A stretch of DNA of 56,673 nucleotides, taken from positions 1 to 56,673 of the IMG/VR virus record IMGVR_UViG_3300036851_000348; one strand, written 5' to 3'. The notes under the pieces were generated by a model, which was not told the DNA's origin, did not search any database, and was given only the letters and a program-made list of their open reading frames with translations. Numbering within the stretch: position 1 is the first letter of the stretch; every line of letters starts with the position of its first letter. Position numbers and translations under genes: made by a program. Source of the DNA: a virus. Shown piece by piece: positions 1 to 56,673 of this stretch.

Positions 1-127
1 GAAGTTTCGTCCTCATCCATCGCCTCCTCCGCGCTTGATGCGCGGTAGGCGATAATGTTGAAACCTGATTCGAACGCTTGTCAACGCCCCGCGCGTAGGT
101 CACACTCGGTTCCGGTGATGGAAACAC
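1..127. repeat. Terminal direct repeat, copy 1 (circular-assembly overlap)
   Basis: Bases 1-127 are identical to 56547-56673. An exact repeat of 127 bp, an odd number and a common largest assembler k-mer, at both contig ends is the usual mark of a circular contig; it need not be the physical end of the virion DNA. The segment carries the 5' end of the minus-strand lipoprotein gene (start at 56562, equal to position 16) and, on the minus strand, a -35-like TTGACA at 84-79. Confidence 0.95.
79..84 (-). promoter_or_regulatory. Possible -35 box (TTGACA) for the lipoprotein gene
   Basis: The minus strand reads TTGACA at 84-79, upstream of the lipoprotein start across the circle junction. No convincing -10 hexamer lies at 16-18 nt; at 17 nt the hexamer is TCAACA. 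The octamer GTTGACAA is the same as in the leftward promoter near 14460, which is the main reason to list it. Confidence 0.3.
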
Positions 128-241
128 CGAAACCGAAGGCACGCTGCACGGCAGAGCCACGCGCTGGTATGCATTGTTTGGTGGGGTCCTGCGGGGCATT
201 GTTAGGTAGCGCACGGTAAGGCAAACCACGGAACCTCAAAC

Positions 242-297
242 GGGCCGCTTCGGCGGCCCTTCTCATGTCGGGGCCGCCGAAGCGGCCCCTTTCTTTT
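242..297 (+). terminator. Tandem UUCG/CGAA hairpins with T-rich tail
   Basis: Two perfect GC hairpins lie back to back. The first, 242-259, has a 7-bp stem and a TTCG loop. The second, 270-289, has an 8-bp stem and a CGAA loop and is followed by TTTCTTTT at 290-297. This is an intrinsic terminator or attenuator for plus-strand transcription. It ends only 2 nt before the GGAG ribosome-binding site of the tail-fibre gene, so that gene is probably expressed by read-through. Confidence 0.75.
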
Positions 298-311
298 GTG
301 GAGATCGAAGC

Positions 312-1265
312 GTGGCATCGGTAACGGTCGACAGAAGGAGGGGTCTCGACGCGAGCATCGCCGTCAAGGTTCCCGTTCTCTACGCAAGCACGGGCAATCT
401 CACTTCCCTCGCCGGCTCGACGCAGGTCATCGACGGCGTCACGGCGAGCTCGGGGCGGATTCTCGTCTGGGTCCAGAACACGACGTCGGAAAACGGCGTT
501 TACGACATCGACAGTACGTGGACCCGGGCGCTCGACTTCGACTCCTCGTCCGACGTGGCGATGGGAAGCCTGGTCTACGTCACGTCGGGTGGCACCGCGT
601 ACGGCAACACCTTCTTCATCGTGACGTCGACGGCCCCCAAGCCCGGCTCGACCACCATGACGTTCGCCCAGCGCACCAACGAGTTCGTCGGGGCGAGCGC
701 CTTCGGCTCGACGTTCGTCAGCCTGGCGTCCGCGGCGACGGCGCGCGACTTCCTCAGCGCCATGGCCTCGACCGCGGCGCTCGGCTCGACCCTGGCGTGG
801 GGCTCGATTTTCACCGGCTCGTCCAACTCGACGGCGGAAAGCTTGGCGGTCGGGGCGTCGGGGGCGCAGCTCTATTCCTCCGGCTCATCCGTCTTCTGGT
901 CGACGGTCGCGTACTTCGCCGGGAGCTTCACCCATGCGGCGAGCTCCTCGGGCACCCAGGCCGTGACCGGCGTCGGCTTCAAGCCGAAGTGCGTCTTCTT
1001 CCTCGCCAACATCTCGGGCGGGGTGGGCAAGGCGTCGTGGGGCTTCGACACCACGGCCGCCGCCCTCACGCTCGCCGACTACGGCGCGACCTCGACCGGG
1101 CTCTACTCGCCGCTCGGCACCGGCTCGATAAACATGGTGCACGCGACGACCTTGCAGACCGCGGCGAACATCCAATCGATGGACGCCGACGGCTACACGC
1201 TCAACTGGACCATCACCGGCATCCCGACCGGGACGGTAACCGCCTACTATCTCGCGATGAGGTAA
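312..1265 (+). CDS. Tail fibre protein
   Basis: A 317-residue Ser/Thr/Gly-rich protein. Residues ~20-125 match the pattern of phage fibre N-termini that read '...DRVLV..QT...NGVY...W.RA.DFD...DV..G..V.V..G', here VQNTTSENGVYDID followed by WTRALDFDSSSDV. The C-terminal ~110 residues (GVGFKPKCVFF onward, ending YYLAMR) look like a beta-rich receptor-binding tip. The GTG start has GGAG 8 nt upstream, directly after the tandem hairpins. It is the first gene of a plus-strand group leading to lysis genes. The receptor cannot be read from sequence. Confidence 0.8.
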   Translation: MASVTVDRRRGLDASIAVKVPVLYASTGNLTSLAGSTQVIDGVTASSGRILVWVQNTTSENGVYDIDSTWTRALDFDSSSDVAMGSLVYVTSGGTAYGNTFFIVTSTAPKPGSTTMTFAQRTNEFVGASAFGSTFVSLASAATARDFLSAMASTAALGSTLAWGSIFTGSSNSTAESLAVGASGAQLYSSGSSVFWSTVAYFAGSFTHAASSSGTQAVTGVGFKPKCVFFLANISGGVGKASWGFDTTAAALTLADYGATSTGLYSPLGTGSINMVHATTLQTAANIQSMDADGYTLNWTITGIPTGTVTAYYLAMR

Positions 1266-1272
1266 CGACGAC

Positions 1273-1554
1273 ATGGGTATCGCCGCCATCCAGAAATCGA
1301 CCGGCCGGCCGATCGAGTGGCAACAGTCGGCGCGCGCCGGGACGTGCCGAGCGAATGCAATCGCCGCAGGGTTCGATCCGGCCGACGTGGAAGAGCGCAC
1401 GCTGACGCTCGTCGAGTTCCAAGCCCTCGCCGCGCCGTTCGAACCGCCGCCGCCGCCCAAGCGCGACACGCTCGCCGAACTGGACGCGTTGCGGAAGGCG
1501 CTCATCAGGAAATTGCTGGTGACCCAAGCCGAGATCGACGCCGAGAAAACTTGA
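1273..1554 (+). CDS. Small hypothetical protein downstream of the fibre
   Basis: 93 residues, soluble, with a PPPPP stretch at residues ~58-62 followed by a charged helix ending TQAEIDAEKT that could form a coiled coil. It begins 7 nt after the fibre stop, a position often held by fibre assembly chaperones, but no family motif is recognised. ATG start chosen because it follows the fibre stop with GAGGTAA upstream. Confidence 0.65.
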   Translation: MGIAAIQKSTGRPIEWQQSARAGTCRANAIAAGFDPADVEERTLTLVEFQALAAPFEPPPPPKRDTLAELDALRKALIRKLLVTQAEIDAEKT

Positions 1555-1625
1555 CGCGCAACCCCTTGCGGGTTTAACGACGCGATGACGACTCGTTTCG
1601 TCAGCGCAATGAAAGAGGTTTGACC

Positions 1626-1727
1626 ATGAAGACCGCACGCAAAACCAAACCCAAGACGAAGGCGAAGGCCAAGACCAAGCGCAAGACGTTCGCGCGCTCG
1701 AGCGCGCCACGGCGCAAGGCCGCCTAG
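1626..1727 (+). CDS. Very basic 33-residue protein
   Basis: A 33-residue open frame made almost entirely of Lys, Arg, Thr and Ala (starts MKTARKTKPKTKAK, ends SAPRRKAA). A good ribosome-binding site, AAAGAGGT, lies 6 nt before the ATG. It resembles histone-H1-like or DNA-condensing tails in composition only. A similar Lys/Arg-rich 37-residue protein occurs at 33693. Function unknown; nucleic-acid binding is inference from charge. Confidence 0.6.
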   Translation: MKTARKTKPKTKAKAKTKRKTFARSSAPRRKAA

Positions 1728-1782
1728 GCCGCGTCGAGCTACAGAAATCGCGACGATCGATGATGTAGCCACCCAGCGCATC

Positions 1783-2094
1783 ATGAGTGTCGCCAAACTC
1801 GCCGCTGCCCTGACCGGGGCAGCGGTTCTTTTTTGGGCCGGCGAAGTCGTCGGACAAGCCCGCTGCTTTCCGCGCGCCGAGGTCGCCGGCGTGCTCGCCG
1901 AGACCCACCACGAGCGCCAGGTCGCCGCCGGCACTTCGGGCGAAGGCGACGAGATGGTGGTGGTCGAGGTATGGGCGTCGGCTTCGGGAACCTTCTCGAT
2001 CTTCGTCACCACGGCCGCGGGCCAATCGTGCCCGCTGTTCGGCGGCGAGAACTTCAGTGTCAAGCTTTTCCGTCCCCCGACCGAAAGCCACTGA
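1783..2094 (+). CDS. Small exported protein
   Basis: 103 residues with an N-terminal hydrophobic segment (residues ~5-24, ALTGAAVLFWAGEVVGQA) that reads as a signal peptide with an A-R cleavage site, then a small domain with two Cys (CFPR and SCPLF) that could form a disulfide in the periplasm. The C-terminus overlaps nothing; the next gene starts at a GTG 2 nt beyond. Lies upstream of the lysis cassette. Ribosome-binding site is weak. Confidence 0.6.
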   Translation: MSVAKLAAALTGAAVLFWAGEVVGQARCFPRAEVAGVLAETHHERQVAAGTSGEGDEMVVVEVWASASGTFSIFVTTAAGQSCPLFGGENFSVKLFRPPTESH

Positions 2095-2095
2095 C

Positions 2096-2308
2096 GTGAA
2101 AACCCGCTACGTCCGGAACGCCGAATTTCGTACCGCCGGATTCACGAAGGAAGCCCGGAAGTATCCGCTCCCACGTCACGTCTGGGAGTGGCTTTGCCGC
2201 TGGAACGGCATCCGCCCCGATCAATGCCCGAGCCCAGCGTGGTGCTACGCGCCGAACGCCTCGATGCGGGCGTATCTCACCCAGCGGGCGGCATCCGAAA
2301 GCCGGTAG
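2096..2308 (+). CDS. Small hypothetical protein (GTG start)
   Basis: 70 residues, basic and Trp/Cys-containing (HVWEWLCRWNGI; CPSPAWC). The GTG at 2096 follows the previous stop by 1 nt; a longer in-frame start at 2057 would overlap the exported protein, so the shorter form is preferred. No family recognised. Confidence 0.6.
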   Translation: MKTRYVRNAEFRTAGFTKEARKYPLPRHVWEWLCRWNGIRPDQCPSPAWCYAPNASMRAYLTQRAASESR

Positions 2309-2310
2309 CC

Positions 2311-2520
2311 ATGGAAGTCCTCATCGCGTCGCTCGCCGCGTTGGCGGTGGCGCTCCTCGGCGCCGGCATCGTCGGGCTGGTCAATCTCAATTCCAAGGTG
2401 GCGTCGCTGGTGACTGCGGTCGAAGGTTTGGCGGTACGCTTCGGCGACCACAAGGAAGAGGACGAGCGGCGTTTTCAACGGCTGGAGGAATCTCAATGGT
2501 CGCCATCGCGCGCGCGCTAG
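2311..2520 (+). CDS. Small membrane-anchored coiled-coil protein
   Basis: 69 residues: one membrane segment at residues ~3-26 (VLIASLAALAVALLGAGIVGL), then a charged helix (KVASLVTAVEGLAVRF...EEDERRFQRLEES) likely to form a coiled coil. This layout resembles small phage lysis-associated proteins such as Rz-like or XhlA-like factors, and it sits just upstream of the endolysin. Assignment to lysis is inference from context. Its 3' end overlaps the next gene by 25 nt. Confidence 0.65.
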   Translation: MEVLIASLAALAVALLGAGIVGLVNLNSKVASLVTAVEGLAVRFGDHKEEDERRFQRLEESQWSPSRAR

Positions 2521-3002
2521 AGCCCAACCCGGACCGCTACGTTCACCTCAGACGTCTCACAGTTGGTCGCCGGAATCTTCCGGTGCCCTCGCCCAAGCGC
2601 GGCTCATGGGGGCCGCTCGGCGCCAAATCCTCGCGCCAGCGGGTCGACGTTCTTCTCCCCTACGGCTTTGCCGTCCACCTGCGGGACGTGGCGCCGTTCG
2701 CCGACAAGTTCGTCGCCTCCTACCGCCAGGTGCTGCGCCAGTTCCTCGACCGGCGGTTCGTCGCCGTCGACGAGATCATGGATCTCCTGCGCGTCAGGGG
2801 GCCGGATGCGCTGCACGAGGTCGAGGCGTGCATATTGGAGCTGAAGCGGGCGCTCGCCGGCGGCTGGCAGATCAGCCGGATGACAGGCGGCGGCTTCGCG
2901 CTGGCGCAAGCGGCGTGCCCGGCGCCGTCGCACCGCCGCCCCAAGTTCGACACCTACCGCGAGATCGACGAGCACACCAACATTCGCGGCGAAAAGGAAT
3001 GA
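2496..3002 (+). CDS. Hypothetical protein upstream of endolysin
   Basis: 168 residues, basic N-terminus, then a helical region (VASYRQVLRQFLDRRFVAVDEIMDLLRVRG). No motif or family recognised. It overlaps the preceding gene by 25 nt and the endolysin start by 4 nt (ATGA), so it is translated with the lysis genes. Confidence 0.65.
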   Translation: MVAIARALEPNPDRYVHLRRLTVGRRNLPVPSPKRGSWGPLGAKSSRQRVDVLLPYGFAVHLRDVAPFADKFVASYRQVLRQFLDRRFVAVDEIMDLLRVRGPDALHEVEACILELKRALAGGWQISRMTGGGFALAQAACPAPSHRRPKFDTYREIDEHTNIRGEKE

Positions 3003-3313
3003 GCCTCAAAGCCGGCGTCCGCATCCAGGGCGTTTCCACCGAACTGACCTTCGCCATGTGGATCGTCGCCGAGGTGTTCCGCGACAACAACATTCCGCTG
3101 GTGGTGACGAGCTGCGTCGAAGGAACGCACACCCGGGGCTCCGAGCATTACCAGGGGAACGCGATCGACCTCCGCACCCGCGACATGCCGGCCGACAAGG
3201 TCAAGTACGTTCGGGACGTGCTGGCGCAGCGGCTCGGGGCGGATTTCCAGATCCTCGTCGAGAAAGACCATCTGCACGTCGGCTATTTCCCGACCGCGCC
3301 CATCGCGCCCTAA
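2999..3313 (+). CDS. Endolysin, M15-type L,D/D,D-peptidase
   Basis: 104 residues carrying the zinc-peptidase M15 signature: H50 in GSEHYQGNAIDL, D57 six residues later, and H91-L-H93 near the C-terminus (EKDHLHVGY). These are the metal ligands of VanY/endolysin-type carboxypeptidases that cut peptide cross-links in peptidoglycan. The length is the bare catalytic domain with no wall-binding module and no signal peptide, so it needs a holin. The ATG overlaps the previous stop (ATGA). Confidence 0.88.
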   Translation: MSLKAGVRIQGVSTELTFAMWIVAEVFRDNNIPLVVTSCVEGTHTRGSEHYQGNAIDLRTRDMPADKVKYVRDVLAQRLGADFQILVEKDHLHVGYFPTAPIAP

Positions 3314-3371
3314 ACCCGAAGCCGCAATGCTCCTGGGCGACCCGCTGCCGCACCAACTGAAGGACCCGATC

Positions 3372-3536
3372 ATGACCCGCTCGCAGTTTTCCGGCGTCGC
3401 CCGCGCCGTCCTCGCCTATGTCGCCGGTATGGGCGTCGCCAAGGGCTGGCTCCCGGCCGAAGGACTGAACGAAGCCGTCTCCGGCTTGGCGCTTCTCCTG
3501 ACCGCCTGGTGGTCCGTCAACTCGAACCGGGCGTGA
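3372..3536 (+). CDS. Putative holin
   Basis: 54 residues, one to two short membrane segments (VARAVLAYVAGMGVAKGWL and GLALLLTAWWSVNS). The pattern 'R.....R.VL....G...KGWL.......V.GL.LL..AWWS' is that of small Pam3-gp28-type putative phage holins. ATG at 3372 is preferred over upstream 3327 because AAGGA lies just before it and it gives the compact holin form. Directly after the endolysin and before a lipoprotein. Confidence 0.7.
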   Translation: MTRSQFSGVARAVLAYVAGMGVAKGWLPAEGLNEAVSGLALLLTAWWSVNSNRA

Positions 3537-3540
3537 GCCG

Positions 3541-3843
3541 ATGACCCGAATATTTTCCGGAATATTTGTCGCGGCTTTCCTCGCGCTCGCCGCCTGCGCC
3601 AGCCACCCGCTCGTCACCCTGGCCCAGCGCTGCGACGAGCTGGCCGCCGCCGTCAACATCGCCAGCGTCCACCGTGCCGCCGGCAAGCTCACGCCGAGCC
3701 AGGTTCAGTCCGTGCTCGCCTCCGAGCCGGTGGCAAAAACGCTGTGCAACAAGGCGACGCCGCCGCTCGATCCGACGACCGCCATCGGGCGCGTCGCGGA
3801 CATGCTCGACCAGATCGCTCTCATCAATTCGGGGATTCGCTGA
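3541..3843 (+). CDS. Small lipoprotein, possible outer-membrane spanin-like
   Basis: 100 residues with a classic lipoprotein signal peptide: hydrophobic residues 5-18 and lipobox LAAC. The mature part is helical with two more Cys. In a lysis cassette a small lipoprotein is a candidate o-spanin, though it is longer than most and lacks the usual Pro-rich mature chain. It overlaps the next start by 1 nt (TGATG). Confidence 0.7.
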   Translation: MTRIFSGIFVAAFLALAACASHPLVTLAQRCDELAAAVNIASVHRAAGKLTPSQVQSVLASEPVAKTLCNKATPPLDPTTAIGRVADMLDQIALINSGIR

Positions 3844-4019
3844 TGGACACCGCCGCGCAATCGCTCGTTCTGCTGCTGTCGCTCGGGCTCCGGACCTACG
3901 AGCATTACCAATCCGGCGAGCTCACCGAAGAGCAGGCCAAGGCGATCTATGACGCCGCAGTGGATCGGCTGAACCAGGCGTACGAGAACTTCAGGAACGC
4001 GGGGCCGGCGGTAGGGTAG
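3843..4019 (+). CDS. Small hypothetical protein
   Basis: 58 residues, amphipathic helices (LVLLLSLGLRTYEHYQSG then LTEEQAKAIYDAAVDRLNQAYENF). ATG overlaps the lipoprotein stop by 1 nt, so translation is coupled. Last gene of the plus-strand lysis group; converges on the tRNA. No family recognised. Confidence 0.6.
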   Translation: MDTAAQSLVLLLSLGLRTYEHYQSGELTEEQAKAIYDAAVDRLNQAYENFRNAGPAVG

Positions 4020-4114
4020 GCAACGCGGACCATATCCGACGGCCGTCGAACATGCTGTGACGGCGCGGAAATGATGCGACGGCTGTCGCGATGGTGCTCG
4101 GGGGTTAAGCCGCG

Positions 4115-4188
4115 TGGCGAGGCCGCAAGGATTTGAACCTCAATTCCCGGAGTCAAATTCCGGTGTCCTACCGTTGAACGACGGCCCC
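4115..4188 (-). tRNA. tRNA-Gln (anticodon UUG), CCA encoded
   Basis: On the minus strand 4188-4115 folds as a full cloverleaf: acceptor GGGGCCG/CGGCCTC, D stem GTTC/GGAC with AACGGTAG loop, anticodon stem CCGGA/TCCGG with loop ATTTGAC (anticodon TTG), T stem TGAGG/CCTTG with loop TTCAAAT, discriminator G and encoded CCA. The 5' end directly abuts the stop codon of the RNA ligase gene (TAA at 4191-4189), so the tRNA must be cut from the long leftward message. The acceptor has a G2-U71 pair and starts with G, unlike most bacterial tRNA-Gln. Confidence 0.93.
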
Positions 4189-4821
4189 TTACACAAAGTC
4201 TCGATGCTTTAGCTTGGTGATGATGCGTTGGCCGTTGCGCGCGATGAGTTCCGTTGCGGGCCGCGCGACGATGCCCTCGGCGGCGAACTGGCCCCATTGC
4301 GACTCAAGGCCGCGCACGGTTCGGTTCACCATGTCCTCGATGGTGCCGCGTCCGATGATGGGCACAACATCGAGTCCTAGCTTTTGCGCCACGTCCTCGA
4401 CGTTCGCCCGCTCCAGCCACCACATGCCGACGCGCACATCGAACAGCACGAAATCCGCGTCTGGCCGATAGTTGCCGCCACCCTTCTGGATGCGCGCTCC
4501 GTAACCCTCGCCGTAGAGAACTCCGCCGTCAGGAAACATCTCGGCAAGACGCGCTGCTTGTGGTAGAAATCTTTCTTGCAAGCGCGCGACAAGAAATGCG
4601 GGTATTTGGGCATCGTCCGTGCGGCCCCCGAACGTGATGGAACCGCCAGTCGGCGGGACGATCACCCGAATGTTGGTGCCGTCCACCTTCTCGGTGAACA
4701 CCCATTCGTTGCGCGCCAGGTAGGCGAATTCCGGCCGTGCAAACTCTCCGATCAATAGCGTTTTGAATTTTGTCTCGGGATTGCGCTTAAAAACAGTTTC
4801 GATCTTGTGATACCGGCTCAT
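4189..4821 (-). CDS. RNA ligase (Rnl2-type)
   Basis: 210 residues with the nucleotidyltransferase motifs of ATP-dependent RNA ligases: motif I EKVDGTN with adenylated Lys45, motif III VLYGEGYG (101-108), DFVLFDV (123-129), motif IV EGIVARP (182-188) and motif V ITKLKH (201-206). The family seals nicks in RNA, classically repairing tRNAs cut by host anticodon nucleases. ATG at 4821 overlaps the upstream stop (ATGA) and has GGAG before it. Immediately upstream of a tRNA-Gln gene on the same transcript, which fits an RNA-repair role. Confidence 0.88.
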   Translation of the reverse strand: MSRYHKIETVFKRNPETKFKTLLIGEFARPEFAYLARNEWVFTEKVDGTNIRVIVPPTGGSITFGGRTDDAQIPAFLVARLQERFLPQAARLAEMFPDGGVLYGEGYGARIQKGGGNYRPDADFVLFDVRVGMWWLERANVEDVAQKLGLDVVPIIGRGTIEDMVNRTVRGLESQWGQFAAEGIVARPATELIARNGQRIITKLKHRDFV

Positions 4822-5126
4822 GTCATCTCCGCGATAAACGCCGCGAGGGCGGCGCGCATGGCTGCGCGCTGTTTTTCGCGCCCGATCTCTCCAAAGCCAC
4901 AAGCATCTATAAACACTCGATTGGCCTTCTCGACATGCTCCTCCGTTAGCACGAAGGCGGGCGAAGCGGCGAGCATGGCGCGGTACGAGTTGCTGGGCGA
5001 TGCGCTAAGCCCCGGCACGTGTAGCGGATAGGAGCCGTCGCCGAGGTCCATCGGGATCGTCGGCCATTTGCCGGCTTCGTACATTTCTGGCGTTGGCTCG
5101 CACGGCACGATCTTCCACTTGGTCAT
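4818..5126 (-). CDS. Conserved phage hypothetical protein
   Basis: 102 residues beginning MTKWKIVPCEPTPEM, an opening seen in many small early proteins of proteobacterial phages ('W..VP.EPT.EM..A'), ending in a helix (KQRAAMRAALAAFIAEMT). Function unknown. Coupled on both sides by 4-nt overlaps. Confidence 0.75.
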   Translation of the reverse strand: MTKWKIVPCEPTPEMYEAGKWPTIPMDLGDGSYPLHVPGLSASPSNSYRAMLAASPAFVLTEEHVEKANRVFIDACGFGEIGREKQRAAMRAALAAFIAEMT

Positions 5127-5443
5127 GTCCCCTCCGGGTCGAGCAGGGCGGCGGCTTCGCGGAGCACCCCGTGGGCGATTTGTGCGGGCATATTGAAAGG
5201 CCGGTTATGGCCCGCAGCTTCCCGTAAAGTCGCAGCGATGAGTTTCCGTCTTGGGTCTGCGAGCGCCTTGAGAACGGGGAGGGAAAGGACGGCGTCGGCT
5301 TGTCCGAGCCGCACCTGCTTCACATGAGAATATCGCGATCGGGTCAGAACCTCGTCGAACGGCACTTGTGCGTATTCGTCCCATGCGTCGCTAGCCCGCT
5401 CGTGTATCGCCCGCGCGATGGCCTCGCGCAGCCCATCATTCAT
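5123..5443 (-). CDS. Hypothetical helical early protein
   Basis: 106 residues; start MNDGLREAIARAIHERASDAWDEY resembles the N-terminus of many small phage early proteins ('..L..AIA.AIH..A...W'). ATG at 5443 chosen over a longer upstream reading because the upstream small gene ends at 5454. C-terminal half is helical (ATLREAAGHN, GVLREAAALLD). Function unknown. Confidence 0.7.
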   Translation of the reverse strand: MNDGLREAIARAIHERASDAWDEYAQVPFDEVLTRSRYSHVKQVRLGQADAVLSLPVLKALADPRRKLIAATLREAAGHNRPFNMPAQIAHGVLREAAALLDPEGT

Positions 5444-5453
5444 TTGCGGTCCC

Positions 5454-5627
5454 CTAGCTGTCAGGCGGCGCCCGATCCATGAGTTCGCGCGGGATTTTCC
5501 GCATCTCGCCTTCCATCCAGTCGCCGAGAGCTTTGGCGCTGTCCCAGCGGCGCGCATAGTAACAGGCGTCATCCAGGATCGTCGTCAGCCGTCGCGCGAG
5601 ATGCCACGCATCTTGATTGTCGCTCAT
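5454..5627 (-). CDS. 57-residue hypothetical protein
   Basis: A short frame reading MSDNQDAWHLARRLTTI and ending MDRAPPDS, acidic-helical with several Trp. Its ATG overlaps the upstream stop (ATGA at 5627-5624), the coupling used throughout this operon, which supports it as real despite its size. Function unknown. Confidence 0.6.
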   Translation of the reverse strand: MSDNQDAWHLARRLTTILDDACYYARRWDSAKALGDWMEGEMRKIPRELMDRAPPDS

Positions 5628-6178
5628 TCCAGGTCGCCTTCCTGGAGCGCGGCGAGGGCGGCATCGGCCAGCTTACCGAGATCGACGAGCGAACGCTGTA
5701 ATTCGGGCCATCGCTTATCGTCGATGCCGATCCACTGGCCGACGTTGTAGCCGATGTTTCCGGCCGCCCTCGCCACCGCCCGCAGGCGCTCGACGCGGGC
5801 CTCGGCGGCTTCGGCTCGCTCGCGCAAGGCCGTCATGCTGCCGGGCGGTGCTACATAGCCGCGATGCTCGAATTGGCAGCGTTCGATCTCCGCCGCTTGG
5901 CGTTCGATCTCCGCATCGGCAATCTCAAGATCGCGCACAGCTTCCTCGCGCGCCCGATCATGTACTGCGATCTCCGCCGTCAGCCGCTCGATCAGGGCGG
6001 CGGCATATCTCAATATGATTGCAGCTTGCTCGCGCTCGTTAACTAAACCGTTGACTTCGACGCCAGCCGCCATGCCAATTAGACGCTGCGCTACTTGTCC
6101 CGGTGTCGATGCGGCAAGATTGCGCCCTACGCATTCTGAATCGTTTGGTCCCCAGCTTGCCAATTCCTCATCCGTCAT
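5624..6178 (-). CDS. Coiled-coil hypothetical protein
   Basis: 184 residues. After an acidic N-terminus (MTDEELASWG) comes a long heptad-like helix from residue ~55 to ~150 (ALIERLTAEIAVHDRAREE, DLEIADAEIERQAAEIERC, LRERAEAAEARVERLRAVAR). Such helical proteins are common in early phage regions; no function assigned. The start overlaps the upstream gene's end by 11 nt. Confidence 0.7.
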   Translation of the reverse strand: MTDEELASWGPNDSECVGRNLAASTPGQVAQRLIGMAAGVEVNGLVNEREQAAIILRYAAALIERLTAEIAVHDRAREEAVRDLEIADAEIERQAAEIERCQFEHRGYVAPPGSMTALRERAEAAEARVERLRAVARAAGNIGYNVGQWIGIDDKRWPELQRSLVDLGKLADAALAALQEGDLE

Positions 6179-6458
6179 GGCGCGCTCTCCGGATAGCATC
6201 GGCGGTCTTCGATACGGCGCGTATCCTTGGATAGTCGTTCGGTCTGACGTGCAGCTCGGCTTTGATAGCTGCGACCTCGCGGGCGCGGCTTGCCCGACAG
6301 GCCGGACAAACATGGAGCGGTTTCGCACCGTACGCGGTGAACCACTCCCATCCTTTATTGGCCTGGAAATCAAACACGCTCGGCAGCACCCTACCGCACG
6401 CAAACAGGCAGGGATGTGGTCCTTCTGGAGGCTCATCTCGGTAGCTGCGTTTCGTCAT
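6168..6458 (-). CDS. Small Cys-containing protein, possible zinc finger
   Basis: 96 residues with CLFAC near residue 20 and CPAC near residue 52, spacing compatible with a zinc site. Basic C-terminus (AVSKTADAIRRARHDG). ATG start overlaps the upstream stop by 4 nt. Function unknown. Confidence 0.7.
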   Translation of the reverse strand: MTKRSYRDEPPEGPHPCLFACGRVLPSVFDFQANKGWEWFTAYGAKPLHVCPACRASRAREVAAIKAELHVRPNDYPRIRAVSKTADAIRRARHDG

Positions 6459-6601
6459 GGCGCGCTCCCCTTCCTCTTCTTCGGCCTCGGCAGCAGCGCC
6501 TCCACGGTCTTACGCATTCGGAACGCCGCAAGATGCCACACCAACGCGGCGCGTTCGGCTGGCGTCAGGTTGAAGTCCTCGACTAGCTCATCGAATGTCA
6601 T
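6455..6601 (-). CDS. 48-residue helical protein
   Basis: Short protein MTFDELVEDFNLTPAER... ending in a basic tail PRPKKRKGSAP. The pattern 'F..L...F.LTP.ER..L..HL...R' is typical of small phage early proteins. Coupled at both ends by ATGA overlaps. Function unknown. Confidence 0.65.
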   Translation of the reverse strand: MTFDELVEDFNLTPAERAALVWHLAAFRMRKTVEALLPRPKKRKGSAP

Positions 6602-6993
6602 GGCGCGCTCTTCGGCGGCGGGGGAGGGATATCCATCCAATGCGTGACGTGACATGCACCGTCGGTCGGATTGGTGGGCTTCTGCCCCGCAGGGACTGTG
6701 CTTTCCCAACAGTGATTATTGCCGCCGATTAGTCTTTTGACGGCCACGCGGCAGTCGCCGCTTTTCTCCGCAAGCGGTCTAAATACGAGTGCCTTTCTTC
6801 CATCCTTCGGCGCGGTTTCGATCGTCCGCCACTCCCGCTCGGCACGCGCCCGATCGAGGGCGGCAGCGATGGCATTCAGCAGCAATTCTTGTGCGCGGCG
6901 ACCGGGAAGATGCGGGCTAAACCGATCTTCTTCATGTTGCGCAACGATCTCCCGCGCCTCTGCGAGCGCCGCCGCGGTGGGGGTGCCGGTCAT
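6598..6993 (-). CDS. DUF551-like protein
   Basis: 131 residues. The C-terminal ~65 residues carry the DUF551 pattern: WRTIETAPKDG near residue 63, then HWMDIPPPPP at the C-terminus. The N-terminal half is helical. DUF551 proteins are widespread small phage proteins of unknown function. ATG at 6993 overlaps the stop of the 47-residue gene upstream. Confidence 0.75.
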   Translation of the reverse strand: MTGTPTAAALAEAREIVAQHEEDRFSPHLPGRRAQELLLNAIAAALDRARAEREWRTIETAPKDGRKALVFRPLAEKSGDCRVAVKRLIGGNNHCWESTVPAGQKPTNPTDGACHVTHWMDIPPPPPKSAP

Positions 6994-7133
6994 GGCTCGA
7001 ATCTCATGAGCAAAGCGATGACGACAGTCGCCAGCATCAGCCCCGGCGCCAGCCAGAAAGTCCAATGCGGCTTCTGATCGCTCCAACCGTAGGCGTAGCG
7101 GGAAAACTCCGATTTTGGTCCTCGCTTGCTCAT
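6990..7133 (-). CDS. 47-residue single-span membrane protein
   Basis: Charged N-terminus (MSKRGPKSEFSRYAYGWS), then one membrane segment WTFWLAPGLMLATVVIALLM and a short tail. Start and stop both lie in 4-nt overlaps with neighbours. Ribosome-binding site comes from the GAGGAGCCGAAGCAGCC module at the 3' end of the upstream gene, also used at 9343. Function unknown. Confidence 0.6.
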   Translation of the reverse strand: MSKRGPKSEFSRYAYGWSDQKPHWTFWLAPGLMLATVVIALLMRFEP

Positions 7134-7435
7134 GGTTGCTTCGGCTCCTCAAGGGCGCGAAGAGCGGCTTCGATTGCAGCATCGTAGCCAAGGTCCCACT
7201 CGCCTGATGGATGGTCGCCTTTGAGTCGCCGTATATTCTCCGCTGCCGCCTCTCTCCCGGCCGCGAAGCCGGCGTGGCGCTGGCGGGCAAGGGCGTCTAT
7301 GATTGTGTCTGTTAAGGCGTCGCAAGACGTGCCATGCATTACATCGCTACACCGCGCACTCCATACTTCATGCGCGATCTCCCGCGCCTCCTCCGCCACC
7401 CCGGCGGGCGGGCTGTCGGGATGTGCAGCAGTCAT
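7130..7435 (-). CDS. Hypothetical early protein ending EEPKQP
   Basis: 101 residues with a helical N-terminus (VAEEAREIAHEVWSARC) and a middle DALTDTIIDALARQRHAGFAAGREAAAENIRRL typical of small early phage proteins. The last residues, LRALEEPKQP, are almost the same as the end of the otherwise unrelated gene at 9340 (IRAIEEPKQP). Function unknown. Confidence 0.7.
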   Translation of the reverse strand: MTAAHPDSPPAGVAEEAREIAHEVWSARCSDVMHGTSCDALTDTIIDALARQRHAGFAAGREAAAENIRRLKGDHPSGEWDLGYDAAIEAALRALEEPKQP

Positions 7436-7860
7436 GGTTGTCTCCGTGATTCGTGAAGAACTTTATTCTCGGCGTGACATTGTTTGCATTGACGACCGCG
7501 CCCATCGGGACGGACGTACACATTGTTGCCCTGGAACAAGTGGCCACGAATGCAACGATTGCCGCGCGCTTCAATGATGCGCGCCTGCTGGCGCCGACAG
7601 TTTTCTTGATGTGTGACGGCTTCAACGTGCGCTGGATTTACGCAGGATCGAACGCGGCACTTGTGATCTGCCTCCAATGATGGAGGGAAAGGACCTATAT
7701 AAAGTTCGTAAGCGACGATGTGTGCTGGAACACGCTGCTCGCCTAAACGAAGACGGCCGTACCCGTCCCTATCCAAAGTGCCAAGCCATAGCCAACAACC
7801 AGAATTAGGTTCTGGAATCCACTTTGCCTCAAATGCAGATTGTGAGGGCCGGGCCATCAT
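7432..7860 (-). CDS. HNH endonuclease (HNH_3 type)
   Basis: 142 residues. An N-terminal GCWLWLG motif is followed by HIVAYELYIGPFPPSLEADHKCRVRSCVNPAHVEAV, the HNH_3 signature of phage homing-type nucleases (His of ADHKC, Asn of CVNP, His of AHVE). A second Zn knuckle follows (CIRGHLF...CKQCH). Such genes are mobile and cut DNA at gene-free alleles. One of seven HNH/AP2-type genes in this genome. Confidence 0.88.
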   Translation of the reverse strand: MMARPSQSAFEAKWIPEPNSGCWLWLGTLDRDGYGRLRLGEQRVPAHIVAYELYIGPFPPSLEADHKCRVRSCVNPAHVEAVTHQENCRRQQARIIEARGNRCIRGHLFQGNNVYVRPDGRGRQCKQCHAENKVLHESRRQP

Positions 7861-8165
7861 TCGCTCACCACCTTCTTTGGCCCGGCCCCCGTTACGGGTC
7901 TGCCGTCGTCGGTTCCTGTCTTGGAGAGTACGGCGGATTCGTGGCTATCACCTCCTTTCGGGCGCAACGCACGGGCGGCCTCGCGTAGCAATCCGACTGC
8001 ATCGGAAATCAACTGCGTGCCGAGGCTATATTTGTAACTGGCGAAGGCAACCTCTACGTCCCGCGCATGGTTCTCCAGCCGCTCGGGTAGGTCGCTCACG
8101 GGTAGGCACTCCTTAATGTCCAGCGAATGTCGCTGACCACAGCAAGCGCATAGACTGTCGCTCAC
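7857..8165 (-). CDS. Hypothetical protein with Cys pair (GTG start)
   Basis: 102 residues, N-terminus SDSLCACCGQRHS with a CACC knuckle, then a helical part (DVEVAFASYKYSLGTQLISDAVGLLREAARAL). GTG at 8165 overlaps the stop of the methyltransferase gene (GTGA). The start is preceded by the GGAGGGGAGACTAG module that recurs at 8908 and 9158. Function unknown. Confidence 0.7.
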   Translation of the reverse strand: MSDSLCACCGQRHSLDIKECLPVSDLPERLENHARDVEVAFASYKYSLGTQLISDAVGLLREAARALRPKGGDSHESAVLSKTGTDDGRPVTGAGPKKVVSE

Positions 8166-8710
8166 GGGTCTAGTCTCCCCTCCATCAATGGCAGCTCCGG
8201 CAATGGGCTCCGGTCGTTCGTCCATTCCGCCCACGCCGCCCCGACAGCCCCGGTGCCTGGAAACAAGTCGTGGAGCTCGTCGCCAGGCTGCGCGTTCAGC
8301 AACGCGAATATCCAGCGGCACACCTCGCGCGGCTTGGCCCCGGTCAAGCCTCGTTGCAAGGTGATCGGCTCGACGATGAAGTCGCGCACCGTCGCATCGT
8401 CTCGGGTATACTTGCGCCCGCCACGCCAGATGACCGGCTCCCACACATAGGCCGGATTGACGTTGGGCTTGTAGACCCCGAACGATTTGCACCATGCGCT
8501 GATCCGCACGTCGTCGGGGCACATGGCGAGGACGACCTTGAGGGACGGGCTATGGAGCGACAACGCCCAGCCGTCCGGATAGTCGTCGCACAGCCGCTCG
8601 ATCAACTGCCGGTGGGTTTCGGGATCGTCCCACAGAAGCGCGTCGGGATGATGGTTCTTGTAGAGACGGCCGCACCCGAGGTAGGGCGGGTCGGCAAATG
8701 CGAACCGCAT
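8162..8710 (-). CDS. DNA adenine/N4-cytosine methyltransferase
   Basis: 182 residues. The catalytic motif ADPPYLG is at residues 6-12 and the SAM-binding motif DLFPGTGAVG near the C-terminus (~147-156). Catalytic motif before the SAM motif is the beta-class order of amino-methyltransferases. At 182 residues it is a minimal enzyme without an evident separate target-recognition domain. It probably modifies phage DNA against host restriction. One of three DNA methyltransferases here. Confidence 0.82.
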   Translation of the reverse strand: MRFAFADPPYLGCGRLYKNHHPDALLWDDPETHRQLIERLCDDYPDGWALSLHSPSLKVVLAMCPDDVRISAWCKSFGVYKPNVNPAYVWEPVIWRGGRKYTRDDATVRDFIVEPITLQRGLTGAKPREVCRWIFALLNAQPGDELHDLFPGTGAVGAAWAEWTNDRSPLPELPLMEGRLDP

Positions 8711-8908
8711 CTATTGTTCCTCCGGATGCGTGCGGAGACGCGAGGCGGCTTCACGGATCAGCGGGGAAATGTCACAAATGGTGGCACGCAGCAGGCAGTC
8801 GGCCAATCGTGCGTGGGTCATCCGTGCGGGATCACCGGCTGCGTCGGCTCGTCGCATATGGGCTATTTTCAAAGCGCCCATCGCGTAATCGCGGTCCTTG
8901 TTGCTCAC
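8711..8908 (-). CDS. Small hypothetical protein
   Basis: 65 residues from the GTG at 8908 (an in-frame GTG at 8935 is possible). Helical, with KDRDYAMGALKIAHMRRAD and LIREAASRLRTHPEEQ. GTG overlaps the stop of a 17-codon frame (GTGA), and GGGGAG lies about 10 nt upstream. Function unknown. Confidence 0.6.
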   Translation of the reverse strand: MSNKDRDYAMGALKIAHMRRADAAGDPARMTHARLADCLLRATICDISPLIREAASRLRTHPEEQ

Positions 8909-8958
8909 GGGTCTAGTCTCCCCTCTCCGGGCCACCGCCCGTCTTGATACAAGGTCAT
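8905..8958 (-). CDS. 17-residue micro-ORF, possible translational coupler
   Basis: The frame MTLYQDGRWPGEGRLDP starts in an ATGA overlap with the gene ending at 8955 and stops in a GTGA overlap with the gene starting at 8908. Its last codons carry the GGAGAGGGGAGACTAG ribosome-binding module. The double 4-nt overlap argues that it is translated, perhaps only to pass ribosomes on. Too short for homology evidence. Confidence 0.45.
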   Translation of the reverse strand: MTLYQDGRWPGEGRLDP

Positions 8959-9158
8959 GGCTCTGTCCGCGGATCGTAAGGCAACGGCCTACCAGTAGTT
9001 GGATCTAAGTTCTCCAACTCCACGGAGCTGCATCGTGGGCAACAACGGGAGCCGATCCGAAACGGCTTTGCGACGTACCGTGCTGCGCACTTCTTGCATC
9101 GGACGATGGCCCACTGCCCACCCATCGCGTTGGCGTCAACAAGAGGCAAGACGGTCAT
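8955..9158 (-). CDS. Zinc-ribbon protein
   Basis: 67 residues with two CxxC knuckles, CKKC (~21-24) and CPRC (~40-43), the four-Cys pattern of a zinc ribbon. Short linker and Pro-rich end. Likely a small nucleic-acid or protein binding module; function unknown. Preceded by GGAGAGGGGAGACTAG. Confidence 0.7.
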   Translation of the reverse strand: MTVLPLVDANAMGGQWAIVRCKKCAARYVAKPFRIGSRCCPRCSSVELENLDPTTGRPLPYDPRTEP

Positions 9159-9160
9159 AG

Positions 9161-9343
9161 CTAGTCTCCCCTCTCCGGACCGGGAAGGTCGGATCGTTCC
9201 TCTTCATAGTCGCCGTCTTCAGTGATGCCGTCGCAGTACGGGCACGGATACTCGCCGTTGTTCTCGCACACACACATGTCGCCGCCGCACAGGCAGTCAA
9301 GCCAGCCGGTGTTTTGACAATGGTCGCACCAACGCTCGCTCAT
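9161..9343 (-). CDS. Cys-rich zinc-binding protein (DnaJ-like knuckles)
   Basis: 60 residues with repeated Cys pairs CDHC, CLC, CVC and CPYC plus Gly-rich spacing (NTGWLDCLCGGD), like the zinc-finger region of DnaJ, followed by a very acidic tail (EDGDYEEERSD). ATG at 9343 lies in the EEPKQP/ATGAGC module. Function unknown. Confidence 0.65.
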   Translation of the reverse strand: MSERWCDHCQNTGWLDCLCGGDMCVCENNGEYPCPYCDGITEDGDYEEERSDLPGPERGD

Positions 9344-9495
9344 GGCTGCTTCGGCTCCTCGATGGCGCGGATCAGTTCGGCCGCGAGACGGCCACATGTT
9401 CCGCCAAATTGGACAACGCAATCTCTAAGTTCCTCATCGCCGTAATCTTCCCGTCCCCGGGGGCCATCTACTCCGTCCCTCTTTGTCGCAGCCAT
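9340..9495 (-). CDS. 51-residue hypothetical protein ending EEPKQP
   Basis: Short protein MAATKRDGVDGPRGRED... ending IRAIEEPKQP. It overlaps the 3' end of the C5 methyltransferase gene by 28 nt in another frame. The C-terminal decapeptide nearly matches that of the gene at 7130. Function unknown; the start is uncertain. Confidence 0.55.
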   Translation of the reverse strand: MAATKRDGVDGPRGREDYGDEELRDCVVQFGGTCGRLAAELIRAIEEPKQP

Positions 9496-10160
9496 TCCTT
9501 GGCGATGTAGTGCGAGTAAGCGGGCGGGATGGCCTCGCACAGTTCGGCGAGCGTCATCCAATCGATGCCCATGGCGCGCCGGCCGTCCTCGACGGTGAAA
9601 TCGGCAACGCCCCTATCCGTCTTGCGGCGCGCGTCTCTGCACCCCTCGCCATGGATTCCGGTCGTCCGACGACGGTTACGTTGATGGCCGCCATAGACGC
9701 CGATCACATCCGCCGAACCATGCCGGCAGGGAGGCCCGAACAGCGCGAAACTCGGCTCGAAAAATCGATGCCGTCGAAGCTCGGCGCCGTCGCATCCGAG
9801 CCCGAATGACGTGCCGCATAGCTTCAGCCATCCGCGCACCGGCGCGCCTGGCACGTTCTCGATGACGTAGGGCTTGCCGCTCGCGATCAGCATCGCCCGC
9901 GTCTGCGGAATTAAGTCGGGATGCGCCCTGGCGTTCCACATGCTCTTGAGCGCGGTGTGCGCCTGGCACGGCGGGCTGGCCCAGATGAAGTTGAAATCCT
10001 CAAGCCGCACCGGCGGGTTGAGCGCGTCGGCTTGGATGAACAGATCGCCCGCGTATCTCGGCTGTTTGCGGATGTCGATGCCGGTGACGTGGAAGCCCGC
10101 CATCTGCAAGCCGCGAGCCGCCCCGCCGGCTCCGGAGAACAGATCAAGCGCCTTGAGCAC
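9468..10160 (-). CDS. DNA (cytosine-5) methyltransferase
   Basis: 230 residues with C5-methylase motifs: motif I DLFSGAGGAARG (6-17), motif IV ASPPCQ with catalytic Cys65, ENV motif VIENVPG, the RRHRFF motif VIII, and a C-terminal motif PPAYSHYIA (motif X). It is shorter than most stand-alone enzymes, with a small recognition region between VIII and X. Likely role is protection from host restriction. GTG start overlaps the upstream HNH stop by 1 nt (TAGTG). Confidence 0.9.
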   Translation of the reverse strand: MLKALDLFSGAGGAARGLQMAGFHVTGIDIRKQPRYAGDLFIQADALNPPVRLEDFNFIWASPPCQAHTALKSMWNARAHPDLIPQTRAMLIASGKPYVIENVPGAPVRGWLKLCGTSFGLGCDGAELRRHRFFEPSFALFGPPCRHGSADVIGVYGGHQRNRRRTTGIHGEGCRDARRKTDRGVADFTVEDGRRAMGIDWMTLAELCEAIPPAYSHYIAKEWLRQRGTE

Positions 10161-10648
10161 TACTCCGTCCCTCCCTGTTGGCGAGCCTTGAGATCGTTTT
10201 GCCTATTCGCTTTTGCCGCGCGAGCCGATTGCCATCGATCAAGTCGCCCTTTTCGTAAAGCATCCGCTGTATTATCCGCATAGGTGCCAAGGAAAAGATG
10301 ATTGGGATTGCAGCATGGCGGGTTGTCACAACGATGACAGACCAGCAATCCATCCGGGATCGGGCCGAAAGTTAGCGCGTAGGCTACGCGGTGAGACAAT
10401 TGATATTTACGGCGCACCTGCCAGCGCCCGTAGCCAGAGGGATACCGGATTTTGGCCCACGGCCAGCACGCATCGGGGCCACCAGACTTGTCAACGAGCG
10501 GCCAAAAATATTCGCTCGGATTATCGTAATAGGCATCCCAACGATGTTTGTTCCGACATTGGCGTGAACAGAAACGCCCGCGTCCCCTTCCCTTGCTTGA
10601 GGGACGCACTTTCATCGAAGTCCCACAGATTTCGCAAGCGACGATCAT
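10160..10648 (-). CDS. HNH endonuclease with N-terminal zinc finger
   Basis: 162 residues. N-terminal finger CEIC...[10 protein letters not shown], then the HNH_3 core: [38 protein letters not shown], with the catalytic His (CHRC), Asn (CCNP) and His (NHLF) in place, and the helix [12 protein letters not shown] typical of this family. Likely a mobile homing-type nuclease next to the C5 methyltransferase. Confidence 0.88.
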
Positions 10649-11013
10649 TGTACGGCCCTAGCACGCAGACAGGCGATCACTAGGGCGAGGGCGGGAGTTG
10701 GCGAACCGAGATTTGGCCCAGCCTCCCCGGTGACGAGCGTGCTGCGCCTTGACAATTCGGCCCACCATTCGCGGTGATGTTCGTCGCTTTCGAGCCGCAC
10801 CATCCACCCCTCCGGGACCAGCATCAGGGCGGCGTCCAAGCTTTGTGTGTACTCTGGACACATGTCCTCGATCGGAAAATATCCGATGTTCTTACGGATA
10901 TTGTCGGCGATGTGTTGCCGATACTCCGCCGCCCAGCCAACCACCTCGGCAATCGCCAGGTCCAGTTCTGACGATCCCTCCGCCGCCTTCTCCAGTCGCT
11001 TGATCAGGGTCAT
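10645..11013 (-). CDS. Conserved phage early protein of unknown function
   Basis: 122 residues: [18 protein letters not shown] at the N-terminus, [18 protein letters not shown] in the middle, [14 protein letters not shown] at the C-terminus. This series of motifs recurs in early regions of many proteobacterial phages and prophages, function unknown. Coupled at both ends by ATGA overlaps. Confidence 0.8.
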
Positions 11014-11186
11014 CGTCCGTCCCGCTCCAGATGCTCCAGGGTCGCCAGCACCGCCTTCATGCGGGCGATTTCCAGATCGGCGTTGGCCTGGGTCATCTTG
11101 GTTCCGACCCAGCGCGGGTAGACGCGCTCGCGCATCGCGATCTCGCGTTTGGCGCATTTGATTTGGTCGGCGAGATCGATCTTCAT
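11010..11186 (-). CDS. Small conserved protein next to ERF
   Basis: 58 residues, one amphipathic helix with the pattern 'L..QI.C..REI..RE.VYPRWV..G.M....A..EI..M.AVL.TL', a small family that often lies beside recombination genes. ATG overlaps the ERF stop (ATGA). Function unknown. Confidence 0.7.
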   Translation of the reverse strand: MKIDLADQIKCAKREIAMRERVYPRWVGTKMTQANADLEIARMKAVLATLEHLERDGR

Positions 11187-12088
11187 TCCCGAAGCTCTTT
11201 CTCGATCCCCGGCCACTCGGCGTCCTGCGCCTCCTTGGCGACCAGCTCGCGGCGCTTGCCCTCGATGCGATCCTCGATCCCCTTGATGTCGGAGCCGACG
11301 ACCCCGGTCCACCACGTCGGGTGTTCGTTCCGCACCTGGCGGGACCAGGTCACCCACTCCTTTTGAGCCAAGAGCGCGCTCAGGTCGGCGACGCTCTCGC
11401 ATTCGAGGACGGCGCCGTCGAACTCCCGCCCCATCTCCTTCAGCTTGGTCAGCGTGTGCGGCCCGCCCTGGAATTCGTCCTTGGGCTTTTTCTCACCGAC
11501 GGGTAACCCGTCGCGCTCGATGATGGTCTCCCCCTCCGCCGCGTTGCCGTCGTCGTCCTCGCCTTCCGCCGCGATCCCGAGAAGCGCCATCAGGCAATAG
11601 CGTTTTGCGTAGGTCAGAGCGGACGCGTGCTCCTGCGGGCCGCCGAAGTTGTTGCCTTTCATCGGAATCGTCGAGGCGAACCACTGGCCGGACCTATGCA
11701 CCACCAAGGTCGTCACCGTCTGGCCGTCCACCGCTTGCAGAACAGCGAGGCCGTTACCCGCCATCGCCGGCCGGATCGCCTTCAGGATCGCGTCGAGCGT
11801 CGCGTAGGCGAACTCGTACTCCTGGCCGCCCTTGGTGCGGACCTTGACGACGCGGTTCTTCTGGATCGGCGGGAACGCGCCCTGCGCGATCACGAACGCC
11901 GGGACGATCTGGTCACGGGATTCGCTCCACTTGATCGCGCCGTCGGGTGCTGCGGGCGAAACCACCTTGGGCGCGTCCATCACCTCGCCTCTGACGGCGG
12001 GGACGTTCCGGGGCGGCTCCTTCAGGTCGAGCGGGGGCAAAGTTACGCCAGCACGCACGTCGAGGTCGGTCATCCCATCGTCAGGCAT
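11183..12088 (-). CDS. erf: ERF-family single-strand annealing recombinase
   Basis: 301 residues. The ERF core spans ~70-190: PIQKNRVVKVRTKGGQEYEFAYATLDAI, PAMAGNGLAVLQ, and GPQEHASALTYAKRYCLMALLGIAAEGEDDDGNAA, the conserved YAKRY and acidic motif of the family. ERF proteins form rings on single-stranded DNA and anneal complementary strands for phage recombination or circularisation. The C-terminal ~100 residues are variable. GGGAGAC lies 7 nt upstream of the ATG. No dedicated exonuclease or SSB is adjacent; the PD-(D/E)XK-like gene at 15769 is a candidate partner. Confidence 0.88.
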   Translation of the reverse strand: MPDDGMTDLDVRAGVTLPPLDLKEPPRNVPAVRGEVMDAPKVVSPAAPDGAIKWSESRDQIVPAFVIAQGAFPPIQKNRVVKVRTKGGQEYEFAYATLDAILKAIRPAMAGNGLAVLQAVDGQTVTTLVVHRSGQWFASTIPMKGNNFGGPQEHASALTYAKRYCLMALLGIAAEGEDDDGNAAEGETIIERDGLPVGEKKPKDEFQGGPHTLTKLKEMGREFDGAVLECESVADLSALLAQKEWVTWSRQVRNEHPTWWTGVVGSDIKGIEDRIEGKRRELVAKEAQDAEWPGIEKELRE

Positions 12089-12091
12089 TTC

Positions 12092-12442
12092 TCAGTCTCC
12101 CATCCGTTTGCTGATTGTCGTGTAGCGCTTCTCGAAATTCTCCTTGGCGCGGAGCTGGGCGCGCTTCTTGGCGTTCGGCCTTCGCGTCTTGGTGAGCCGC
12201 GCCAGGTTGTGCGCCGTCCAGTCGGCCGCGACCCGGGCCGCCTTGGCGCGCCACGAGGTTTCGCGCGACGTCTTCCGCTTGTGGCACCTCGGGCACAGCG
12301 GGCGGAGGTTGTCGAGGTCGTCGGACCCGCCGCGCTCCCGGGGTTTGACGTGGTCGATCTCCAGCCGGGCCGCGGCTTCGCCGCAGGCGGCGCACTGGGC
12401 GCCCCAGCGGAGAAGCACGGCGGCGCGGAGCGCGGGGTTCAC
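12092..12442 (-). CDS. HNH endonuclease (classical type)
   Basis: 116 residues. CAAC...EIDHVKPRERGGSDDLDNLRPLCPRCHKRKT is the classical HNH motif with paired CxxC zinc knuckles, followed by a basic C-terminal tail (RRPNAKKRAQLRAKEN). GTG at 12442 overlaps the upstream stop (GTGA). Could be a homing-type enzyme or a recombination/packaging nuclease; its place beside ERF favours neither. Confidence 0.85.
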   Translation of the reverse strand: MNPALRAAVLLRWGAQCAACGEAAARLEIDHVKPRERGGSDDLDNLRPLCPRCHKRKTSRETSWRAKAARVAADWTAHNLARLTKTRRPNAKKRAQLRAKENFEKRYTTISKRMGD

Positions 12443-12759
12443 AGTGTCTCGCCCGCAGCTTCGGGCGGCTTGATCCACTTCGCCACCAGCCGGATGTGTC
12501 CGGCCGCCGCTTCCTCGCGCGTCGCGTAGCGCTCGCAGTCGACCTCGCCGTCGGCGTCGAACACCATCGACTCGAACAGCAAGGGCGGCCCCTTGCCGGT
12601 GAAGTTGTGGTCGACGCCGAGGAACACCGTCGAGACGCGGAGCGGCTCGGCCTCGGTCAGCCCGACGTGGCGGTCGGCCAGGTCGAAGTAGCGCGCCCAT
12701 TCGAGGACGTCGGCGACCTTCACCGGCTTGCCGTCCTTGAGGATGTAGAAGTCGCTCAC
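12439..12759 (-). CDS. Conserved phage early protein
   Basis: 106 residues: YILKDGKPVKVADVLEWARYFD at the start, RVSTVFLGVDHNFTGKGPPLLFESMVF in the middle, AGHIRLVAKWI at the end. This is a widespread phage family in proteobacteria with no assigned function. Coupled to both neighbours by 4-nt overlaps. Confidence 0.8.
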   Translation of the reverse strand: MSDFYILKDGKPVKVADVLEWARYFDLADRHVGLTEAEPLRVSTVFLGVDHNFTGKGPPLLFESMVFDADGEVDCERYATREEAAAGHIRLVAKWIKPPEAAGETL

Positions 12760-12965
12760 GGTGACTTCGGGGGCGGGCTTGGCGGCATCAGGCTCTCAAC
12801 GCACCAAGCGCGCGAAAACCTATCGTCGCTGCTCATTGAGCGCCGCACGTACGCCATCATTTTCTCCGCCACCTCTGCGCACCGCGCCGCAGTCTCGAAA
12901 TAGAGGATCGGCTCGGCCGTCATTTTGACGCCGGACAGCCAAATCAGGACGAACACCTTCGTCAT
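12756..12965 (-). CDS. Small hypothetical protein
   Basis: 69 residues beginning MTKVFVLIWLSGVKMTAEPILYFETAARC; a short hydrophobic stretch that may be a beta strand or signal anchor, then a helix (CAEVAEKMMAYVRRSM) and Pro/Ser-rich tail. Similar openings occur in small phage proteins. Function unknown. Confidence 0.65.
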   Translation of the reverse strand: MTKVFVLIWLSGVKMTAEPILYFETAARCAEVAEKMMAYVRRSMSSDDRFSRAWCVESLMPPSPPPKSP

Positions 12966-13123
12966 GGCCCCGCCGCCCACAGAAATCCCACCACCAGCGC
13001 CAAGAATCCCGCCACCACCAGGAACGCCACCACCGGCGAGTCCCTGTCGTTCCAGCGTTCCGCCTCCAAGTGCTTGGCGAGAAGGCGCGTGCCCAGGACG
13101 TGTCGCTTGTTTCCCCCGTTCAT
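12962..13123 (-). CDS. 53-residue single-span membrane protein
   Basis: Polar N-terminal half (MNGGNKRHVLGTRLLAKHLE) then a membrane segment SPVVAFLVVAGFLALVVGFLW at the C-terminus, a tail-anchored layout. ATG shares 1 nt with the upstream stop (TGATG). Function unknown. Confidence 0.6.
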   Translation of the reverse strand: MNGGNKRHVLGTRLLAKHLEAERWNDRDSPVVAFLVVAGFLALVVGFLWAAGP

Positions 13124-13299
13124 CACCAAAGCCCCAGCCAAATGCCCCAGCCATGGATGATCCCGACCGGCGCGAAGATGGCGCCGGCGATCAGAAAGCC
13201 CCACTTGCCGAGCGTGAAGCACGTGTAGAGGTGCTGCAGCCAGCCGCCCAAGGCGACAAGGCCGAGCGCCATCGCCGACAAAATTCCGAACCCCTCCAT
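13123..13299 (-). CDS. 58-residue two-span membrane protein
   Basis: Two hydrophobic segments (FGILSAMALGLVALGGWL and WGFLIAGAIFAPVGIIHGWGI). It shares 1-nt stop/start overlaps with both neighbours. Small early membrane proteins can act in superinfection exclusion, but nothing in the sequence proves that here. Confidence 0.6.
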   Translation of the reverse strand: MEGFGILSAMALGLVALGGWLQHLYTCFTLGKWGFLIAGAIFAPVGIIHGWGIWLGLW

Positions 13300-13499
13300 C
13301 ACGCCACCCTCCGTTTTTCCCCGCCGTCCAGCCCGCGCAACTTCCGCGCCCAGTAGCGATAGACCGAGTTCCAGTGCCCGAACCGCGGCGGGACATCGCG
13401 CCACGCCGCCCCGGTGTCGAGCTTCCACTCGATGCCGGCGAGCGTCGCGGCGAGGTCGCGGGGCGGCCGGCCGGTCGGGCGACCAACTGTGCGTCTCAT
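13299..13499 (-). CDS. Small protein resembling the IS5-transposase N-terminal domain (DUF4096-like)
   Basis: 66 residues. LDTGAAWRDVPPRFGHWNSVYRYWARKLRGL closely follows the 'TG..WRD.P..FG.W..VY..F.RW' helix pattern of the N-terminal domain of IS5-type transposases. No catalytic domain follows. It is therefore either a domesticated DNA-binding fragment or a chance resemblance in a small phage protein. Basic throughout. Coupled to neighbours by overlaps. Confidence 0.6.
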   Translation of the reverse strand: MRRTVGRPTGRPPRDLAATLAGIEWKLDTGAAWRDVPPRFGHWNSVYRYWARKLRGLDGGEKRRVA

Positions 13500-13684
13500 G
13501 GCGCGTCACCGGCGCACTCGGGGCAGGTGTGCGCCTCACCGTCGACCTTCCAGCCGTGCTTCTTCAGCGGGCCTTCCGCCTCGATGGTGTTCGAGAACAG
13601 CGCGTCGGCCGCGATCAGAACCGAGATTTCCGACTTGTTGCACGCGTCGCACGTCACCCATACCGTCGCGTCGCTGATCGTCAT
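13496..13684 (-). CDS. Small zinc-ribbon protein
   Basis: 62 residues with CDAC near residue 12 and CPEC near the C-terminus, a four-Cys zinc ribbon, and a short helical middle (SVLIAADALFSN). ATG overlaps the upstream stop (ATGA). Function unknown. Confidence 0.65.
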   Translation of the reverse strand: MTISDATVWVTCDACNKSEISVLIAADALFSNTIEAEGPLKKHGWKVDGEAHTCPECAGDAP

Positions 13685-13905
13685 CCTTCCCTCCTCTTCG
13701 CCTCGATCTCCTCCGCCATCCGCTCGCACAATTTCGCCGCGTCGTTCATGACGACCTCGGCCTTGCGCAAATCCAGAATCACGCCCTCCGAGATGTAGCC
13801 GAAGCGCCACATGTGGAAATCGGCCGAACCCTCCGGATAGGGGTTCGCCACCTCCTTCCAGTTGAGACGGCGGGCGGCCTTGCCGAGCGAGACGGACTCG
13901 CTCAC
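13681..13905 (-). CDS. Hypothetical protein (GTG start)
   Basis: 74 residues: NWKEVANPYPEGSADFHMWRFGYISEGV then a charged helix (LRKAEVVMNDAAKLCERMAEEIEAKRREG). The pattern 'W....NPYP.GS..F..WR.GY..G' occurs in small phage proteins of unknown function. GTG at 13905 overlaps the upstream stop (GTGA). Confidence 0.65.
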   Translation of the reverse strand: MSESVSLGKAARRLNWKEVANPYPEGSADFHMWRFGYISEGVILDLRKAEVVMNDAAKLCERMAEEIEAKRREG

Positions 13906-14033
13906 TTCCGCCTCCAGTTGGTCGCCGGAAGCTTCCGGCACTTTCCCCAGATCCACGGCCACGCCACCACCAGCCCGACCGCGCCGACCACGCAGCCGAC
14001 GATCAGAAGCAGAACCAGCGGGTCGGATTTCAT
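13902..14033 (-). CDS. 43-residue single-span membrane protein
   Basis: Short frame with a membrane segment DPLVLLLIVGCVVGAVGLVVAW followed by a basic tail (WGKCRKLPATNWRRK). ATG follows the upstream stop by 1 nt and the stop lies in a GTGA overlap, supporting translation. Function unknown. Confidence 0.55.
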   Translation of the reverse strand: MKSDPLVLLLIVGCVVGAVGLVVAWPWIWGKCRKLPATNWRRK

Positions 14034-14034
14034 G

Positions 14035-14406
14035 TCAGGTCCCCATCCGTTCGACCGCGACCTTCCGCTCGTAGAGGAACGCCGCGTCCTTCAGGATCTC
14101 GACGACGTCGCTCATCGGGGCGCGGAACTCCCAGCAGATGCGCGTCAGCGGGATGTCTTGGATCACGTAGGCGTCGAACAGCGCCCCCTTGGTGTAGAGC
14201 AGCATCCCGTCGCCAAGCGTCCCCATCGCCTTGGTCTTTTCCCACTCGTGCCAGCCGACCGGCACCGGCTCGCCCGGCTCGCCCACCAGGACGCGCAGCC
14301 GCGCCTTCAGCGCCGCCGCCTCGGCGTCGAGCGCCGCAAGCGCCTTGCGCTCCGGACGGCCGAAGAACTGGCCGGTCCATGCGTCGGTCTCTTCCTGGGT
14401 TGCCAT
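14035..14406 (-). CDS. First gene of the leftward operon, hypothetical
   Basis: 123 residues. An N-terminal helix (KALAALDAEAAALKARLRVL) precedes an alpha/beta part (MLLYTKGALFDAYVIQDIPLTRICWEF). No family recognised. It is the promoter-proximal gene of an operon of about 30 genes; as such it may be highly expressed early and is a candidate host-takeover protein (inference). Confidence 0.7.
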   Translation of the reverse strand: MATQEETDAWTGQFFGRPERKALAALDAEAAALKARLRVLVGEPGEPVPVGWHEWEKTKAMGTLGDGMLLYTKGALFDAYVIQDIPLTRICWEFRAPMSDVVEILKDAAFLYERKVAVERMGT

Positions 14407-14434
14407 TGTCTCGCCCCATCGCCTTGGTGGGGAG

Positions 14435-14463
14435 AGAATCGGCTATCAACCCCGTGTTGTCAA
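14435..14463 (-). promoter_or_regulatory. Leftward early promoter
   Basis: On the minus strand TTGACA (14463-14458) is a consensus -35 box, with a weak -10 GATTCT (14440-14435) after 17 nt. Predicted start of transcription is about 14428, leaving a leader of ~22 nt before the ATG at 14406. The -35 lies in the left arm of the operator at 14459-14478. Confidence 0.6.
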
Positions 14464-14478
14464 CAACTATCTGTTGAC
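14459..14478. promoter_or_regulatory. Inverted-repeat operator between divergent promoters
   Basis: GTCAACA-ACTATC-TGTTGAC is a perfect inverted repeat with 7-bp arms. Each arm contains the -35 box of one promoter: TTGACA leftward and TTGACC rightward. A dimeric repressor bound here would block both. The likely ligand is the YdaS-like protein starting at 14509. Confidence 0.7.
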
Positions 14479-14502
14479 CGGCGACGATTTTTTTTGCACA
14501 AT
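14474..14502 (+). promoter_or_regulatory. Rightward early promoter, leaderless
   Basis: TTGACC (14474-14479), 17-nt spacer with eight T, then CACAAT (14497-14502). Transcription should start about 7 nt after the -10 box, at 14509, which is the A of the repressor ATG. No ribosome-binding site precedes that ATG, consistent with a leaderless message. Confidence 0.6.
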
Positions 14503-14508
14503 CCCTCC

Positions 14509-14706
14509 ATGCGAAACAAAGCACTCCGCGAAGCAATCGAAAAGGCTGGCGGCGTCAATGCGTTAGGCCGCAAGCTTGGGATTTCGGGTCAGGCCGTCCA
14601 GAAGTGGCGGCGCGTCCCGGCCGAGCGAATCGTCGACATCGAGAGACTCACCGGCGTACCCCGCGACAAGCTGCGGCCCGACCTCTACAAGGGAATGGCG
14701 GCGTGA
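14509..14706 (+). CDS. YdaS-like Cro/CI-type repressor
   Basis: 65 residues, a single helix-turn-helix domain: KAGGVNALGRKLGISGQAVQKWRRVPAERIVDIERLTGVPRDKLRPDLY. The GISGQAVQKW recognition region and the closing 'KLRPDLY' match the YdaS/Cro family of lambdoid regulators. It is transcribed from the shared control region and most likely binds the inverted repeat at 14459-14478. The stop overlaps the next start (GTGA). Confidence 0.85.
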   Translation: MRNKALREAIEKAGGVNALGRKLGISGQAVQKWRRVPAERIVDIERLTGVPRDKLRPDLYKGMAA

Positions 14707-15785
14707 GCGCCGTCGCGCGTTCCAAGTCGCTTGGCCTGCCGGGCACGATCTCGGCGACCGGCTACACACCGCCGGAAAACCTGCCGTTCGACGAATGGCA
14801 GCGCGTTGGTGCCGTGCTCCGCCAGATCGAGTCCGGCGTCCTGTGGTGGATCGGCGACTGGCTACGGTTCGGCGAACGCAAGTATGGCGAGCGCTACAGC
14901 CAAGCGCTCGAAACGACCGAGTACGAGTACCAGACTCTGCGCAACACGAAATGGGTCGCCGAGCGCTTTTCTGAATTGTCCCGCCGGCGGGACAATCTCA
15001 GCTTTAGCCATCACGCCGAAGTCGCTGATCTAAAACCAAAAGAGCAAGATCGCTTCCTTGGCAAGGCCGAGTCCGAGGGCTGGACGCGCAACCAGCTTCG
15101 GCAAGAACTCAAGGAGTGGAAGCGCGACCAGCGCGAGATCGAGCCCGGCGACATGCCGGACGGCGACGGCCGGTTCCGGCTCATGGTGGCCGACGTCGCC
15201 GACGTGCCGGTCGCCAACGGCGAGGTCGACTGCATCATCACTGACCCGCCCTATGGCGCCGAGCACCTCGGCTGCTACGACGCGCTCGCCGTGACAGCGC
15301 GCCGCGTTCTCAAGTCGGGCGGCTCGTGCCTCGTCATGACGGGGCAGTCCTACCTTCCCGCCGTCATCGACGCGCTGGCGCGCGAACTCACCTACCATTG
15401 GACGCTCGCCTACCTCACGCCCGGCGGCCAGGCGCCGCAGGTGTGGGACCGCAAGGTCAACGCGTTCTGGAAGCCGATCCTGTGGTTCGTCAAGGGTGCC
15501 TACGACGGCCCCTGGGTCGGCGATGTCGCCAAGAGCGACGACAACGACAAGCGGTTTCACGAGTGGGGCCAGTCGGAAAGCGGCATGGCCGACCTCGTGC
15601 GCCGCGTCACCTCGGCGGGCGAGCGTGTGTTCGACCCATTCCTCGGCGCCGGGACCACTGGCGTCGTTTCCGTCGCGCTCGGCCGCCGCTTCGTCGGCTC
15701 CGACATCGACGCCGACGCCATCGAACGCAGTACGCCGCGGCTTCGTCTCGCCGCGCGGACGGTCGCCAATGGCGCCGCCGGTTAG
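14703..15785 (+). CDS. Two-domain DNA methyltransferase (N6-adenine/N4-cytosine)
   Basis: 360 residues from GTG 14703. Residues ~35-140 form a helical domain (WWIGDWLRFGERKYGERYSQ, FSELSRRRDNLSFSHHAEVADL, GWTRNQLRQELKEW) found in phages with DNA-binding or methylase partners. Residues ~155-350 are a beta-class amino-methyltransferase: DCIITDPPYGAEHL (catalytic DPPY 181-184) and FDPFLGAGTTGVVS near the C-terminus. It probably marks phage DNA. The stop overlaps the start of the nuclease-like gene by 17 nt. Confidence 0.85.
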   Translation: MSAVARSKSLGLPGTISATGYTPPENLPFDEWQRVGAVLRQIESGVLWWIGDWLRFGERKYGERYSQALETTEYEYQTLRNTKWVAERFSELSRRRDNLSFSHHAEVADLKPKEQDRFLGKAESEGWTRNQLRQELKEWKRDQREIEPGDMPDGDGRFRLMVADVADVPVANGEVDCIITDPPYGAEHLGCYDALAVTARRVLKSGGSCLVMTGQSYLPAVIDALARELTYHWTLAYLTPGGQAPQVWDRKVNAFWKPILWFVKGAYDGPWVGDVAKSDDNDKRFHEWGQSESGMADLVRRVTSAGERVFDPFLGAGTTGVVSVALGRRFVGSDIDADAIERSTPRLRLAARTVANGAAG

Positions 15786-16278
15786 GCGCGAGCGCAGCGG
15801 CTGGCGTGATGAAGCGCTCAGCCGACGCCATCGCCTGTGGGGCTGGGACGCGCCCATGGTCGATCTCGACCTGTTCCTCGAATACGACGACGCCAAACCG
15901 GCCGGCATCATCGAGTACAAGCACGTCAACGCGCCGCCGCTCCTCGTCAACCACCCGACCATCCGGGCGATCCGCGGCCTCGCCGACGCGGCGGCCGTCC
16001 CCTTCCTCGCCGTGAGATACAGCGGCGAGCCGGATTTCGAGTGGTTCGCCTGCCTCGGCCTCAACGACAAGGCGCGCGCCGGCTTGCGCGAGCGCCGCAT
16101 CCCGGAAAAGAAGCCGATCTCCGAGGAAGCCTTTGTGACGTTCCTCTACTGGCTGCGCGGCCGGGGCATGCCGCCGGGACTCTTCATTAACGGCAAGCCC
16201 AATCCCGACGACAAGGCGCGGCCGATTTCATTGACCGAATTGAAGCGTCGCTACGACGAGGACGACGAACAATTCTGA
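15769..16278 (+). CDS. PD-(D/E)XK-like nuclease family protein
   Basis: 169 residues. RHRLWGWDAPMVDLDLFLEYDDAKPAGIIEYKH contains a D...D...E-Y-K pattern (acidic residues on successive strands ending in EYK), and a core GLADAAAVPFLAVRYSGEPDFEWF. This matches small phage PD-(D/E)XK-type proteins near recombination genes. It starts inside the methyltransferase gene, so the two are made together. Possible roles: recombination nuclease partnering ERF, or the nuclease of a minimal modification pair. Confidence 0.65.
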   Translation: MAPPVRRERSGWRDEALSRRHRLWGWDAPMVDLDLFLEYDDAKPAGIIEYKHVNAPPLLVNHPTIRAIRGLADAAAVPFLAVRYSGEPDFEWFACLGLNDKARAGLRERRIPEKKPISEEAFVTFLYWLRGRGMPPGLFINGKPNPDDKARPISLTELKRRYDEDDEQF

Positions 16279-16296
16279 AATAGGGGGCACGTCGCC

Positions 16297-16662
16297 ATGC
16301 CTACAGTTGGTCGCCCGAACCTTCGGGAGCCCGCGCCGGGAAGCATCCAGGCCTACGTCGAATCCATCGAGACGCTGGAGCGCGAGAAGCGCGAGATCGG
16401 GAAGGACGTTTCCGAGCTCTACAAATCCGCCAAGGACGCCGGCCACGACGTCTCGCTGATCCGCGAAATGCTCAAGCTCCGCAAGATCGACGCCGACGCG
16501 CTCAGGGAACGCGAAGAGAAGCGCGAGGACTACATGCGCCAGCTCGACATGTTCGCCGGGCCGGTCGAGCGGGCGGCCACCAAGTTCCGCGACACGCTCC
16601 GGCAGGACGGCGTCTCGGCGACGCTGCACGCCGCCGGCATGGAGCCGGTCAAGATCGCATAG
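16297..16662 (+). CDS. GapR/DUF2312-like DNA-binding protein
   Basis: 121 residues. YVESIETLEREKREIGKDVSELYKSAKDAGHDVSLIREMLKLRKIDADALREREE follows the GapR/DUF2312 pattern, a coiled-coil chromosomal protein found mostly in alphaproteobacteria that binds overtwisted AT-rich DNA. The C-terminal ~40 residues are an extension. The phage copy may aid replication or compete with host GapR. Good clue to the host group. Confidence 0.85.
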   Translation: MPTVGRPNLREPAPGSIQAYVESIETLEREKREIGKDVSELYKSAKDAGHDVSLIREMLKLRKIDADALREREEKREDYMRQLDMFAGPVERAATKFRDTLRQDGVSATLHAAGMEPVKIA

Positions 16663-16668
16663 GGCGCC

Positions 16669-16848
16669 ATGAATTTCCCTCACGTGCGGCCGCTCCTAAT
16701 TGGGCTCGCGGCCAGCCCAGGAAAACTAACCGGACCTCGCACTGCCGCCGCACGGCTGCCGGGTTTTTCCGTCGTTTTCACCCGGTGGGGCTCGAAGCCG
16801 AAAGGTCCGGAAGGCCGCAACTTTTTTCTCGGGCGGGATGAACAATAA
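16669..16848 (+). CDS. Possible 59-residue protein
   Basis: A frame from ATG 16669, 6 nt after the GapR-like stop, reading MNFPHVRPLLIGLAASPGKL and ending FFLGRDEQ. AGGGCG just before the ATG could serve as ribosome-binding site. It fills an otherwise empty ~200-bp gap, but composition is not distinctive and no family is recognised. Confidence 0.4.
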   Translation: MNFPHVRPLLIGLAASPGKLTGPRTAAARLPGFSVVFTRWGSKPKGPEGRNFFLGRDEQ

Positions 16849-16866
16849 ACAACTGGAGATCACAGG

Positions 16867-17436
16867 ATGGAGACGAAAAACTTTCATATCGTCGGCATTG
16901 CGCCGCTCATCATGCACAACGTGCGGCTGGCCGATCCGCTCGACGAATTCGCCAAGAAGGTCAAAAAACTTACGGCCAACCGGCGCAAGACGGAGGAAAT
17001 CCACGAGCAGATCGCGCGCGAAGAATTCGAGGGCGGGCTCTACTTCGACAAGGCACTCGGCCCCTACATTCCGGCCGACAACATCGAGCGCATGATCGTC
17101 GATGCGGCGAAGGCGTCGAAGCTCGGGGCCACCGTCAAGGAATCGATGCTGTCGGTAGGCGATCGTTTCCAGCTCGCCTACGAGGGGCCGCGAACCGTCC
17201 AAGAACTATACGACGAGAAATTTCTCTACCGGAGGGCCGTCGGGATGCGCGGCAGCAAGACCGTGCGCACGCGCCCGATGTTCCCCAACTGGGCGGTGGA
17301 GTTCACGTTGAGCTACGACCCCGAACGGCTCAACGGGGATCAGGTTCGGGACATCATTGAGTACGGCGGACGCTACAAGGGGTTGTGCGATTTTCGCCCG
17401 CGGTTCGGCCGCTTCAAGCTGAACGGGGCGAAGTGA
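16867..17436 (+). CDS. Conserved phage protein upstream of the GGCNN array
   Basis: 189 residues. Opens FHIVGIAPLIMHNVRLADPLDEFAKKVKKLTANRRKTEE, then GGLYFDKALGPYIPADNIERMIVDAAKASKLG, and ends GGRYKGLCDFRPRFGRFKL. I recognise this as a recurring phage family but not its function; the alpha/beta layout with Arg/Lys-rich loops would suit nucleic-acid binding. GGAG lies before the ATG. Its stop sits ~10 nt before the pentanucleotide array, an arrangement worth testing for a protein-site pair. Confidence 0.75.
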   Translation: METKNFHIVGIAPLIMHNVRLADPLDEFAKKVKKLTANRRKTEEIHEQIAREEFEGGLYFDKALGPYIPADNIERMIVDAAKASKLGATVKESMLSVGDRFQLAYEGPRTVQELYDEKFLYRRAVGMRGSKTVRTRPMFPNWAVEFTLSYDPERLNGDQVRDIIEYGGRYKGLCDFRPRFGRFKLNGAK

Positions 17437-17445
17437 GCTTTCCGA

Positions 17446-17896
17446 GGCGTGGCGGGCCCCGGCCTGGTGTGGTGTGGCATGGCGCGGCAAGGCAAGGCAG
17501 GGATTTAAGAATGTTGATTTCAACACGGCGTGGCAGGGCGCGGCCTAGCGAGGCGCGGCCGGGCATGGCGAGGCGCGGCTTGGCGAGGCGAGGCTGGGCT
17601 TGGCCGGGCAAGGCAGGGATTTAAGAATGTCGATTTTCAGCACGGCGGGCCAGGGCCCGGCTTGGTTAGGCTTGGCGCGGCGTGGCTGCGCGTGGCAGCG
17701 CGTGGTGCGGCAGGGCTCGGCGAAGGCAGGCCGAGGCGCGGCAAGGCAATGCGCGGCCCGGCCCGGCAGGCCAAGGCAGGGATTTACCAATGTCAATTTT
17801 GAACACGGCGCGGCCAGGCCTGCCTCGGCTAGGCAGGGCCGGGTGTGGCACGGCTCAGCCGGGCTCGGCGCGGCTGGGCTTGGTAGGGCAAGGCAG
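17446..17896 (+). repeat. (GGCNN)n pentanucleotide array with three AT-rich cores
   Basis: The plus strand reads GGC every five bases for ~450 bp. Blocks: 11 pentamers (17446-17500), core 1 (17501-17526), 18 pentamers, core 2 (17617-17643), 27 pentamers plus one slipped base, core 3 (17780-17806), 18 pentamers, ending at the start region of the next gene. Each core is 26-27 nt, begins GGATTTA, contains ATG followed by an ATTT-type stretch and ends CAC. The strand is strongly G-biased with GG every 5 nt. All six frames stay largely open, which makes ORFs here unreliable. Confidence 0.9.
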
Positions 17897-17906
17897 GGGT
17901 TGAACA

Positions 17907-18413
17907 ATGAACGATATTGATTCCGACAATTTCGAGCTCGAAGTCCATCCGGCGTGGCGCCAAGCGATCAAGGATTTTCTCGCCGCCAACTTTCCGCCGG
18001 GCCACGTCGTCACCTTCGATTGGCTCTACGACGCGTTCAAGTTGAAGATGCCGAGCGAGGCGACGACGTGGGGCGAGGCGTCGAAAACCAAGCTGTTGTT
18101 CCTCAGCCAGTTCCAGAATTTTTCCGAGCATCTGCTGAGCGAGCAAACCATCGCGCTCGCCAGCGTGACCGGCGTCGGCTATCGCGTGCTGCCGCCCGGC
18201 GACCAAACACCGTGGGCCGAGGCCGAAGGACGCGCCGAACTCAAGCGCGCGCTGCGCAAGCTCGGCCGGCGCATCAGCCACGTCGATCGCGCGAAGCTCA
18301 CCACCGGCCAGTTGCGCGAGAACGCCGACGCGATGGCGCGCTACTCGATGCTGCGCGGCATGACAAAGCAAATCGAACGCCAGCCAGCCGAGGACGAAGA
18401 ACAAAGCGACTGA
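17907..18413 (+). CDS. Conserved phage protein downstream of the array
   Basis: 168 residues: an acidic N-terminus, LYDAFKLKMPSEATTWGEASKTKLLFLSQFQNF, then GVGYRVLPPGDQTPWAEAEGRAELKRALRKLGRRISHV and a helical end (ADAMARYSMLRGMTKQIER). The 'G.GYR..PP..QT' motif and flanking helices look like a small winged-helix phage family; function unknown. Its start region (GGCAAGGCAGGG...ATG) resembles the cores of the upstream array. Confidence 0.75.
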   Translation: MNDIDSDNFELEVHPAWRQAIKDFLAANFPPGHVVTFDWLYDAFKLKMPSEATTWGEASKTKLLFLSQFQNFSEHLLSEQTIALASVTGVGYRVLPPGDQTPWAEAEGRAELKRALRKLGRRISHVDRAKLTTGQLRENADAMARYSMLRGMTKQIERQPAEDEEQSD

Positions 18414-18428
18414 TGCGGGGAGATTGTT

Positions 18429-18938
18429 GTGGCGACGAACGCTGACGACCCAGAGAAATTCGCCCACGACATGGCCGCTTTGCACGCGACGAACGCGCTG
18501 AAGGGATTCTGGTACGCGTGGCAGCGACTCAGTCCGCGCTGCCAAAGCCCAATCGAAAAACTTTTTCTCGCCGCATTCCTCGGCACCTCTCGCGCGGGCG
18601 ATTGGACATACAGCGAAACCGAGTTCAACGAGGCCAAGGCCCAGCACGCCGTGGGGGCGATCTTCGGTGAAATGTATCTACAGGCGAAGATCAAGGGGTA
18701 TCGCGCCGACTTCCTTATTTATTCGTCGTGGGCCGAGCGCTACGTCGTCATCGAGTGCGACGGCCATAACTATCACGAACGCACCCCCGAACAGGCCGCG
18801 CACGATCGCAAGCGCGACCGCGCGATGGCCGAGAATGGCATTCGAGTCCTCCGCTTCACCGGGACCGAGATTTACCGCGACGCGCCCGCGTGCGCGCGGC
18901 AGGCGCAAGAGTTCGCCGGCTGGCTCGCTGGCCAATAG
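18429..18938 (+). CDS. DUF559/Vsr-like endonuclease
   Basis: 169 residues. SPIEKLFLAAF opens the fold; YRADFLI supplies the catalytic Asp, and VVIECDGHNYHERTPEQAAHDRKRDRAMAENGIRVLRFTGTEI the E-x-D strand and downstream helix. This is the DUF559/very-short-patch-repair branch of the PD-(D/E)XK nucleases. The phage copy may act in recombination or branch resolution. GTG start after GGGGAGATT. Confidence 0.83.
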   Translation: MATNADDPEKFAHDMAALHATNALKGFWYAWQRLSPRCQSPIEKLFLAAFLGTSRAGDWTYSETEFNEAKAQHAVGAIFGEMYLQAKIKGYRADFLIYSSWAERYVVIECDGHNYHERTPEQAAHDRKRDRAMAENGIRVLRFTGTEIYRDAPACARQAQEFAGWLAGQ

Positions 18939-18949
18939 GAGTAGTCGCC

Positions 18950-19672
18950 ATGCCTGATTTCGCCGCCATGCCGTTCTGGACCGACGCCTACTTGGCCGAC
19001 TGCGGCCACCTCGACGACGCCGAGCACGGACGCTACGTCCAGATCCTGATCGCGCTCTGGCGCGCCCCCAAGCAGCGCTTGCCCAACGACGACGACTGGC
19101 TCGCCCATCGGTTCCGCCGCACCGTTGAGCGCGTCCGCGCCGAGCTTCGCCCGCTCATCGCCGAGTTCTGCCAGTCGGACGACAACTGGATCACGCAGAA
19201 GCGGCTCACGCGCGAGTTCGAGTACGTCACCACGCAAGCGCAGAATCGGAGCAACGCCGCCAAGGCACGGGAAACAAAGAAAAAGAATGGGCACGCCGTG
19301 CCACACCCACACCCTACCGCTACCGCTAGCGCTAAGCGTAGCGAAGTAGAGAATCCTTCCGCTATACCGAGTCCCGTTGCCGCGCGCGAGGGTGGCGATT
19401 TGAAGATTTTGAAGCCGGGTAGCGCGGCGCTTCGCGCCGTTCGCGGTAGCGGGAAGTACGCCAAACCCGAAAACCGCGACGCCTACGCCCGCGAGAAAAT
19501 CGTTGCGGCTCTAGGCGGCGACTCGGACGCGCACATGCTGATGATGGCGGCGGAAACGCCGGGCGAGACGGGCCACGACCGCGCCGTGGCGCGCGTCCGC
19601 GAGGTGGCGGCGCTGGTCGGCGTCGGATGGATTTCGCCCGAGGTCCGCGCCCGCCGGGCCGCGTCCGCATGA
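18950..19672 (+). CDS. DUF1376 (YdaU-type) protein, replication-associated
   Basis: 240 residues. The N-terminal ~95 residues are DUF1376: MPFWTDAYLADCGHLDDAEHGRYVQILIALWRAPKQRLPNDDDWLAHRFRR. A variable linker follows, then a C-terminal helical part (GETGHDRAVARVREVAALVGVGW). The domain occurs in phage replication regions, often where DnaC/DnaD-like initiators lie. No helicase loader or polymerase is seen, so this is the best candidate replication protein. Stop overlaps the SNase start (ATGA). Confidence 0.82.
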   Translation: MPDFAAMPFWTDAYLADCGHLDDAEHGRYVQILIALWRAPKQRLPNDDDWLAHRFRRTVERVRAELRPLIAEFCQSDDNWITQKRLTREFEYVTTQAQNRSNAAKARETKKKNGHAVPHPHPTATASAKRSEVENPSAIPSPVAAREGGDLKILKPGSAALRAVRGSGKYAKPENRDAYAREKIVAALGGDSDAHMLMMAAETPGETGHDRAVARVREVAALVGVGWISPEVRARRAASA

Positions 19673-20091
19673 TCCGCTTTCTTCTCGCCCTCCTCGCCGT
19701 CATGGGCGTCGCGTGCATTCTTCTGGCCGAGGCCGCGTTCGGCCAGGTCCCGTGTTCCGTCCAGTCGGTGACCGACGGCGACACCTTCCGCGCCCACTGC
19801 CGGCCGTGGCCGGGGATCGTGATCGAGACCGCGGTGCGCGTGAAAAACATCGACGCGCCCGAGATGAAGGCGAAATGCGCCTTCGAAGCGCTCCAGGCCG
19901 GGCACGCCAAGGCGGCGTTGGGCGATCTCCTGAAGCTGGGGCCGGTCCTCCTCTACGACGTGACGCCGGACAAGTTTTCCGGGAGAGTCGACGCGAACGT
20001 TTTGGCGGGAGGAGTCGATGTCGGGGTCGAGATGATCGTCCTGGGCCACGCCCGGGCGTACCTGGGCGGGAAGCGGGAGCCGTGGTGCTGA
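19669..20091 (+). CDS. Exported staphylococcal-nuclease-like protein
   Basis: 140 residues. A signal peptide (residues 1-25, RFLLALLAVMGVACILLAEAAFG) precedes an SNase domain: VTDGDTF (D36, D38), VRVKNIDAPE (R57, D62, E65), and GRVDA (R106), which are the catalytic and calcium-binding positions of the family; it ends GHARAYLGGKREPWC. The nuclease should act outside the cytoplasm, degrading DNA in the periplasm or medium, perhaps to exclude competing phage DNA (inference). Confidence 0.85.
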   Translation: MIRFLLALLAVMGVACILLAEAAFGQVPCSVQSVTDGDTFRAHCRPWPGIVIETAVRVKNIDAPEMKAKCAFEALQAGHAKAALGDLLKLGPVLLYDVTPDKFSGRVDANVLAGGVDVGVEMIVLGHARAYLGGKREPWC

Positions 20092-20092
20092 A

Positions 20093-20138
20093 GGGGGGGG
20101 GGGAAGCGGCCCGGCGGCGTCGCCAAACTCCGCCGGGC
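20093..20138 (+). other. G11 homopolymer followed by 9-bp hairpin
   Basis: A run of 11 G (20093-20103) starts 1 nt after the SNase stop. Then GCCCGGCGG (20109-20117) and CCGCCGGGC (20130-20138) form a perfect stem with a 12-nt loop. No T-run follows, so this is a weak terminator candidate. The rest of 20139-20336 holds no gene I can support. Confidence 0.6.
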
Positions 20139-20336
20139 GCTCGGGGGGTTTCCCAATCGGCGGGTCCAAGGCCTCCCTCCCCGGCGGCCCCGGCCCGCCC
20201 ACCTACAAAGTACCGGCCGGAATCGGGCCTGGCCCGTGACCGTCCGGTGATCCGGGCAAGGCAGAAACTGAGGATTCGGCTTACCATTTCATGCTAGGAC
20301 ATTGGCGCATATGCGGTTTTCTGGGGGTTCCCTCCC

Positions 20337-20864
20337 TTGTCCTGGACCCCGGCCCTGGTCGAGGCGCGTCTCGAAGAGGCGTTCCTCGTGCTGCTTTTGC
20401 TTCCCGACCCGCACCGGAGGTACCTCCTGGGCGCCCGGTCGAATTGGCCCGACGTGGTCCGCTCGGCGGCCGAAGCCTACGGCTGGGGCGATCCCGGCAT
20501 CGTCGGCAAGGGCGGCGAGGCGCCGAAGGCCCTCCTCAGGGATCCCAAGGACCACCAGCTCATCGAAGAGCAGGAGATCAAGCCGATCCCGCGCGACCTC
20601 GACATGGGCCGGCTCAAGAACGTCGAGCCCCGGGACGCGGTCGACGCGCATGCCGCGATCGAGCGCATGGACGCGGCCTTGCCGTGGCTTTTATGGCTCA
20701 GTCCGCAGCGGGCCCGCCTCGTCTGGCAGCGGCTCGAGGGAACCGCGTGGTGGCGGATCGCCGCGGTCGAGCGCCGGTCGGAGAAGACCGTCATGCGATG
20801 GTACGCCGAGGCGATGCTGACGATTGCGGATGAGCTGGTGACGCTCGAATGTGGGGCTGGCTGA
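20337..20864 (+). CDS. DUF6362-like helix-turn-helix protein
   Basis: 175 residues. The C-terminal part AIERMDAALPWLLWLSPQRARLVWQRLEGTAWWRIAAVERRSEKTVMRWYAEAMLTIADEL follows the DUF6362 pattern, a sigma-region-4-like helix-turn-helix seen in alphaproteobacterial phages. N-terminal half contains a VRSAAEAYGWGD segment also typical of it. Start taken as TTG 20337 (MSWTPALVEARLEEAF). Probably a DNA-binding transcription factor, perhaps for late genes; not proven. Confidence 0.7.
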   Translation: MSWTPALVEARLEEAFLVLLLLPDPHRRYLLGARSNWPDVVRSAAEAYGWGDPGIVGKGGEAPKALLRDPKDHQLIEEQEIKPIPRDLDMGRLKNVEPRDAVDAHAAIERMDAALPWLLWLSPQRARLVWQRLEGTAWWRIAAVERRSEKTVMRWYAEAMLTIADELVTLECGAG

Positions 20865-21838
20865 TACTGGGGGGCTACGTCGCGGGCGGGGCGTTTTACG
20901 CCGGCGCGATCTACGCGCAACAGCAACGCGGCTATCCGAGTATCGCCGACTACAGGCGCGCCGAGCAGGGCGGCTTCAGCGTGTTTTGTGCGTTCCTTTG
21001 GCCCATCACCCAGTTTCTCTACTGGTTCATGCCGTTCGGCGAGGGCGCGCCGTGGCTCGGCTGGCTTTGTCCCTTCACGGAGGATCGTCATGGAAATCGG
21101 CAAGCCCATTCGCAAGTTCGAGGTGGTGCCCAAGGTCATGCCTGCTGCGGTTCCTGCCTCGCCTGCACCGCTCCCGAGCCGGGAGCCGGCCCGAGCGCCG
21201 GAACGCAAGGAGCCGGTCCCGGCCAAGTGACCTCGTCCACGGGCCGCGTGCAGTGGTCCCCGCCGCCGCCGCCATTGCCGCCGCCCGTGCTCTGCCAGTG
21301 TCCGACGTGCCAGGCCGTCACCGCCACGGGCGAGGTGCACGAATGTCCGGTGGTCAGCGACAACGACCGCGCCGCAGTGCGGACGATCCAGGATCTCTGC
21401 GCCGCCGGCCTGACGCCGGAAGAGATCGCGACCGACATGGGCGTGGTGCTCGGATGGCGCGTGTGGAACATGGACTCGAGCGGGCTGCACGGGGCGGGGA
21501 CGGGTTCGATAACGACGTGGCCGATGGACGCGCCGATGCTGGCCGTCTGCGTCGAGTCGGGCTGCCGCGGCCGCGGCACGCACTGCGGGCTAATCCCGGG
21601 ACACGGCTACGACCGCGAGACAAAGCCGATCTGCCGCATTCATGCGCTGAAGCAGAAGGCCGACCACCACATGGGCGCGCCCCCCCTCGTCGGCGCCGTC
21701 GCGCTCTGGGGCGAGGTCATCGAGTGCGAGACCGGGTATCTCGCGACACGCGCCTATCCCCTGGCGCTTCCCTCCCCGGTCCTCGCCCGCGCCTATCGGG
21801 TGTGCCACCTAGCAACCGCCGTGCCACTCCCGCGTTAA
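20849..21838 (+). CDS. Membrane segment fused in frame to a conserved C-terminal domain
   Basis: 329 residues without a stop. Residues 1-75 are a small membrane protein (WLILGGYVAGGAFYAGAIYAQQQ; FCAFLWPITQFLYWFMPFG). Residues ~80-130 are low complexity and overlap another gene in a different frame (21090-21230). From ~145 a second conserved part begins: CPTCQAVTATGEVHECPV, AAVRTIQDLCAAGLTPEEIA, GHGYDRETKPICRIHALK, ALWGEVIECETGYLATRAYPLAL. A GTG at 21227 overlapping the nested gene's stop (GTGA) could start this second domain separately (21227-21838, 203 residues). I favour two proteins that happen to share an open frame. Confidence 0.5.
   Translation: MWGWLILGGYVAGGAFYAGAIYAQQQRGYPSIADYRRAEQGGFSVFCAFLWPITQFLYWFMPFGEGAPWLGWLCPFTEDRHGNRQAHSQVRGGAQGHACCGSCLACTAPEPGAGPSAGTQGAGPGQVTSSTGRVQWSPPPPPLPPPVLCQCPTCQAVTATGEVHECPVVSDNDRAAVRTIQDLCAAGLTPEEIATDMGVVLGWRVWNMDSSGLHGAGTGSITTWPMDAPMLAVCVESGCRGRGTHCGLIPGHGYDRETKPICRIHALKQKADHHMGAPPLVGAVALWGEVIECETGYLATRAYPLALPSPVLARAYRVCHLATAVPLPR
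21090..21230 (+). CDS. 46-residue Pro-rich protein nested in another frame
   Basis: MEIGKPIRKFEVVPKVM followed by a Pro/Ala/Glu-rich tail ending EKVP-like (PERKEPVPAK). Such 'MEIGKP.R..EV.P' micro-proteins are common in phages. ACGGAGGATCGTC gives GGAGG 8 nt before the ATG, a stronger ribosome-binding site than that of the overlapping long frame. The stop overlaps a GTG that can start the next domain (GTGA). Confidence 0.6.
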   Translation: MEIGKPIRKFEVVPKVMPAAVPASPAPLPSREPARAPERKEPVPAK

Positions 21839-21907
21839 CGATTCGGGCTTTCTTGCCCGCCCGCCCGGTGTCGGACTGTTGACGGTTTGGGGCTAACTTC
21901 CGGGAAC

Positions 21908-21977
21908 GCTGCGAGAGCCGCGCGTGCCCGCTCCAGCCGTGCCCTGACGGCCTCCGGCCCCGGCTCTCGCAGCTTTT
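21908..21977 (+). terminator. Large stem-loop with 13-bp perfect stem
   Basis: GCTGCGAGAGCCG (21908-21920) pairs perfectly with CGGCTCTCGCAGC (21961-21973), followed by TTTT. The 40-nt loop can itself form GCCGT/ACGGC and GGCC/GGCC hairpins. It lies 70 nt after the end of the rightward operon's last large gene and before a regulator-like gene, so a terminator, processed 3' end or structured RNA are all possible. Confidence 0.5.
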
Positions 21978-22050
21978 CCTCCCCGTTCCGCAGGTCGCCG
22001 CCATCCTCCCTCGCGAGCTCGTCGCCACGCTTGAGGCGCGCCGGCGCGCG

Positions 22051-22236
22051 TTGAGGCTCGGCCGCCTGGCGCTGTGCGAGAAGATCGGCGTCAACGAGCA
22101 GTGCGTCATGAAGTGGGAGCGGGGGACCAACCAGCCGCTGCTCGGCAACCTCATCGCGTGGGCCGGGGCGCTGGGACTCGAGCTACGGATTGGTCCCAAA
22201 ACGGACACGCGAAAATCGCAACCCGAAGATTCATGA
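22051..22236 (+). CDS. XRE-type helix-turn-helix protein (start uncertain)
   Basis: At least 61 residues. LGRLALCEKIGVNEQCVMKWERGTNQPLLGNLIAWAGALGLEL is an XRE helix-turn-helix. The homologous reading continues upstream without a stop (ELVATLEARRRA precedes the TTG at 22051), and that extra helix is usual in the family, yet no ATG/GTG/TTG is available there. Start may be a rare codon near 22003 (ATC) or the TTG. Lies just downstream of the 13-bp stem-loop. Confidence 0.55.
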   Translation: MRLGRLALCEKIGVNEQCVMKWERGTNQPLLGNLIAWAGALGLELRIGPKTDTRKSQPEDS

Positions 22237-22243
22237 ACCACCC

Positions 22244-22474
22244 ATGTCCTCGCTCACGAAACGCAATCCTGGGGCGGCCGGGCCCAAGGTGCGTAAGTTC
22301 GTCAAGGGCTGGGCGGCGCCCCGGGACTACGTGAAGGCGCACTTCTACCGCAGGGAAGACGCCGGCCTCGCGGTCAGATCGTGCGGCGGCGTCGCGTGGG
22401 CCGGCGATCTGCACGAGCCGGGTATCCGCCACGAGTGCAAAGTCTGCCTTCGGGTGCTATACGGCCGCGCATGA
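22244..22474 (+). CDS. Small hypothetical protein with C-terminal Cys/His cluster
   Basis: 76 residues, basic N-terminus (MSSLTKRNPGAAGPKVRKFVKG) and an ending SCGG...GIRHECKVCLRVLYG with possible zinc ligands. ATG 7 nt after the previous stop. The stop overlaps the next start (ATGA). Function unknown. Confidence 0.55.
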   Translation: MSSLTKRNPGAAGPKVRKFVKGWAAPRDYVKAHFYRREDAGLAVRSCGGVAWAGDLHEPGIRHECKVCLRVLYGRA

Positions 22475-22773
22475 ACGAGCCCACGCCGGCTGAAAGTTCC
22501 GATTCCCAGCTCGCCGATTTCATCGGCTGGAAAAAAGCCGCGTCCGCCCGCGCGCTGGACGAGGAAACGCCATGGACCGACGAGGCGAAGCGGCGGCGGA
22601 AGAAGAAGTACGTAGGCGAATTGTTCGAGGTCTCCGTTGTCAGGTCGACGAGGCCATATTTGTCGACCAGCGCGGTCGTCGCGAAACTAGGCCAGGCGTG
22701 GGTCAAAGCGCATTCGAAGCTGGCGCGCTATTCGAGCGTAAGAGCGACCGCAAGACAGAAGCCGCAGGCTTAG
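22471..22773 (+). CDS. Hypothetical basic protein
   Basis: 100 residues: acidic N-terminus MNEPTPAESSDSQLADFIGW, a basic segment EAKRRRKKKYVGELF and a C-terminal part (STSAVVAKLGQAWVKAHSKLARYSSVR). No family recognised. Coupled to the preceding gene; converges with the minus-strand gene ending at 22781. Confidence 0.55.
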   Translation: MNEPTPAESSDSQLADFIGWKKAASARALDEETPWTDEAKRRRKKKYVGELFEVSVVRSTRPYLSTSAVVAKLGQAWVKAHSKLARYSSVRATARQKPQA

Positions 22774-22780
22774 AGCGGTT

Positions 22781-22993
22781 TCAGGATTGGCTGTAGCCGC
22801 TCATCCGCCGGAAAAGCGCGCGCGCGAATGCAATGCGTTTCTGTTGAGGGCCCATCTTGGCGCCGTCCTCGCCCCATTCGCTCGGCGTCCACCAGCCGAC
22901 CTCGACGCCCGCTTCGATGTAGAGCCGCCATATCTCCTCATCGGTCCAGCGGCCCGTCGGTTGGCGCTTTACCTCGATCTCGTCCGCGATCAC
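22781..22993 (-). CDS. Lone minus-strand small protein
   Basis: 70 residues: IEVKRQPTGRWTDEEIWRLYIEAGVEVGWWTPSEWGEDGAKMGPQQKRIAFARALFRRM, Trp-rich and protein-like. GTG start with AAGGGG about 10 nt upstream. It is the only minus-strand gene among its plus-strand neighbours, head-to-head with the degenerate HNH gene at 23056. No family recognised; a moron-like insertion is possible. Confidence 0.55.
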   Translation of the reverse strand: MIADEIEVKRQPTGRWTDEEIWRLYIEAGVEVGWWTPSEWGEDGAKMGPQQKRIAFARALFRRMSGYSQS

Positions 22994-23055
22994 CCGTGCG
23001 TCCCCTTACGCGACCCTCGACTGTCCATAATAGCCATTACAACACTGACCCTCCA

Positions 23056-23496
23056 ATGCCGCATTCGGCCGACGACCTCGCCACGCTTCAGGCGAGGACG
23101 CGCTACGTCGAGCCGTCGGGGTGCTGGCACTGGACCGGGCCGCTCACCTCCAAGGGCTATCCCTCTCTAGAGCTCAACGGCCGCCAGGTGCTCGCGGTTC
23201 GCGCGTCCTATGTCGCGCAGAACGGCCCTATTCCGCCCGGTTCGCGGCCGATCCAGTCGTGCTCGGACCCGCTCTGCATCTGCCCGTTCCATCTGAAGCT
23301 GGTCGCCGAATCGTTCCGGCGTCCGCCGCGCGCCGGCGTCAACGGCGGCGTCAGAATCCGGAAACTAACCAACGACCAGGTGCGCCAAATCCGCGCCTCG
23401 ACCGAGAATGAAAACATTCTAGCCGAGCGCTTCAAAATCACCCGGTCGCACGTCCTCGACATCCGCTCGGGACGGCGCAAAGCGGCCGTGCTCTAG
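23056..23496 (+). CDS. HNH-like protein with altered catalytic residues
   Basis: 146 residues. GCWHWTGPLTSKGYPSLELNGR and VRASYVAQNGPIPPGSRPIQSCSDPLCICPFHLKLV align with the HNH_3 fold, but the usual catalytic His before C (as in CHRC or DHKC) is Gln-Ser here and the CVNP Asn is Ile (CICPF). A C-terminal helix-turn-helix follows: KLTNDQVRQIRASTENENILAERFKITRSHVLDIRSGRR. This suggests a homing endonuclease that lost cutting but kept DNA binding. Confidence 0.75.
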   Translation: MPHSADDLATLQARTRYVEPSGCWHWTGPLTSKGYPSLELNGRQVLAVRASYVAQNGPIPPGSRPIQSCSDPLCICPFHLKLVAESFRRPPRAGVNGGVRIRKLTNDQVRQIRASTENENILAERFKITRSHVLDIRSGRRKAAVL

Positions 23497-23533
23497 GCGC
23501 ACGCACGGGCACGCTCTAATCAAAGGAATTCAA

Positions 23534-23896
23534 ATGCGAGGGGGGCGCCGCCCCGGCGCCGGCCGCAAGCGCGGCTCGGTCACCAAGAAGACGCGCGAGG
23601 TCGCGGTCGAGGCGGCCAAGCAGGGCATTTCGCCCGCCGATGTGATGCTTGAGGCGATGCGCCAGCAGTATTCGCTCGCACGAGACGCGTCCGAGCCGGA
23701 GATCAAGGCGCTCTTCCTGTCGCGCGCCGCCCAGATCGCCAAGGACGTCGCGCCCTACGTACATCCGAGAATCACGCCGGTCGAGCCCAGGAAAGACGAC
23801 GCGGGCGAAGCGGCCCCGGCCATGAGCGAGAACGAGATCCTGCGCCGCCTGGTATTCACGTTCCTGCGCGCCCACGACAACCCCGCAACAGAGTAG
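23534..23896 (+). CDS. Possible terminase small subunit-like protein
   Basis: 120 residues: a basic N-terminus RGGRRPGAGRKRGSVTKKTRE, then EAAKQGISPADVMLEAMRQQY, RAAQIAKDVAPYVHPRITPVE, and an acidic end. The 'GGRRPGAGRKKG..TK' opening and 'A...APY.HPRL..VE' close are typical of small DNA-binding phage proteins often annotated as small terminase. It lies 13 kb from terL, which weakens that reading. AAAGGAATTC gives the ribosome-binding site. Confidence 0.6.
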   Translation: MRGGRRPGAGRKRGSVTKKTREVAVEAAKQGISPADVMLEAMRQQYSLARDASEPEIKALFLSRAAQIAKDVAPYVHPRITPVEPRKDDAGEAAPAMSENEILRRLVFTFLRAHDNPATE

Positions 23897-23902
23897 CCGC
23901 CC

Positions 23903-24319
23903 ATGACCGCCAGCGACATCTTTGAGACCGACCTCGCGAAGATGATCTTCAACGCGTCGACGAGCGTCGTGTTCTCCTCGACCATGCTGTACATCTCACT
24001 GCACACTGCGGCACCCGGCGATGCGGGGAGCCAGATCACAAGCGAGACGACCTACACCGGCTACACCCGGATCGGCGTGTCGAAGGTCGGGACGACCGGT
24101 TTCACCGTCGCCGGCGACCTCGCCTACAACACGACGACGATCACGTTCCCGCAGTGCACCGGCGGGTCCGGCACGATCACTCATTTCGGCATCGGCTGCT
24201 CGTCGGGCACCTCGACCGGCTACCTGGTGTTCGACTCCTCGATCACCACCGCGCTCGCCGTGTCCTCGGGCGTGACGCCGTCGTTCGCGTCGACCGCGCT
24301 CCAGGTCTCGATCGCCTAG
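23903..24319 (+). CDS. Virion-associated tail fibre-like protein
   Basis: 138 residues, beta-rich. LYISLHTAAPGDAGSQITSETTYTGYTRIGVSK, then TITFPQCTGGSGTITHFGIGCSSGTSTGYLVFDSSITTALAVSSGVTPSF follows a well-known phage family ('LHTADPG..G.Q...E..Y.GY.R..V...' and 'FGIG....G...L..G.L...L.I..G..P.F') annotated as tail fibre or structural protein. Confidence 0.75.
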   Translation: MTASDIFETDLAKMIFNASTSVVFSSTMLYISLHTAAPGDAGSQITSETTYTGYTRIGVSKVGTTGFTVAGDLAYNTTTITFPQCTGGSGTITHFGIGCSSGTSTGYLVFDSSITTALAVSSGVTPSFASTALQVSIA

Positions 24320-24328
24320 TCCGGGGCG

Positions 24329-25009
24329 ATGGAGTTCGCGCCCGAGTTGCTGGCGCTCTACCGGGCGAGCGGCCTGCCGCCCGACCAGATCACCGAGGAC
24401 GACCGGCAGACGCTGCTCGAGCTTGCGGCCGGCCGGCACCTCGTCTTCGAGGTCGGGACCTACCTCGGCGCGTCGGCCGAGATGATGCTGGTCGGGCAGC
24501 GCGGCGCCGGCGTCGTCATCACCCTCGACACCTTCGGCGGCTCACCCGAGGACTGGACCAGCTGGCACGAGAATAAGCCGCCGCCCGACGGCGCCATGCA
24601 GGCGATCGCCAGGGGTAGGCTCGCGCGCTTCGGCGACCGCTGCCAGATCATGCAGGCGCCGAGCCCGGCGGTGGCGAGCATCTTCGCCGACGGCATCGCC
24701 GATCTCGTGTTTCTCGACGGCGAGCATCACTACACGGCCATCCTCGCCGACATCCGCGCCTGGCTGCCCAAGCTGAAGCCGGGCGGGCTGATGGCCGGCC
24801 ACGACTACGACAAGGAGGCCGACGCGCTGATGCGCGGCGACCCGGCCGAGTTCGAGCGCCGGTCGCATTACACGTTTTACGAAGGCCTGCACTACGGCGT
24901 GGCGCGCGCCGTCAACGAGATTTTCGCGACGCACGAGCTGGCGCCGCGCAAGGGCTCCTCGATCTGGTGGGCGCGGCCCGAATGGGCGCGGTTCGACAAC
25001 GCGGACTAG
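24329..25009 (+). CDS. Class I SAM-dependent methyltransferase
   Basis: 226 residues. EVGTYLGASAEMML is SAM motif I, VVITLDTFGG the acidic strand 2, DLVFLDGEHHYTAILADIRAWLPKLKPGGLMAGHDYD the post-I region of the Methyltransf_24 type. Such enzymes act on small molecules or glycans rather than DNA. Its place among glycan genes suggests sugar O-methylation (inference). Confidence 0.8.
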   Translation: MEFAPELLALYRASGLPPDQITEDDRQTLLELAAGRHLVFEVGTYLGASAEMMLVGQRGAGVVITLDTFGGSPEDWTSWHENKPPPDGAMQAIARGRLARFGDRCQIMQAPSPAVASIFADGIADLVFLDGEHHYTAILADIRAWLPKLKPGGLMAGHDYDKEADALMRGDPAEFERRSHYTFYEGLHYGVARAVNEIFATHELAPRKGSSIWWARPEWARFDNAD

Positions 25010-25371
25010 TCGACCTCGACGTTCTTGAACGTGGCGAGAAACCGCCACGTCGGGCAGCCGAGGTCGGGCGTCGTCGAGCAGTTGAGGATCAGCATCGAGT
25101 GCCCGATGGCGACGCGGCCGGTCTCGAACGACTTCTGCCAGTAGCGGAACGAACTGGACAGCGTCGCAAGCGCGTGCAGCGTGACCAGCGTGTTCTCGCG
25201 GATGCAGGTGTCGAATACCTCAGTTTCGTAGGCCGGCGTGCCGATCTGCCCGTTGACGATCGGCGTGATGTTCAACTGCACCTCGACCGCCTTGTTGCGG
25301 CAGTCGTCCCAGTCGGCGAGGGCGGCGCTCGACAACAGGCTCAACGCCAACGCGGCAAGCATGGTCTTCAT
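25006..25371 (-). CDS. Exported protein, moron-like
   Basis: 121 residues with a clear signal peptide (KTMLAALALSLLSSAALA, cleavage before DWDD) and three Cys (DDCRN, DTCIR, LNCST) plus one near CPTW, giving possible disulfides. AAAGGAGACCCCC precedes the ATG. It runs against the surrounding late genes and faces a divergent regulator with two operators, the hallmarks of an autonomous lysogeny-type cargo gene. Function unknown. Confidence 0.75.
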   Translation of the reverse strand: MKTMLAALALSLLSSAALADWDDCRNKAVEVQLNITPIVNGQIGTPAYETEVFDTCIRENTLVTLHALATLSSSFRYWQKSFETGRVAIGHSMLILNCSTTPDLGCPTWRFLATFKNVEVD

Positions 25372-25400
25372 GGGGGTCTCCTTTGGTTGTCCCGATGAAA

Positions 25401-25420
25401 CTGTCGCACACATGCGACAG
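25401..25420. promoter_or_regulatory. Operator 1 of the exported-protein cassette
   Basis: CTGTCGCA-CACA-TGCGACAG is a perfect inverted repeat with 8-bp arms and a 4-nt spacer. It lies between a -35-like TTGACG (minus strand 25429-25424) and the start of the exported-protein gene, so a bound regulator would block that promoter. Confidence 0.75.
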
Positions 25421-25448
25421 CGGCGTCAACAGGAGGACCGTGGGATAT

Positions 25449-25462
25449 TCGCAACCGTGCGA
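25449..25462. promoter_or_regulatory. Operator 2 of the exported-protein cassette
   Basis: TCGCA-ACCG-TGCGA repeats the core and the 4-nt spacer of operator 1, centre to centre 45 bp apart. It overlaps the -35 region of the regulator's own promoter, which would give autoregulation. Confidence 0.68.
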
Positions 25463-25471
25463 CGGGCGTGC

Positions 25472-25477
25472 TAATGT
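25472..25477 (+). promoter_or_regulatory. -10 box of a leaderless regulator promoter
   Basis: TAATGT ends 6 nt before the regulator ATG at 25484, so transcription should begin at or next to the A of ATG. No ribosome-binding site is visible. A weak -35 (TTCGCA, 25448-25453) overlaps operator 2. The same -10 to ATG spacing occurs at 14502/14509. Confidence 0.5.
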
Positions 25478-25483
25478 CCAGCC

Positions 25484-25669
25484 ATGAGGCTCGGGGACTA
25501 TCTCAACGCGGCGAAGCTCACGCCGGACGAATTCGCGGCGTTGGCGCAAGTGCATCGCGCCACGATCTACCGGGTTCTCAACGAGCCGGGCTACGCGCCG
25601 AGCCTCAAGACCGCGCTCGCCATCGAGAAAGCATCCCATCGCAAGGTACGGCCCGCCGATTTGGCGTAG
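25484..25669 (+). CDS. Small helix-turn-helix regulator
   Basis: 61 residues, a single XRE-like domain: LGDYLNAAKLTPDEFAALAQVHRATIYRVLNEPGYAPSLKTALAIEKASHRKVRPADL. The recognition helix is around VHRATIYRVL. Divergent from the exported-protein gene with the paired TCGCA-N4-TGCGA operators between them, its likely binding sites. Confidence 0.8.
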   Translation: MRLGDYLNAAKLTPDEFAALAQVHRATIYRVLNEPGYAPSLKTALAIEKASHRKVRPADLA

Positions 25670-25803
25670 GCCCTAGGCCCACTAATGGCCGAGCGCAAAC
25701 TCGCTGATTAGGCGCGCCCACTCCGGCCGCGCCCGGCCGACTGATCTTTCCACACTTCGACGCCCGCCCGTGAGGTCGGCGGCGTAGGGAGGCCCGGCCG
25801 CCC

Positions 25804-27774
25804 GTGACCCAGACGATCTATTCGACCTCGACCTCGACGACGTTCACCGTCCCGGACGGCGTCAGCTCGATCACCATCAAGGCGTGGGGCGCCGGCGCTG
25901 GTGGCGGCGGCTCGACGCTCGGCGGGGCTGGTGGCGGCGGCGGGTTCGCCAGTGCGCTCGTCACCGTCACCTCGGGCCAGGTCCTCAACATCCTGGTCGG
26001 CGGCGGCGGCGCCGGCGGCGACGTCGTCGGCACCAGCGTCGGGTCGTCGGGTCGCGTCGGCGGCGGCTCGACCGGCGTCTCGGCCGGGGGCGGCGAGGGC
26101 GGCACCGGCGTCGACGCCGCGGCAGGCGGCGGCGGCGGCGGCGGCTATTCGGCCGTCCATCGCTCGACCACCGATTGGCTGGTCATCGCCGGCGGTGGTG
26201 GTGGTGGCGGCGGGCGCGGCAACACCACGTCGGGCAGCGCCGGGGGCGCCGGCGGCGGCGGTGCCGGCGTGGCGGGCTCGTCCGCGGCGGCCCTCACCGG
26301 CGGCGGCTTCGGCTCGACCACGGCGGGCGGCGCGGTCGGCTCGGGCACGGCGACCGGCTCGTCGGGCACGCAATTCGGCGGCGGCGGCGCCGGCAAGGAC
26401 GCGACCGGCGACGATACGGGCGGCGGCGGCGGCGGCGGCGGGGGTTACTGGGGCGGTGGCGGCGGCGGCGCCAATAGCCTCGGCGACACGGCCGGCTCGG
26501 GCGGCGGCGGCGGATCGGGCTTTCTGACCTCGTCGGCGTCCGCCCTCAGCGTCGCGGCGGGCTCGGGCATCAACCCGGGCTCGACGGCCGACGCCGATTA
26601 CGCCTCGCCGGCTGGCCGCGGCGGCCTCGCCAATGCCGTCGGCAACGCTGGACGCATCGTCCTCGACTACACCGCCGCTGCGGGCGGCGTCCTCGCCGGC
26701 TCGGCCCTTGTCACGTTCGTCCCCGCAGCGGGGATTTCCGCGGCCGCGAGCATCGGCGGCACGGCCACCGTCACGTTTTCGCCCGCGGCGGGGATCACCG
26801 CGACCGCGAGCATCGGCGGCGCGGCGACGGTTACGTTCTCGCCCATCGCCGCGCTCGAAACGTTCTACGCCATCTCGGGCGCGGCGACCGTCACGTTCGC
26901 TCCGGCGGCCGGAATATCCGCAACCGCCCGCATTGGCGGCGCGGCCACCGTCACGTTCAGCCCGGCCGCGGGCATTTCGGCGGATGCGCGGATCGGCGGC
27001 GCTGCAACCGTCTCGTTCGAGCCCGACGGCGCGCTCGAGGACATCACCCCGCCGCCGGGCGCGATCGACGGCAGCGCCACGCTCACGTTCACGCCGGCGG
27101 CCGGGATCAGCGCGACCGCTTCGATCGGCGGCGCTGCGACACTCACGTTCAGCCAATGTGTAGTCTCCGAGACCGGCTGGACGTTCCCCGGTTTCGCCGA
27201 CGACTACGACGACAACGGCGGCGTGTTGTGGGTCGCCAACGGCAACTTCCTCGCCGATGACGGCCTCGAGACGCGCGTCACCCTGACCGCCGCCTCGACC
27301 GCGTCGCAGCTCAACTACGCGCGATTGTTCGGTTTCGCCGTTCCGTCGGCCGCCACGGTGCTCGGCGTCAGCGCCCGCCTCGAACGCCGCATCGCCGCCG
27401 GCAACGCCGTCGACCGCCGCATCGTCCTCTTCGACAACACCGGCGCGCCCAACGGCAACAACGAGGCCGACTCGGCCTTGCGTTGGCCGGCGGTCGCGAC
27501 GCCGCGCGACTATGGCGGCGGCGGGTATCTCTGGGGCTCTACGGCGTGGACGCCGGCGGTCGTCAACTCGTCGGACTTCGGAATCGGCATCAGCGCGCTC
27601 TATGCCAACTCATCGACCAATACGAGCGCGCGCGCCGACTACGTCCAGCTCAACGTGACTCACGAGCAATGCTACCCCGGCGTTCTGACCGACGCCTCGG
27701 CCGCCGCCGCCCTCACCAAGTTCGTCTACCGCGGCAGAACCCGCCGCCTCCGCGCCAAGAAGCAAACCGTGTAG
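25804..27774 (+). CDS. Glycine-rich tail fibre/adhesin with 20-residue repeats
   Basis: 656 residues, GTG start. Residues 1-35 form the 'FTVP.GV..I.IKAWGAGGGG' opening of glycine-rich surface domains; ~30-265 is extremely Gly-rich with poly-Gly runs, as in polyglycine-II fibre tips. Residues ~295-455 hold about eight 20-residue repeats with consensus GAATVTFSPAAGISATASIG. The last ~200 residues (WTFPGFADDYDDNGGVLWVANGNF onward) are a compact beta-type domain. Likely a host-binding fibre; no intramolecular chaperone motif seen. Confidence 0.78.
   Translation: MTQTIYSTSTSTTFTVPDGVSSITIKAWGAGAGGGGSTLGGAGGGGGFASALVTVTSGQVLNILVGGGGAGGDVVGTSVGSSGRVGGGSTGVSAGGGEGGTGVDAAAGGGGGGGYSAVHRSTTDWLVIAGGGGGGGGRGNTTSGSAGGAGGGGAGVAGSSAAALTGGGFGSTTAGGAVGSGTATGSSGTQFGGGGAGKDATGDDTGGGGGGGGGYWGGGGGGANSLGDTAGSGGGGGSGFLTSSASALSVAAGSGINPGSTADADYASPAGRGGLANAVGNAGRIVLDYTAAAGGVLAGSALVTFVPAAGISAAASIGGTATVTFSPAAGITATASIGGAATVTFSPIAALETFYAISGAATVTFAPAAGISATARIGGAATVTFSPAAGISADARIGGAATVSFEPDGALEDITPPPGAIDGSATLTFTPAAGISATASIGGAATLTFSQCVVSETGWTFPGFADDYDDNGGVLWVANGNFLADDGLETRVTLTAASTASQLNYARLFGFAVPSAATVLGVSARLERRIAAGNAVDRRIVLFDNTGAPNGNNEADSALRWPAVATPRDYGGGGYLWGSTAWTPAVVNSSDFGIGISALYANSSTNTSARADYVQLNVTHEQCYPGVLTDASAAAALTKFVYRGRTRRLRAKKQTV
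26692..27160 (+). repeat. 60-bp tandem repeats encoding GAATVTFSPAAGISATASIG-like units
   Basis: About eight in-frame 60-bp units inside the glycine-rich fibre gene. Units keep G-x-A-x-V-T-F-x-P and differ most at the end; one is interrupted by EDITPPPGAID. Unit number could vary by slipped recombination, changing fibre length. Confidence 0.8.
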
Positions 27775-27783
27775 GTAACCCCC

Positions 27784-28125
27784 ATGTCCCTCCTCTACCT
27801 CTCGCTGTTCCACGCGCTCAGGAACTCGACCGCGCCCGCGTTCCAATCGACCGCGTCCGATACTGCGGTCTTGCTGGCGCTGGAATCCACCAGCTTGCGC
27901 GAGTGGCAGTTCGCGACCTCGCGGGCCGTCCGCCTGGCCGAGAAAACGGGCGCCGACTACTACGTCAAATTCGGCACGTCGGACGTGGTCGCGGCGTCGA
28001 CCAACTCGATGCTGATCCTCGGCGGCACCGTCGAGGCGCACCGGGTCGACACCGGGCAGACCCACATCTCGCTCTACTCGTCGACCGACGTCACCGTGAA
28101 CATCTGTTTGGGAACTGGACAATAG
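27784..28125 (+). CDS. Hypothetical structural-region protein
   Basis: 113 residues, mixed alpha/beta: SLLYLSLFHALRNSTAPAFQSTASDTAVLLALES then EKTGADYYVKFGTSDVVAASTNSMLILGGTVE and THISLYSSTDVTVNICLG. This reads like a small beta-sandwich protein seen in podovirus structural regions. Function unknown. Confidence 0.65.
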   Translation: MSLLYLSLFHALRNSTAPAFQSTASDTAVLLALESTSLREWQFATSRAVRLAEKTGADYYVKFGTSDVVAASTNSMLILGGTVEAHRVDTGQTHISLYSSTDVTVNICLGTGQ

Positions 28126-28127
28126 CC

Positions 28128-28649
28128 ATGCCCGCACGCGGAATGACAAGCAACCTCCCGGCCTCGGTGCTGATCGCGATCGCGAAAGACCCGGACGGCT
28201 ACGAGAAGAAGCTCGCCGAGTTCGACGCGCGGCGCGAGGCCGCCGAGGCGGCGGAGGCGAAGGCCAAGGAGACGGCTGCCGCACTTGCCAACGAACGCGC
28301 CGAGTTCGAGGCGTGGCGCACCGAGGAAACCGCGCACATCAACGGATGGATGTTCGCCAACAAAGGCGAGGCGCGGAAGCTCGCCGAGGCGAACGCCGAC
28401 TTGGTGAACCGTCAAAACGCCGTCACGGTGCGCGAGCACGACCTCGCCGACCTCTCGACGCAACTGGCCGAGATAAGGCAGGCCCACGAGGTCTGGCGCG
28501 ACAAGCTCAACGCCCAGGCCGAGGCGCTGGCGACGCGCGACCGGAATTCCGCCAACCGCGAAAGCGCCGTCACCGCGCGCGAAACCGCCATCGCCGAGCG
28601 CGAGGCCAAGTTCGAGAACCGGCTGAAGCAATTCAACGCGGGGCTGTGA
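28128..28649 (+). CDS. Coiled-coil hypothetical protein
   Basis: 173 residues. After MPARGMTSNLPASVLIAIAKDPDGYEKKLAEFDARREAAEAAEAKAKE comes an almost continuous heptad helix to the end, with repeated ..RxxAVTxREx.. blocks (RQNAVTVREHDLA, RESAVTARETAIA). Such proteins occur beside podovirus structural genes. Function unknown. Its stop overlaps the next start (GTGA). Confidence 0.7.
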   Translation: MPARGMTSNLPASVLIAIAKDPDGYEKKLAEFDARREAAEAAEAKAKETAAALANERAEFEAWRTEETAHINGWMFANKGEARKLAEANADLVNRQNAVTVREHDLADLSTQLAEIRQAHEVWRDKLNAQAEALATRDRNSANRESAVTARETAIAEREAKFENRLKQFNAGL

Positions 28650-28840
28650 AAGTGGCTCAAGTGCGTATCTATCGGGACGAATGGTGGCCGGTGCCAAGCT
28701 ACGAGCGTGAGCTCGACGGTTACGAGTTCTATGGCCCTATCGTAGAGGTGCCGGACGCAGTGCTGGCGGAATACGACGCCGCCGAGGAACGCTTCAACGC
28801 TGCGGCCAATGCGTTGGCCGACTACGCCGCGGATAAATGA
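28646..28840 (+). CDS. Small hypothetical protein (GTG start)
   Basis: 64 residues: VRIYRDEWWPVPSYERELDGYEFYGPIVEVPDAVLAEYDAAEERFNAA. The pattern of Trp-Trp-Pro, then a helix starting VPDAVLAEYDAA occurs in small phage proteins. GTG overlaps the previous stop and its stop overlaps the next ATG (both 4 nt). Function unknown. Confidence 0.65.
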   Translation: MKVAQVRIYRDEWWPVPSYERELDGYEFYGPIVEVPDAVLAEYDAAEERFNAAANALADYAADK

Positions 28841-29502
28841 TCCACGTCGTCCTGATGGCGGGCGGGCTCGGCACCCGCCTGCATCCCTTGACGCTCCACG
28901 CCCCCAAGCCGCTCCTTAACGTCGGTGGCAAGCCGATCCTGCAAACCATCGTCGAGCGCTTCGCGGCGCAAGGCTTCCGGCGCTTCACGATGGCGGTAAA
29001 CTATAAGCGCGAGCTGATCGAAGGCTATTTCCAGAATGGCACCCGCTTCGGCGTCAAGATTGATTATGTCCGGGAGACCGAGCCCTTGGGCACCGGCGGC
29101 GCGCTGCGTCTCATCAAGCCGCCGACGGGGCCGTTCATCGTGGCGAATGCCGACGTGCTGACCGACCTCAAGTACGGTCCCCTCATGGAGTTCCACGCGC
29201 GCAGCAATTGCCAGGCGACCCTGTGCCTCGCGCTTCATCAGTACCAGTGCCCCTATGGCGTCGCCGAGGCCCAGGACGAGCGATTGGTTAACGTCAGGGA
29301 AAAACCGATATTCTCCTACCCGGTGAACGCCGGCATTTACGTGCTCAACCCTTCGGCGTTAGAAATCGCGCCACACGGACGGTTCGACATGCCCGATCTC
29401 ATAGAGAAGCTCAGGCCCGACGTGGCGGCGTTCGGGATCGAGGATTTCTGGGAAGACGTGGGAAATTTCGAGGCGCTCGAAAGAGCGAGGGCGGGAGCAT
29501 GA
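28837..29502 (+). CDS. Sugar-1-phosphate nucleotidylyltransferase
   Basis: 221 residues. MAGGLGTRLHPLT followed by PKPLLNVGGKPIL is the NTP-binding signature of the RmlA/GlmU superfamily. The segment NYKRELIEGYFQNGTRFGVKIDYVRETEPLGTGGAL resembles PtmE-type glucosamine-1-phosphate guanylyltransferases of the legionaminic acid pathway. It would make an activated sugar (GDP- or other NDP-linked). The next sugar gene is the CMP-sugar synthetase at 30175. Confidence 0.85.
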   Translation: MIHVVLMAGGLGTRLHPLTLHAPKPLLNVGGKPILQTIVERFAAQGFRRFTMAVNYKRELIEGYFQNGTRFGVKIDYVRETEPLGTGGALRLIKPPTGPFIVANADVLTDLKYGPLMEFHARSNCQATLCLALHQYQCPYGVAEAQDERLVNVREKPIFSYPVNAGIYVLNPSALEIAPHGRFDMPDLIEKLRPDVAAFGIEDFWEDVGNFEALERARAGA

Positions 29503-29957
29503 CGATATACATCCCTATCGAGGCGCTCGGCACCGGCCCGGTGGGCGGCGGCGGTGTGAGCGAATGGCGCGGTGCCTGTGCAAAGTGCCATAGGCCGATG
29601 ACGGCTGGACATGCGTGCGGTGTCAGTCTCGAAACGCTCCGGCGCGCCAAGGCGATCTTCGACGCGCAGCCGATGCCTGATCTGGTGGTCCGAAACTATC
29701 AGGGCCGGACTTGGATCGAGGCCAGCCAACCCGCCCCCGCTGGCTTCGAGGACGAGCCGGCGGAAGATGACGGCGCTACCGGGCAGGACTGCACGGACTT
29801 CTCGACGGCGAGCTACATCATGGACGCGGGCGTTCCCGTCCCGATTGCGACCGCCGCCGAATTCAAGGCCGGCGCCGTTCTCGCCCGCGCCATTTCCCAG
29901 CCGCGCGACTGCGATGGCGGAAGGCTGGCGGAACTGGGGATGGGGGAAGGCGAGTGA
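29499..29957 (+). CDS. Hypothetical protein with CxxC
   Basis: 152 residues. CAKCHRPMTAGHAC near residue 27 could bind zinc; acidic middle (EDEPAEDDGATGQD). No family recognised. Coupled by ATGA to the nucleotidylyltransferase gene and by a GTGA-type overlap to the next gene. Confidence 0.6.
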   Translation: MTIYIPIEALGTGPVGGGGVSEWRGACAKCHRPMTAGHACGVSLETLRRAKAIFDAQPMPDLVVRNYQGRTWIEASQPAPAGFEDEPAEDDGATGQDCTDFSTASYIMDAGVPVPIATAAEFKAGAVLARAISQPRDCDGGRLAELGMGEGE

Positions 29958-30178
29958 AGGACCATTTCGAGCAGATCATCGAGATGAAGGGCCGCATAGC
30001 GGCGGCGCGCGCCGGGACGCAAACGCCGGAAGAGGTGCGCGACATCACCTACGATACCGTGCGGCTTGCGCTCGACAACATGGGGCTGTTCATGGGCGAG
30101 GTCTCGCGCGTCATCCTCAACATGCACGAGCGGATTCAGGAACTCGAAGCGCGCGACGCCGGAGAGACGAGACATTGA
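29954..30178 (+). CDS. Small helical protein
   Basis: 74 residues, helical: HFEQIIEMKGRIAAARAGTQTPEEVRDITYDTVRLALDNMG and a coiled-coil end (RVILNMHERIQELEARDA). GTG start. Its stop overlaps the TTG start of the CMP-sugar synthetase. Function unknown. Confidence 0.6.
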   Translation: MKDHFEQIIEMKGRIAAARAGTQTPEEVRDITYDTVRLALDNMGLFMGEVSRVILNMHERIQELEARDAGETRH

Positions 30179-30795
30179 CAGTCTTGGGCGTGATCCTGGC
30201 AAGAGGCGGCAGTCGCAGAATTCCGAGGAAGAACCTCGCCATGCTGGGCGGCTACCCGCTGATCGTCTGGACCATCATGGCGGGACGGAGCGCCCAGCAC
30301 CTCGACAAGCTTGTGGTCTCGTCCGACGACGTGGAGATCCTCCATGTCGCGCGGCGCTGGGGCGCGGAACCCTTGGTGCGGCCCGGCGAATTCGCGTCCG
30401 ACGAGGCGAAATCGTATCCGGCGATCCTGCATGCGCTCGATAGTCAGCCCAGGCCATTTGACCACGTCTGCCTCCTTCAGCCGACCTCGCCGCTGCGCTC
30501 CGCCTTCGACGTCGATTGCTGCCTGACTGCGGTTCTCGCGATGAACGTGGTCGGCGTGATCCCGGCGGTCGTCAGCGCGCAAGAGAACCGCGACAACCCG
30601 AACGGCGCGATCTATGTCGGACGGGCGGATTGGCTCCGGGATTCGTGGGCGACGTGGCAACCGGGCGCGGCCCTGCCGTTCGACGAGCCGAGCATCCCGC
30701 GCTATTACATGCCGGCGTCGCGCTCGATCGACATCGACACGCCCGAGGATTTCGCCGAGGCGGAGCGGACGATAGAGAGGATCATGGCGGCGTGA
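30175..30795 (+). CDS. CMP-nonulosonate (sialic/legionaminic/pseudaminic) synthetase
   Basis: 206 residues. ILARGGSRRIPRKNLAMLGGYPLIVWTI (from residue 8) is the CTP-binding motif of CMP-NeuAc synthetase-type enzymes; VSSDDVEI, RPGEFASDEA, LLQPTSPLR and IDIDTPEDF complete the fold. The reaction activates a nine-carbon sugar with CTP. TTG start overlaps the previous stop. Together with the nucleotidylyltransferase and PseA-type amidotransferase it points to a nonulosonic acid pathway; the condensing synthase is absent, so host intermediates are probably used. Confidence 0.85.
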   Translation: MTVLGVILARGGSRRIPRKNLAMLGGYPLIVWTIMAGRSAQHLDKLVVSSDDVEILHVARRWGAEPLVRPGEFASDEAKSYPAILHALDSQPRPFDHVCLLQPTSPLRSAFDVDCCLTAVLAMNVVGVIPAVVSAQENRDNPNGAIYVGRADWLRDSWATWQPGAALPFDEPSIPRYYMPASRSIDIDTPEDFAEAERTIERIMAA

Positions 30796-31007
30796 CGAAA
30801 GAAGACATCCGCTGCTGGGACGACACGGTGGAGGTGGTCGAGGTGCGCGGCCCGGTCCATGTCGCGAAGTTTCCCGAGAGCGACAAGCCGTCGAGCCTGC
30901 TGCACTGCAATTTCTGCGGCTCGACGTTCTTCCAGAAGTACGAGGATGGCCTCGTCTGCGTCTGCACGAAGAAGGGCGATGGCCCGCTCATGGTGCTGAA
31001 CGCATGA
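30792..31007 (+). CDS. Small zinc-ribbon-like protein
   Basis: 71 residues: CNFCGSTFFQKYEDGLVCVC supplies four Cys of a zinc ribbon, preceded by an acidic strand part (DDTVEVVEVRGPVHVAKFPES). GTG overlaps the CMP-sugar synthetase stop. Function unknown. Confidence 0.6.
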   Translation: MTKEDIRCWDDTVEVVEVRGPVHVAKFPESDKPSSLLHCNFCGSTFFQKYEDGLVCVCTKKGDGPLMVLNA

Positions 31008-31276
31008 CCTCCAAGGGATCGCCCGCCCCTCCGGGGCCGCTCACCGCGCTCGCCGCCGCCGAGGCCAAGATCCAGGAGCTCGGCCGGGACATTTGCGCCG
31101 AGCTTCCCGGCTTCGCCTTCGCGGTCCTGATCGCGACCCCGGACGGCGGCTACGTCACCAAGGGGACGAACCTCAACGCGCAAGCGCTGGTTTCGCTGCT
31201 TCTCACCCAGGCCAACAACGTGGTGATCGGGGCGGACGCGCCGGCCGGGAAGCTGGCGAAGGGAAGTACGCATTGA
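31004..31276 (+). CDS. Hypothetical protein with shared GSPAPPGP segment
   Basis: 90 residues: SKGSPAPPGPLTALAAAEAKIQELGRDICAELPGF then a strand-rich part. The DNA for GSPAPPGP lies in a 26-bp exact repeat shared with the gene at 36001. Its stop overlaps the TTG start of the radical SAM gene. Function unknown. Confidence 0.55.
   Translation: MTSKGSPAPPGPLTALAAAEAKIQELGRDICAELPGFAFAVLIATPDGGYVTKGTNLNAQALVSLLLTQANNVVIGADAPAGKLAKGSTH
31015..31040 (+). repeat. 26-bp direct repeat, copy 1
   Basis: Exact match to 36069-36094, in the same reading frame, encoding GSPAPPGP near the N-terminus of two otherwise unrelated proteins. Confidence 0.9.
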
Positions 31277-32229
31277 ACCCCTTCGCGACGCACTACGACC
31301 GCTGCAACACCGGCACCAACGCGGCGAAGCGCGAAACCCTCGCCGACTTCCCGCACCTCGTCGACATCGAGCTGACGAACGCCTGCAACTTCCGCTGCCT
31401 GATGTGCCCGACGGGAAACCTTTCGCTGAAGCGGCCGGCCGGCTTCATGGCCGCCGCGACGTTCGCCCGCATCGTCGACCAGTGCGCGCCCCACACGACG
31501 GCGCTCCGCTTCATCGGCTGGGGCGAGCCGCTGCTGCATCCCGAGCTGGTGCAATTCGTCTGGGACGCCGACGCGGCGTGCTTGCCGACCCACATCAACA
31601 CGAACGGCTCGAAGCTGACCCAGGATATGGCGCGAAGCCTGATCTTGGCCGGGCTGTCCTCGATCAAGTTCAGCTTCCAGGGCGTCGACCGCGCGAGCTA
31701 CCGCGCGATGCGGAACGTTGATTTCTTCGAGCCGCTCCTCGCCGTCATCCGCATGGTGCACGAGATGCGCGGCTCGCGCCTGCGTCCGTTCATCCAGGTG
31801 TCGACCACGACGACCGACGAGACGCCGGAGGAAATCGAGTTCTTCAAGCGGCGCGTCGCGCCCTACGCCGACCACGTCACCGTCGGGCAAACCGTCTTCG
31901 GCCACATGGACCTGGGCGCGGCGCGGCTCTCGGCGGTCGACAAGGCGCGCTTGGTTAAGTTCGCCAAGGCCGAGGACGCGACGAAGCTCCGCCACCCCGA
32001 GCCGTGCCCCGAGGTCAACGACAAGCTCACGATCCAATGGGACGGGAGCGTCCGGGTGTGCTGCAACGATTTCGAAGGCGTGACCGATCTCGGGAACGTC
32101 AACGATCGCCCGCTGGCGGACATCTGGCGGGCGGAAGTCATCGAGGCCTACCGCGAGCGGCTCGCGCGCGACGAATACTCGGGCCCGCTGTGCGGGACGT
32201 GTTTCCACTACATGGAAGGCACGGCGTGA
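31273..32229 (+). CDS. Radical SAM/SPASM enzyme
   Basis: 318 residues, TTG start. NACNFRCLMCP provides the CxxxCxxC [4Fe-4S] site (C38, C42, C45), with the GWGEPLLHPEL (GGEP-like) SAM motif and INTNGSKL following. The C-terminus has a SPASM-type Cys set: PEPCPEV, RVCCNDFEG, LGNVNDRPLADIW, GPLCGTCFHY. SPASM enzymes modify peptides or sugars by radical chemistry. It lies between the CMP-sugar synthetase and PseA-type genes, so a sugar or virion glycoprotein substrate is plausible (inference). Confidence 0.88.
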   Translation: MNPFATHYDRCNTGTNAAKRETLADFPHLVDIELTNACNFRCLMCPTGNLSLKRPAGFMAAATFARIVDQCAPHTTALRFIGWGEPLLHPELVQFVWDADAACLPTHINTNGSKLTQDMARSLILAGLSSIKFSFQGVDRASYRAMRNVDFFEPLLAVIRMVHEMRGSRLRPFIQVSTTTTDETPEEIEFFKRRVAPYADHVTVGQTVFGHMDLGAARLSAVDKARLVKFAKAEDATKLRHPEPCPEVNDKLTIQWDGSVRVCCNDFEGVTDLGNVNDRPLADIWRAEVIEAYRERLARDEYSGPLCGTCFHYMEGTA

Positions 32230-32390
32230 GCCAGCGAGACGAACCCGGTTGCTTCCCGGTTCTCGTCGGGCTGTTGGCAATGGCGGGCGTGATCTTTGCC
32301 GTCTATCTCGTCATGACCGAACTGGCCGCCCTGCACCAAAACTGCACACAGGTCCCGGCGTGCGCGGCTGAACTGGCAAAAGCGCGATGA
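32226..32390 (+). CDS. 54-residue single-span membrane protein
   Basis: CFPVLVGLLAMAGVIFAVYLVM is a membrane segment; the tail has two Cys (QNCTQVPAC). GTG overlaps the radical SAM stop and its own stop overlaps the next ATG. Function unknown. Confidence 0.6.
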   Translation: MSQRDEPGCFPVLVGLLAMAGVIFAVYLVMTELAALHQNCTQVPACAAELAKAR

Positions 32391-33634
32391 CCTACCCGCC
32401 GCTGTGGCCCGCTTCCGTCGAATCCCGCGTCCGCGCCGAGGCCCGCAACCTCGACCCCCAGGAGCGCCCCGACCATGTGCAGTTCTGTACCCGCTGCGTC
32501 ATATCCAATCAGCGGCCGCGGATTGTGTTCGACGCCGAGGGAATCTGCTCCGCCTGCCGGCTCGCCGAACAGCGGCCAGACATCGATTGGGAAGTACGTG
32601 AGGGGAAACTACGCACTCTTCTCGGCAAACACCGCAGGCCCTTGGGCTACGATGTCATCGTCCCGTGCAGCGGAGGAAAGGATTCGGCCACCGTCGCGCA
32701 CCGGCTGAAGCACGAGTTCGGGATGCGCCCGCTGTGCGTCAAGTTCGCGCCCTTCATCTACACCGGCATCGGCCGCAAGAACTGGGAGCGCTTCGCCCAC
32801 GCCGGGTTCGACTGCGAGGAGTTTTTCCCGAACGGCCTCCTGCACCGGCGACTGGCGCGTCTTGCGTTCGAGTATTTGGGCGACCCGTTCCAGCCGTTCG
32901 TCTACGGCCAGCTCGCCTATCCGGTGCAGGCCGCGGTGCGCGAGGGCGTGAAGCTGATATTCGGCGCGGAAAATGGCGAGGGGACGTATGGAGGCGATAC
33001 CTCTGCCAACGACAAGCCGTGCTGGGACTTCAAGGACTGGGACCGGATTTACCTCAAGGGCATGGGCATCACGCGGCTGCTACACTTGGGGAAGGACGCG
33101 GGTGCCTTCACCGAGGAGGACGCGCGCGGCTTGGCCGAGGCCTACCGCCTGCCGCCGCCCGAGAAGCTCACCGGCCTCGCCTACCACTGGTTCGCCCACT
33201 ACAAGGACCACCACCCGCAGGCGAATTACTACTACGCGGCCGAGCATACCGGCTTCGAGACCAACGACGAAAGATCGGAAGGCACCTACTCGAAGTACGC
33301 GAGCCTCGACGACAAGCTCGACGGGCTCCACTACTACATGGGGTTCATCAAGTTCGGGATCGGTAGAGCGACCTCGGACGCGGCGCACGAGATCAGGGAC
33401 GGCGAGATCACGCGCGACGAGGGGATCGCGCTGGTCGACCGCTTCGACGGCGAGTTCCCCAAGAAGCATTTCTCCGAGTGCCTCGACTATCTCGGGCTGG
33501 ACGAGCCGCAGTTCTGGAAAGTGGTGGACCGCTATCGCTCCAAGGCGGTGTGGTCGCCCAACGGGCAGGTGATCGGGAAAGAGAAGTTTTCCGACCCGCG
33601 GCTGTGGACGCTGCGCTACAAGGTGGCGGCATGA
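32387..33634 (+). CDS. PseA/WbpG-type N-acetyl sugar amidotransferase
   Basis: 415 residues. Two CxxC pairs (C34/C37 in FCTRC, C54/C57 in CSAC) precede the PP-loop SGGKDS (95-100). EFGMRPLCVKF, GIGRKNWERFAHAGFDCEEFFPNG and IFGAENGEGTYGG follow the WbpG/PseA family. These PP-loop enzymes use ATP and ammonia to turn a sugar N-acetyl group into an acetamidino group in pseudaminic or legionaminic acids and in O-antigen sugars. Full length for the family. No HisH/HisF-type glutaminase partner is nearby. Confidence 0.87.
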   Translation: MTYPPLWPASVESRVRAEARNLDPQERPDHVQFCTRCVISNQRPRIVFDAEGICSACRLAEQRPDIDWEVREGKLRTLLGKHRRPLGYDVIVPCSGGKDSATVAHRLKHEFGMRPLCVKFAPFIYTGIGRKNWERFAHAGFDCEEFFPNGLLHRRLARLAFEYLGDPFQPFVYGQLAYPVQAAVREGVKLIFGAENGEGTYGGDTSANDKPCWDFKDWDRIYLKGMGITRLLHLGKDAGAFTEEDARGLAEAYRLPPPEKLTGLAYHWFAHYKDHHPQANYYYAAEHTGFETNDERSEGTYSKYASLDDKLDGLHYYMGFIKFGIGRATSDAAHEIRDGEITRDEGIALVDRFDGEFPKKHFSECLDYLGLDEPQFWKVVDRYRSKAVWSPNGQVIGKEKFSDPRLWTLRYKVAA

Positions 33635-33708
33635 CCGACGTCCTTCTGTTCCGCCTGTGGCTCCGCCACGTCGTCCGCGAGGTGAGGGGAATATGGCGAA
33701 GCGCGTGA
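33631..33708 (+). CDS. 25-residue micro-ORF
   Basis: MTDVLLFRLWLRHVVREVRG... , one basic amphipathic helix. ATG overlaps the amidotransferase stop (ATGA) and the end overlaps the next micro-gene. Its 3' part carries GTGAGGGGAAT, the ribosome-binding site of that gene. Likely a coupler; function unknown. Confidence 0.45.
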   Translation: MTDVLLFRLWLRHVVREVRGIWRSA

Positions 33709-33806
33709 AGCGGAAGCCGAAGCGCAAGTCCAAGCCGTCGCGCAAGCAGATCGACGCGGCGCTCCGGTTTCAGGCGCCGCTCGGGCCGAAGCCCGGCCGC
33801 TCGTGA
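33693..33806 (+). CDS. Lys/Arg-rich 37-residue protein
   Basis: MAKRVKRKPKRKSKPSRKQIDAA then LRFQAPLGPKPGRS. Very basic N-terminal half, GAGGGGA 5 nt before the ATG. Similar in style to the 33-residue basic protein at 1626. Candidate nucleic-acid-binding peptide; charge is the only evidence. Confidence 0.5.
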   Translation: MAKRVKRKPKRKSKPSRKQIDAALRFQAPLGPKPGRS

Positions 33807-33847
33807 AGCGCGCCATCCTGGAGGCGGGTATTCCGGTGCGGCTGTGA
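33803..33847 (+). CDS. 14-residue micro-ORF bridging two genes
   Basis: VKRAILEAGIPVRL: starts in a GTGA overlap with the basic protein and stops in a GTGA overlap with the gene at 33844, the same double coupling as the frame at 8905. GGAGGCGG inside it can serve the next start. Probably a translational coupler. Confidence 0.35.
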   Translation: MKRAILEAGIPVRL

Positions 33848-34095
33848 CGTTCGGCCTATTCCGCAAGCGGCCGGCAGCGGCGAAATGCTTCGGCCCGAAA
33901 GACTTCGTCCGGCACGAAGGCTGGAAGGGGCGGGGCGTCCTCGCGAAATTCGACGATTTGCACGGACTTGACATCTTGGTCGCGGACACAACGCCCGAGC
34001 ACAACGCCGACAACTTCGAGAAAACTTGGCACACCGACGCCGATGAAGTTCTGTTCCGGCGTGACAAGCGCATCATGCTCTACTGGCGGAAGTGA
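33844..34095 (+). CDS. Small hypothetical protein
   Basis: 83 residues, GTG start: CFGPKDFVRHEGWKGRGVLAKFDDLHGLDILVADTTPEHNADNFEKTWHTDADEVLFRRDKRIMLYWRK. Reads as a compact alpha/beta protein; no family recognised. Stop overlaps the GT2 GTG start. Confidence 0.6.
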   Translation: MTFGLFRKRPAAAKCFGPKDFVRHEGWKGRGVLAKFDDLHGLDILVADTTPEHNADNFEKTWHTDADEVLFRRDKRIMLYWRK

Positions 34096-34952
34096 CCCTC
34101 GAAAACCGCCTCGTCTCGGCCGCGCGGAGCGCGTGGTACGGAACCTACGAGCCGCTGCGCCTCGCCTGGGAGCGCTGCCGCTGCCGACGCGTGCTCGACA
34201 TCGACTGCAAGTCGCCCGGCCTCGCCGAGTGGTTCTGGACGGGGCACCGCAACCCGCTGGTGACGGTCTACATCCCGACCTACAACCGCTTCGAGATCCT
34301 GACCACGCGCGCCCTGCCCTCGGTGATGGGCCAGACCTACACGAATCTAGAGATCATCGTCGCGGATCATTCGTCGCCGGACGAGACCGGGAAGCGGGTG
34401 GCGGCGCTGGGGGACGGCCGGGTGCGCGCGCTCGACGTTCCGCGCAGGCGCCGCTACCCGCCCACGGCGGAGAACCATTGGCTGTGCGGGCCGGTCGACC
34501 CGGCCAATGCCGCTCTCCGGGCGGCGCGCGGCGCCTGGATAGCGAGAATCGACGACGACGACGAATGGACGCGGGATCACGTCGAGAAGCTGCTCAGGTC
34601 GGCACAGCGCAACAACCTCGAATTCATATCGAGCCACTACAAGCGCCAGTGGGCGGATGGTGCGGAGATCATCGGCCCGGACCGGGACATCGGCGGCACG
34701 CAGACCTGGCTCTACCGCAGTTACCTCAAGTTCATGCGCTACAACATCGACTGCTGGCGCAAGTCGCACGATCGCGTCAACGACATGGACCTCGCCGAGC
34801 GCTTTCGCAGAGCGGGAGTCCGCATCGGCTACCTCGACGACGTGACGTGCACCGTCTTTCCCCGCCCCGGCGAGAAGTTCGTCGGCTCCAAGGCGTATCT
34901 CGCCGACACGGCGAAGACGGAAGCGGCTTACTCTTTCGACGGTACGCCATGA
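34092..34952 (+). CDS. Family 2 glycosyltransferase
   Basis: 286 residues, GTG start. NPLVTVYIPTYNRFEIL and ALPSVMGQTYTNLEIIVADHSSPD are the opening of a GT-A GT2 fold; AALRAARGAWIARIDDDDEW carries the DxD metal site; the rest covers the acceptor part with RSYLKF and a second acidic motif NDMDLAERF. It would transfer a nucleotide-activated sugar made by the neighbouring enzymes to an acceptor such as LPS or a virion protein. No membrane segment. Confidence 0.87.
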   Translation: MTLENRLVSAARSAWYGTYEPLRLAWERCRCRRVLDIDCKSPGLAEWFWTGHRNPLVTVYIPTYNRFEILTTRALPSVMGQTYTNLEIIVADHSSPDETGKRVAALGDGRVRALDVPRRRRYPPTAENHWLCGPVDPANAALRAARGAWIARIDDDDEWTRDHVEKLLRSAQRNNLEFISSHYKRQWADGAEIIGPDRDIGGTQTWLYRSYLKFMRYNIDCWRKSHDRVNDMDLAERFRRAGVRIGYLDDVTCTVFPRPGEKFVGSKAYLADTAKTEAAYSFDGTP

Positions 34953-35188
34953 AATTCACCTTCGTCGCGCTGCTTCTGCCGCAGGGCAGCGGCGACACGG
35001 ACGCAGCTAAACGCGCACTGCAGGAGGCGCTGGCCCGAGCCGGCATTCCCGGCTGGTCGGGCGGCATCGGCGCGACCATCGCCGACATTCCCGAAGGCTT
35101 CGGCTACGTCGCCAAAGCCGTGACCGACGCCTCGGGCGAGATCATGGCCCTCATCGAACAAGACGGCTGGCCGCGCCTGCCGCAGTAA
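34949..35188 (+). CDS. Small hypothetical protein
   Basis: 79 residues: FTFVALLLPQGSGDTDAAKRALQEALARAGIPGWSGGIGATIADIPEGFGYVAKAV. A ferredoxin-like beta-alpha-beta pattern is possible. ATG overlaps the GT2 stop. Function unknown. Confidence 0.55.
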   Translation: MKFTFVALLLPQGSGDTDAAKRALQEALARAGIPGWSGGIGATIADIPEGFGYVAKAVTDASGEIMALIEQDGWPRLPQ

Positions 35189-35214
35189 ACCCAAAGGGCA
35201 ACGGCTCGCTTCTG

Positions 35215-35433
35215 ATGGCCGCCATCCCGTTCTGCCGAGCGCACTCGACTGAGCCGCTCGTCAGCATCAAGCGCCTGAGCAAAGTCGAAGTGGGCGACGT
35301 GTCGCGCGGCAGGTTTCGCGCCGTCTGGGCGTGCGGCTGCGCCCTCGAATTCACGCTCCGCGTCGAATGGGACGACGTTCTGCCCGAGCAGCGCCCCGCA
35401 CTCGAAGAACTATTTGCGCCTCAAGCGCACTGA
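35215..35433 (+). CDS. Small hypothetical protein
   Basis: 72 residues: AIPFCRAHSTEPLVSIKRLSKVEVGDVSRGRFRAVWACGCALEFTLRVEWDD, beta-rich with CRAH and CGC that might bind metal. Function unknown. Confidence 0.5.
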   Translation: MAAIPFCRAHSTEPLVSIKRLSKVEVGDVSRGRFRAVWACGCALEFTLRVEWDDVLPEQRPALEELFAPQAH

Positions 35434-35499
35434 AATCCCCCGGCGCGGGGCTTCGCGCCAACCCTCAGCAACCAGCACTAAGCAAAGGAACCAAGTGTC

Positions 35500-35994
35500 A
35501 TGGCCCTCTTCACCATGGGCAAGTCCATCCTCGGCCGCCGCCTCGGCCTGTCGTCCTCGGGCGGGCTCCTCCTTCAGAACACCACTGCGCCCTCGACCGG
35601 CTTCGACATCGTGGCGCTGACCCGCGACTCGACCGGCGCGGTGATCGGCCCGCACGACGAGCCGGTCGTCACCACGACCTCGACCGGAGGCGCGACCTTG
35701 ACCTTCGGCGGCGTCGTCGCGCTCAACTCCTCGGCGGTGAACCCGTCGTTCACCATCACCGCGCCGACCGCCGGACGCGGCATGGAGTTCTATTTCATCT
35801 CGACGGTCTCGACGACGATCAGCTTCGGCGGCACCTCGACGTCGCAGGTGTTCCAGAAGCTCGGCGGCGTTTCCGCCGGCGCCACCATCATCACCTTCGA
35901 CAACGCGGCGCCGTCCGGCAACTCGTTCGTGCTGCGCGGCCTGTCGGCGACCAAGTTCGGCTTCCTGCCCGGCTCGACGGCGGCGTGGACCTGA
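35500..35994 (+). CDS. Beta-rich virion-type protein
   Basis: 164 residues, Ser/Thr/Gly-rich: STGFDIVALTRDSTGAVIG, TLTFGGVVALNSSAVNPSFTITAPTAGRGMEFYFIS, TIITFDNAAPSGNSFVLRGLSATKFGFLPGSTAAW. The 'G...NSF.L.GLSATKW..LPGS.A' end is like phage surface/decoration proteins. Function inferred as structural. Confidence 0.6.
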   Translation: MALFTMGKSILGRRLGLSSSGGLLLQNTTAPSTGFDIVALTRDSTGAVIGPHDEPVVTTTSTGGATLTFGGVVALNSSAVNPSFTITAPTAGRGMEFYFISTVSTTISFGGTSTSQVFQKLGGVSAGATIITFDNAAPSGNSFVLRGLSATKFGFLPGSTAAWT

Positions 35995-36000
35995 CCGGCC

Positions 36001-37020
36001 ATGTCGGAAGCAGCAGCGGAAGTCGCCACACAGCCGGCGGCGCGACGCAAGCGCAAGCAGCCACCCAGGGGATCGCCCGCCCCTCCGGGGCCGCCGGTCT
36101 CGCTTCCCTCGGCCCCGGCCATTGCGCGCCCGCGGAAGCAGATCGCCATCCTCGGCACCACGCCGTCGCGCCTGCTCGCGCCGATCAACGATCTGTCGTG
36201 GCCAATCTGGACGATCGGACCGGGAGGGAAGGACGCTCACCGCTGGGACCGGCTGTACGAGGTTCATCATGTCTGGCCCGAGAATTTCGCCGGCTACCTC
36301 AACGACCTGTCTCAGGTGAAGCCGCCGCAGCAGGTGGTGACCTTGCGGCCTGCTCGGGAGCTTATCGCCAAGTGGCGCCTCGTCCACGGCGACACCGAGG
36401 AGACGCGGAAGGTCACCGGCGATTGGGCCGCCAATGTCGTCTACCCGCGCGACTACATGCGCGAGAAATGGCACCGGGATTTGTGGTTCGGCTCGTCGAT
36501 CAACTACGCCATCGCGCAAGCGATCGAAGAGATGGAGGGCTTCGACGGCCCGAAGGACCTCGGGCTCTTCGGCATCGATCTGGAAAGTGGCGAGGAGTAC
36601 GTCTCGCAGTTCATTTCGTGCGCTCACATGCTCGACCACGCCCGCATGCGCGGCATCAACTTGGTCATGCCGACCGGGTGCGGGCTTCTCCGGGATCTCC
36701 GCCCCTACCCGGAGAGGTATGAAACCAACTTCGCCCTCTGCACCGAAAAGAAAGGCCAGTGGCTCGGCCAGTCCTTGGGCCAGCTGGAGCAGCAGTTCGA
36801 GAACGTGAAGGCGGAGCTGCACCGCATCGAAGGACGGCTGGAGATTCTCCGCAAGGTCACGCCGCTCCCGGCCGACGACATCAAGAAGTTCGAAGAGCAG
36901 ATGATGCAGGGCAACATGCAGCTCGGGCAGCTCGCCGCCAACGTCAACCAGTTGAAGGGCGAGAAGTCGGCGACCGAGTACTACCGCCGGCAATACGTGT
37001 TCGCGCCGAACGATCCGTAG
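36001..37020 (+). CDS. Hypothetical protein with glycan-cluster-like core and coiled-coil tail
   Basis: 339 residues. A basic Pro-rich N-terminus (with the GSPAPPGP repeat) precedes QIAILGTTPSRLLAPINDLSWPIWTIGPGGKDAHRWDRLYEVHHVWPE, FGSSINYAIAQAIEEME and LGLFGIDLESGEEYVSQFISCAHMLDHARMRGINLVMP, reminiscent of Rossmann-like phage proteins found near terminases. The last ~100 residues are coiled coil (LGQLEQQFENVKAELHRIEGRLEIL). Function unknown. Confidence 0.6.
   Translation: MSEAAAEVATQPAARRKRKQPPRGSPAPPGPPVSLPSAPAIARPRKQIAILGTTPSRLLAPINDLSWPIWTIGPGGKDAHRWDRLYEVHHVWPENFAGYLNDLSQVKPPQQVVTLRPARELIAKWRLVHGDTEETRKVTGDWAANVVYPRDYMREKWHRDLWFGSSINYAIAQAIEEMEGFDGPKDLGLFGIDLESGEEYVSQFISCAHMLDHARMRGINLVMPTGCGLLRDLRPYPERYETNFALCTEKKGQWLGQSLGQLEQQFENVKAELHRIEGRLEILRKVTPLPADDIKKFEEQMMQGNMQLGQLAANVNQLKGEKSATEYYRRQYVFAPNDP
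36069..36094 (+). repeat. 26-bp direct repeat, copy 2
   Basis: Exact match to 31015-31040 in the same frame (GSPAPPGP). Contains the internal dyad CCCC-T-CC-GGGG. Confidence 0.9.
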
Positions 37021-37023
37021 AAG

Positions 37024-37245
37024 ATGAAAGAAGTCATCGCGCTCAACGGCCGCTGGTTCGACGTGTGCCGCACGGCGTGGCCGCAGCCGGATACGGCTGA
37101 ACGCCTGTTCGGCGCGTCGCTCTGCATGCGGGATGCGTGCGCGGTCCCGGAAGCCCGGTGCAAGTGGGGCGCGCCGGAGGAAGTTTGCTACACGGAACGC
37201 GGCTTCACGGTCTACCGCGTCGCCTGGCCGGTACTTCGCCGCTAA
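37024..37245 (+). CDS. Small Cys-containing hypothetical protein
   Basis: 73 residues with five Cys (DVCRTAW, SLCMRDACAVPEARC, EVCYTERG), perhaps metal-binding. It starts just after the preceding stop and ends 3 nt before terL. Function unknown. Confidence 0.6.
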   Translation: MKEVIALNGRWFDVCRTAWPQPDTAERLFGASLCMRDACAVPEARCKWGAPEEVCYTERGFTVYRVAWPVLRR

Positions 37246-37248
37246 ATC

Positions 37249-38823
37249 GTGTCCAACGCGTTCCTCGAGGAGATCGCCGCCCAGTGGGCGACGTTCCCGG
37301 CTGACCTCAAGGCCTCGACCGCGAAGTATGCGAGCGCGATCACCGCCGGGCGCCGCTGGGTGCCCAACGCCGGGCCGCAGTTCGACGCGTACTTCTCGAA
37401 AGCGGATGAACTGTTCTATGGCGGGCAGGCGGGAGGCGGCAAAACCGACCTCCTGATCGGGCTCGCGCTGACCGCGCACATCCGCAGCCTCGTCTTGCGA
37501 CGGACGAACAAGGAGGCCGACAAACTGGTCGAGCGCTTCGCCGAGATCATCGGCGACCGCTACGGCTGGAACGGCCAGGAGGATGTCTGGCGCATCGACG
37601 GCCGCGTCATCGACATCGGCGGCTGCCAGCTTGAAAACGACAAACAGAAAAGAAAAGGCATCCCTCATGATCTGAAATGTTTTGATGAAATCACGGATTT
37701 CAGCGAAACCCAGTACGTCTTCATCAAAACGTGGTGCCGCTCGACCATCCCGGGGCAACGATCGCGCGTCGTAGTGACCGGGAATCCTCCGACGCGTCCC
37801 GAGGGCCTCTGGGTATTGAAGCGCTGGGGCGCGTGGCTGGACCCGAAACACCCGAAGCCGGCGAAGCCGGGCGAGCTCCGCTGGTACACGACCATCGACG
37901 GCAAGGACACCGAGGTCGACGGCCCGGGCCCGCACGACATCGGCGAGAAGACCCCGGTGATCGCGCTGTCGCGCACCTTCATCCCGGCGAAATTGTCGGA
38001 CAACCCGGACCTCGAAGAGACCGGCTACGACTCGGTGCTCGCTTCTCTCCCCGAGGAACTCCGCGCCGCCTACCGCGAAGGAAGATTCGACCTCAGCCTC
38101 CGCGACGACCCGTGGCAGTTGATTCCGACGGCCTGGGTGCAGGCGGCGATGGACCGCTGGACGCCGGAGCCGCCGAAGCACTGCCCGCAGTGCGCGATCG
38201 GCGTCGACGTGGCGCGCGGCGGAAGCGCGCAGACGACCTTGGCGCCACGCTATGACGCATGGTTCGCGCCGCTGATCGCGGTGCCTGGAGCCAAGACCCC
38301 GTTGGGAACCGATGTCGCCGGTCTCGTGGTCGCCAACCGGCGCAACAACGCCACCATCGTCATCGACATGGGCGGCGGCTGGGGCGGGGCGCCCTACGAG
38401 CACTTGAAGGCCAACAACATCGAGGTCGTCGGCTACAACGGCGCCGAGGCGACGCCGGTGCGAACCAAGGACGGCAAGCTCGGCTTCACCAACAAGCGCG
38501 CCGCCGACCACTGGAAGCTGCGCGAAGCGCTCGACCCGAGCCAGGACGGCGGCTCGCCCGTGTGTCTGCCGCCCGACCCGGAACTCATGGCCGACCTGAC
38601 CGCGCTCACCTTCGAGCATGGCCCGCGGGGCATCAAGGTCGAGGCCAAGGAAGCGATAACCGAGCGCATCGGGCGCAGTCCCGACAAGGGCGACGCGGTG
38701 GTGATGGCGTGGTCGGCCGGCCCCAAGGTCGCGACCCACGGCGAAATGTGGCGGAAGGCGATCAAGACGCAGCACCGGCCCGAAGTGAATAGAGGACATG
38801 AATCTCAGCGACGAAACCGCTAA
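37249..38823 (+). CDS. terL: Terminase large subunit
   Basis: 524 residues, GTG start. Walker A GGQAGGGKTD (58-67), Walker B LKCFDEITDF (143-152) with coupling motif VVVTGNPPTRPEG, and the RNase H-like nuclease domain opening GVDVARGGSAQTTL (~322) with further acidic residues (VIDMGGGWGG; DKGDAVVMAW). It packages DNA into the prohead and cuts it. The last 4 nt overlap the stop of a minus-strand homing-type endonuclease gene. Confidence 0.92.
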   Translation: MSNAFLEEIAAQWATFPADLKASTAKYASAITAGRRWVPNAGPQFDAYFSKADELFYGGQAGGGKTDLLIGLALTAHIRSLVLRRTNKEADKLVERFAEIIGDRYGWNGQEDVWRIDGRVIDIGGCQLENDKQKRKGIPHDLKCFDEITDFSETQYVFIKTWCRSTIPGQRSRVVVTGNPPTRPEGLWVLKRWGAWLDPKHPKPAKPGELRWYTTIDGKDTEVDGPGPHDIGEKTPVIALSRTFIPAKLSDNPDLEETGYDSVLASLPEELRAAYREGRFDLSLRDDPWQLIPTAWVQAAMDRWTPEPPKHCPQCAIGVDVARGGSAQTTLAPRYDAWFAPLIAVPGAKTPLGTDVAGLVVANRRNNATIVIDMGGGWGGAPYEHLKANNIEVVGYNGAEATPVRTKDGKLGFTNKRAADHWKLREALDPSQDGGSPVCLPPDPELMADLTALTFEHGPRGIKVEAKEAITERIGRSPDKGDAVVMAWSAGPKVATHGEMWRKAIKTQHRPEVNRGHESQRRNR

Positions 38824-39455
38824 CGGCGCGGCGTCGTCAAGGTGCGCTCCAAACTCCATCCCGCATTGAGGCGCCGACAGAGCGCGGACGGAGTGACGCC
38901 CAGCTTGGCGGCCCAGTACTGAAACGTCCCGCACTCGCCCTTGTAGACGAGAGCGCCTTTGCTTCGCTGCATGTTGGAATTCTGCTGCGACAGCGTGGCC
39001 CATCGGCAGTTGCCCGGCTCGTAGTTGCCGTCGTTGTCGATACGGTCGATCGAGTGCTGAGGCGAGGGCTTGCGGCCCATGTCGGCGATGAAGTTTGCGA
39101 AGGACGCGCGCCAACGGGCGCAGACCCTGATGCCACGTCCGCCGTATTTTCTGTAGGAGGGGTTTTTGGTGTTGTGGCAACGCTGGTTCATGCCGTCCCA
39201 ACTGTTGTACTCGGAACTGCGGGTTCCGCGGCCGGTATGACCGTGAACAAGCGATCGTTCCGCCGACAGTTCGTCCTTCAGGCAGCCGCACGATTTGGTT
39301 CGGCCGCTGCGCAGTGAATAGCTCCAAACCAACGCTGTGTTGCCGCACTCGCACCGGCAGAGCCACTTGGCTTTGTAGCCGTGCACCTCGCCGATTCTGA
39401 TGACCGTCAAACGACCTGAGCGCAGTCCGACAAGCGACTGGCGACGCGTTCCCAT
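38820..39455 (-). CDS. AP2/HNH-type homing endonuclease next to terL
   Basis: 211 residues. WLCRCECGNTALVWSYSLRSG and SCGCL form an N-terminal zinc part; SWDGMNQRCHNTKNPSYRKYGGRGIRVC, DMGRKPSPQHSIDRIDNDGNYEPGNCRWATLSQQNSN is the conserved core of this mobile family; KLGVTPSALCRRLNAGWSLERTL is a C-terminal helix-turn-helix. GGAGAATGTC precedes the ATG. It is convergent with terL, sharing 4 nt at the stop codons. Confidence 0.82.
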   Translation of the reverse strand: MGTRRQSLVGLRSGRLTVIRIGEVHGYKAKWLCRCECGNTALVWSYSLRSGRTKSCGCLKDELSAERSLVHGHTGRGTRSSEYNSWDGMNQRCHNTKNPSYRKYGGRGIRVCARWRASFANFIADMGRKPSPQHSIDRIDNDGNYEPGNCRWATLSQQNSNMQRSKGALVYKGECGTFQYWAAKLGVTPSALCRRLNAGWSLERTLTTPRR

Positions 39456-39519
39456 GACATTCTCCGGCTGTTTAAGCCAATTGTAACCGATAACCGAGGC
39501 GCAAGGTAGTAGTTTGAAC

Positions 39520-39873
39520 ATGCGCGCTTTGGTGGTTTTTTGCGATCCGCCCGACGCGCGCTTCCAATGGCTGTTGAAGCCGGGCTTCCGGCATGTGTTC
39601 TGCGCCGTCGCCGACGGCGACTACTGGGTCCGGCTCGACGCCGCCACCGGCAAGGCCATCGTCAACGTCACGGCGGATGCGCGCTTCGACCTCGCGGCGC
39701 ACTACCGCAATGAAGGCTGGACCGTGGTCGAGACGGTCCAGAACGCGAACCGCCTCCGAACCCCGTTCGTCACGCTCAACTGCGTCGGCTGGGTCAAGGC
39801 CGTCTTGAACATCCGCGCGCCGCTCGCGTTCACGCCGCATCAGTTGTTCCTGCACCTCCTGAAGGACTCGTAG
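39520..39873 (+). CDS. Conserved podovirus protein between terL and portal
   Basis: 117 residues. FCDPPDARFQWLLKPGFRHVFCAVADGDYWVRLDAATG, then FDLAAHYRNEGWTVVE, and TLNCVGWVKAVLNIRAPLAFTPHQLFLHLL. Conserved His (FRHVFC) before a conserved Cys (NCVG.VK) is the order seen in permuted papain-like folds; a peptidase or peptidoglycan role is only a suggestion. Its place before the portal is conserved in BPP-1-like phages. Confidence 0.7.
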   Translation: MRALVVFCDPPDARFQWLLKPGFRHVFCAVADGDYWVRLDAATGKAIVNVTADARFDLAAHYRNEGWTVVETVQNANRLRTPFVTLNCVGWVKAVLNIRAPLAFTPHQLFLHLLKDS

Positions 39874-39875
39874 TC

Positions 39876-40112
39876 ATGTCGCGTTCGATCCTGAAGCTCA
39901 AGTTCGGGCTGCCCGGCTTCGGCGGCCCGAGCGTCCCGCCTCCTCCTCCCCCGCCGCCTCCTCCGCCACCGCCCGCCCCCATGCCGGACCCGGAGAACCC
40001 GCAGCTTCTCGCCCAGAAGCGCCGGAAAGTCGCGGCCGAGGTCCAGCGATCGGGCCGCGCCTCGACGATTCTCTCCGACGCCGGACTCGGCGGCGAGAAA
40101 CTCGGCGGATAG
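39876..40112 (+). CDS. Polyproline protein before the portal
   Basis: 78 residues: a run of 13 prolines (residues ~21-33), then MPDPENPQLLAQKRRKVAAEVQRSGRASTILSDAGLGGEKLGG. This polyproline plus 'KRR...E..RSGRASTILS' layout is typical of a small podovirus protein at this position; thought to be a head-associated accessory, function unknown. Confidence 0.8.
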   Translation: MSRSILKLKFGLPGFGGPSVPPPPPPPPPPPPPAPMPDPENPQLLAQKRRKVAAEVQRSGRASTILSDAGLGGEKLGG

Positions 40113-40121
40113 GACGCCCCG

Positions 40122-41825
40122 GTGGACGACAGAATCCGGAAGCTCATCGAGCAGGGCGACCGCCTGTTCGCCGACCGCAGCGGCTTGATGAGCTTGTGGC
40201 AAGAGATCTGCGAGAATTTCTACGTCGAGTACGCCGAGTTCACCGCCACCCGCAACGTCGGCGAGGACTTCGCGGCGCACCTCTCGGACTCCTATCCGAT
40301 GATCGCGCGCCGCACGTTGGGGAACGCTATCGGCGCCATGCTCCGCCCCGCCAATCTCGACACCACCGCGCCCGGCGTCTGGTTCAACATCAAGCGCCGC
40401 GATGCCGAGGACGACGGGAACAACTCGATCCGGGCCGCGCTCGAATGGATGACCGGCACGATGCGCCGCGCCATGTACGATCCGAAGTCCGGGTTCACGC
40501 GGGCGACCAAGGAAGGCGACCACGCGTTCGCGGCGATCGGCCAATGCGTGATTTCGATAGAGCTTGCGCGCGCCCGGAACCGCCTCCTCTACCGCTCGCA
40601 CCATGTGAAGGACGTGACCTGGTGCAAGAATGCCGAAGGCGTCATCGACACCTATCACCGCAACTGGAAGCCGACGGCGCATCAACTCGTCCAGACGTTC
40701 CGCGGCAAGGCGAGCCCCAAGGTCGAGGAGCTGATACGGCAGAACCGGGGCTATGACCTGATCGAGTGCCGCCATGCGGTGATTCCTTCGGACCAGTACG
40801 AGACCCGCCAGCAAGACGGCCGGAAGTGGGGCACGCCCTACGTCTCGATCTGGATCGACAAGACCCACGACGGGCATGTGATGGAGGAGGTCGGCAGTCA
40901 TTCGCCGATCTACCTGACGCCCCGCTTCATGACGCAGAGCGCGAGCCAGTACGGCTATTCGCCCGCCGCCGTGATCGCGCTCCCCGATGCGCGGCTCATC
41001 CAGGCCATGAGCCTCTCGATCATGGAGGCCGGCGAGAAGATGGCCGACCCGCCGATGGTGGGGACCGAGGACGCGATCAAGTCGGCGATCAATTCCTACG
41101 CCGGCGGCTGGACCTGGGTCGACCGCGAGTATGACGAGCGGATCGGCGCCGCCGCGCGGCCGCTCTACGAGATGGACAACGGCGCCGGCATGAACGCCGC
41201 GCTCGCGATGCGGGCCGACGTGCGCGCCATGATCGACAAGGCGTTCTTCCTCGACAGCCTGAGCCTGCCGCCCGCTTCGGTCGCCGGCGACAAGATGACG
41301 GCGTTCGAGGTCGGCGAACGGATCTCCGAGTGGCTCCGCCGCGCCATGCCGATCTTCGAGCCGGTCGAGTTCGACTACAACGGCGGCCTGTGCGAGATGT
41401 CGTTCGACCTGATGCTGCGGAACGGCTTCTTCGGCAACCCGCGCGATCTGCCCGACGAATTGAAGGGCGCCGACCTGCAGTTCAAGTTCGAAAGCCCGCT
41501 CCACGAATCGGCCGATAGGCGGAAAGGCCAGAAGTTCCTCGAATCCCGGGCGCTGCTCGAGCAGGCACTGACGCTCGACCCGGGAGCGCAGAACATCCTC
41601 GACGTCCGGATCGCGCTCAGGGACGCGCTGCAAGGCGTCGGCGTCCCGGCCCGATGGACGCGGGACGACAGGCAAGTAGAGGCCCTGGAGCAGGAACAGG
41701 CGAAGCAGCAGGCGCTGGCGGCGACCCTGGCGGGAGCGGAACAAGCGGCGGCGGCGGCGTCCGACCTCGGCAGCGCGGCCAAGTCGTTCGCCGATGCGCG
41801 GGCGACGGCGCAGCCGGGTCTGTAA
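40122..41825 (+). CDS. Portal (head-tail connector) protein
   Basis: 567 residues, GTG start. LWQEICENFYVEYAEFT, DSYPMIARRTLGNAIGAMLRP, FTRATKEGDHAFAAIGQCVISIE and the DVRAMIDKAFFLDSL segment followed by AFEVGERI are those of the head-to-tail connecting protein family (T7 gp8-like portals). It forms the dodecameric ring through which DNA enters and leaves and to which the tail adaptors bind. Length is normal for the family. An Ala/Gln-rich coiled tail ends the protein. Confidence 0.92.
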   Translation: MDDRIRKLIEQGDRLFADRSGLMSLWQEICENFYVEYAEFTATRNVGEDFAAHLSDSYPMIARRTLGNAIGAMLRPANLDTTAPGVWFNIKRRDAEDDGNNSIRAALEWMTGTMRRAMYDPKSGFTRATKEGDHAFAAIGQCVISIELARARNRLLYRSHHVKDVTWCKNAEGVIDTYHRNWKPTAHQLVQTFRGKASPKVEELIRQNRGYDLIECRHAVIPSDQYETRQQDGRKWGTPYVSIWIDKTHDGHVMEEVGSHSPIYLTPRFMTQSASQYGYSPAAVIALPDARLIQAMSLSIMEAGEKMADPPMVGTEDAIKSAINSYAGGWTWVDREYDERIGAAARPLYEMDNGAGMNAALAMRADVRAMIDKAFFLDSLSLPPASVAGDKMTAFEVGERISEWLRRAMPIFEPVEFDYNGGLCEMSFDLMLRNGFFGNPRDLPDELKGADLQFKFESPLHESADRRKGQKFLESRALLEQALTLDPGAQNILDVRIALRDALQGVGVPARWTRDDRQVEALEQEQAKQQALAATLAGAEQAAAAASDLGSAAKSFADARATAQPGL

Positions 41826-41841
41826 CACACCGTAACATTTC

Positions 41842-42186
41842 GTGACCGCGAAGAAGGCCCCGCCCGGCGCGAGCTGGACCCCGGCACCCTATGGCGACGC
41901 CGACGTCACCGCCGTCAAGGCGCTGGCGCGCGACCCAACGCACAAGCGCGCCCTCGACTGGATCATCCACCAGGCCGCCGCGACCTACGACCTTTCGTTC
42001 CGTCCGGGGACCGACGGCGAAAGGGAAACCGCGTTCGCCGAGGGCCGCCGCTTCGTCGGCCTGACCATCGTGAAACTCATCAACACGCCCGCCGAGCAAC
42101 TTTTGAGGAAAAAGTCCAATGCCCGACCCGGCACCCGCGACCCCAGCGCCGAACTCGCCAAACCCAACACCGACAGCGGCGGCTAA
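41842..42186 (+). CDS. Bbp19-like small head protein
   Basis: 114 residues, GTG start. Central KRALDWIIHQAAATYDLSFRPGTDGERETAFAEGRRFVGLTIVKLINTP is the Bbp19 family motif named from Bordetella phage BPP-1. Located between portal and scaffold as there. The 3' 68 nt overlap the scaffold gene. Confidence 0.82.
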   Translation: MTAKKAPPGASWTPAPYGDADVTAVKALARDPTHKRALDWIIHQAAATYDLSFRPGTDGERETAFAEGRRFVGLTIVKLINTPAEQLLRKKSNARPGTRDPSAELAKPNTDSGG

Positions 42187-43153
42187 CCCGACTCCGTCCC
42201 CCGCGCCCGCGCTGGCGCCGCCTGCGTCCGCTGCCGCGGGCACGCCGGCGTCTGCGGGGGGCGGAGCCCCGGGGAAACCGAACGGTTCGGGCGGCTCGCT
42301 AGCGCAAGCTGGGCTCGTCGACGACCCCGCCAACGATCCGCCGCCGGCGTTCGCCGACAACTGGCGCGACGTCATGAGCGGTGGCGACGCCAAGATTCGC
42401 GAATGGCTCAACCGCTTCGCCTCGCCCTACAACGTCACGAAGACGGCGCTCGAATCGCGGCGCAAGATCGGCTCCAACGAGTATCTCAAGGCCAAGCCCG
42501 AGGTCGACGCCACGACGCCCGAGGGGAAGGCCGCGCTCGAGGAGTGGCGCGCCAACGCCGGCATTCCGAAAGCGGCGGCCGACTATCTGCCCAAGGGCTA
42601 CGCGGTCGACGACGCGGCGCGGCCCGGAGTGGAGTCGTTCCTCGGTGCCATGCACGCCGCCGACGCGCACCCGGCGACCGTCCAAGCCGCCCTCAAGTGG
42701 CGCGACCAGTTCATTGCGGACGGACAAGCCGCCCAAGCCGAGGCCGACAAGGCGAGGCGGATCGAGGCCGAGGACAAGCTCCACGCCGAATGGGGGCCGG
42801 AGTTCCGGGGGAATTTGACCGGGGTGCGAACCCTGTTCGACACCCACGGCGAGGCGGGCCTGTGGGACAACATCACCCAAGCCCGCTATCCCGACGGGCG
42901 CAGAGTGGGCGACGACCCGGCGGCTCTGCGCTTCCTCGAATCGCTGTCGCGCGAGATCAACCCGCGGGGGACGATCGTTCCGAGCGGCGGCGCCGACATC
43001 GCGAAGACGATCGAGGCGGAGCTTGCGGCCTTGACCGCCGAGGCGGCGGATTCGAAAGGGCCTTATTGGCGCGGCCCGCAAGCCGAGGCCAAGCAGGCGA
43101 GGAAGCAGCAGCTTCTCGAATTGCAGCAGAAGCGGGCGGGGCGGGCGGCGTAA
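42119..43153 (+). CDS. Scaffolding protein
   Basis: 344 residues. A Pro/Ala-rich disordered N-terminus (~70 residues) precedes WRDVMSGGDAKIREWLNRFASPYNVTKTALESRRKI and AALEEWRANAGIPKAAADYLPKGY, with a long charged helix (AEADKARRIEAEDKLHAEWG), then a basic helical C-terminus (AEAKQARKQQLLELQQKRAG) that would bind capsid. This is the layout of podovirus scaffolds. Internal to proheads and lost on maturation. A GAGGAAAAA site precedes the ATG. Confidence 0.82.
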   Translation: MPDPAPATPAPNSPNPTPTAAANPTPSPAPALAPPASAAAGTPASAGGGAPGKPNGSGGSLAQAGLVDDPANDPPPAFADNWRDVMSGGDAKIREWLNRFASPYNVTKTALESRRKIGSNEYLKAKPEVDATTPEGKAALEEWRANAGIPKAAADYLPKGYAVDDAARPGVESFLGAMHAADAHPATVQAALKWRDQFIADGQAAQAEADKARRIEAEDKLHAEWGPEFRGNLTGVRTLFDTHGEAGLWDNITQARYPDGRRVGDDPAALRFLESLSREINPRGTIVPSGGADIAKTIEAELAALTAEAADSKGPYWRGPQAEAKQARKQQLLELQQKRAGRAA

Positions 43154-44071
43154 ATGCGCGACATCGCGCAAAACGTCGTCATCCAGATCGAGGTGACGAA
43201 TGCCTGCCATCTTTCGTGCCAAGGCTGCACCCGACACGTCGGCCATCACCGGAAGCCGTTCTTCATGGACCTGGAGACGATCAAGCGGGCGATCGACAGC
43301 CTCGACGGCTGGGGCGGGCGCATCGGCTGCATGGGCGGCGAGCCGACCTTGCATCCCGAGTTCGAGCAGATATGCCGCATCTTCCAGGACATGGTGCCGA
43401 TCGAGCGGCGCGAATTCTGGACGGCTGGTTTCCGCTGGGGCAATCTCAAGCCGCTCATCGATGAGACGTTCCCACTTCGGCACTATAACGACCACGTCGC
43501 CTACGACGGCATGCACAAGCCGCTGCTGATCGCGATCGACGAAGTCGTCGACGACCCGGAGTTCAGGCGCGAGCTGATCGACAATTGCCCCTATCAGACG
43601 CACTGGTCGGCCTCGATCACGCCCAAGGGCTGCTTCCCGTGCGAGATCGCCGCATCGATGGACTGGCTCTTCGACGGTCCGGGCGGCTGGCCGATCGAAC
43701 GCGGCTGGTGGCAGAAAACGGTTGCGGATTATGACTGGATGATAGAGCGCTACTGCGGCAAATGCTCAGGCGCGCTCCCCATGCCAGCGCGCTCCGACGG
43801 CCGCGGCGGTAGAGACGGTGCGACGATGGACCTCGTTTCACCGGGCAACGTCGAGCGGCTCCGCGCAATCGGCAGCAAGAAGATTGCCCGCGGCCACTAC
43901 GAAGTGTTCGAAGGCAAGATCACCCGCGAGGACATCGCGAAGCACACGCACCTGAATCCGCGCGAGTACAGAAAATTTATCGCGCATAGCCCGGAAGATG
44001 TTGCGGCGGCGCTAGCATCGCGTACAATTGGCGTCGATGCTCACGCAGGCCAGACTGAAAGAGGTTCTTGA
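43154..44071 (+). CDS. Radical SAM enzyme between scaffold and capsid genes
   Basis: 305 residues. VTNACHLSCQGCTRH holds the CxxxCxxC cluster site (C18, C22, C25), followed by RIGCMGGEPTLHPEF (GGEP motif). Further Cys (CFPCEIA, YCGKCSGAL) may bind an auxiliary cluster. The C-terminal ~90 residues (ALPMPARSDGRGGRDG to FIAHSPEDV) form a separate domain that is duplicated downstream at 44551. ATG directly follows the scaffold stop. A head-protein or surface-sugar modification is the natural suggestion from context. Confidence 0.87.
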   Translation: MRDIAQNVVIQIEVTNACHLSCQGCTRHVGHHRKPFFMDLETIKRAIDSLDGWGGRIGCMGGEPTLHPEFEQICRIFQDMVPIERREFWTAGFRWGNLKPLIDETFPLRHYNDHVAYDGMHKPLLIAIDEVVDDPEFRRELIDNCPYQTHWSASITPKGCFPCEIAASMDWLFDGPGGWPIERGWWQKTVADYDWMIERYCGKCSGALPMPARSDGRGGRDGATMDLVSPGNVERLRAIGSKKIARGHYEVFEGKITREDIAKHTHLNPREYRKFIAHSPEDVAAALASRTIGVDAHAGQTERGS

Positions 44072-44528
44072 TTACGATCCAGCGTCGGGCGTGTTCCTCT
44101 GGCGCGTGAAAATCCGCAGCATCCGCCCCGGCCGCGTGGCCGGCGCGATTGCGAAAGGGTTCGGCTATCGCGTCATCACGGTCGATCAGACACGGCATTA
44201 CGCCCATCGGCTGGCGTGGCTCTACGTCCACGGCGAATGGCCGAACGGCGATCTCGATCACGAAAACCTCGACCGCGCCGACAACCGCATTGCAAACTTG
44301 CGCGAGGCGAGCGTCGCGCAAAACCGGGCGAACGCTCGCCCAAGCCGCAACAACAAGAGCGGCCTGAAGGGCGCGTACTTTGTGAAGGCGCGCGGGAAAT
44401 GGTGCGGCAGCATCTTCGTTGACGGAAAGACAAAAAACCTTGGCTATTTCGCGACCGCCGAGGAAGCCCATGCGGCCTATGCTGCCGCCGCCCGCAAACA
44501 CTTTGGCAAGTTCGCCCGAAACCGATGA
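44037..44528 (+). CDS. HNH-AP2 homing endonuclease
   Basis: 163 residues. LKEVLDYDPASGVFLWRV, GFGYRVITVDQTRHYAHRLAWLYVHGEWPNGDLDHENLDRADNRIANLR is an HNH_3 domain (DHENLDRADNRI), followed by NNKSGLKGAYFVKARGKWCGSIFVDGKTKNLGYFATAEEAHAAYAAAARKHFG, an AP2 DNA-binding domain. ATG 44037 overlaps the radical SAM 3' end. It splits the radical SAM gene from a second copy of that enzyme's C-terminal domain. Confidence 0.88.
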   Translation: MLTQARLKEVLDYDPASGVFLWRVKIRSIRPGRVAGAIAKGFGYRVITVDQTRHYAHRLAWLYVHGEWPNGDLDHENLDRADNRIANLREASVAQNRANARPSRNNKSGLKGAYFVKARGKWCGSIFVDGKTKNLGYFATAEEAHAAYAAAARKHFGKFARNR

Positions 44529-44550
44529 CTGGTGCTCCGGCGCCCTTCCG

Positions 44551-44802
44551 ATGCCATCCCGTAGCGATGGTCGTGGCGGACGCGACGGGCCGACTGTGGA
44601 TATGGTTTCCCCCGGAAATCTCGCCCGGCTCAAGGCCGTCGGGTCTCGCAAGGCTGTGGCAGGCCATGTCGAGGTACGGAGTAGACCTTTCGACCGCGAC
44701 GAGATCGCCGCCCATGCCGCCCGGAACCCGCGTCAGTTCCGCGACTTCGTCGCGCACGCGCCGGCCGACTACGGCAAGGAAGAATTAACCACCACCGACT
44801 AA
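44551..44802 (+). pseudogene. Stand-alone copy of the radical SAM C-terminal domain
   Basis: 83 residues from ATG 44551 (homology extends back to 44532). It matches the C-terminal domain of the upstream radical SAM protein at about 48 of 80 positions by eye: GALPMPSRSDGRGGRDGPTVDMVSPGNLARL versus GALPMPARSDGRGGRDGATMDLVSPGNVERL. No catalytic part is present. Either a remnant brought in with the homing endonuclease or a free-standing paralogue. Confidence 0.65.
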
Positions 44803-44875
44803 TCTGACGCTTGCGGCACCTCGACAACTCCGTCCCCTGACGGACCCGAGACCCCGCACCAACCCGCCGATAGCG

Positions 44876-44890
44876 AAGCCCCGCTTCGGT
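44876..44890 (+). other. Small hairpin in capsid leader
   Basis: CGAAGC-CCC-GCTTCG is a 6-bp stem in the 200-bp stretch between the radical SAM domain copy and the capsid gene. That stretch (44803-45004) holds no supported gene and may carry the capsid promoter or leader; no clear -35/-10 pair was found. Confidence 0.35.
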
Positions 44891-45004
44891 GAGGAACGGC
44901 CCGGCCGGCCGCAACAGCAACAAGCAATTCGGCCGACAACCCCGACCTCCCGCGAGAGGACAACCAGAGCCTAGGCACGACCACTCCGTTGTGGAGTACG
45001 TGCT

Positions 45005-45856
45005 TTGCCCGATGCCTTTCAGAACCACTATCGCAGCGACTTCATCGCGGCGTTCGAGGACCGCGCCTCCGTCTTGCGCGCGACCACGACCCAGGAATCC
45101 GTCGTCAAGGGCAACCAGGCCATCTTCCTGGTCGCCGGCTCCGGCAGCGCCACCGCCACCGCCCGCGGCGTCGGCGGCATGATTCCGGCGCGTGCGGACG
45201 AGCTGACGCAAAACACCGCCGTTCTCAATGAATGGCATGATCTGGTGCGGCGCACCGACTTCAACATTTTCGCCAGTCAGGGCGACGGCCGCCGCATCAT
45301 GATGGAAACCACGATGGGCGTCATCAATCGCAAGATCGATGACCTCGTCATCACGGCGCTCGCGACCGCGACCAACGACACCGGGTCGGCGGTTCCCGCC
45401 AGCATCGACCTCGTCGTCAAGGCGCGCACCATCCTCGGCAACAACTTCGTCGACCTCAGCGACGAGGACAATCTGTTTTTCCTGATCTCGCCGGCGTTCG
45501 AGGGCTACCTGTATCAGGCGACCGAATTCGCCTCGGCCGACTACGTCGAGTCGAAGCCGTTCGCCGGCCCGGCCCGCAAGTTCCGCCGCTGGATGGGCTT
45601 CAACTGGGTCGTGCACTCGCGTCTGACCAACTCGGTCGGCGCCGGCGGCTCGGGCACCTCCGAGCAGTGCTACGCCTACCACCGGGACGCGATCGGCTGC
45701 GGCGTCGACAAGGCCGGGCTCGCGACCCCGGTCGGACACGACGAGGAGCAGGGCTACTCGTGGGCGCGCGCGAGCGTCCACATGGGCGCCATCCGGCTGC
45801 AAAACTCCGGCATCGTCCAAGTGCTCCATAACGGCAGCGCCTACGTGGCGACCTAA
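45005..45856 (+). CDS. Major capsid protein
   Basis: 283 residues, TTG start with GGAG 9 nt upstream. HYRSDFIAAFEDRASVLRATTTQESVVKGNQAIFLVAGSG, GMIPARADELTQNTAVLNEWHDLVRRTDFNIFASQGD, MMETTMGVINRKIDDLVITALATAT follow BPP-1-type capsid proteins of the HK97 fold (small single-domain form). Preceded by scaffold and followed by a decoration protein. A TTG start for the most abundant virion protein is unusual; an internal ATG is not available before the conserved N-terminus. Confidence 0.88.
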   Translation: MPDAFQNHYRSDFIAAFEDRASVLRATTTQESVVKGNQAIFLVAGSGSATATARGVGGMIPARADELTQNTAVLNEWHDLVRRTDFNIFASQGDGRRIMMETTMGVINRKIDDLVITALATATNDTGSAVPASIDLVVKARTILGNNFVDLSDEDNLFFLISPAFEGYLYQATEFASADYVESKPFAGPARKFRRWMGFNWVVHSRLTNSVGAGGSGTSEQCYAYHRDAIGCGVDKAGLATPVGHDEEQGYSWARASVHMGAIRLQNSGIVQVLHNGSAYVAT

Positions 45857-45871
45857 GAGGAGAACGCACAC

Positions 45872-46201
45872 ATGGCTTACGCTCGTTCCGGTTCCACGGC
45901 TGGCGCCAACCCGCCGGTCCTCCTGTTCCAGCCGATGGCGTTCGGCTCGCAGTCGACCTACGGCTCGACGATCGGCTCGACCCTCATCGGCGGAAAGGTC
46001 TGGTTCTACCAATCGACGCACGTCCAGGCGACGGTCGGCACCTCCGACTTCATCACCGACGGCCTCGACCTCGGCATGAAGCAGGGCGACATTCTGTTCA
46101 ACAACGCGATCAACCTCGCGCTGTCGGTCCACCGCGTGACCAACGTGGTCTCGACCAGCGTCACGCTGTCCGCCGGGCTCATGATTTCGTCCGCGTCGTA
46201 G
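45872..46201 (+). CDS. Capsid decoration/structural protein
   Basis: 109 residues, beta-rich: ANPPVLLFQPMAFGSQSTYGSTIGSTLIGGKVWFYQSTHVQATVGTSDFITDGLDLGMKQGDILF. It follows the capsid gene with a strong AAGAGGAGAAC site. The position and composition suit a head decoration protein. A terminator hairpin follows. Confidence 0.72.
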   Translation: MAYARSGSTAGANPPVLLFQPMAFGSQSTYGSTIGSTLIGGKVWFYQSTHVQATVGTSDFITDGLDLGMKQGDILFNNAINLALSVHRVTNVVSTSVTLSAGLMISSAS

Positions 46202-46227
46202 TCCCCGCGTAAACGCCGACCCCCCTG

Positions 46228-46257
46228 GGGCCGCCTTCGGGCGGCCCTTCCCTTTTT
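46228..46257 (+). terminator. UUCG-loop terminator/attenuator after the capsid genes
   Basis: GGGCCGCC-TTCG-GGCGGCCC (46228-46247) is an 8-bp perfect stem with the extra-stable UUCG loop, followed by TTCCCTTTTT. The T-run is directly followed by the GGAG site of the next gene, as at 270-303, so partial termination would lower tail-gene expression relative to capsid. Confidence 0.85.
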
Positions 46258-46266
46258 GGAGAACGC

Positions 46267-46770
46267 ATGACCGAACCGCAGAAGCCCGCGGCGCCCGCCG
46301 CCGCGCCCGCGCCTCAACCCGCGCCCGCGCCCAGGAAAGGCCCGCCGCCCCGGCTCCACTTCAACCGCTTCAAGCTGGTCGAGCACGCGCACCGGACGCA
46401 CCTCGCCGACATCCCGGCCGACATCGGGCCGGAGACCGTCGCCATGCCGGACTACTGGGCGCATCTCGCGGAACAGATCCGCCCCATGGATCTGATCGTC
46501 GCGTTCTGGGAGGACTCGTCGCGCGAGGTCTGGTATCGCGTCCTCTTCGTTTCCCCGGTCGGCGTCAAGCTCTCCAAGCTGTTCGCGGTCGACCACGAGC
46601 CCGCGTCCGAGGAGGAGACCGACGACGTGTTCAAGGTCGTCTTCAAGGGCGGCGGCCTCAAGCATTGCGTCGTCAGAAGCGACACCGGAGTGGTGCTGAA
46701 GGACCGCTTCCCGACCCGCTCCGAGGCGACGGCGTTTCTCGCCAACTACCTGCGCGAGATGAAGCGGTAG
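46267..46770 (+). CDS. Conserved podovirus structural-region protein
   Basis: 167 residues. An Ala/Pro-rich N-terminus precedes RLHFNRFKLVEHAHRTHLADIPADIG, PDYWAHLAEQIRPMDLIVAFWEDSSREVWYRVLFVSP and an SHIRT-like end (GVVLKDRFPTRSEATAFLANYLREM). It recurs between capsid and tail tubular A in BPP-1-like phages; function unknown. Confidence 0.72.
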   Translation: MTEPQKPAAPAAAPAPQPAPAPRKGPPPRLHFNRFKLVEHAHRTHLADIPADIGPETVAMPDYWAHLAEQIRPMDLIVAFWEDSSREVWYRVLFVSPVGVKLSKLFAVDHEPASEEETDDVFKVVFKGGGLKHCVVRSDTGVVLKDRFPTRSEATAFLANYLREMKR

Positions 46771-46774
46771 CGCC

Positions 46775-47422
46775 ATGGCCGCCAATAAATTGTCTCTCTA
46801 CAACTCGGCGCTCGCGGCGATCGGCGAACGGTCGCTCGCCTCGGGCGAGGCCAACGACGCCAGCCGCGCCTTGGACGAGGCCTACAATAGGGGTAACGGC
46901 GCCATCCGCTATTGCCTCGAGAGCGGCCTCTGGAACTTCGCGGTAAGAACCGTTCAGCTCGACAACGACGCCGCCGTGACTCCTGGCTTTGGCCTCACCA
47001 ACGCGTTCACCAAGCCGGATGATTTCGTGCGCTTGGTTCAGATCTCGCTCGACGAATATTTCTACACGCCGCTCAACGACTACGAGGACGAGCGCGGCTA
47101 CTGGTACGCCGACTCGACGCCGATCTACGTCCGCTACATCTCGGACGACGACGCGTACGGGGCCGACCTCTCGCTGTGGCCCGAGACGTTCACCATGTGG
47201 GTCGGGATGTACCTCGCGACCCAGATCGCGCCCCGGCTGAAAGCAGACATCGATATGGAGCGGCTGGAAAAGCGCGCCAAGCGCGCCCTCATGGACGCCA
47301 AGTCGAAGGACGCCATGAACGAGCCGGCCCGCTTCGCGCCGCCGGGAAGCTGGGTCAATGCACGGATGCGGGGAACGGCGACGCGGCGCGACCGCGGCTC
47401 GCGGTCGACGCTCACCGACTAG
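46775..47422 (+). CDS. Tail tubular protein A-like adaptor
   Basis: 215 residues. LSLYNSALAAIGERSLASGEANDASRALDEAYNRGNGAIRYCLESGLWNFAVRTVQL is the N-terminus of T7 gp11-like adaptors ('LY..AL...GER.L.SL.E....R..LD..W......CLE.G.WNFA'). KPDDFVRLVQISLDEYF and WPETFTMWVGMYLATQIAPRL follow. It joins portal to the nozzle. Its stop shares 4 nt with a convergent endonuclease gene. Confidence 0.87.
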   Translation: MAANKLSLYNSALAAIGERSLASGEANDASRALDEAYNRGNGAIRYCLESGLWNFAVRTVQLDNDAAVTPGFGLTNAFTKPDDFVRLVQISLDEYFYTPLNDYEDERGYWYADSTPIYVRYISDDDAYGADLSLWPETFTMWVGMYLATQIAPRLKADIDMERLEKRAKRALMDAKSKDAMNEPARFAPPGSWVNARMRGTATRRDRGSRSTLTD

Positions 47423-48066
47423 CGGGCCTTTATGCCCTTGGTGCCCTTAGGCGTCGAGATGGTATCCTCAACGCTCCAGTTCCGTCGCCGCCGGTCCCGG
47501 ATGAGTTCTTCCGAGACGCCGGTCTCGCGTGCCAGTTCGGCGAGGGTGAATTCGCGACCGCGGTAGGTGACACGGACATTCGATCCGCGGTTATTGGCTT
47601 GCTCGCGTGTCGTCGCCCAGCGGACGTTGCCGGGCTCGTAGTTTCCGTCGTTGTCGATGCGGTCGATGGTAGCCCCGGCCGGCTTCTCGCCCATGTCGGC
47701 AAAGAAGTTCTCGAACGTTTGCCAGCGGTCGCAGACCGCAATGCCGCGGCCGCCGTATCGAGCGTAACTTTTGTGGCGAGCGTTTGTGCATCGTTCAAGC
47801 ATGTGTTGCCAGGTTCGCCAAGTCGGCGTGAGTTTCCCGCGCACACTTTGGCCGTGGGTCATTACGCGAAGGCCGACTTCGCGGCGGAGACAACCGCAGG
47901 ACTTCGCTCCGGCCCGCCGCAGAACGGCGGCGGCAACTCTAGTTTCTGCGCCGCAGTCACATCTGCAACGCCAAATCGCCGCCCCGTCGCTGGCCCGTGT
48001 GCCCACACGCTGGAGCGCGACAAGGCGATCAAAACGCCGCCCTGCCAGATCAATGGCCACTGTCAT
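47419..48066 (-). CDS. AP2/HNH-type homing endonuclease between tail tubular A and B
   Basis: 215 residues, same family as the gene at 38820: WRCRCDCGAETRVAAAVLRRAGAKSCGCL, WRTWQHMLERCTNARHKSYARYGGRGIAVC, DMGEKPAGATIDRIDNDGNYEPGNVRWATTREQANNRGSN, with a C-terminal helix-turn-helix (LAELARETGVSEELIRDRRRR). Minus strand; stop codon overlaps that of tail tubular A by 4 nt, exactly as the other copy does with terL. The start is 17 nt from the divergent tail tubular B ATG. Confidence 0.82.
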   Translation of the reverse strand: MTVAIDLAGRRFDRLVALQRVGTRASDGAAIWRCRCDCGAETRVAAAVLRRAGAKSCGCLRREVGLRVMTHGQSVRGKLTPTWRTWQHMLERCTNARHKSYARYGGRGIAVCDRWQTFENFFADMGEKPAGATIDRIDNDGNYEPGNVRWATTREQANNRGSNVRVTYRGREFTLAELARETGVSEELIRDRRRRNWSVEDTISTPKGTKGIKAR

Positions 48067-48082
48067 TCGGTGAGTGTAACAC

Positions 48083-50785
48083 ATGCGAACGAACGCAGTG
48101 CTCCAGGCCTTCAACAGGGGGCGTATTTCCAAGTTGGGCCTAGCGCGCACTGATCTCGATCGTACGCGTCTTTCGGCGGAAGTTTTCACGAACTGGATGC
48201 CAAGAGTTCTGGGCAGCATGATGCTGCGCCCCGGGCTCGGCCATATCGGGAGCGTCAGGAACTCGTCCGACGCCGTCATGCTGCCGTTCGTGTTCGCCTC
48301 CGACGACACGGCGCTGATGGAACTGACGAGTTCAGCGCTCCGCGTCTGGGTTTCGGACGCCGTCATCCAGCGCTCGGGCGTGTCGTCGTCGATGGTCAAC
48401 GGCGCGTTCACTTCCGACCTCACGAGCTGGACCGACGCGGATCAGTCGGGAAGCACCTCGTTCTTCGTCACGGGGGGCTATCTCGGGCTGGCGGGAACCC
48501 GCTACGCGTTCGCCAAAAGACGGCAGACGGTGACCGTCGCCTCGACCGACGCCAATGTCGAGCATGGGCTGGCGGTGGTCATCGACCGGGGGCGGGTCGT
48601 GTTCCGCGTCGGCTCGTCGACCGGGGGCGACGACTACGTCAGCGAGCGCACGCTTCGGCCGGGCAATTACTCGTTCGGCGTGACGCCGTCGTCGAACCTC
48701 TACGTCGAGTTTTCCGCCAACACCGAGTACGTCTCCCGGGTCAACTCGATCGCCATCGAAGCCTCGGGCGACATGGTGGTTTCGACGCCGTGGCCGGCCG
48801 CCGACCTCGACGACGTGCGGTGGGCGCAATCCGCCGACGTCACGTTCGCGGCCGCGCACGGCTACCAGCAGAGGAGAATTGAACGGCACGCGACCCGGTC
48901 GTGGGGCGTCGCCTTGTACGAGCCGGAGGACGGCCCGTTCAGAAGCATCAACATCACCAACAAGCGCCTCACGCCGTCGGCCTTGACCGGCGACATCACG
49001 CTCACGGCGGACGCGCCGGTGTTCGACTCGTCCCACGTCGGCGGGCTGTTCCGCATCACCTCGGTCGGGCAGCAGACGAGCGGCACCTTCACCGGCGCTG
49101 ACCAGTGGACCGACCCGATCCGCGTCACCGGCGTCGATAATTCGCGCATCTTCAACATCACCGTCTATTCCGCCGGCTCGACGACGGCGACCGTCAGGGT
49201 TCAGCAATCGGTCGGCGAGGTCGGCAACTGGGCCAACGTCACGCCGCTGTCGTTCACCACGTCGTCGACCACCACGCACGACGACACGCTCGACAACCAG
49301 ATCGTCTTCTACCGCATTGGAGTAGGCACCACCGACTTCACCTCGGGCACGGCGAGCGCCAAGCTCGACTATGCATCGGGCGGGCTGACGGGCGTCGCGC
49401 GCATCACCGCCGTCGCGGCCTCGACGTCGGCCAGCGCCGCGGTCCTCACCGCGTTCGGTTCAACGGCCGCCTCCGAGACTTGGTATGAGGGGGATTGGAG
49501 CGGATACCGCGGCTTCCCGTCGGCGTGCGCGCTGCACGAGGGCAGATTGTGGTGGGCCGGGAAGGCGAAAATCTGGGGCTCGGTATCGGACGCCTATGAA
49601 TCTTTCGACCCGGATAGTTCCGGCGATTCCGGGCCCATCAACCGCACCTTCGCCTCGGGCCCGGTCGACAAGATCGAATGGCTGCTGCCCTTGTCCCGCC
49701 TCGTCGCGGGCTCCGAAGGCAGCGAAATCTCCGCCCGATCGAATTCGTTCGAAGAACCCTTGACGCCGACCAACTTCAACCTGCGCGACGTTTCCAATCA
49801 GGGGTCGGATGGCGTTCCCGCGGTCAAGATCGACAGGCGGGGCCTCTTCGTGCAGGCCGGCGGCACCCAGCTCTACGAGCTGGTCTATGAGAGCCAAGAG
49901 TTCGACTACCAGAGCGTGAACAGGACGCTCCTGTGCCCCGAGTGGGGCGAACCCGAGATCATCCGCCTCGCCGTCCAGCGCCAACCCGACACGCGAATCC
50001 ATTGCGTGCGTTCCGACGGAAGCGTCGGCGTCCTGGTTTCGGATCCGTTGGAAGACGTCGTCTGCATGATCGACGTGAAGTCGACGGGGGCGAGCGGCGA
50101 AGTCGAGGACGTGGTGGTGCTCCCCGGCAGCGTCGAGGATTCGGTCTATTACCTGGTGCGCCGCGAGATCAACGGCTCGACGGTTCGCTATCTCGAAAAG
50201 TGGGCGCAGGAGAGCGAGTGCCGCGGCGGCTCCACCAACAAGCTGGCGGATTCGTTCCGGTCGTTCAATTCCGCGACCGCGGCGACCCTGGTGACGGGAG
50301 CGACCCATCTCGCAGGCTCGACCGTGGTCGCGTGGGGCTCGGCTGCGGGCGGGGTGGATCTGGGCTCGACGTTCGAGGTCTCGTCGACCGGGCAGTTCTC
50401 GATCCCGTCGGCCTACGCCTCGACCACCATCATGTACGGCTTGCCGTACTCGGCGTCGTTCAAGTCCGCCAAGCTCGCCTATGGGGCGCAGGGCGGCACG
50501 GCGCTGACCCAGCCGAAGCGGGTGTCGAATATCGGGCTCGTGCTCGCCGACACCCACCCGCAGGGGCTGGAGTTCGGGCCAAGCTCGACCCGGCTCGATC
50601 AGCTTCCGCGGCTCGAGGACGGCGCGCTGGTCTCGACCTCGTCGGGCATCAATACCGCCTACGACGAGCGCTCGGTCGGGTTCCCCGGATCGTGGGACAC
50701 GGATTCGCGGGTCTATCTCAAGGCGTCCGCGCCCAGGCCGGCGACGGTCCTCGGCATGGTCCTGACGATCGACACCAAGGGCTAG
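48083..50785 (+). CDS. Tail tubular protein B-like nozzle protein
   Basis: 900 residues. AFNRGRISKLGLARTDLDRTRLSAEVFTNWMPRVLGSMMLRPGLGHI is the N-terminus of this podovirus nozzle family ('FN.GE.S......RTDL......A....N..P...G....RPG'); later YRGFPSACALHEGRLWWAGKAKIWGSVSDAYESFD and PVDKIEWLLPLSRLVAGSEGSE are also diagnostic. Analogue of T7 gp12, forming the tail tip channel. Full length for BPP-1-like members. Confidence 0.88.
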   Translation: MRTNAVLQAFNRGRISKLGLARTDLDRTRLSAEVFTNWMPRVLGSMMLRPGLGHIGSVRNSSDAVMLPFVFASDDTALMELTSSALRVWVSDAVIQRSGVSSSMVNGAFTSDLTSWTDADQSGSTSFFVTGGYLGLAGTRYAFAKRRQTVTVASTDANVEHGLAVVIDRGRVVFRVGSSTGGDDYVSERTLRPGNYSFGVTPSSNLYVEFSANTEYVSRVNSIAIEASGDMVVSTPWPAADLDDVRWAQSADVTFAAAHGYQQRRIERHATRSWGVALYEPEDGPFRSINITNKRLTPSALTGDITLTADAPVFDSSHVGGLFRITSVGQQTSGTFTGADQWTDPIRVTGVDNSRIFNITVYSAGSTTATVRVQQSVGEVGNWANVTPLSFTTSSTTTHDDTLDNQIVFYRIGVGTTDFTSGTASAKLDYASGGLTGVARITAVAASTSASAAVLTAFGSTAASETWYEGDWSGYRGFPSACALHEGRLWWAGKAKIWGSVSDAYESFDPDSSGDSGPINRTFASGPVDKIEWLLPLSRLVAGSEGSEISARSNSFEEPLTPTNFNLRDVSNQGSDGVPAVKIDRRGLFVQAGGTQLYELVYESQEFDYQSVNRTLLCPEWGEPEIIRLAVQRQPDTRIHCVRSDGSVGVLVSDPLEDVVCMIDVKSTGASGEVEDVVVLPGSVEDSVYYLVRREINGSTVRYLEKWAQESECRGGSTNKLADSFRSFNSATAATLVTGATHLAGSTVVAWGSAAGGVDLGSTFEVSSTGQFSIPSAYASTTIMYGLPYSASFKSAKLAYGAQGGTALTQPKRVSNIGLVLADTHPQGLEFGPSSTRLDQLPRLEDGALVSTSSGINTAYDERSVGFPGSWDTDSRVYLKASAPRPATVLGMVLTIDTKG

Positions 50786-50789
50786 GCGC

Positions 50790-51239
50790 GTGCTGACGTT
50801 CCAGGTCGAGTCTCTCGCCGACGTGCGCGAGGAGGCAGAGCCGTTGCTTATCAGGCATTGGCAAGAAATCGCCTTGAACCAAGACACGGTGCCGTTGGAC
50901 CCGGACTGGGCGGCTTACGAAAAGCTCGAGCACGCCGGCCGCTTGTGCATCACGACGGTCAGGGAAAACGGTAGGTTGATCGGCTACGTGTCGGACCTCA
51001 TCGGCGGCAACCTCCACTATCTGAGCCTGAGGTTGGCCGAGAACGACATCTTCTGGCTAGCGCCCGAGCATCGCCGGGGCCGCACCGGGGCGCGGCTCAT
51101 CCTTGAATCCGAGCGCAACGCGACGGCTCTCGGGGTCAACAAGCTCGTCAAGCGCGTCAAGCTCCACAACGACGTGGGGCCATTCCTGGAACGGCTCGGC
51201 TACGTCGCCATCGAGCGCGTTTACGTCAAGGGCGTCTAA
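50790..51239 (+). CDS. GNAT-fold acetyltransferase-like virion protein
   Basis: 149 residues, GTG start. LIGYVSDLIGGNLHYLSLRLAENDIFWLAPEHRRGRTGARLILESERNATALGVNKLVKRVKLHNDVGPFLERLGYVAIERVYVKG follows a GNAT fold, with HRRGRTGARLI as the acetyl-CoA loop. In podoviruses a GNAT-like gene commonly sits here, before the ejection proteins; whether it is catalytic is unclear. Confidence 0.8.
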   Translation: MLTFQVESLADVREEAEPLLIRHWQEIALNQDTVPLDPDWAAYEKLEHAGRLCITTVRENGRLIGYVSDLIGGNLHYLSLRLAENDIFWLAPEHRRGRTGARLILESERNATALGVNKLVKRVKLHNDVGPFLERLGYVAIERVYVKGV

Positions 51240-51833
51240 ATGGGTTTCTCGACCGCCACCTACCTCGCCATCGCGTCGGCCGCGATCGGTGCCTATGGCG
51301 TCTATCAGCAGGGCCAGGCGCAGGAAACCGCCGGCAAGGCGGCGGCGGGCGCGGCGGCGCACCAGGCGCAGCTTGCAGAGCGCGAGGCCGCGGCGCTCGA
51401 GATCAGCGCCGGCCAGGAACGCGCTGCGGCCCAGCGCAACATGCTGGCGGAACGGCGCCGGGCGGGGCTGGTATCGTCGCGCGCCCGCGCGGTGGCGTCG
51501 GCCTCGGGCGGCGCATTGGATAGTCCCGACCTCATCAACACCCTCGCCGACATCGAAAGCGAAGGCGACTTCCAGGCCGACACCGCGCTCTACAGCGGCG
51601 AGGAGCGGGGGCGCCAGCTCGAACACGCCGCGATGGTGAAGCGGGCGGGGGGCGTCGCCGACCTCTATGCCGGCGAGGTAGCGCGCCGGAGCGGCGCGGC
51701 GGCGCGGTCGCGGTCCTATCTCGCGGCCGGCGGCTCGCTCTTGGCGGGCGCGGCGCGCGCTTACGACTACGAGTACGGCTCGCCGCGCGCGCGTCGCCTA
51801 CTGCCGGGCGATGTTGGGTCAATTCAGGAATAG
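51240..51833 (+). CDS. Internal virion protein B-like
   Basis: 197 residues. An N-terminal hydrophobic segment (YLAIASAAIGAYGVYQQG) then a Glu/Ala/Arg-rich helix (AHQAQLAEREAAALEISAGQERAAAQRNMLAERRRAG) and RAYDYEYGS at the end. This is the pattern of gp14-like ejected proteins that enter the cell envelope with the DNA. Confidence 0.82.
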   Translation: MGFSTATYLAIASAAIGAYGVYQQGQAQETAGKAAAGAAAHQAQLAEREAAALEISAGQERAAAQRNMLAERRRAGLVSSRARAVASASGGALDSPDLINTLADIESEGDFQADTALYSGEERGRQLEHAAMVKRAGGVADLYAGEVARRSGAAARSRSYLAAGGSLLAGAARAYDYEYGSPRARRLLPGDVGSIQE

Positions 51834-51839
51834 AACCAC

Positions 51840-53621
51840 ATGGTGAAGATTCCCAGCGCCGCCGACCTCGGCGAGCGGCCGCGACTGCAAGCGCCGCGCG
51901 CGGTCGCCGATTATGGCGCGGCCGGAGCGGGCGTCAGTCGCGCGGCCGCGATCCAGCAGCGCGCCGCCGACCGCGCCGGAACCGAACTGGTCAAGTTCGG
52001 CGGCGGGCTCGAGAAGCTCGCGCTCGAGATCGGCGACGCCGAGTCGCGTATCCAGACTAGGCAGGACGCAGTTCTCCGGGCCAAAGACTATGGCGCCTTC
52101 AACGAGCGAAGCGATACCGAACTCCGCCGCCTGATGACCGAGGACGATCTCGCGCTGCCAGCGACAGTTGAAAAATACGGCCAGTTCCTCGACACCGAGC
52201 GCGACCGCGTCGTCAAAGGACACGCCGGTTCAAGTTTGAGCCGCACCGCGCTGAGCGAAAAGCTCGAGGCGTCGTCGTCGGCGATGCGCGGCCGGGTGGC
52301 GACCATGGCGCTTGAGGCGCAGGACAAGGCCGTCGTCGACCACATGGGCGGGCGGATGAACGTCTACACTAGCCGCGCCTATGAAAAGCCCGGTTCGCTG
52401 GTTGATCTGTATCGCTCCTACGACGCCGAGGTCGACGACATGCTGCCGGCGCTCCGCCCGGAACAGGAACGTTCGTTTCGCCGCGCCGGCCGCGAGCGCA
52501 TCGCCGAGGCGGCGATCGGCGGCTTGATCGCGCGCGGCGCCATGCCGGAAGCAAAGAAACTTATGGGCACACCTGGTCTGGCCGAGATCCTCGGCGAGCA
52601 AGCGCAGGGCCGCATCAACGCCAAGCTGTTCGAGGCCGACCGGGCGATTGCCGACGCCGAGACCGCAGGCTTGCGGAAGCGGGCCGAGTTGGGTGCGCTC
52701 CTCGGCCGCCAGCCGAACGAGGACGAGCTTCGCACCTACGCCGGGCTCGCGCCCAAGACCGACAAGCTGACGGAACTGCGGACGCTGCTGGGACGCGAGC
52801 CGACGCCGGAGGAAAGGGCGCAGGCGGCGGGCGTTGCGCCGAAGGACGACGAGCAGCTCGTCAAGGTCCTCAATCCCGACGGCACGGTCAAATATGCCAA
52901 GCGTTCGGAAGCGGTCGGCCAGAGCGCCCCGGACGAGGCCACTATGGTGATGGGGCCGGACGGCAAGCCGATCTACATGCGGGGCGGCGTCCAGGCGATG
53001 ACCGCTCTGCAGACCGGCATGACGCAGGCGGCGCAGACCGAACTCGACAAGGCGATCATCGCGGCGACCGGCACGCGCATGCAGGCGACCGAGATCACGC
53101 GCAAGTTCAAGCCAGAATATCAGGAAATCCCGACCAAGATCGGCATGGAGTGGACGGCGCTCAAGGAGAAGGGCGGCGGCTGGTTCGGCAAGGCCTCGGC
53201 CAAGGACAAGGCGGCGCTCACCGAGTTCGTCCAGTACCGAGCGGAATCGGCGCAGTTGTTCGCCAACATCCTGAAGGAGATGTCGGGCGTCGCCATCAAC
53301 CCGACGGAGTTCGAGCGCGCGGAAGCGTGGTTGCCGAATCCTGGGTCCGGCATGTTCGACGGTGACAGCCCGAGCGAGATGAAGGGCAAGACCGAGCGCT
53401 TCATCGATTTCCAGAACAAGGTGGTGGCCCGGCTCAGCTATGCCAGGAAGCACGGCCTCGCCATCAAGGACGTGTCGCTCGACGACATGCCGCAGCTGAT
53501 CCAGGAGCGGTGGGACGCGCTCGATAAGCAATTCGAGCAGAACGGCATGACCGAGGTCGAGATCCGCAGGCGCGCCGTCAGAGAACAGATCGCCCGCGAG
53601 TTCGGGTTTACCGGTCAATGA
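51840..53621 (+). CDS. Internal virion (ejection) protein C-like
   Basis: 593 residues, largely helical. LGERPRLQAPRAVADYGAAGAGVSRAAAIQQRAAD opens it as in gp15-like ejection proteins. Residues ~278-345 hold two copies of a ~32-residue unit (ALLGRQPNEDELRTYAGLAPKTDKLTELR and TLLGREPTPEERAQAAGVAPKDDEQ). The C-terminus (VVARLSYARKHGLAIKDVSL) matches tail-associated ejection proteins. Its stop overlaps the next start by 4 nt. Confidence 0.78.
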   Translation: MVKIPSAADLGERPRLQAPRAVADYGAAGAGVSRAAAIQQRAADRAGTELVKFGGGLEKLALEIGDAESRIQTRQDAVLRAKDYGAFNERSDTELRRLMTEDDLALPATVEKYGQFLDTERDRVVKGHAGSSLSRTALSEKLEASSSAMRGRVATMALEAQDKAVVDHMGGRMNVYTSRAYEKPGSLVDLYRSYDAEVDDMLPALRPEQERSFRRAGRERIAEAAIGGLIARGAMPEAKKLMGTPGLAEILGEQAQGRINAKLFEADRAIADAETAGLRKRAELGALLGRQPNEDELRTYAGLAPKTDKLTELRTLLGREPTPEERAQAAGVAPKDDEQLVKVLNPDGTVKYAKRSEAVGQSAPDEATMVMGPDGKPIYMRGGVQAMTALQTGMTQAAQTELDKAIIAATGTRMQATEITRKFKPEYQEIPTKIGMEWTALKEKGGGWFGKASAKDKAALTEFVQYRAESAQLFANILKEMSGVAINPTEFERAEAWLPNPGSGMFDGDSPSEMKGKTERFIDFQNKVVARLSYARKHGLAIKDVSLDDMPQLIQERWDALDKQFEQNGMTEVEIRRRAVREQIAREFGFTGQ

Positions 53622-55828
53622 CCGACGCCTGGAAGGAGTTGACGCAAGACCCGGCGGCCGGCGGCGAGGCCTACAATCCGCCAACGCGCGAGCCGGTGGC
53701 GGATGCGCCCGCGACGAATGCATGGGCGGAAATGACCCGCCCGCAATACGAACTCCGCGCCACCGACACGCCGGTCGGCCGCGGCATCATCGAGCGGCCC
53801 GAACTCGCGGCGCCTAATCTCGTCATCGCTCGCAGTTCGCTGGCGGTCGATCCAAAGGACCAGATCAAGCGCTACGCCGCGCACTTCAACACGCCCGAAT
53901 CCTATTTCGGCGTCGTCGATGGCGAGATCGTGCGCTGGGTTCCCGAGGAAAACGCCTTCGCCAAGGTCGTGCCGACTATCGGCGGGCAGGAGAGCATCGG
54001 CGGCAAGATCAAGGCGGGGATTTCCCAAACGGCGGCCGGCGCCGGGCCGGCGCTCCCGGGCGTGGCCGCGACAGTGGCCGGCACCATCACCGGGCCGAGC
54101 GGCGCGAGCATCCCTATCGCTGCCGTCACGGCGGGCCTGACCGATTGGGCGCGGCAGGCGGTCGACAAGGTGCTCGCCGGAGAACCGGCGGTGCCATTCG
54201 CCGGTGCCGAGTACGACTATCTCAACATGTTCGGGCATGCCGGGCTCGCGGCGGGCGGGCAGGGGATCGCGGTCGGCCTCAATTCGTGGCTCACCCGCAA
54301 CCCGATGGGCATCGAAGCGTTCGACCGGCTGAATGCCTTGGACAAGGTCGAGCAGGCGAAGTGGGCGGCGCTTGAGGGCGAGGCGATGGCGCGCGGCGTC
54401 TCGCTCTCAGCCGGACAGAAGACCGGGCTCCGCTCCCTCATGGCGAAGGAGCGCCAACTATCGCGCTACCCGGAAACCGCCGACATGATGCAGCGATTTC
54501 GCGACAACCAATGGAAGGCCGAGATCCCGCAGGCAGCCTATGGAGAGTTCAGCAAGGTCGCGCCAGTGATGGGGCGCGAGGACATGATCTCGTCCTTCCG
54601 CGCGGGCGCCGACGACGTGGTGCAGCAGACCCTCGCGGCGCGAGCCGAGCAGGCCAAGGTCGCCTACGGCGCCGCCTACGACGCGCACCCGGCGCTCGAT
54701 TCGCCGACGCTGCGGAACCTCTGGGGCCGCGACGTGGTGCGCGAGGCCATCGGCAAGGCGCGCGCGTCCGCCAACGCGCGCGGCGAATTGCTCGGCCCGG
54801 TCGACGCCGAGTTGACCGACTTGGCGCGCGAGCTTTCGGCCGCCGGCAAGATGGAGGCGCCGAGAGGCGGGATCGCCAAGGGCCTCTCGCTCAACACCTG
54901 GGACCGAGTGAAGCGGGCGCTCGACGACATCATCGGCGAGTCCGTCAGCCCGCAGACCGGGAAGCTCACCGACTACGGCTCCTCGGTGCTGGCGGCGAAA
55001 CAGACGTTGGTGCGCGAACTCGACAAATTGACCGGCGGGCCGGCCGGGCTCTACGCCAAGGCCCGCCTCGGCTACGGCGAAAGCTCTGAGATCGTCGACC
55101 AAGTGCTCGAAGGCGGCGTCGGCTTCATCCAGAAGATGGCCGGGCCGGATCGCGTCTCCATGGTGACGCGGGTGTTTTCGGGCCGAAACGTTTTGCCCGA
55201 AGAGATCGCCCGCACCCGCGATTTGTTCGCCAAGGCCGGCCACGAAGGCGCCTGGAACAACGGCGTGGTCGCGCACCTCGCGCAACTTCTCGACGACTCG
55301 ATCAAATCGGCCGGCATGAGCGGCAACGTACCGGGCCAACTCTATTCGAGACTCGGACGCGACGCGCTGCAGCACGATTCGATCATCGCCGCGATCGGCC
55401 CGGCCAAGGCCAAGAGCTTCGAGAAGTTCACCGACGTCCTGTTCGCCGCCAGCCGCTCGCTGCCCGAAGGCTCGCCGACCGCGACCGACCTCCTGCCGCA
55501 GGCCGGGGCCGTCTCGGGCCGCCTCAAGGTCGCGGGCCAACTCCTCAGTCCCGAAACCTACTTCCGCGGCGCCAACGCCGTGATCGAGGGCCTCGAGAAA
55601 CTCCGCGAGCCCGGCGCCCGCATCCGCCTCGCGGACTACCTTCTGACCGAGAAGGGGGCGAAGGAGATCCAGCGCTTTCACACGACGACGAAGCTCACCC
55701 AGCGCTCCATCATCGGCGCCGCGCAGGTTCTAGCGAATGCCGGCGTCATCGTCTCAGGCGGCCGGACGCCCGCCGACTTCGAAGCGCCGATCGCAGGCCA
55801 GACACCAAGTCAAATCCCAGCCCGATAG
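53618..55828 (+). CDS. Large internal virion (ejection) protein
   Basis: 736 residues. Residues ~130-180 are hydrophobic and Gly/Ala-rich (AAGAGPALPGVAATVAGTITGPSGASIPIAAVTAG), a likely membrane-inserting part; the rest is helical. It occupies the place of T7 gp16 but no transglycosylase motif is visible. Probably forms part of the ejection channel. Its 3' end overlaps the convergent small membrane gene by 83 nt. Confidence 0.78.
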   Translation: MTDAWKELTQDPAAGGEAYNPPTREPVADAPATNAWAEMTRPQYELRATDTPVGRGIIERPELAAPNLVIARSSLAVDPKDQIKRYAAHFNTPESYFGVVDGEIVRWVPEENAFAKVVPTIGGQESIGGKIKAGISQTAAGAGPALPGVAATVAGTITGPSGASIPIAAVTAGLTDWARQAVDKVLAGEPAVPFAGAEYDYLNMFGHAGLAAGGQGIAVGLNSWLTRNPMGIEAFDRLNALDKVEQAKWAALEGEAMARGVSLSAGQKTGLRSLMAKERQLSRYPETADMMQRFRDNQWKAEIPQAAYGEFSKVAPVMGREDMISSFRAGADDVVQQTLAARAEQAKVAYGAAYDAHPALDSPTLRNLWGRDVVREAIGKARASANARGELLGPVDAELTDLARELSAAGKMEAPRGGIAKGLSLNTWDRVKRALDDIIGESVSPQTGKLTDYGSSVLAAKQTLVRELDKLTGGPAGLYAKARLGYGESSEIVDQVLEGGVGFIQKMAGPDRVSMVTRVFSGRNVLPEEIARTRDLFAKAGHEGAWNNGVVAHLAQLLDDSIKSAGMSGNVPGQLYSRLGRDALQHDSIIAAIGPAKAKSFEKFTDVLFAASRSLPEGSPTATDLLPQAGAVSGRLKVAGQLLSPETYFRGANAVIEGLEKLREPGARIRLADYLLTEKGAKEIQRFHTTTKLTQRSIIGAAQVLANAGVIVSGGRTPADFEAPIAGQTPSQIPAR

Positions 55829-55976
55829 GGATCAGCATCACCACCATCGCGACCCCGGCCCAGAACACGCCGCCAGTCACGAACGGCTTCGCGTCGATGG
55901 TGTAGGTCAGCGGAATCCGCAAAACGAACTGCGCCGCGACGATCAGCAGCATCGTCTTGGTGTAGTTGAAACGCAC
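55746..55976 (-). CDS. Two-span small membrane protein
   Basis: 76 residues, GTG start 1 nt after the lipoprotein stop. Two membrane segments (TMLLIVAAQFVLRIPLTYTI and GGVFWAGVAMVVMLIPIGLGF) and a basic tail (RSALRSRRASGRLRR). Co-transcribed with the lipoprotein. Might be a holin or an exclusion protein; sequence does not decide. Confidence 0.62.
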   Translation of the reverse strand: MRFNYTKTMLLIVAAQFVLRIPLTYTIDAKPFVTGGVFWAGVAMVVMLIPIGLGFDLVSGLRSALRSRRASGRLRR

Positions 55977-55977
55977 C

Positions 55978-56562
55978 CTAGAAGCACTGCGTCAGGCGGC
56001 CGACGGTGTGGCAGGTGACGGGGGCCGGGACGTAAGCCGGCACGGGCTGCGGGATGATGATCGGCCGAGCCGCACGTCCGGCATCGATCGCGACGTTCGC
56101 CCGCTCGATCTCGGCCGCAAGCTGCGCCAGCATGTCTACCCGCTTGCGGTTGAATTCGCCCCACGTCAGCCGTCCGTCCATGAGATCGGCGATGGCCGAA
56201 GTTCGCGCGGCGTCCAGCACGTTACGAAATCCGCTTTTGGTGGGCCGCGGTTCGCTGACGAGAAGTCGGAGCGGCGGCTCTACGGCCGCAAACGCCGCGT
56301 CGCATCGGGTGAACGCGTCGGCGTAGGCCGCGAGAGCCGCGCGCTCCCGCTCGGTCGGCCGATCGGTGTCGCGCAGCATCGCAAGCGGCGTGTTGAGAAT
56401 GGCGTCCGAGCGTCCGATGACGATCTTGGCGCGAAGCGGATCGAGCGCGGGGTCCGCGAATGCCGTGTCGCACTTCTGTTCGGCCCCGCTGTAGTCCCAG
56501 CCGGCGCACCCGCCCAACAGCACCGCAGCGGCAAGCGCCGCCGCTAGAAGTTTCGTCCTCAT
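55978..56562 (-). CDS. Lipoprotein
   Basis: 194 residues. Start ATG 56562 gives MRTKLLAAALAAAVLLGGCAG, a signal peptide with lipobox LGGC; GGAGGAG lies 8 nt upstream, whereas an ATG at 56566 in another frame gives no signal. The mature part is Ala-rich and helical (EIERANVAIDAGRAARPIIIPQPVPAYVPAPVTCHTV) with three Cys. Divergent from the late genes it adjoins, it and the membrane protein may form a moron-like surface pair, e.g. superinfection exclusion (inference). Confidence 0.78.
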   Translation of the reverse strand: MRTKLLAAALAAAVLLGGCAGWDYSGAEQKCDTAFADPALDPLRAKIVIGRSDAILNTPLAMLRDTDRPTERERAALAAYADAFTRCDAAFAAVEPPLRLLVSEPRPTKSGFRNVLDAARTSAIADLMDGRLTWGEFNRKRVDMLAQLAAEIERANVAIDAGRAARPIIIPQPVPAYVPAPVTCHTVGRLTQCF

Positions 56563-56673
56563 CCATCGCCTCCTCCGCGCTTGATGCGCGGTAGGCGATA
56601 ATGTTGAAACCTGATTCGAACGCTTGTCAACGCCCCGCGCGTAGGTCACACTCGGTTCCGGTGATGGAAACAC
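56547..56673. repeat. Terminal direct repeat, copy 2
   Basis: Identical to 1-127; joining the copies closes a 56,546-bp circle and restores the divergent region between the lipoprotein (minus) and the tail-fibre gene at 312 (plus). Confidence 0.95.

Follow-up and report, generated by a model that had tools for sequence, protein, structure and literature searches.

A predicted phage VIPR locus with a four-guide array lying between vipr and vap

The region spanning nt 16867–18413 of the IMG/VR virus record IMGVR_UViG_3300036851_000348 (the whole stretch analysed, 56,673 nt, is hereafter called the window) is almost certainly a phage-encoded VIPR locus, composed of a vipr gene, a four-guide array (nt 17446 to about 17922) and a vap gene. 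According to a preprint (PMC13142463), VIPRs are phage-borne loci that combine a single small RAMP protein, Vipr, with the accessory gene vap and with guide RNAs (vrRNAs), the latter made of alternating GGY and NN motifs (YNNGG) followed by an invariable 3' tail. The same preprint reports VIPR loci mostly in phages, vrRNAs of 9–16 repeats in the SUSP1 and P. fulva clades, a structured tail with a pseudoknot in the SUSP1 clade, SUSP1 targets in which the NN bases are matched with 1 nt skipped between successive pairs, and a predicted DNA-binding role for type II Vap. The preliminary description of this DNA, which knew of no matching system, has thus been overtaken by PMC13142463.

A small RAMP Vipr, a GGY/NN tract, a near-invariant tail and an adjacent vap, all expected of a VIPR system, were observed in the window, and the identification is based on the repeat code, on the homology and fold of Vipr, on the homology of Vap and on the co-occurrence of GGY arrays with vipr in relatives. 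The window also carries terminase, head-tail adaptor and tail genes, and nothing closely related to this phage was present in the phage collection that was searched.

The repeat array and the flanking genes

The array consists of 74 in-register pentamers (nt 17446–17896) arranged in blocks of 11, 18, 27 and 18 units, with block 3 being formed by 16 + 11 pentamers separated by one extra A at nt 17724. GGC had been initially described as recurring every five bases, in blocks of 18, 27 (plus one base) and 18 units; the periodicity and these lengths were confirmed, with the addition of the first block of 11 units, but the consensus is GGY. Perfect GGY was found at positions 1–3 in 64/74 pentamers (58 GGC, 6 GGT, no GGA or GGG), and across all 74 units position 3 was C in 68 and T in 6; as this base varies from C to T only, the fixed motif is GGY and not GGC. 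Conversely, the NN slot (positions 4–5) was near-maximally variable, with 16/16 dinucleotides present and an entropy at positions 1–5 of 0.46, 0.36, 0.41, 1.93 and 1.99 bits, respectively, in agreement with the earlier view of an array that is kept up rather than freshly expanded. Runs of eight GGCNN units occurred six times in the window, compared with 0 expected from 100 shuffles, and 17, 14 and 16 in-phase GGY per 90 nt were counted in the three long blocks versus 7 at best elsewhere in the window.

Table 1. Position of the predicted VIPR features in the window.
Feature	Position (nt)	Strand	Basis
vipr, RAMP-fold predicted guide-RNA-binding protein, 189 aa	16867–17436	+	homology and AlphaFold; phrog_4652
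Putative vrRNA 1 repeat tract, 11 GGYNN pentamers	17446–17500	+	repeat scan
Putative vrRNA 1 tail (core 1), 26 nt, GGATTTAAGAATGTTGATTTCAACAC	17501–17526	+	
Putative vrRNA 2 repeat tract, 18 pentamers	17527–17616	+	repeat scan
Putative vrRNA 2 tail (core 2), 27 nt, GGATTTAAGAATGTCGATTTTCAGCAC	17617–17643	+	
Putative vrRNA 3 repeat tract, 16 + 11 pentamers, extra base at 17724	17644–17779	+	
Putative vrRNA 3 tail (core 3), 27 nt, GGATTTACCAATGTCAATTTTGAACAC	17780–17806	+	
Putative vrRNA 4 repeat tract, 18 pentamers	17807–17896	+	
Diverged fourth tail, GGGTTGAACAATG..., end coordinate approximate	17897–17922	+	
vap, accessory protein, homologue of SUSP1 Vap1, 168 aa	17907–18413	+	homology; phrog_5926

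The vipr product, a small RAMP homologue as expected for VIPR (about 20 kD), showed 32% identity with SUSP1 Vipr (agp039) over 187 aa (E 4e-36). It matched the PDB chain 36pp_D, "SUSP1 Vipr protein", as a single sequence (E 4.5e-28), and this chain was the sole significant match when the Vipr family profile was compared with PDB sequences (E 5.5e-59). The AlphaFold model was confident (pLDDT 91.1 for Vap and 93.8 for Vipr), and the best Foldseek matches of the Vipr model were the Cmr/Csm RAMP subunits of type III CRISPR systems (E 4.2e-5 to 1e-3, TM about 0.5). Window Vap was 29% identical to SUSP1 Vap1 (agp038) over 112 aa (E 2e-11). No clear structural relative of Vap was retrieved, the weak matches (E above 0.1) including winged-helix DNA-binding proteins, so that a DNA-binding role would rest on the prediction made for type II Vap in PMC13142463. 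In the Vipr tree the window lies on a long branch, within no strongly supported subgroup, and its type is hence stated only as type II-like, as suggested by its Vap1-type accessory gene.

The two genes adjoin as a minimal two-gene locus, with the array on their same strand. Just upstream of vipr, a small gene (nt 16297–16662) has a GapR-type DNA-binding domain (PF10073), which suggests an alphaproteobacterial host. The gene following vap (nt 18429–18938) matches MTES_1575/DUF559 nuclease-like families and may or may not be part of the VIPR operon. Two radical-SAM-like genes (nt 31093–32229 and 43154–44071) are located on either side of the genes for terminase and head-tail adaptor. A tandem-repeat scan did not reveal any CRISPR repeat-spacer array, nor was a cas gene present among the neighbouring proteins scanned.

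Array placement among Vipr relatives

Vipr homologues were retrieved from phages and plasmids, and further ones from bacterial and archaeal genomes (70) and from IMG/VR (the best 80 of 544). Adopting a GGY run of at least seven units as criterion, arrays were found in 56/70 genome relatives (0/70 shuffles) and in 74/80 of these best virus relatives, that is in 130/150 loci which, the two sets overlapping in part, are not 150 independent cases. Arrays occur beside vipr in SUSP1, wV8, LESphi2, Medea1, Trine, LittleE and MakoManhole, and accompany this gene in phages, prophages, plasmids and chromosomes, as anticipated by the earlier proposal of a functional tie with the flanking genes. A vap homologue, 25–49% identical, was detected by tblastn in 66/150 relatives. 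In the 150 loci the most frequent block length was 10 units (range 7–26), and the blocks of the near relative L113 measured about 12–18 units; the multiples of nine previously remarked in the window are thus not general.

These data make it scarcely credible that the array arose by recent microsatellite expansion or as an assembly artefact. The sequence is indeed GC-rich and periodic, as such an origin would predict, but adjacent units share GGY only, with nearly maximal NN entropy, and independent homologous loci have the same architecture, so that the array is not confined to this assembly.

Among the 346 arrays of the relatives, 344 were on the strand of vipr and 338 within 1.5 kb of it. 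Considering only loci where a vap homologue is present, the array was upstream of vipr in 109 cases, intergenic in 13 and downstream in 50. For instance, in Pseudomonas phage LESphi2 vipr and vap abut and the arrays are upstream, literally the situation (this gene pair with no array in its spacer) that the preliminary description would have counted as a refutation; it contradicts the idea of an array always placed between this gene pair, and that idea only. An array that moves, while almost always keeping the strand and the company of vipr, fits a guide-RNA gene, with an RNA read by the protein, and not a fixed DNA site, origin or packaging site. The array could instead be a DNA element to which the flanking proteins bind directly, acting as a replication origin, a packaging or recombination signal, or a quadruplex or R-loop site; such roles were among the earlier suggestions. 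One strand does have GG at five-base spacing, and tandem arrays can be iterons. Nevertheless, such roles appear very improbable, considering the shifting position at constant strand and closeness to vipr, the occurrence of arrays on plasmids and chromosomes too, the NN bases free to vary, unlike in iterons, and a RAMP protein as neighbour.

Several loci of Azospirillum, Bradyrhizobium, Microvirga and Methylobacterium (L005–L010, L030, L037 and L070) have vipr, and GGY arrays where found, without a homologue of the window vap, and on the plasmids of Bradyrhizobium the neighbours of vipr are genes of the AAA ATPase, metallophosphoesterase or HNH kind. The vipr loci of these four genera are perhaps defence-type VIPRs.

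Tails and decoded targets

The three cores initially recognised were confirmed as near-identical copies, and a fourth, diverged copy was additionally found to overlap the ribosome-binding region and the start codon of vap; GGCAAGGCAG precedes 3/4 of these putative tails. Tail 1 alone forms a clear hairpin (TGTTG/CAACA, −3.3 kcal/mol). No fold is conserved across the window tails and, as tails 2 and 3 break this pairing, no conserved stem is claimed. The GGGCTG-ANAA-CAGC hairpin, located 3' of the repeats in Pseudomonas-type loci, is absent from the compact tails of the window and of the relatives L113 and L177/L181, which likewise have no fold in common. The Rfam scan of nt 16600–18600 did not return anything near threshold, including any hammerhead ribozyme, the promoter scan did not find any sigma-70-like promoter, and the terminator scan gave a single terminator-like site, lying on the opposite strand, which is less than chance would be expected to give.

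In each core an ATG is preceded by GGA-rich sequence, and the array is crossed by open frames, as might be expected if small repetitive proteins were translated from each core. This explanation is nonetheless extremely improbable. The compact tails of L177/L181 mostly lack a start ATG, the NN positions are unconstrained, and the reading frame passes through all three phases of the five-base repeat, so that no repeat residue is kept; the absence of codon logic noticed in the preliminary description is thereby upheld.

As for the way the predicted VIPR locus may work, transcription, RNP assembly, targeting by the skip rule and repression in this phage are all extrapolated from the published SUSP1 work. 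Each guide would consist of tandem GGYNN pentamers ending in a short tail, and Vipr subunits might assemble along the transcript, by analogy with SUSP1. Vipr would keep the GGY of each pentamer from pairing and the NN pairs would be offered to double-stranded DNA, a guide of n pentamers thus reading a target of the form NNxNNxNN... Binding, with the help of Vap, would lead to the repression of genes belonging to a phage, satellite or prophage that competes with this one.

Leaving aside the two or three constant units that close each block, decoding by the published 1-nt skip rule yielded gapped patterns with between 16 and 48 bases specified; the target built from the NN bases of block 2 is GTnAGnGCnCTnGAnGCnCGnATnGAnGCnTTnGAnGAnTGnTTnCG. 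When seeds of 8–12 dinucleotides were searched against IMG/VR, no extended match was found, but only partial, chance-level ones. The first 9 dinucleotides of block 2 gave 8 matches, and since each of them agreed at 10/16 pairs only, they are attributed to chance. No match above 24/32 bases was obtained with the last 8 dinucleotides of block 2, the first 8 of block 4 or the seeds of block 3, and none in IMG/VR with 12 dinucleotides of block 3. The block 2 patterns were likewise not found in the genomes of 14 relatives nor in 385 genomes belonging to the same class as a Bradyrhizobium relative, which represent an arbitrary draw; the competitor itself may not have been sequenced. Read as codons, the decoded blocks contain no forced stops, and block 2 gives V[SR]AL[DE]AR[IM][DE]A[FL][DE][DE][CW][FL]R; tblastn of a decoded peptide did not retrieve any match. 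In a codon-phase test, the NN bases fitted positions 1–2 better than the other phases and no better than a uniform model.

The lack of a convincing target, together with the 10/74 pentamers off the GGY consensus and the one-base insertion in block 3, could indicate a decayed VIPR array, descended from a working system and whose guides no longer serve. We consider this unlikely for the array as a whole. The NN bases are in fact hypervariable while GGY is kept, position 3 varies only to T, the allowed pyrimidine, vipr and vap are intact and their products confidently folded in the AlphaFold models, and off-consensus units are also carried by other loci, such as that of LESphi2. The off-GGY pentamers and the slip in block 3 mean, however, that some guides may be decaying within what is most probably still a VIPR guide array.

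Comparison with known systems

The locus of Escherichia phage SUSP1 (type II; PMC13142463, PDB 36pp), with its homologous Vipr and Vap1, shares with the window the GGY/NN pentamer guides, each with a tail, the phage-borne location and the single strand. The arrangement differs, as in SUSP1 one guide precedes the gene pair and three follow it, whereas the window has its four tracts all in the vipr-vap interval. Moreover, the RNAs described for SUSP1 in the preprint are about 100 nt long, with 9–16 repeats and a structured tail. Three of the four window blocks (18, 27 and 18 units) exceed this range, when counted as DNA units, and are followed by 26–27-nt tails without a conserved fold. A fold likeness links Vipr to the type III CRISPR RAMP proteins Csm3, Cmr4 and Cas7 (Foldseek E 4e-5 to 1e-3), but the locus lacks Cas1, a multi-gene effector and the repeats and spacers of CRISPR, and guide reading, contiguous in type III CRISPR, is gapped according to what is published for SUSP1.

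The nearest layout was found in L113 (IMG/VR 3300005253_000354), which is also the nearest by tree path and whose vap is the closest to that of the window (49% identity). In L113 the array lies between vipr and vap, the tails are compact and the last one runs into the vap start, as in the window; it differs by its about nine tracts of about 7–18 units. The L113 tails measure about 22 nt, e.g., GGAGACTTTGCGGATTTCACGC. The tails of L177/L181 (GGGATTTGAAACATCAC) resemble the first tail bases of the window (GGGATTTAAGAATGT) and its final CAC, but they are shorter and the corresponding Vipr is elsewhere on the tree.

L158 (nt 3205–3780) and L160 (nt 3625–4265), close relatives of the window vipr-vap pair, carry pentamer arrays at the corresponding intergenic site, but with GA as the sole fixed bases (GANNN) instead of GGYNN, with 158 GA sites having a period-5 neighbour, three near-random flanking bases and tails GGATTGGTTTATTGGA. 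These pentamers possibly represent a changed VIPR code. Downstream of vap, L160 also has GGC arrays (nt 4833–5137) that shift register by one base every ~7–12 units, without a tail, and are perhaps the "staggered" arrays mentioned in the VIPR preprint.

We tentatively suggest, while considering it somewhat less probable than its opposite, that a VIPR architecture of its own unites the window, L113, L158, L160 and perhaps L177/L181. It would be marked by guides placed in the vipr-vap interval, by short tails lacking structure and by long tracts reaching 27 units; its last tail would double as the vap ribosome-binding region, and in L158/L160 the code would have changed from GGYNN to a pentamer with GA alone fixed. 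Under such an architecture, guide supply would be coupled to vap expression.

VIPR is thus an already known kind of system, of which the window would be a somewhat unusual case for its long blocks, compact unstructured tails and intergenic array, traits common to its relatives; what could still be new is the placement of a compact-tail array between the two genes, together with the relatives having GA pentamers. Long guides (up to 27 units, equal to an 81-nt target) with short tails bear on the number of Vipr subunits, on the need for a tail structure and on the cutting of guides from a multi-guide transcript, and, once the host is known, the decoded targets may point to the competitors of the phage. 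The window would then hold a guide array of a proposed precursor of CRISPR RAMP systems, recognised from its sequence alone.
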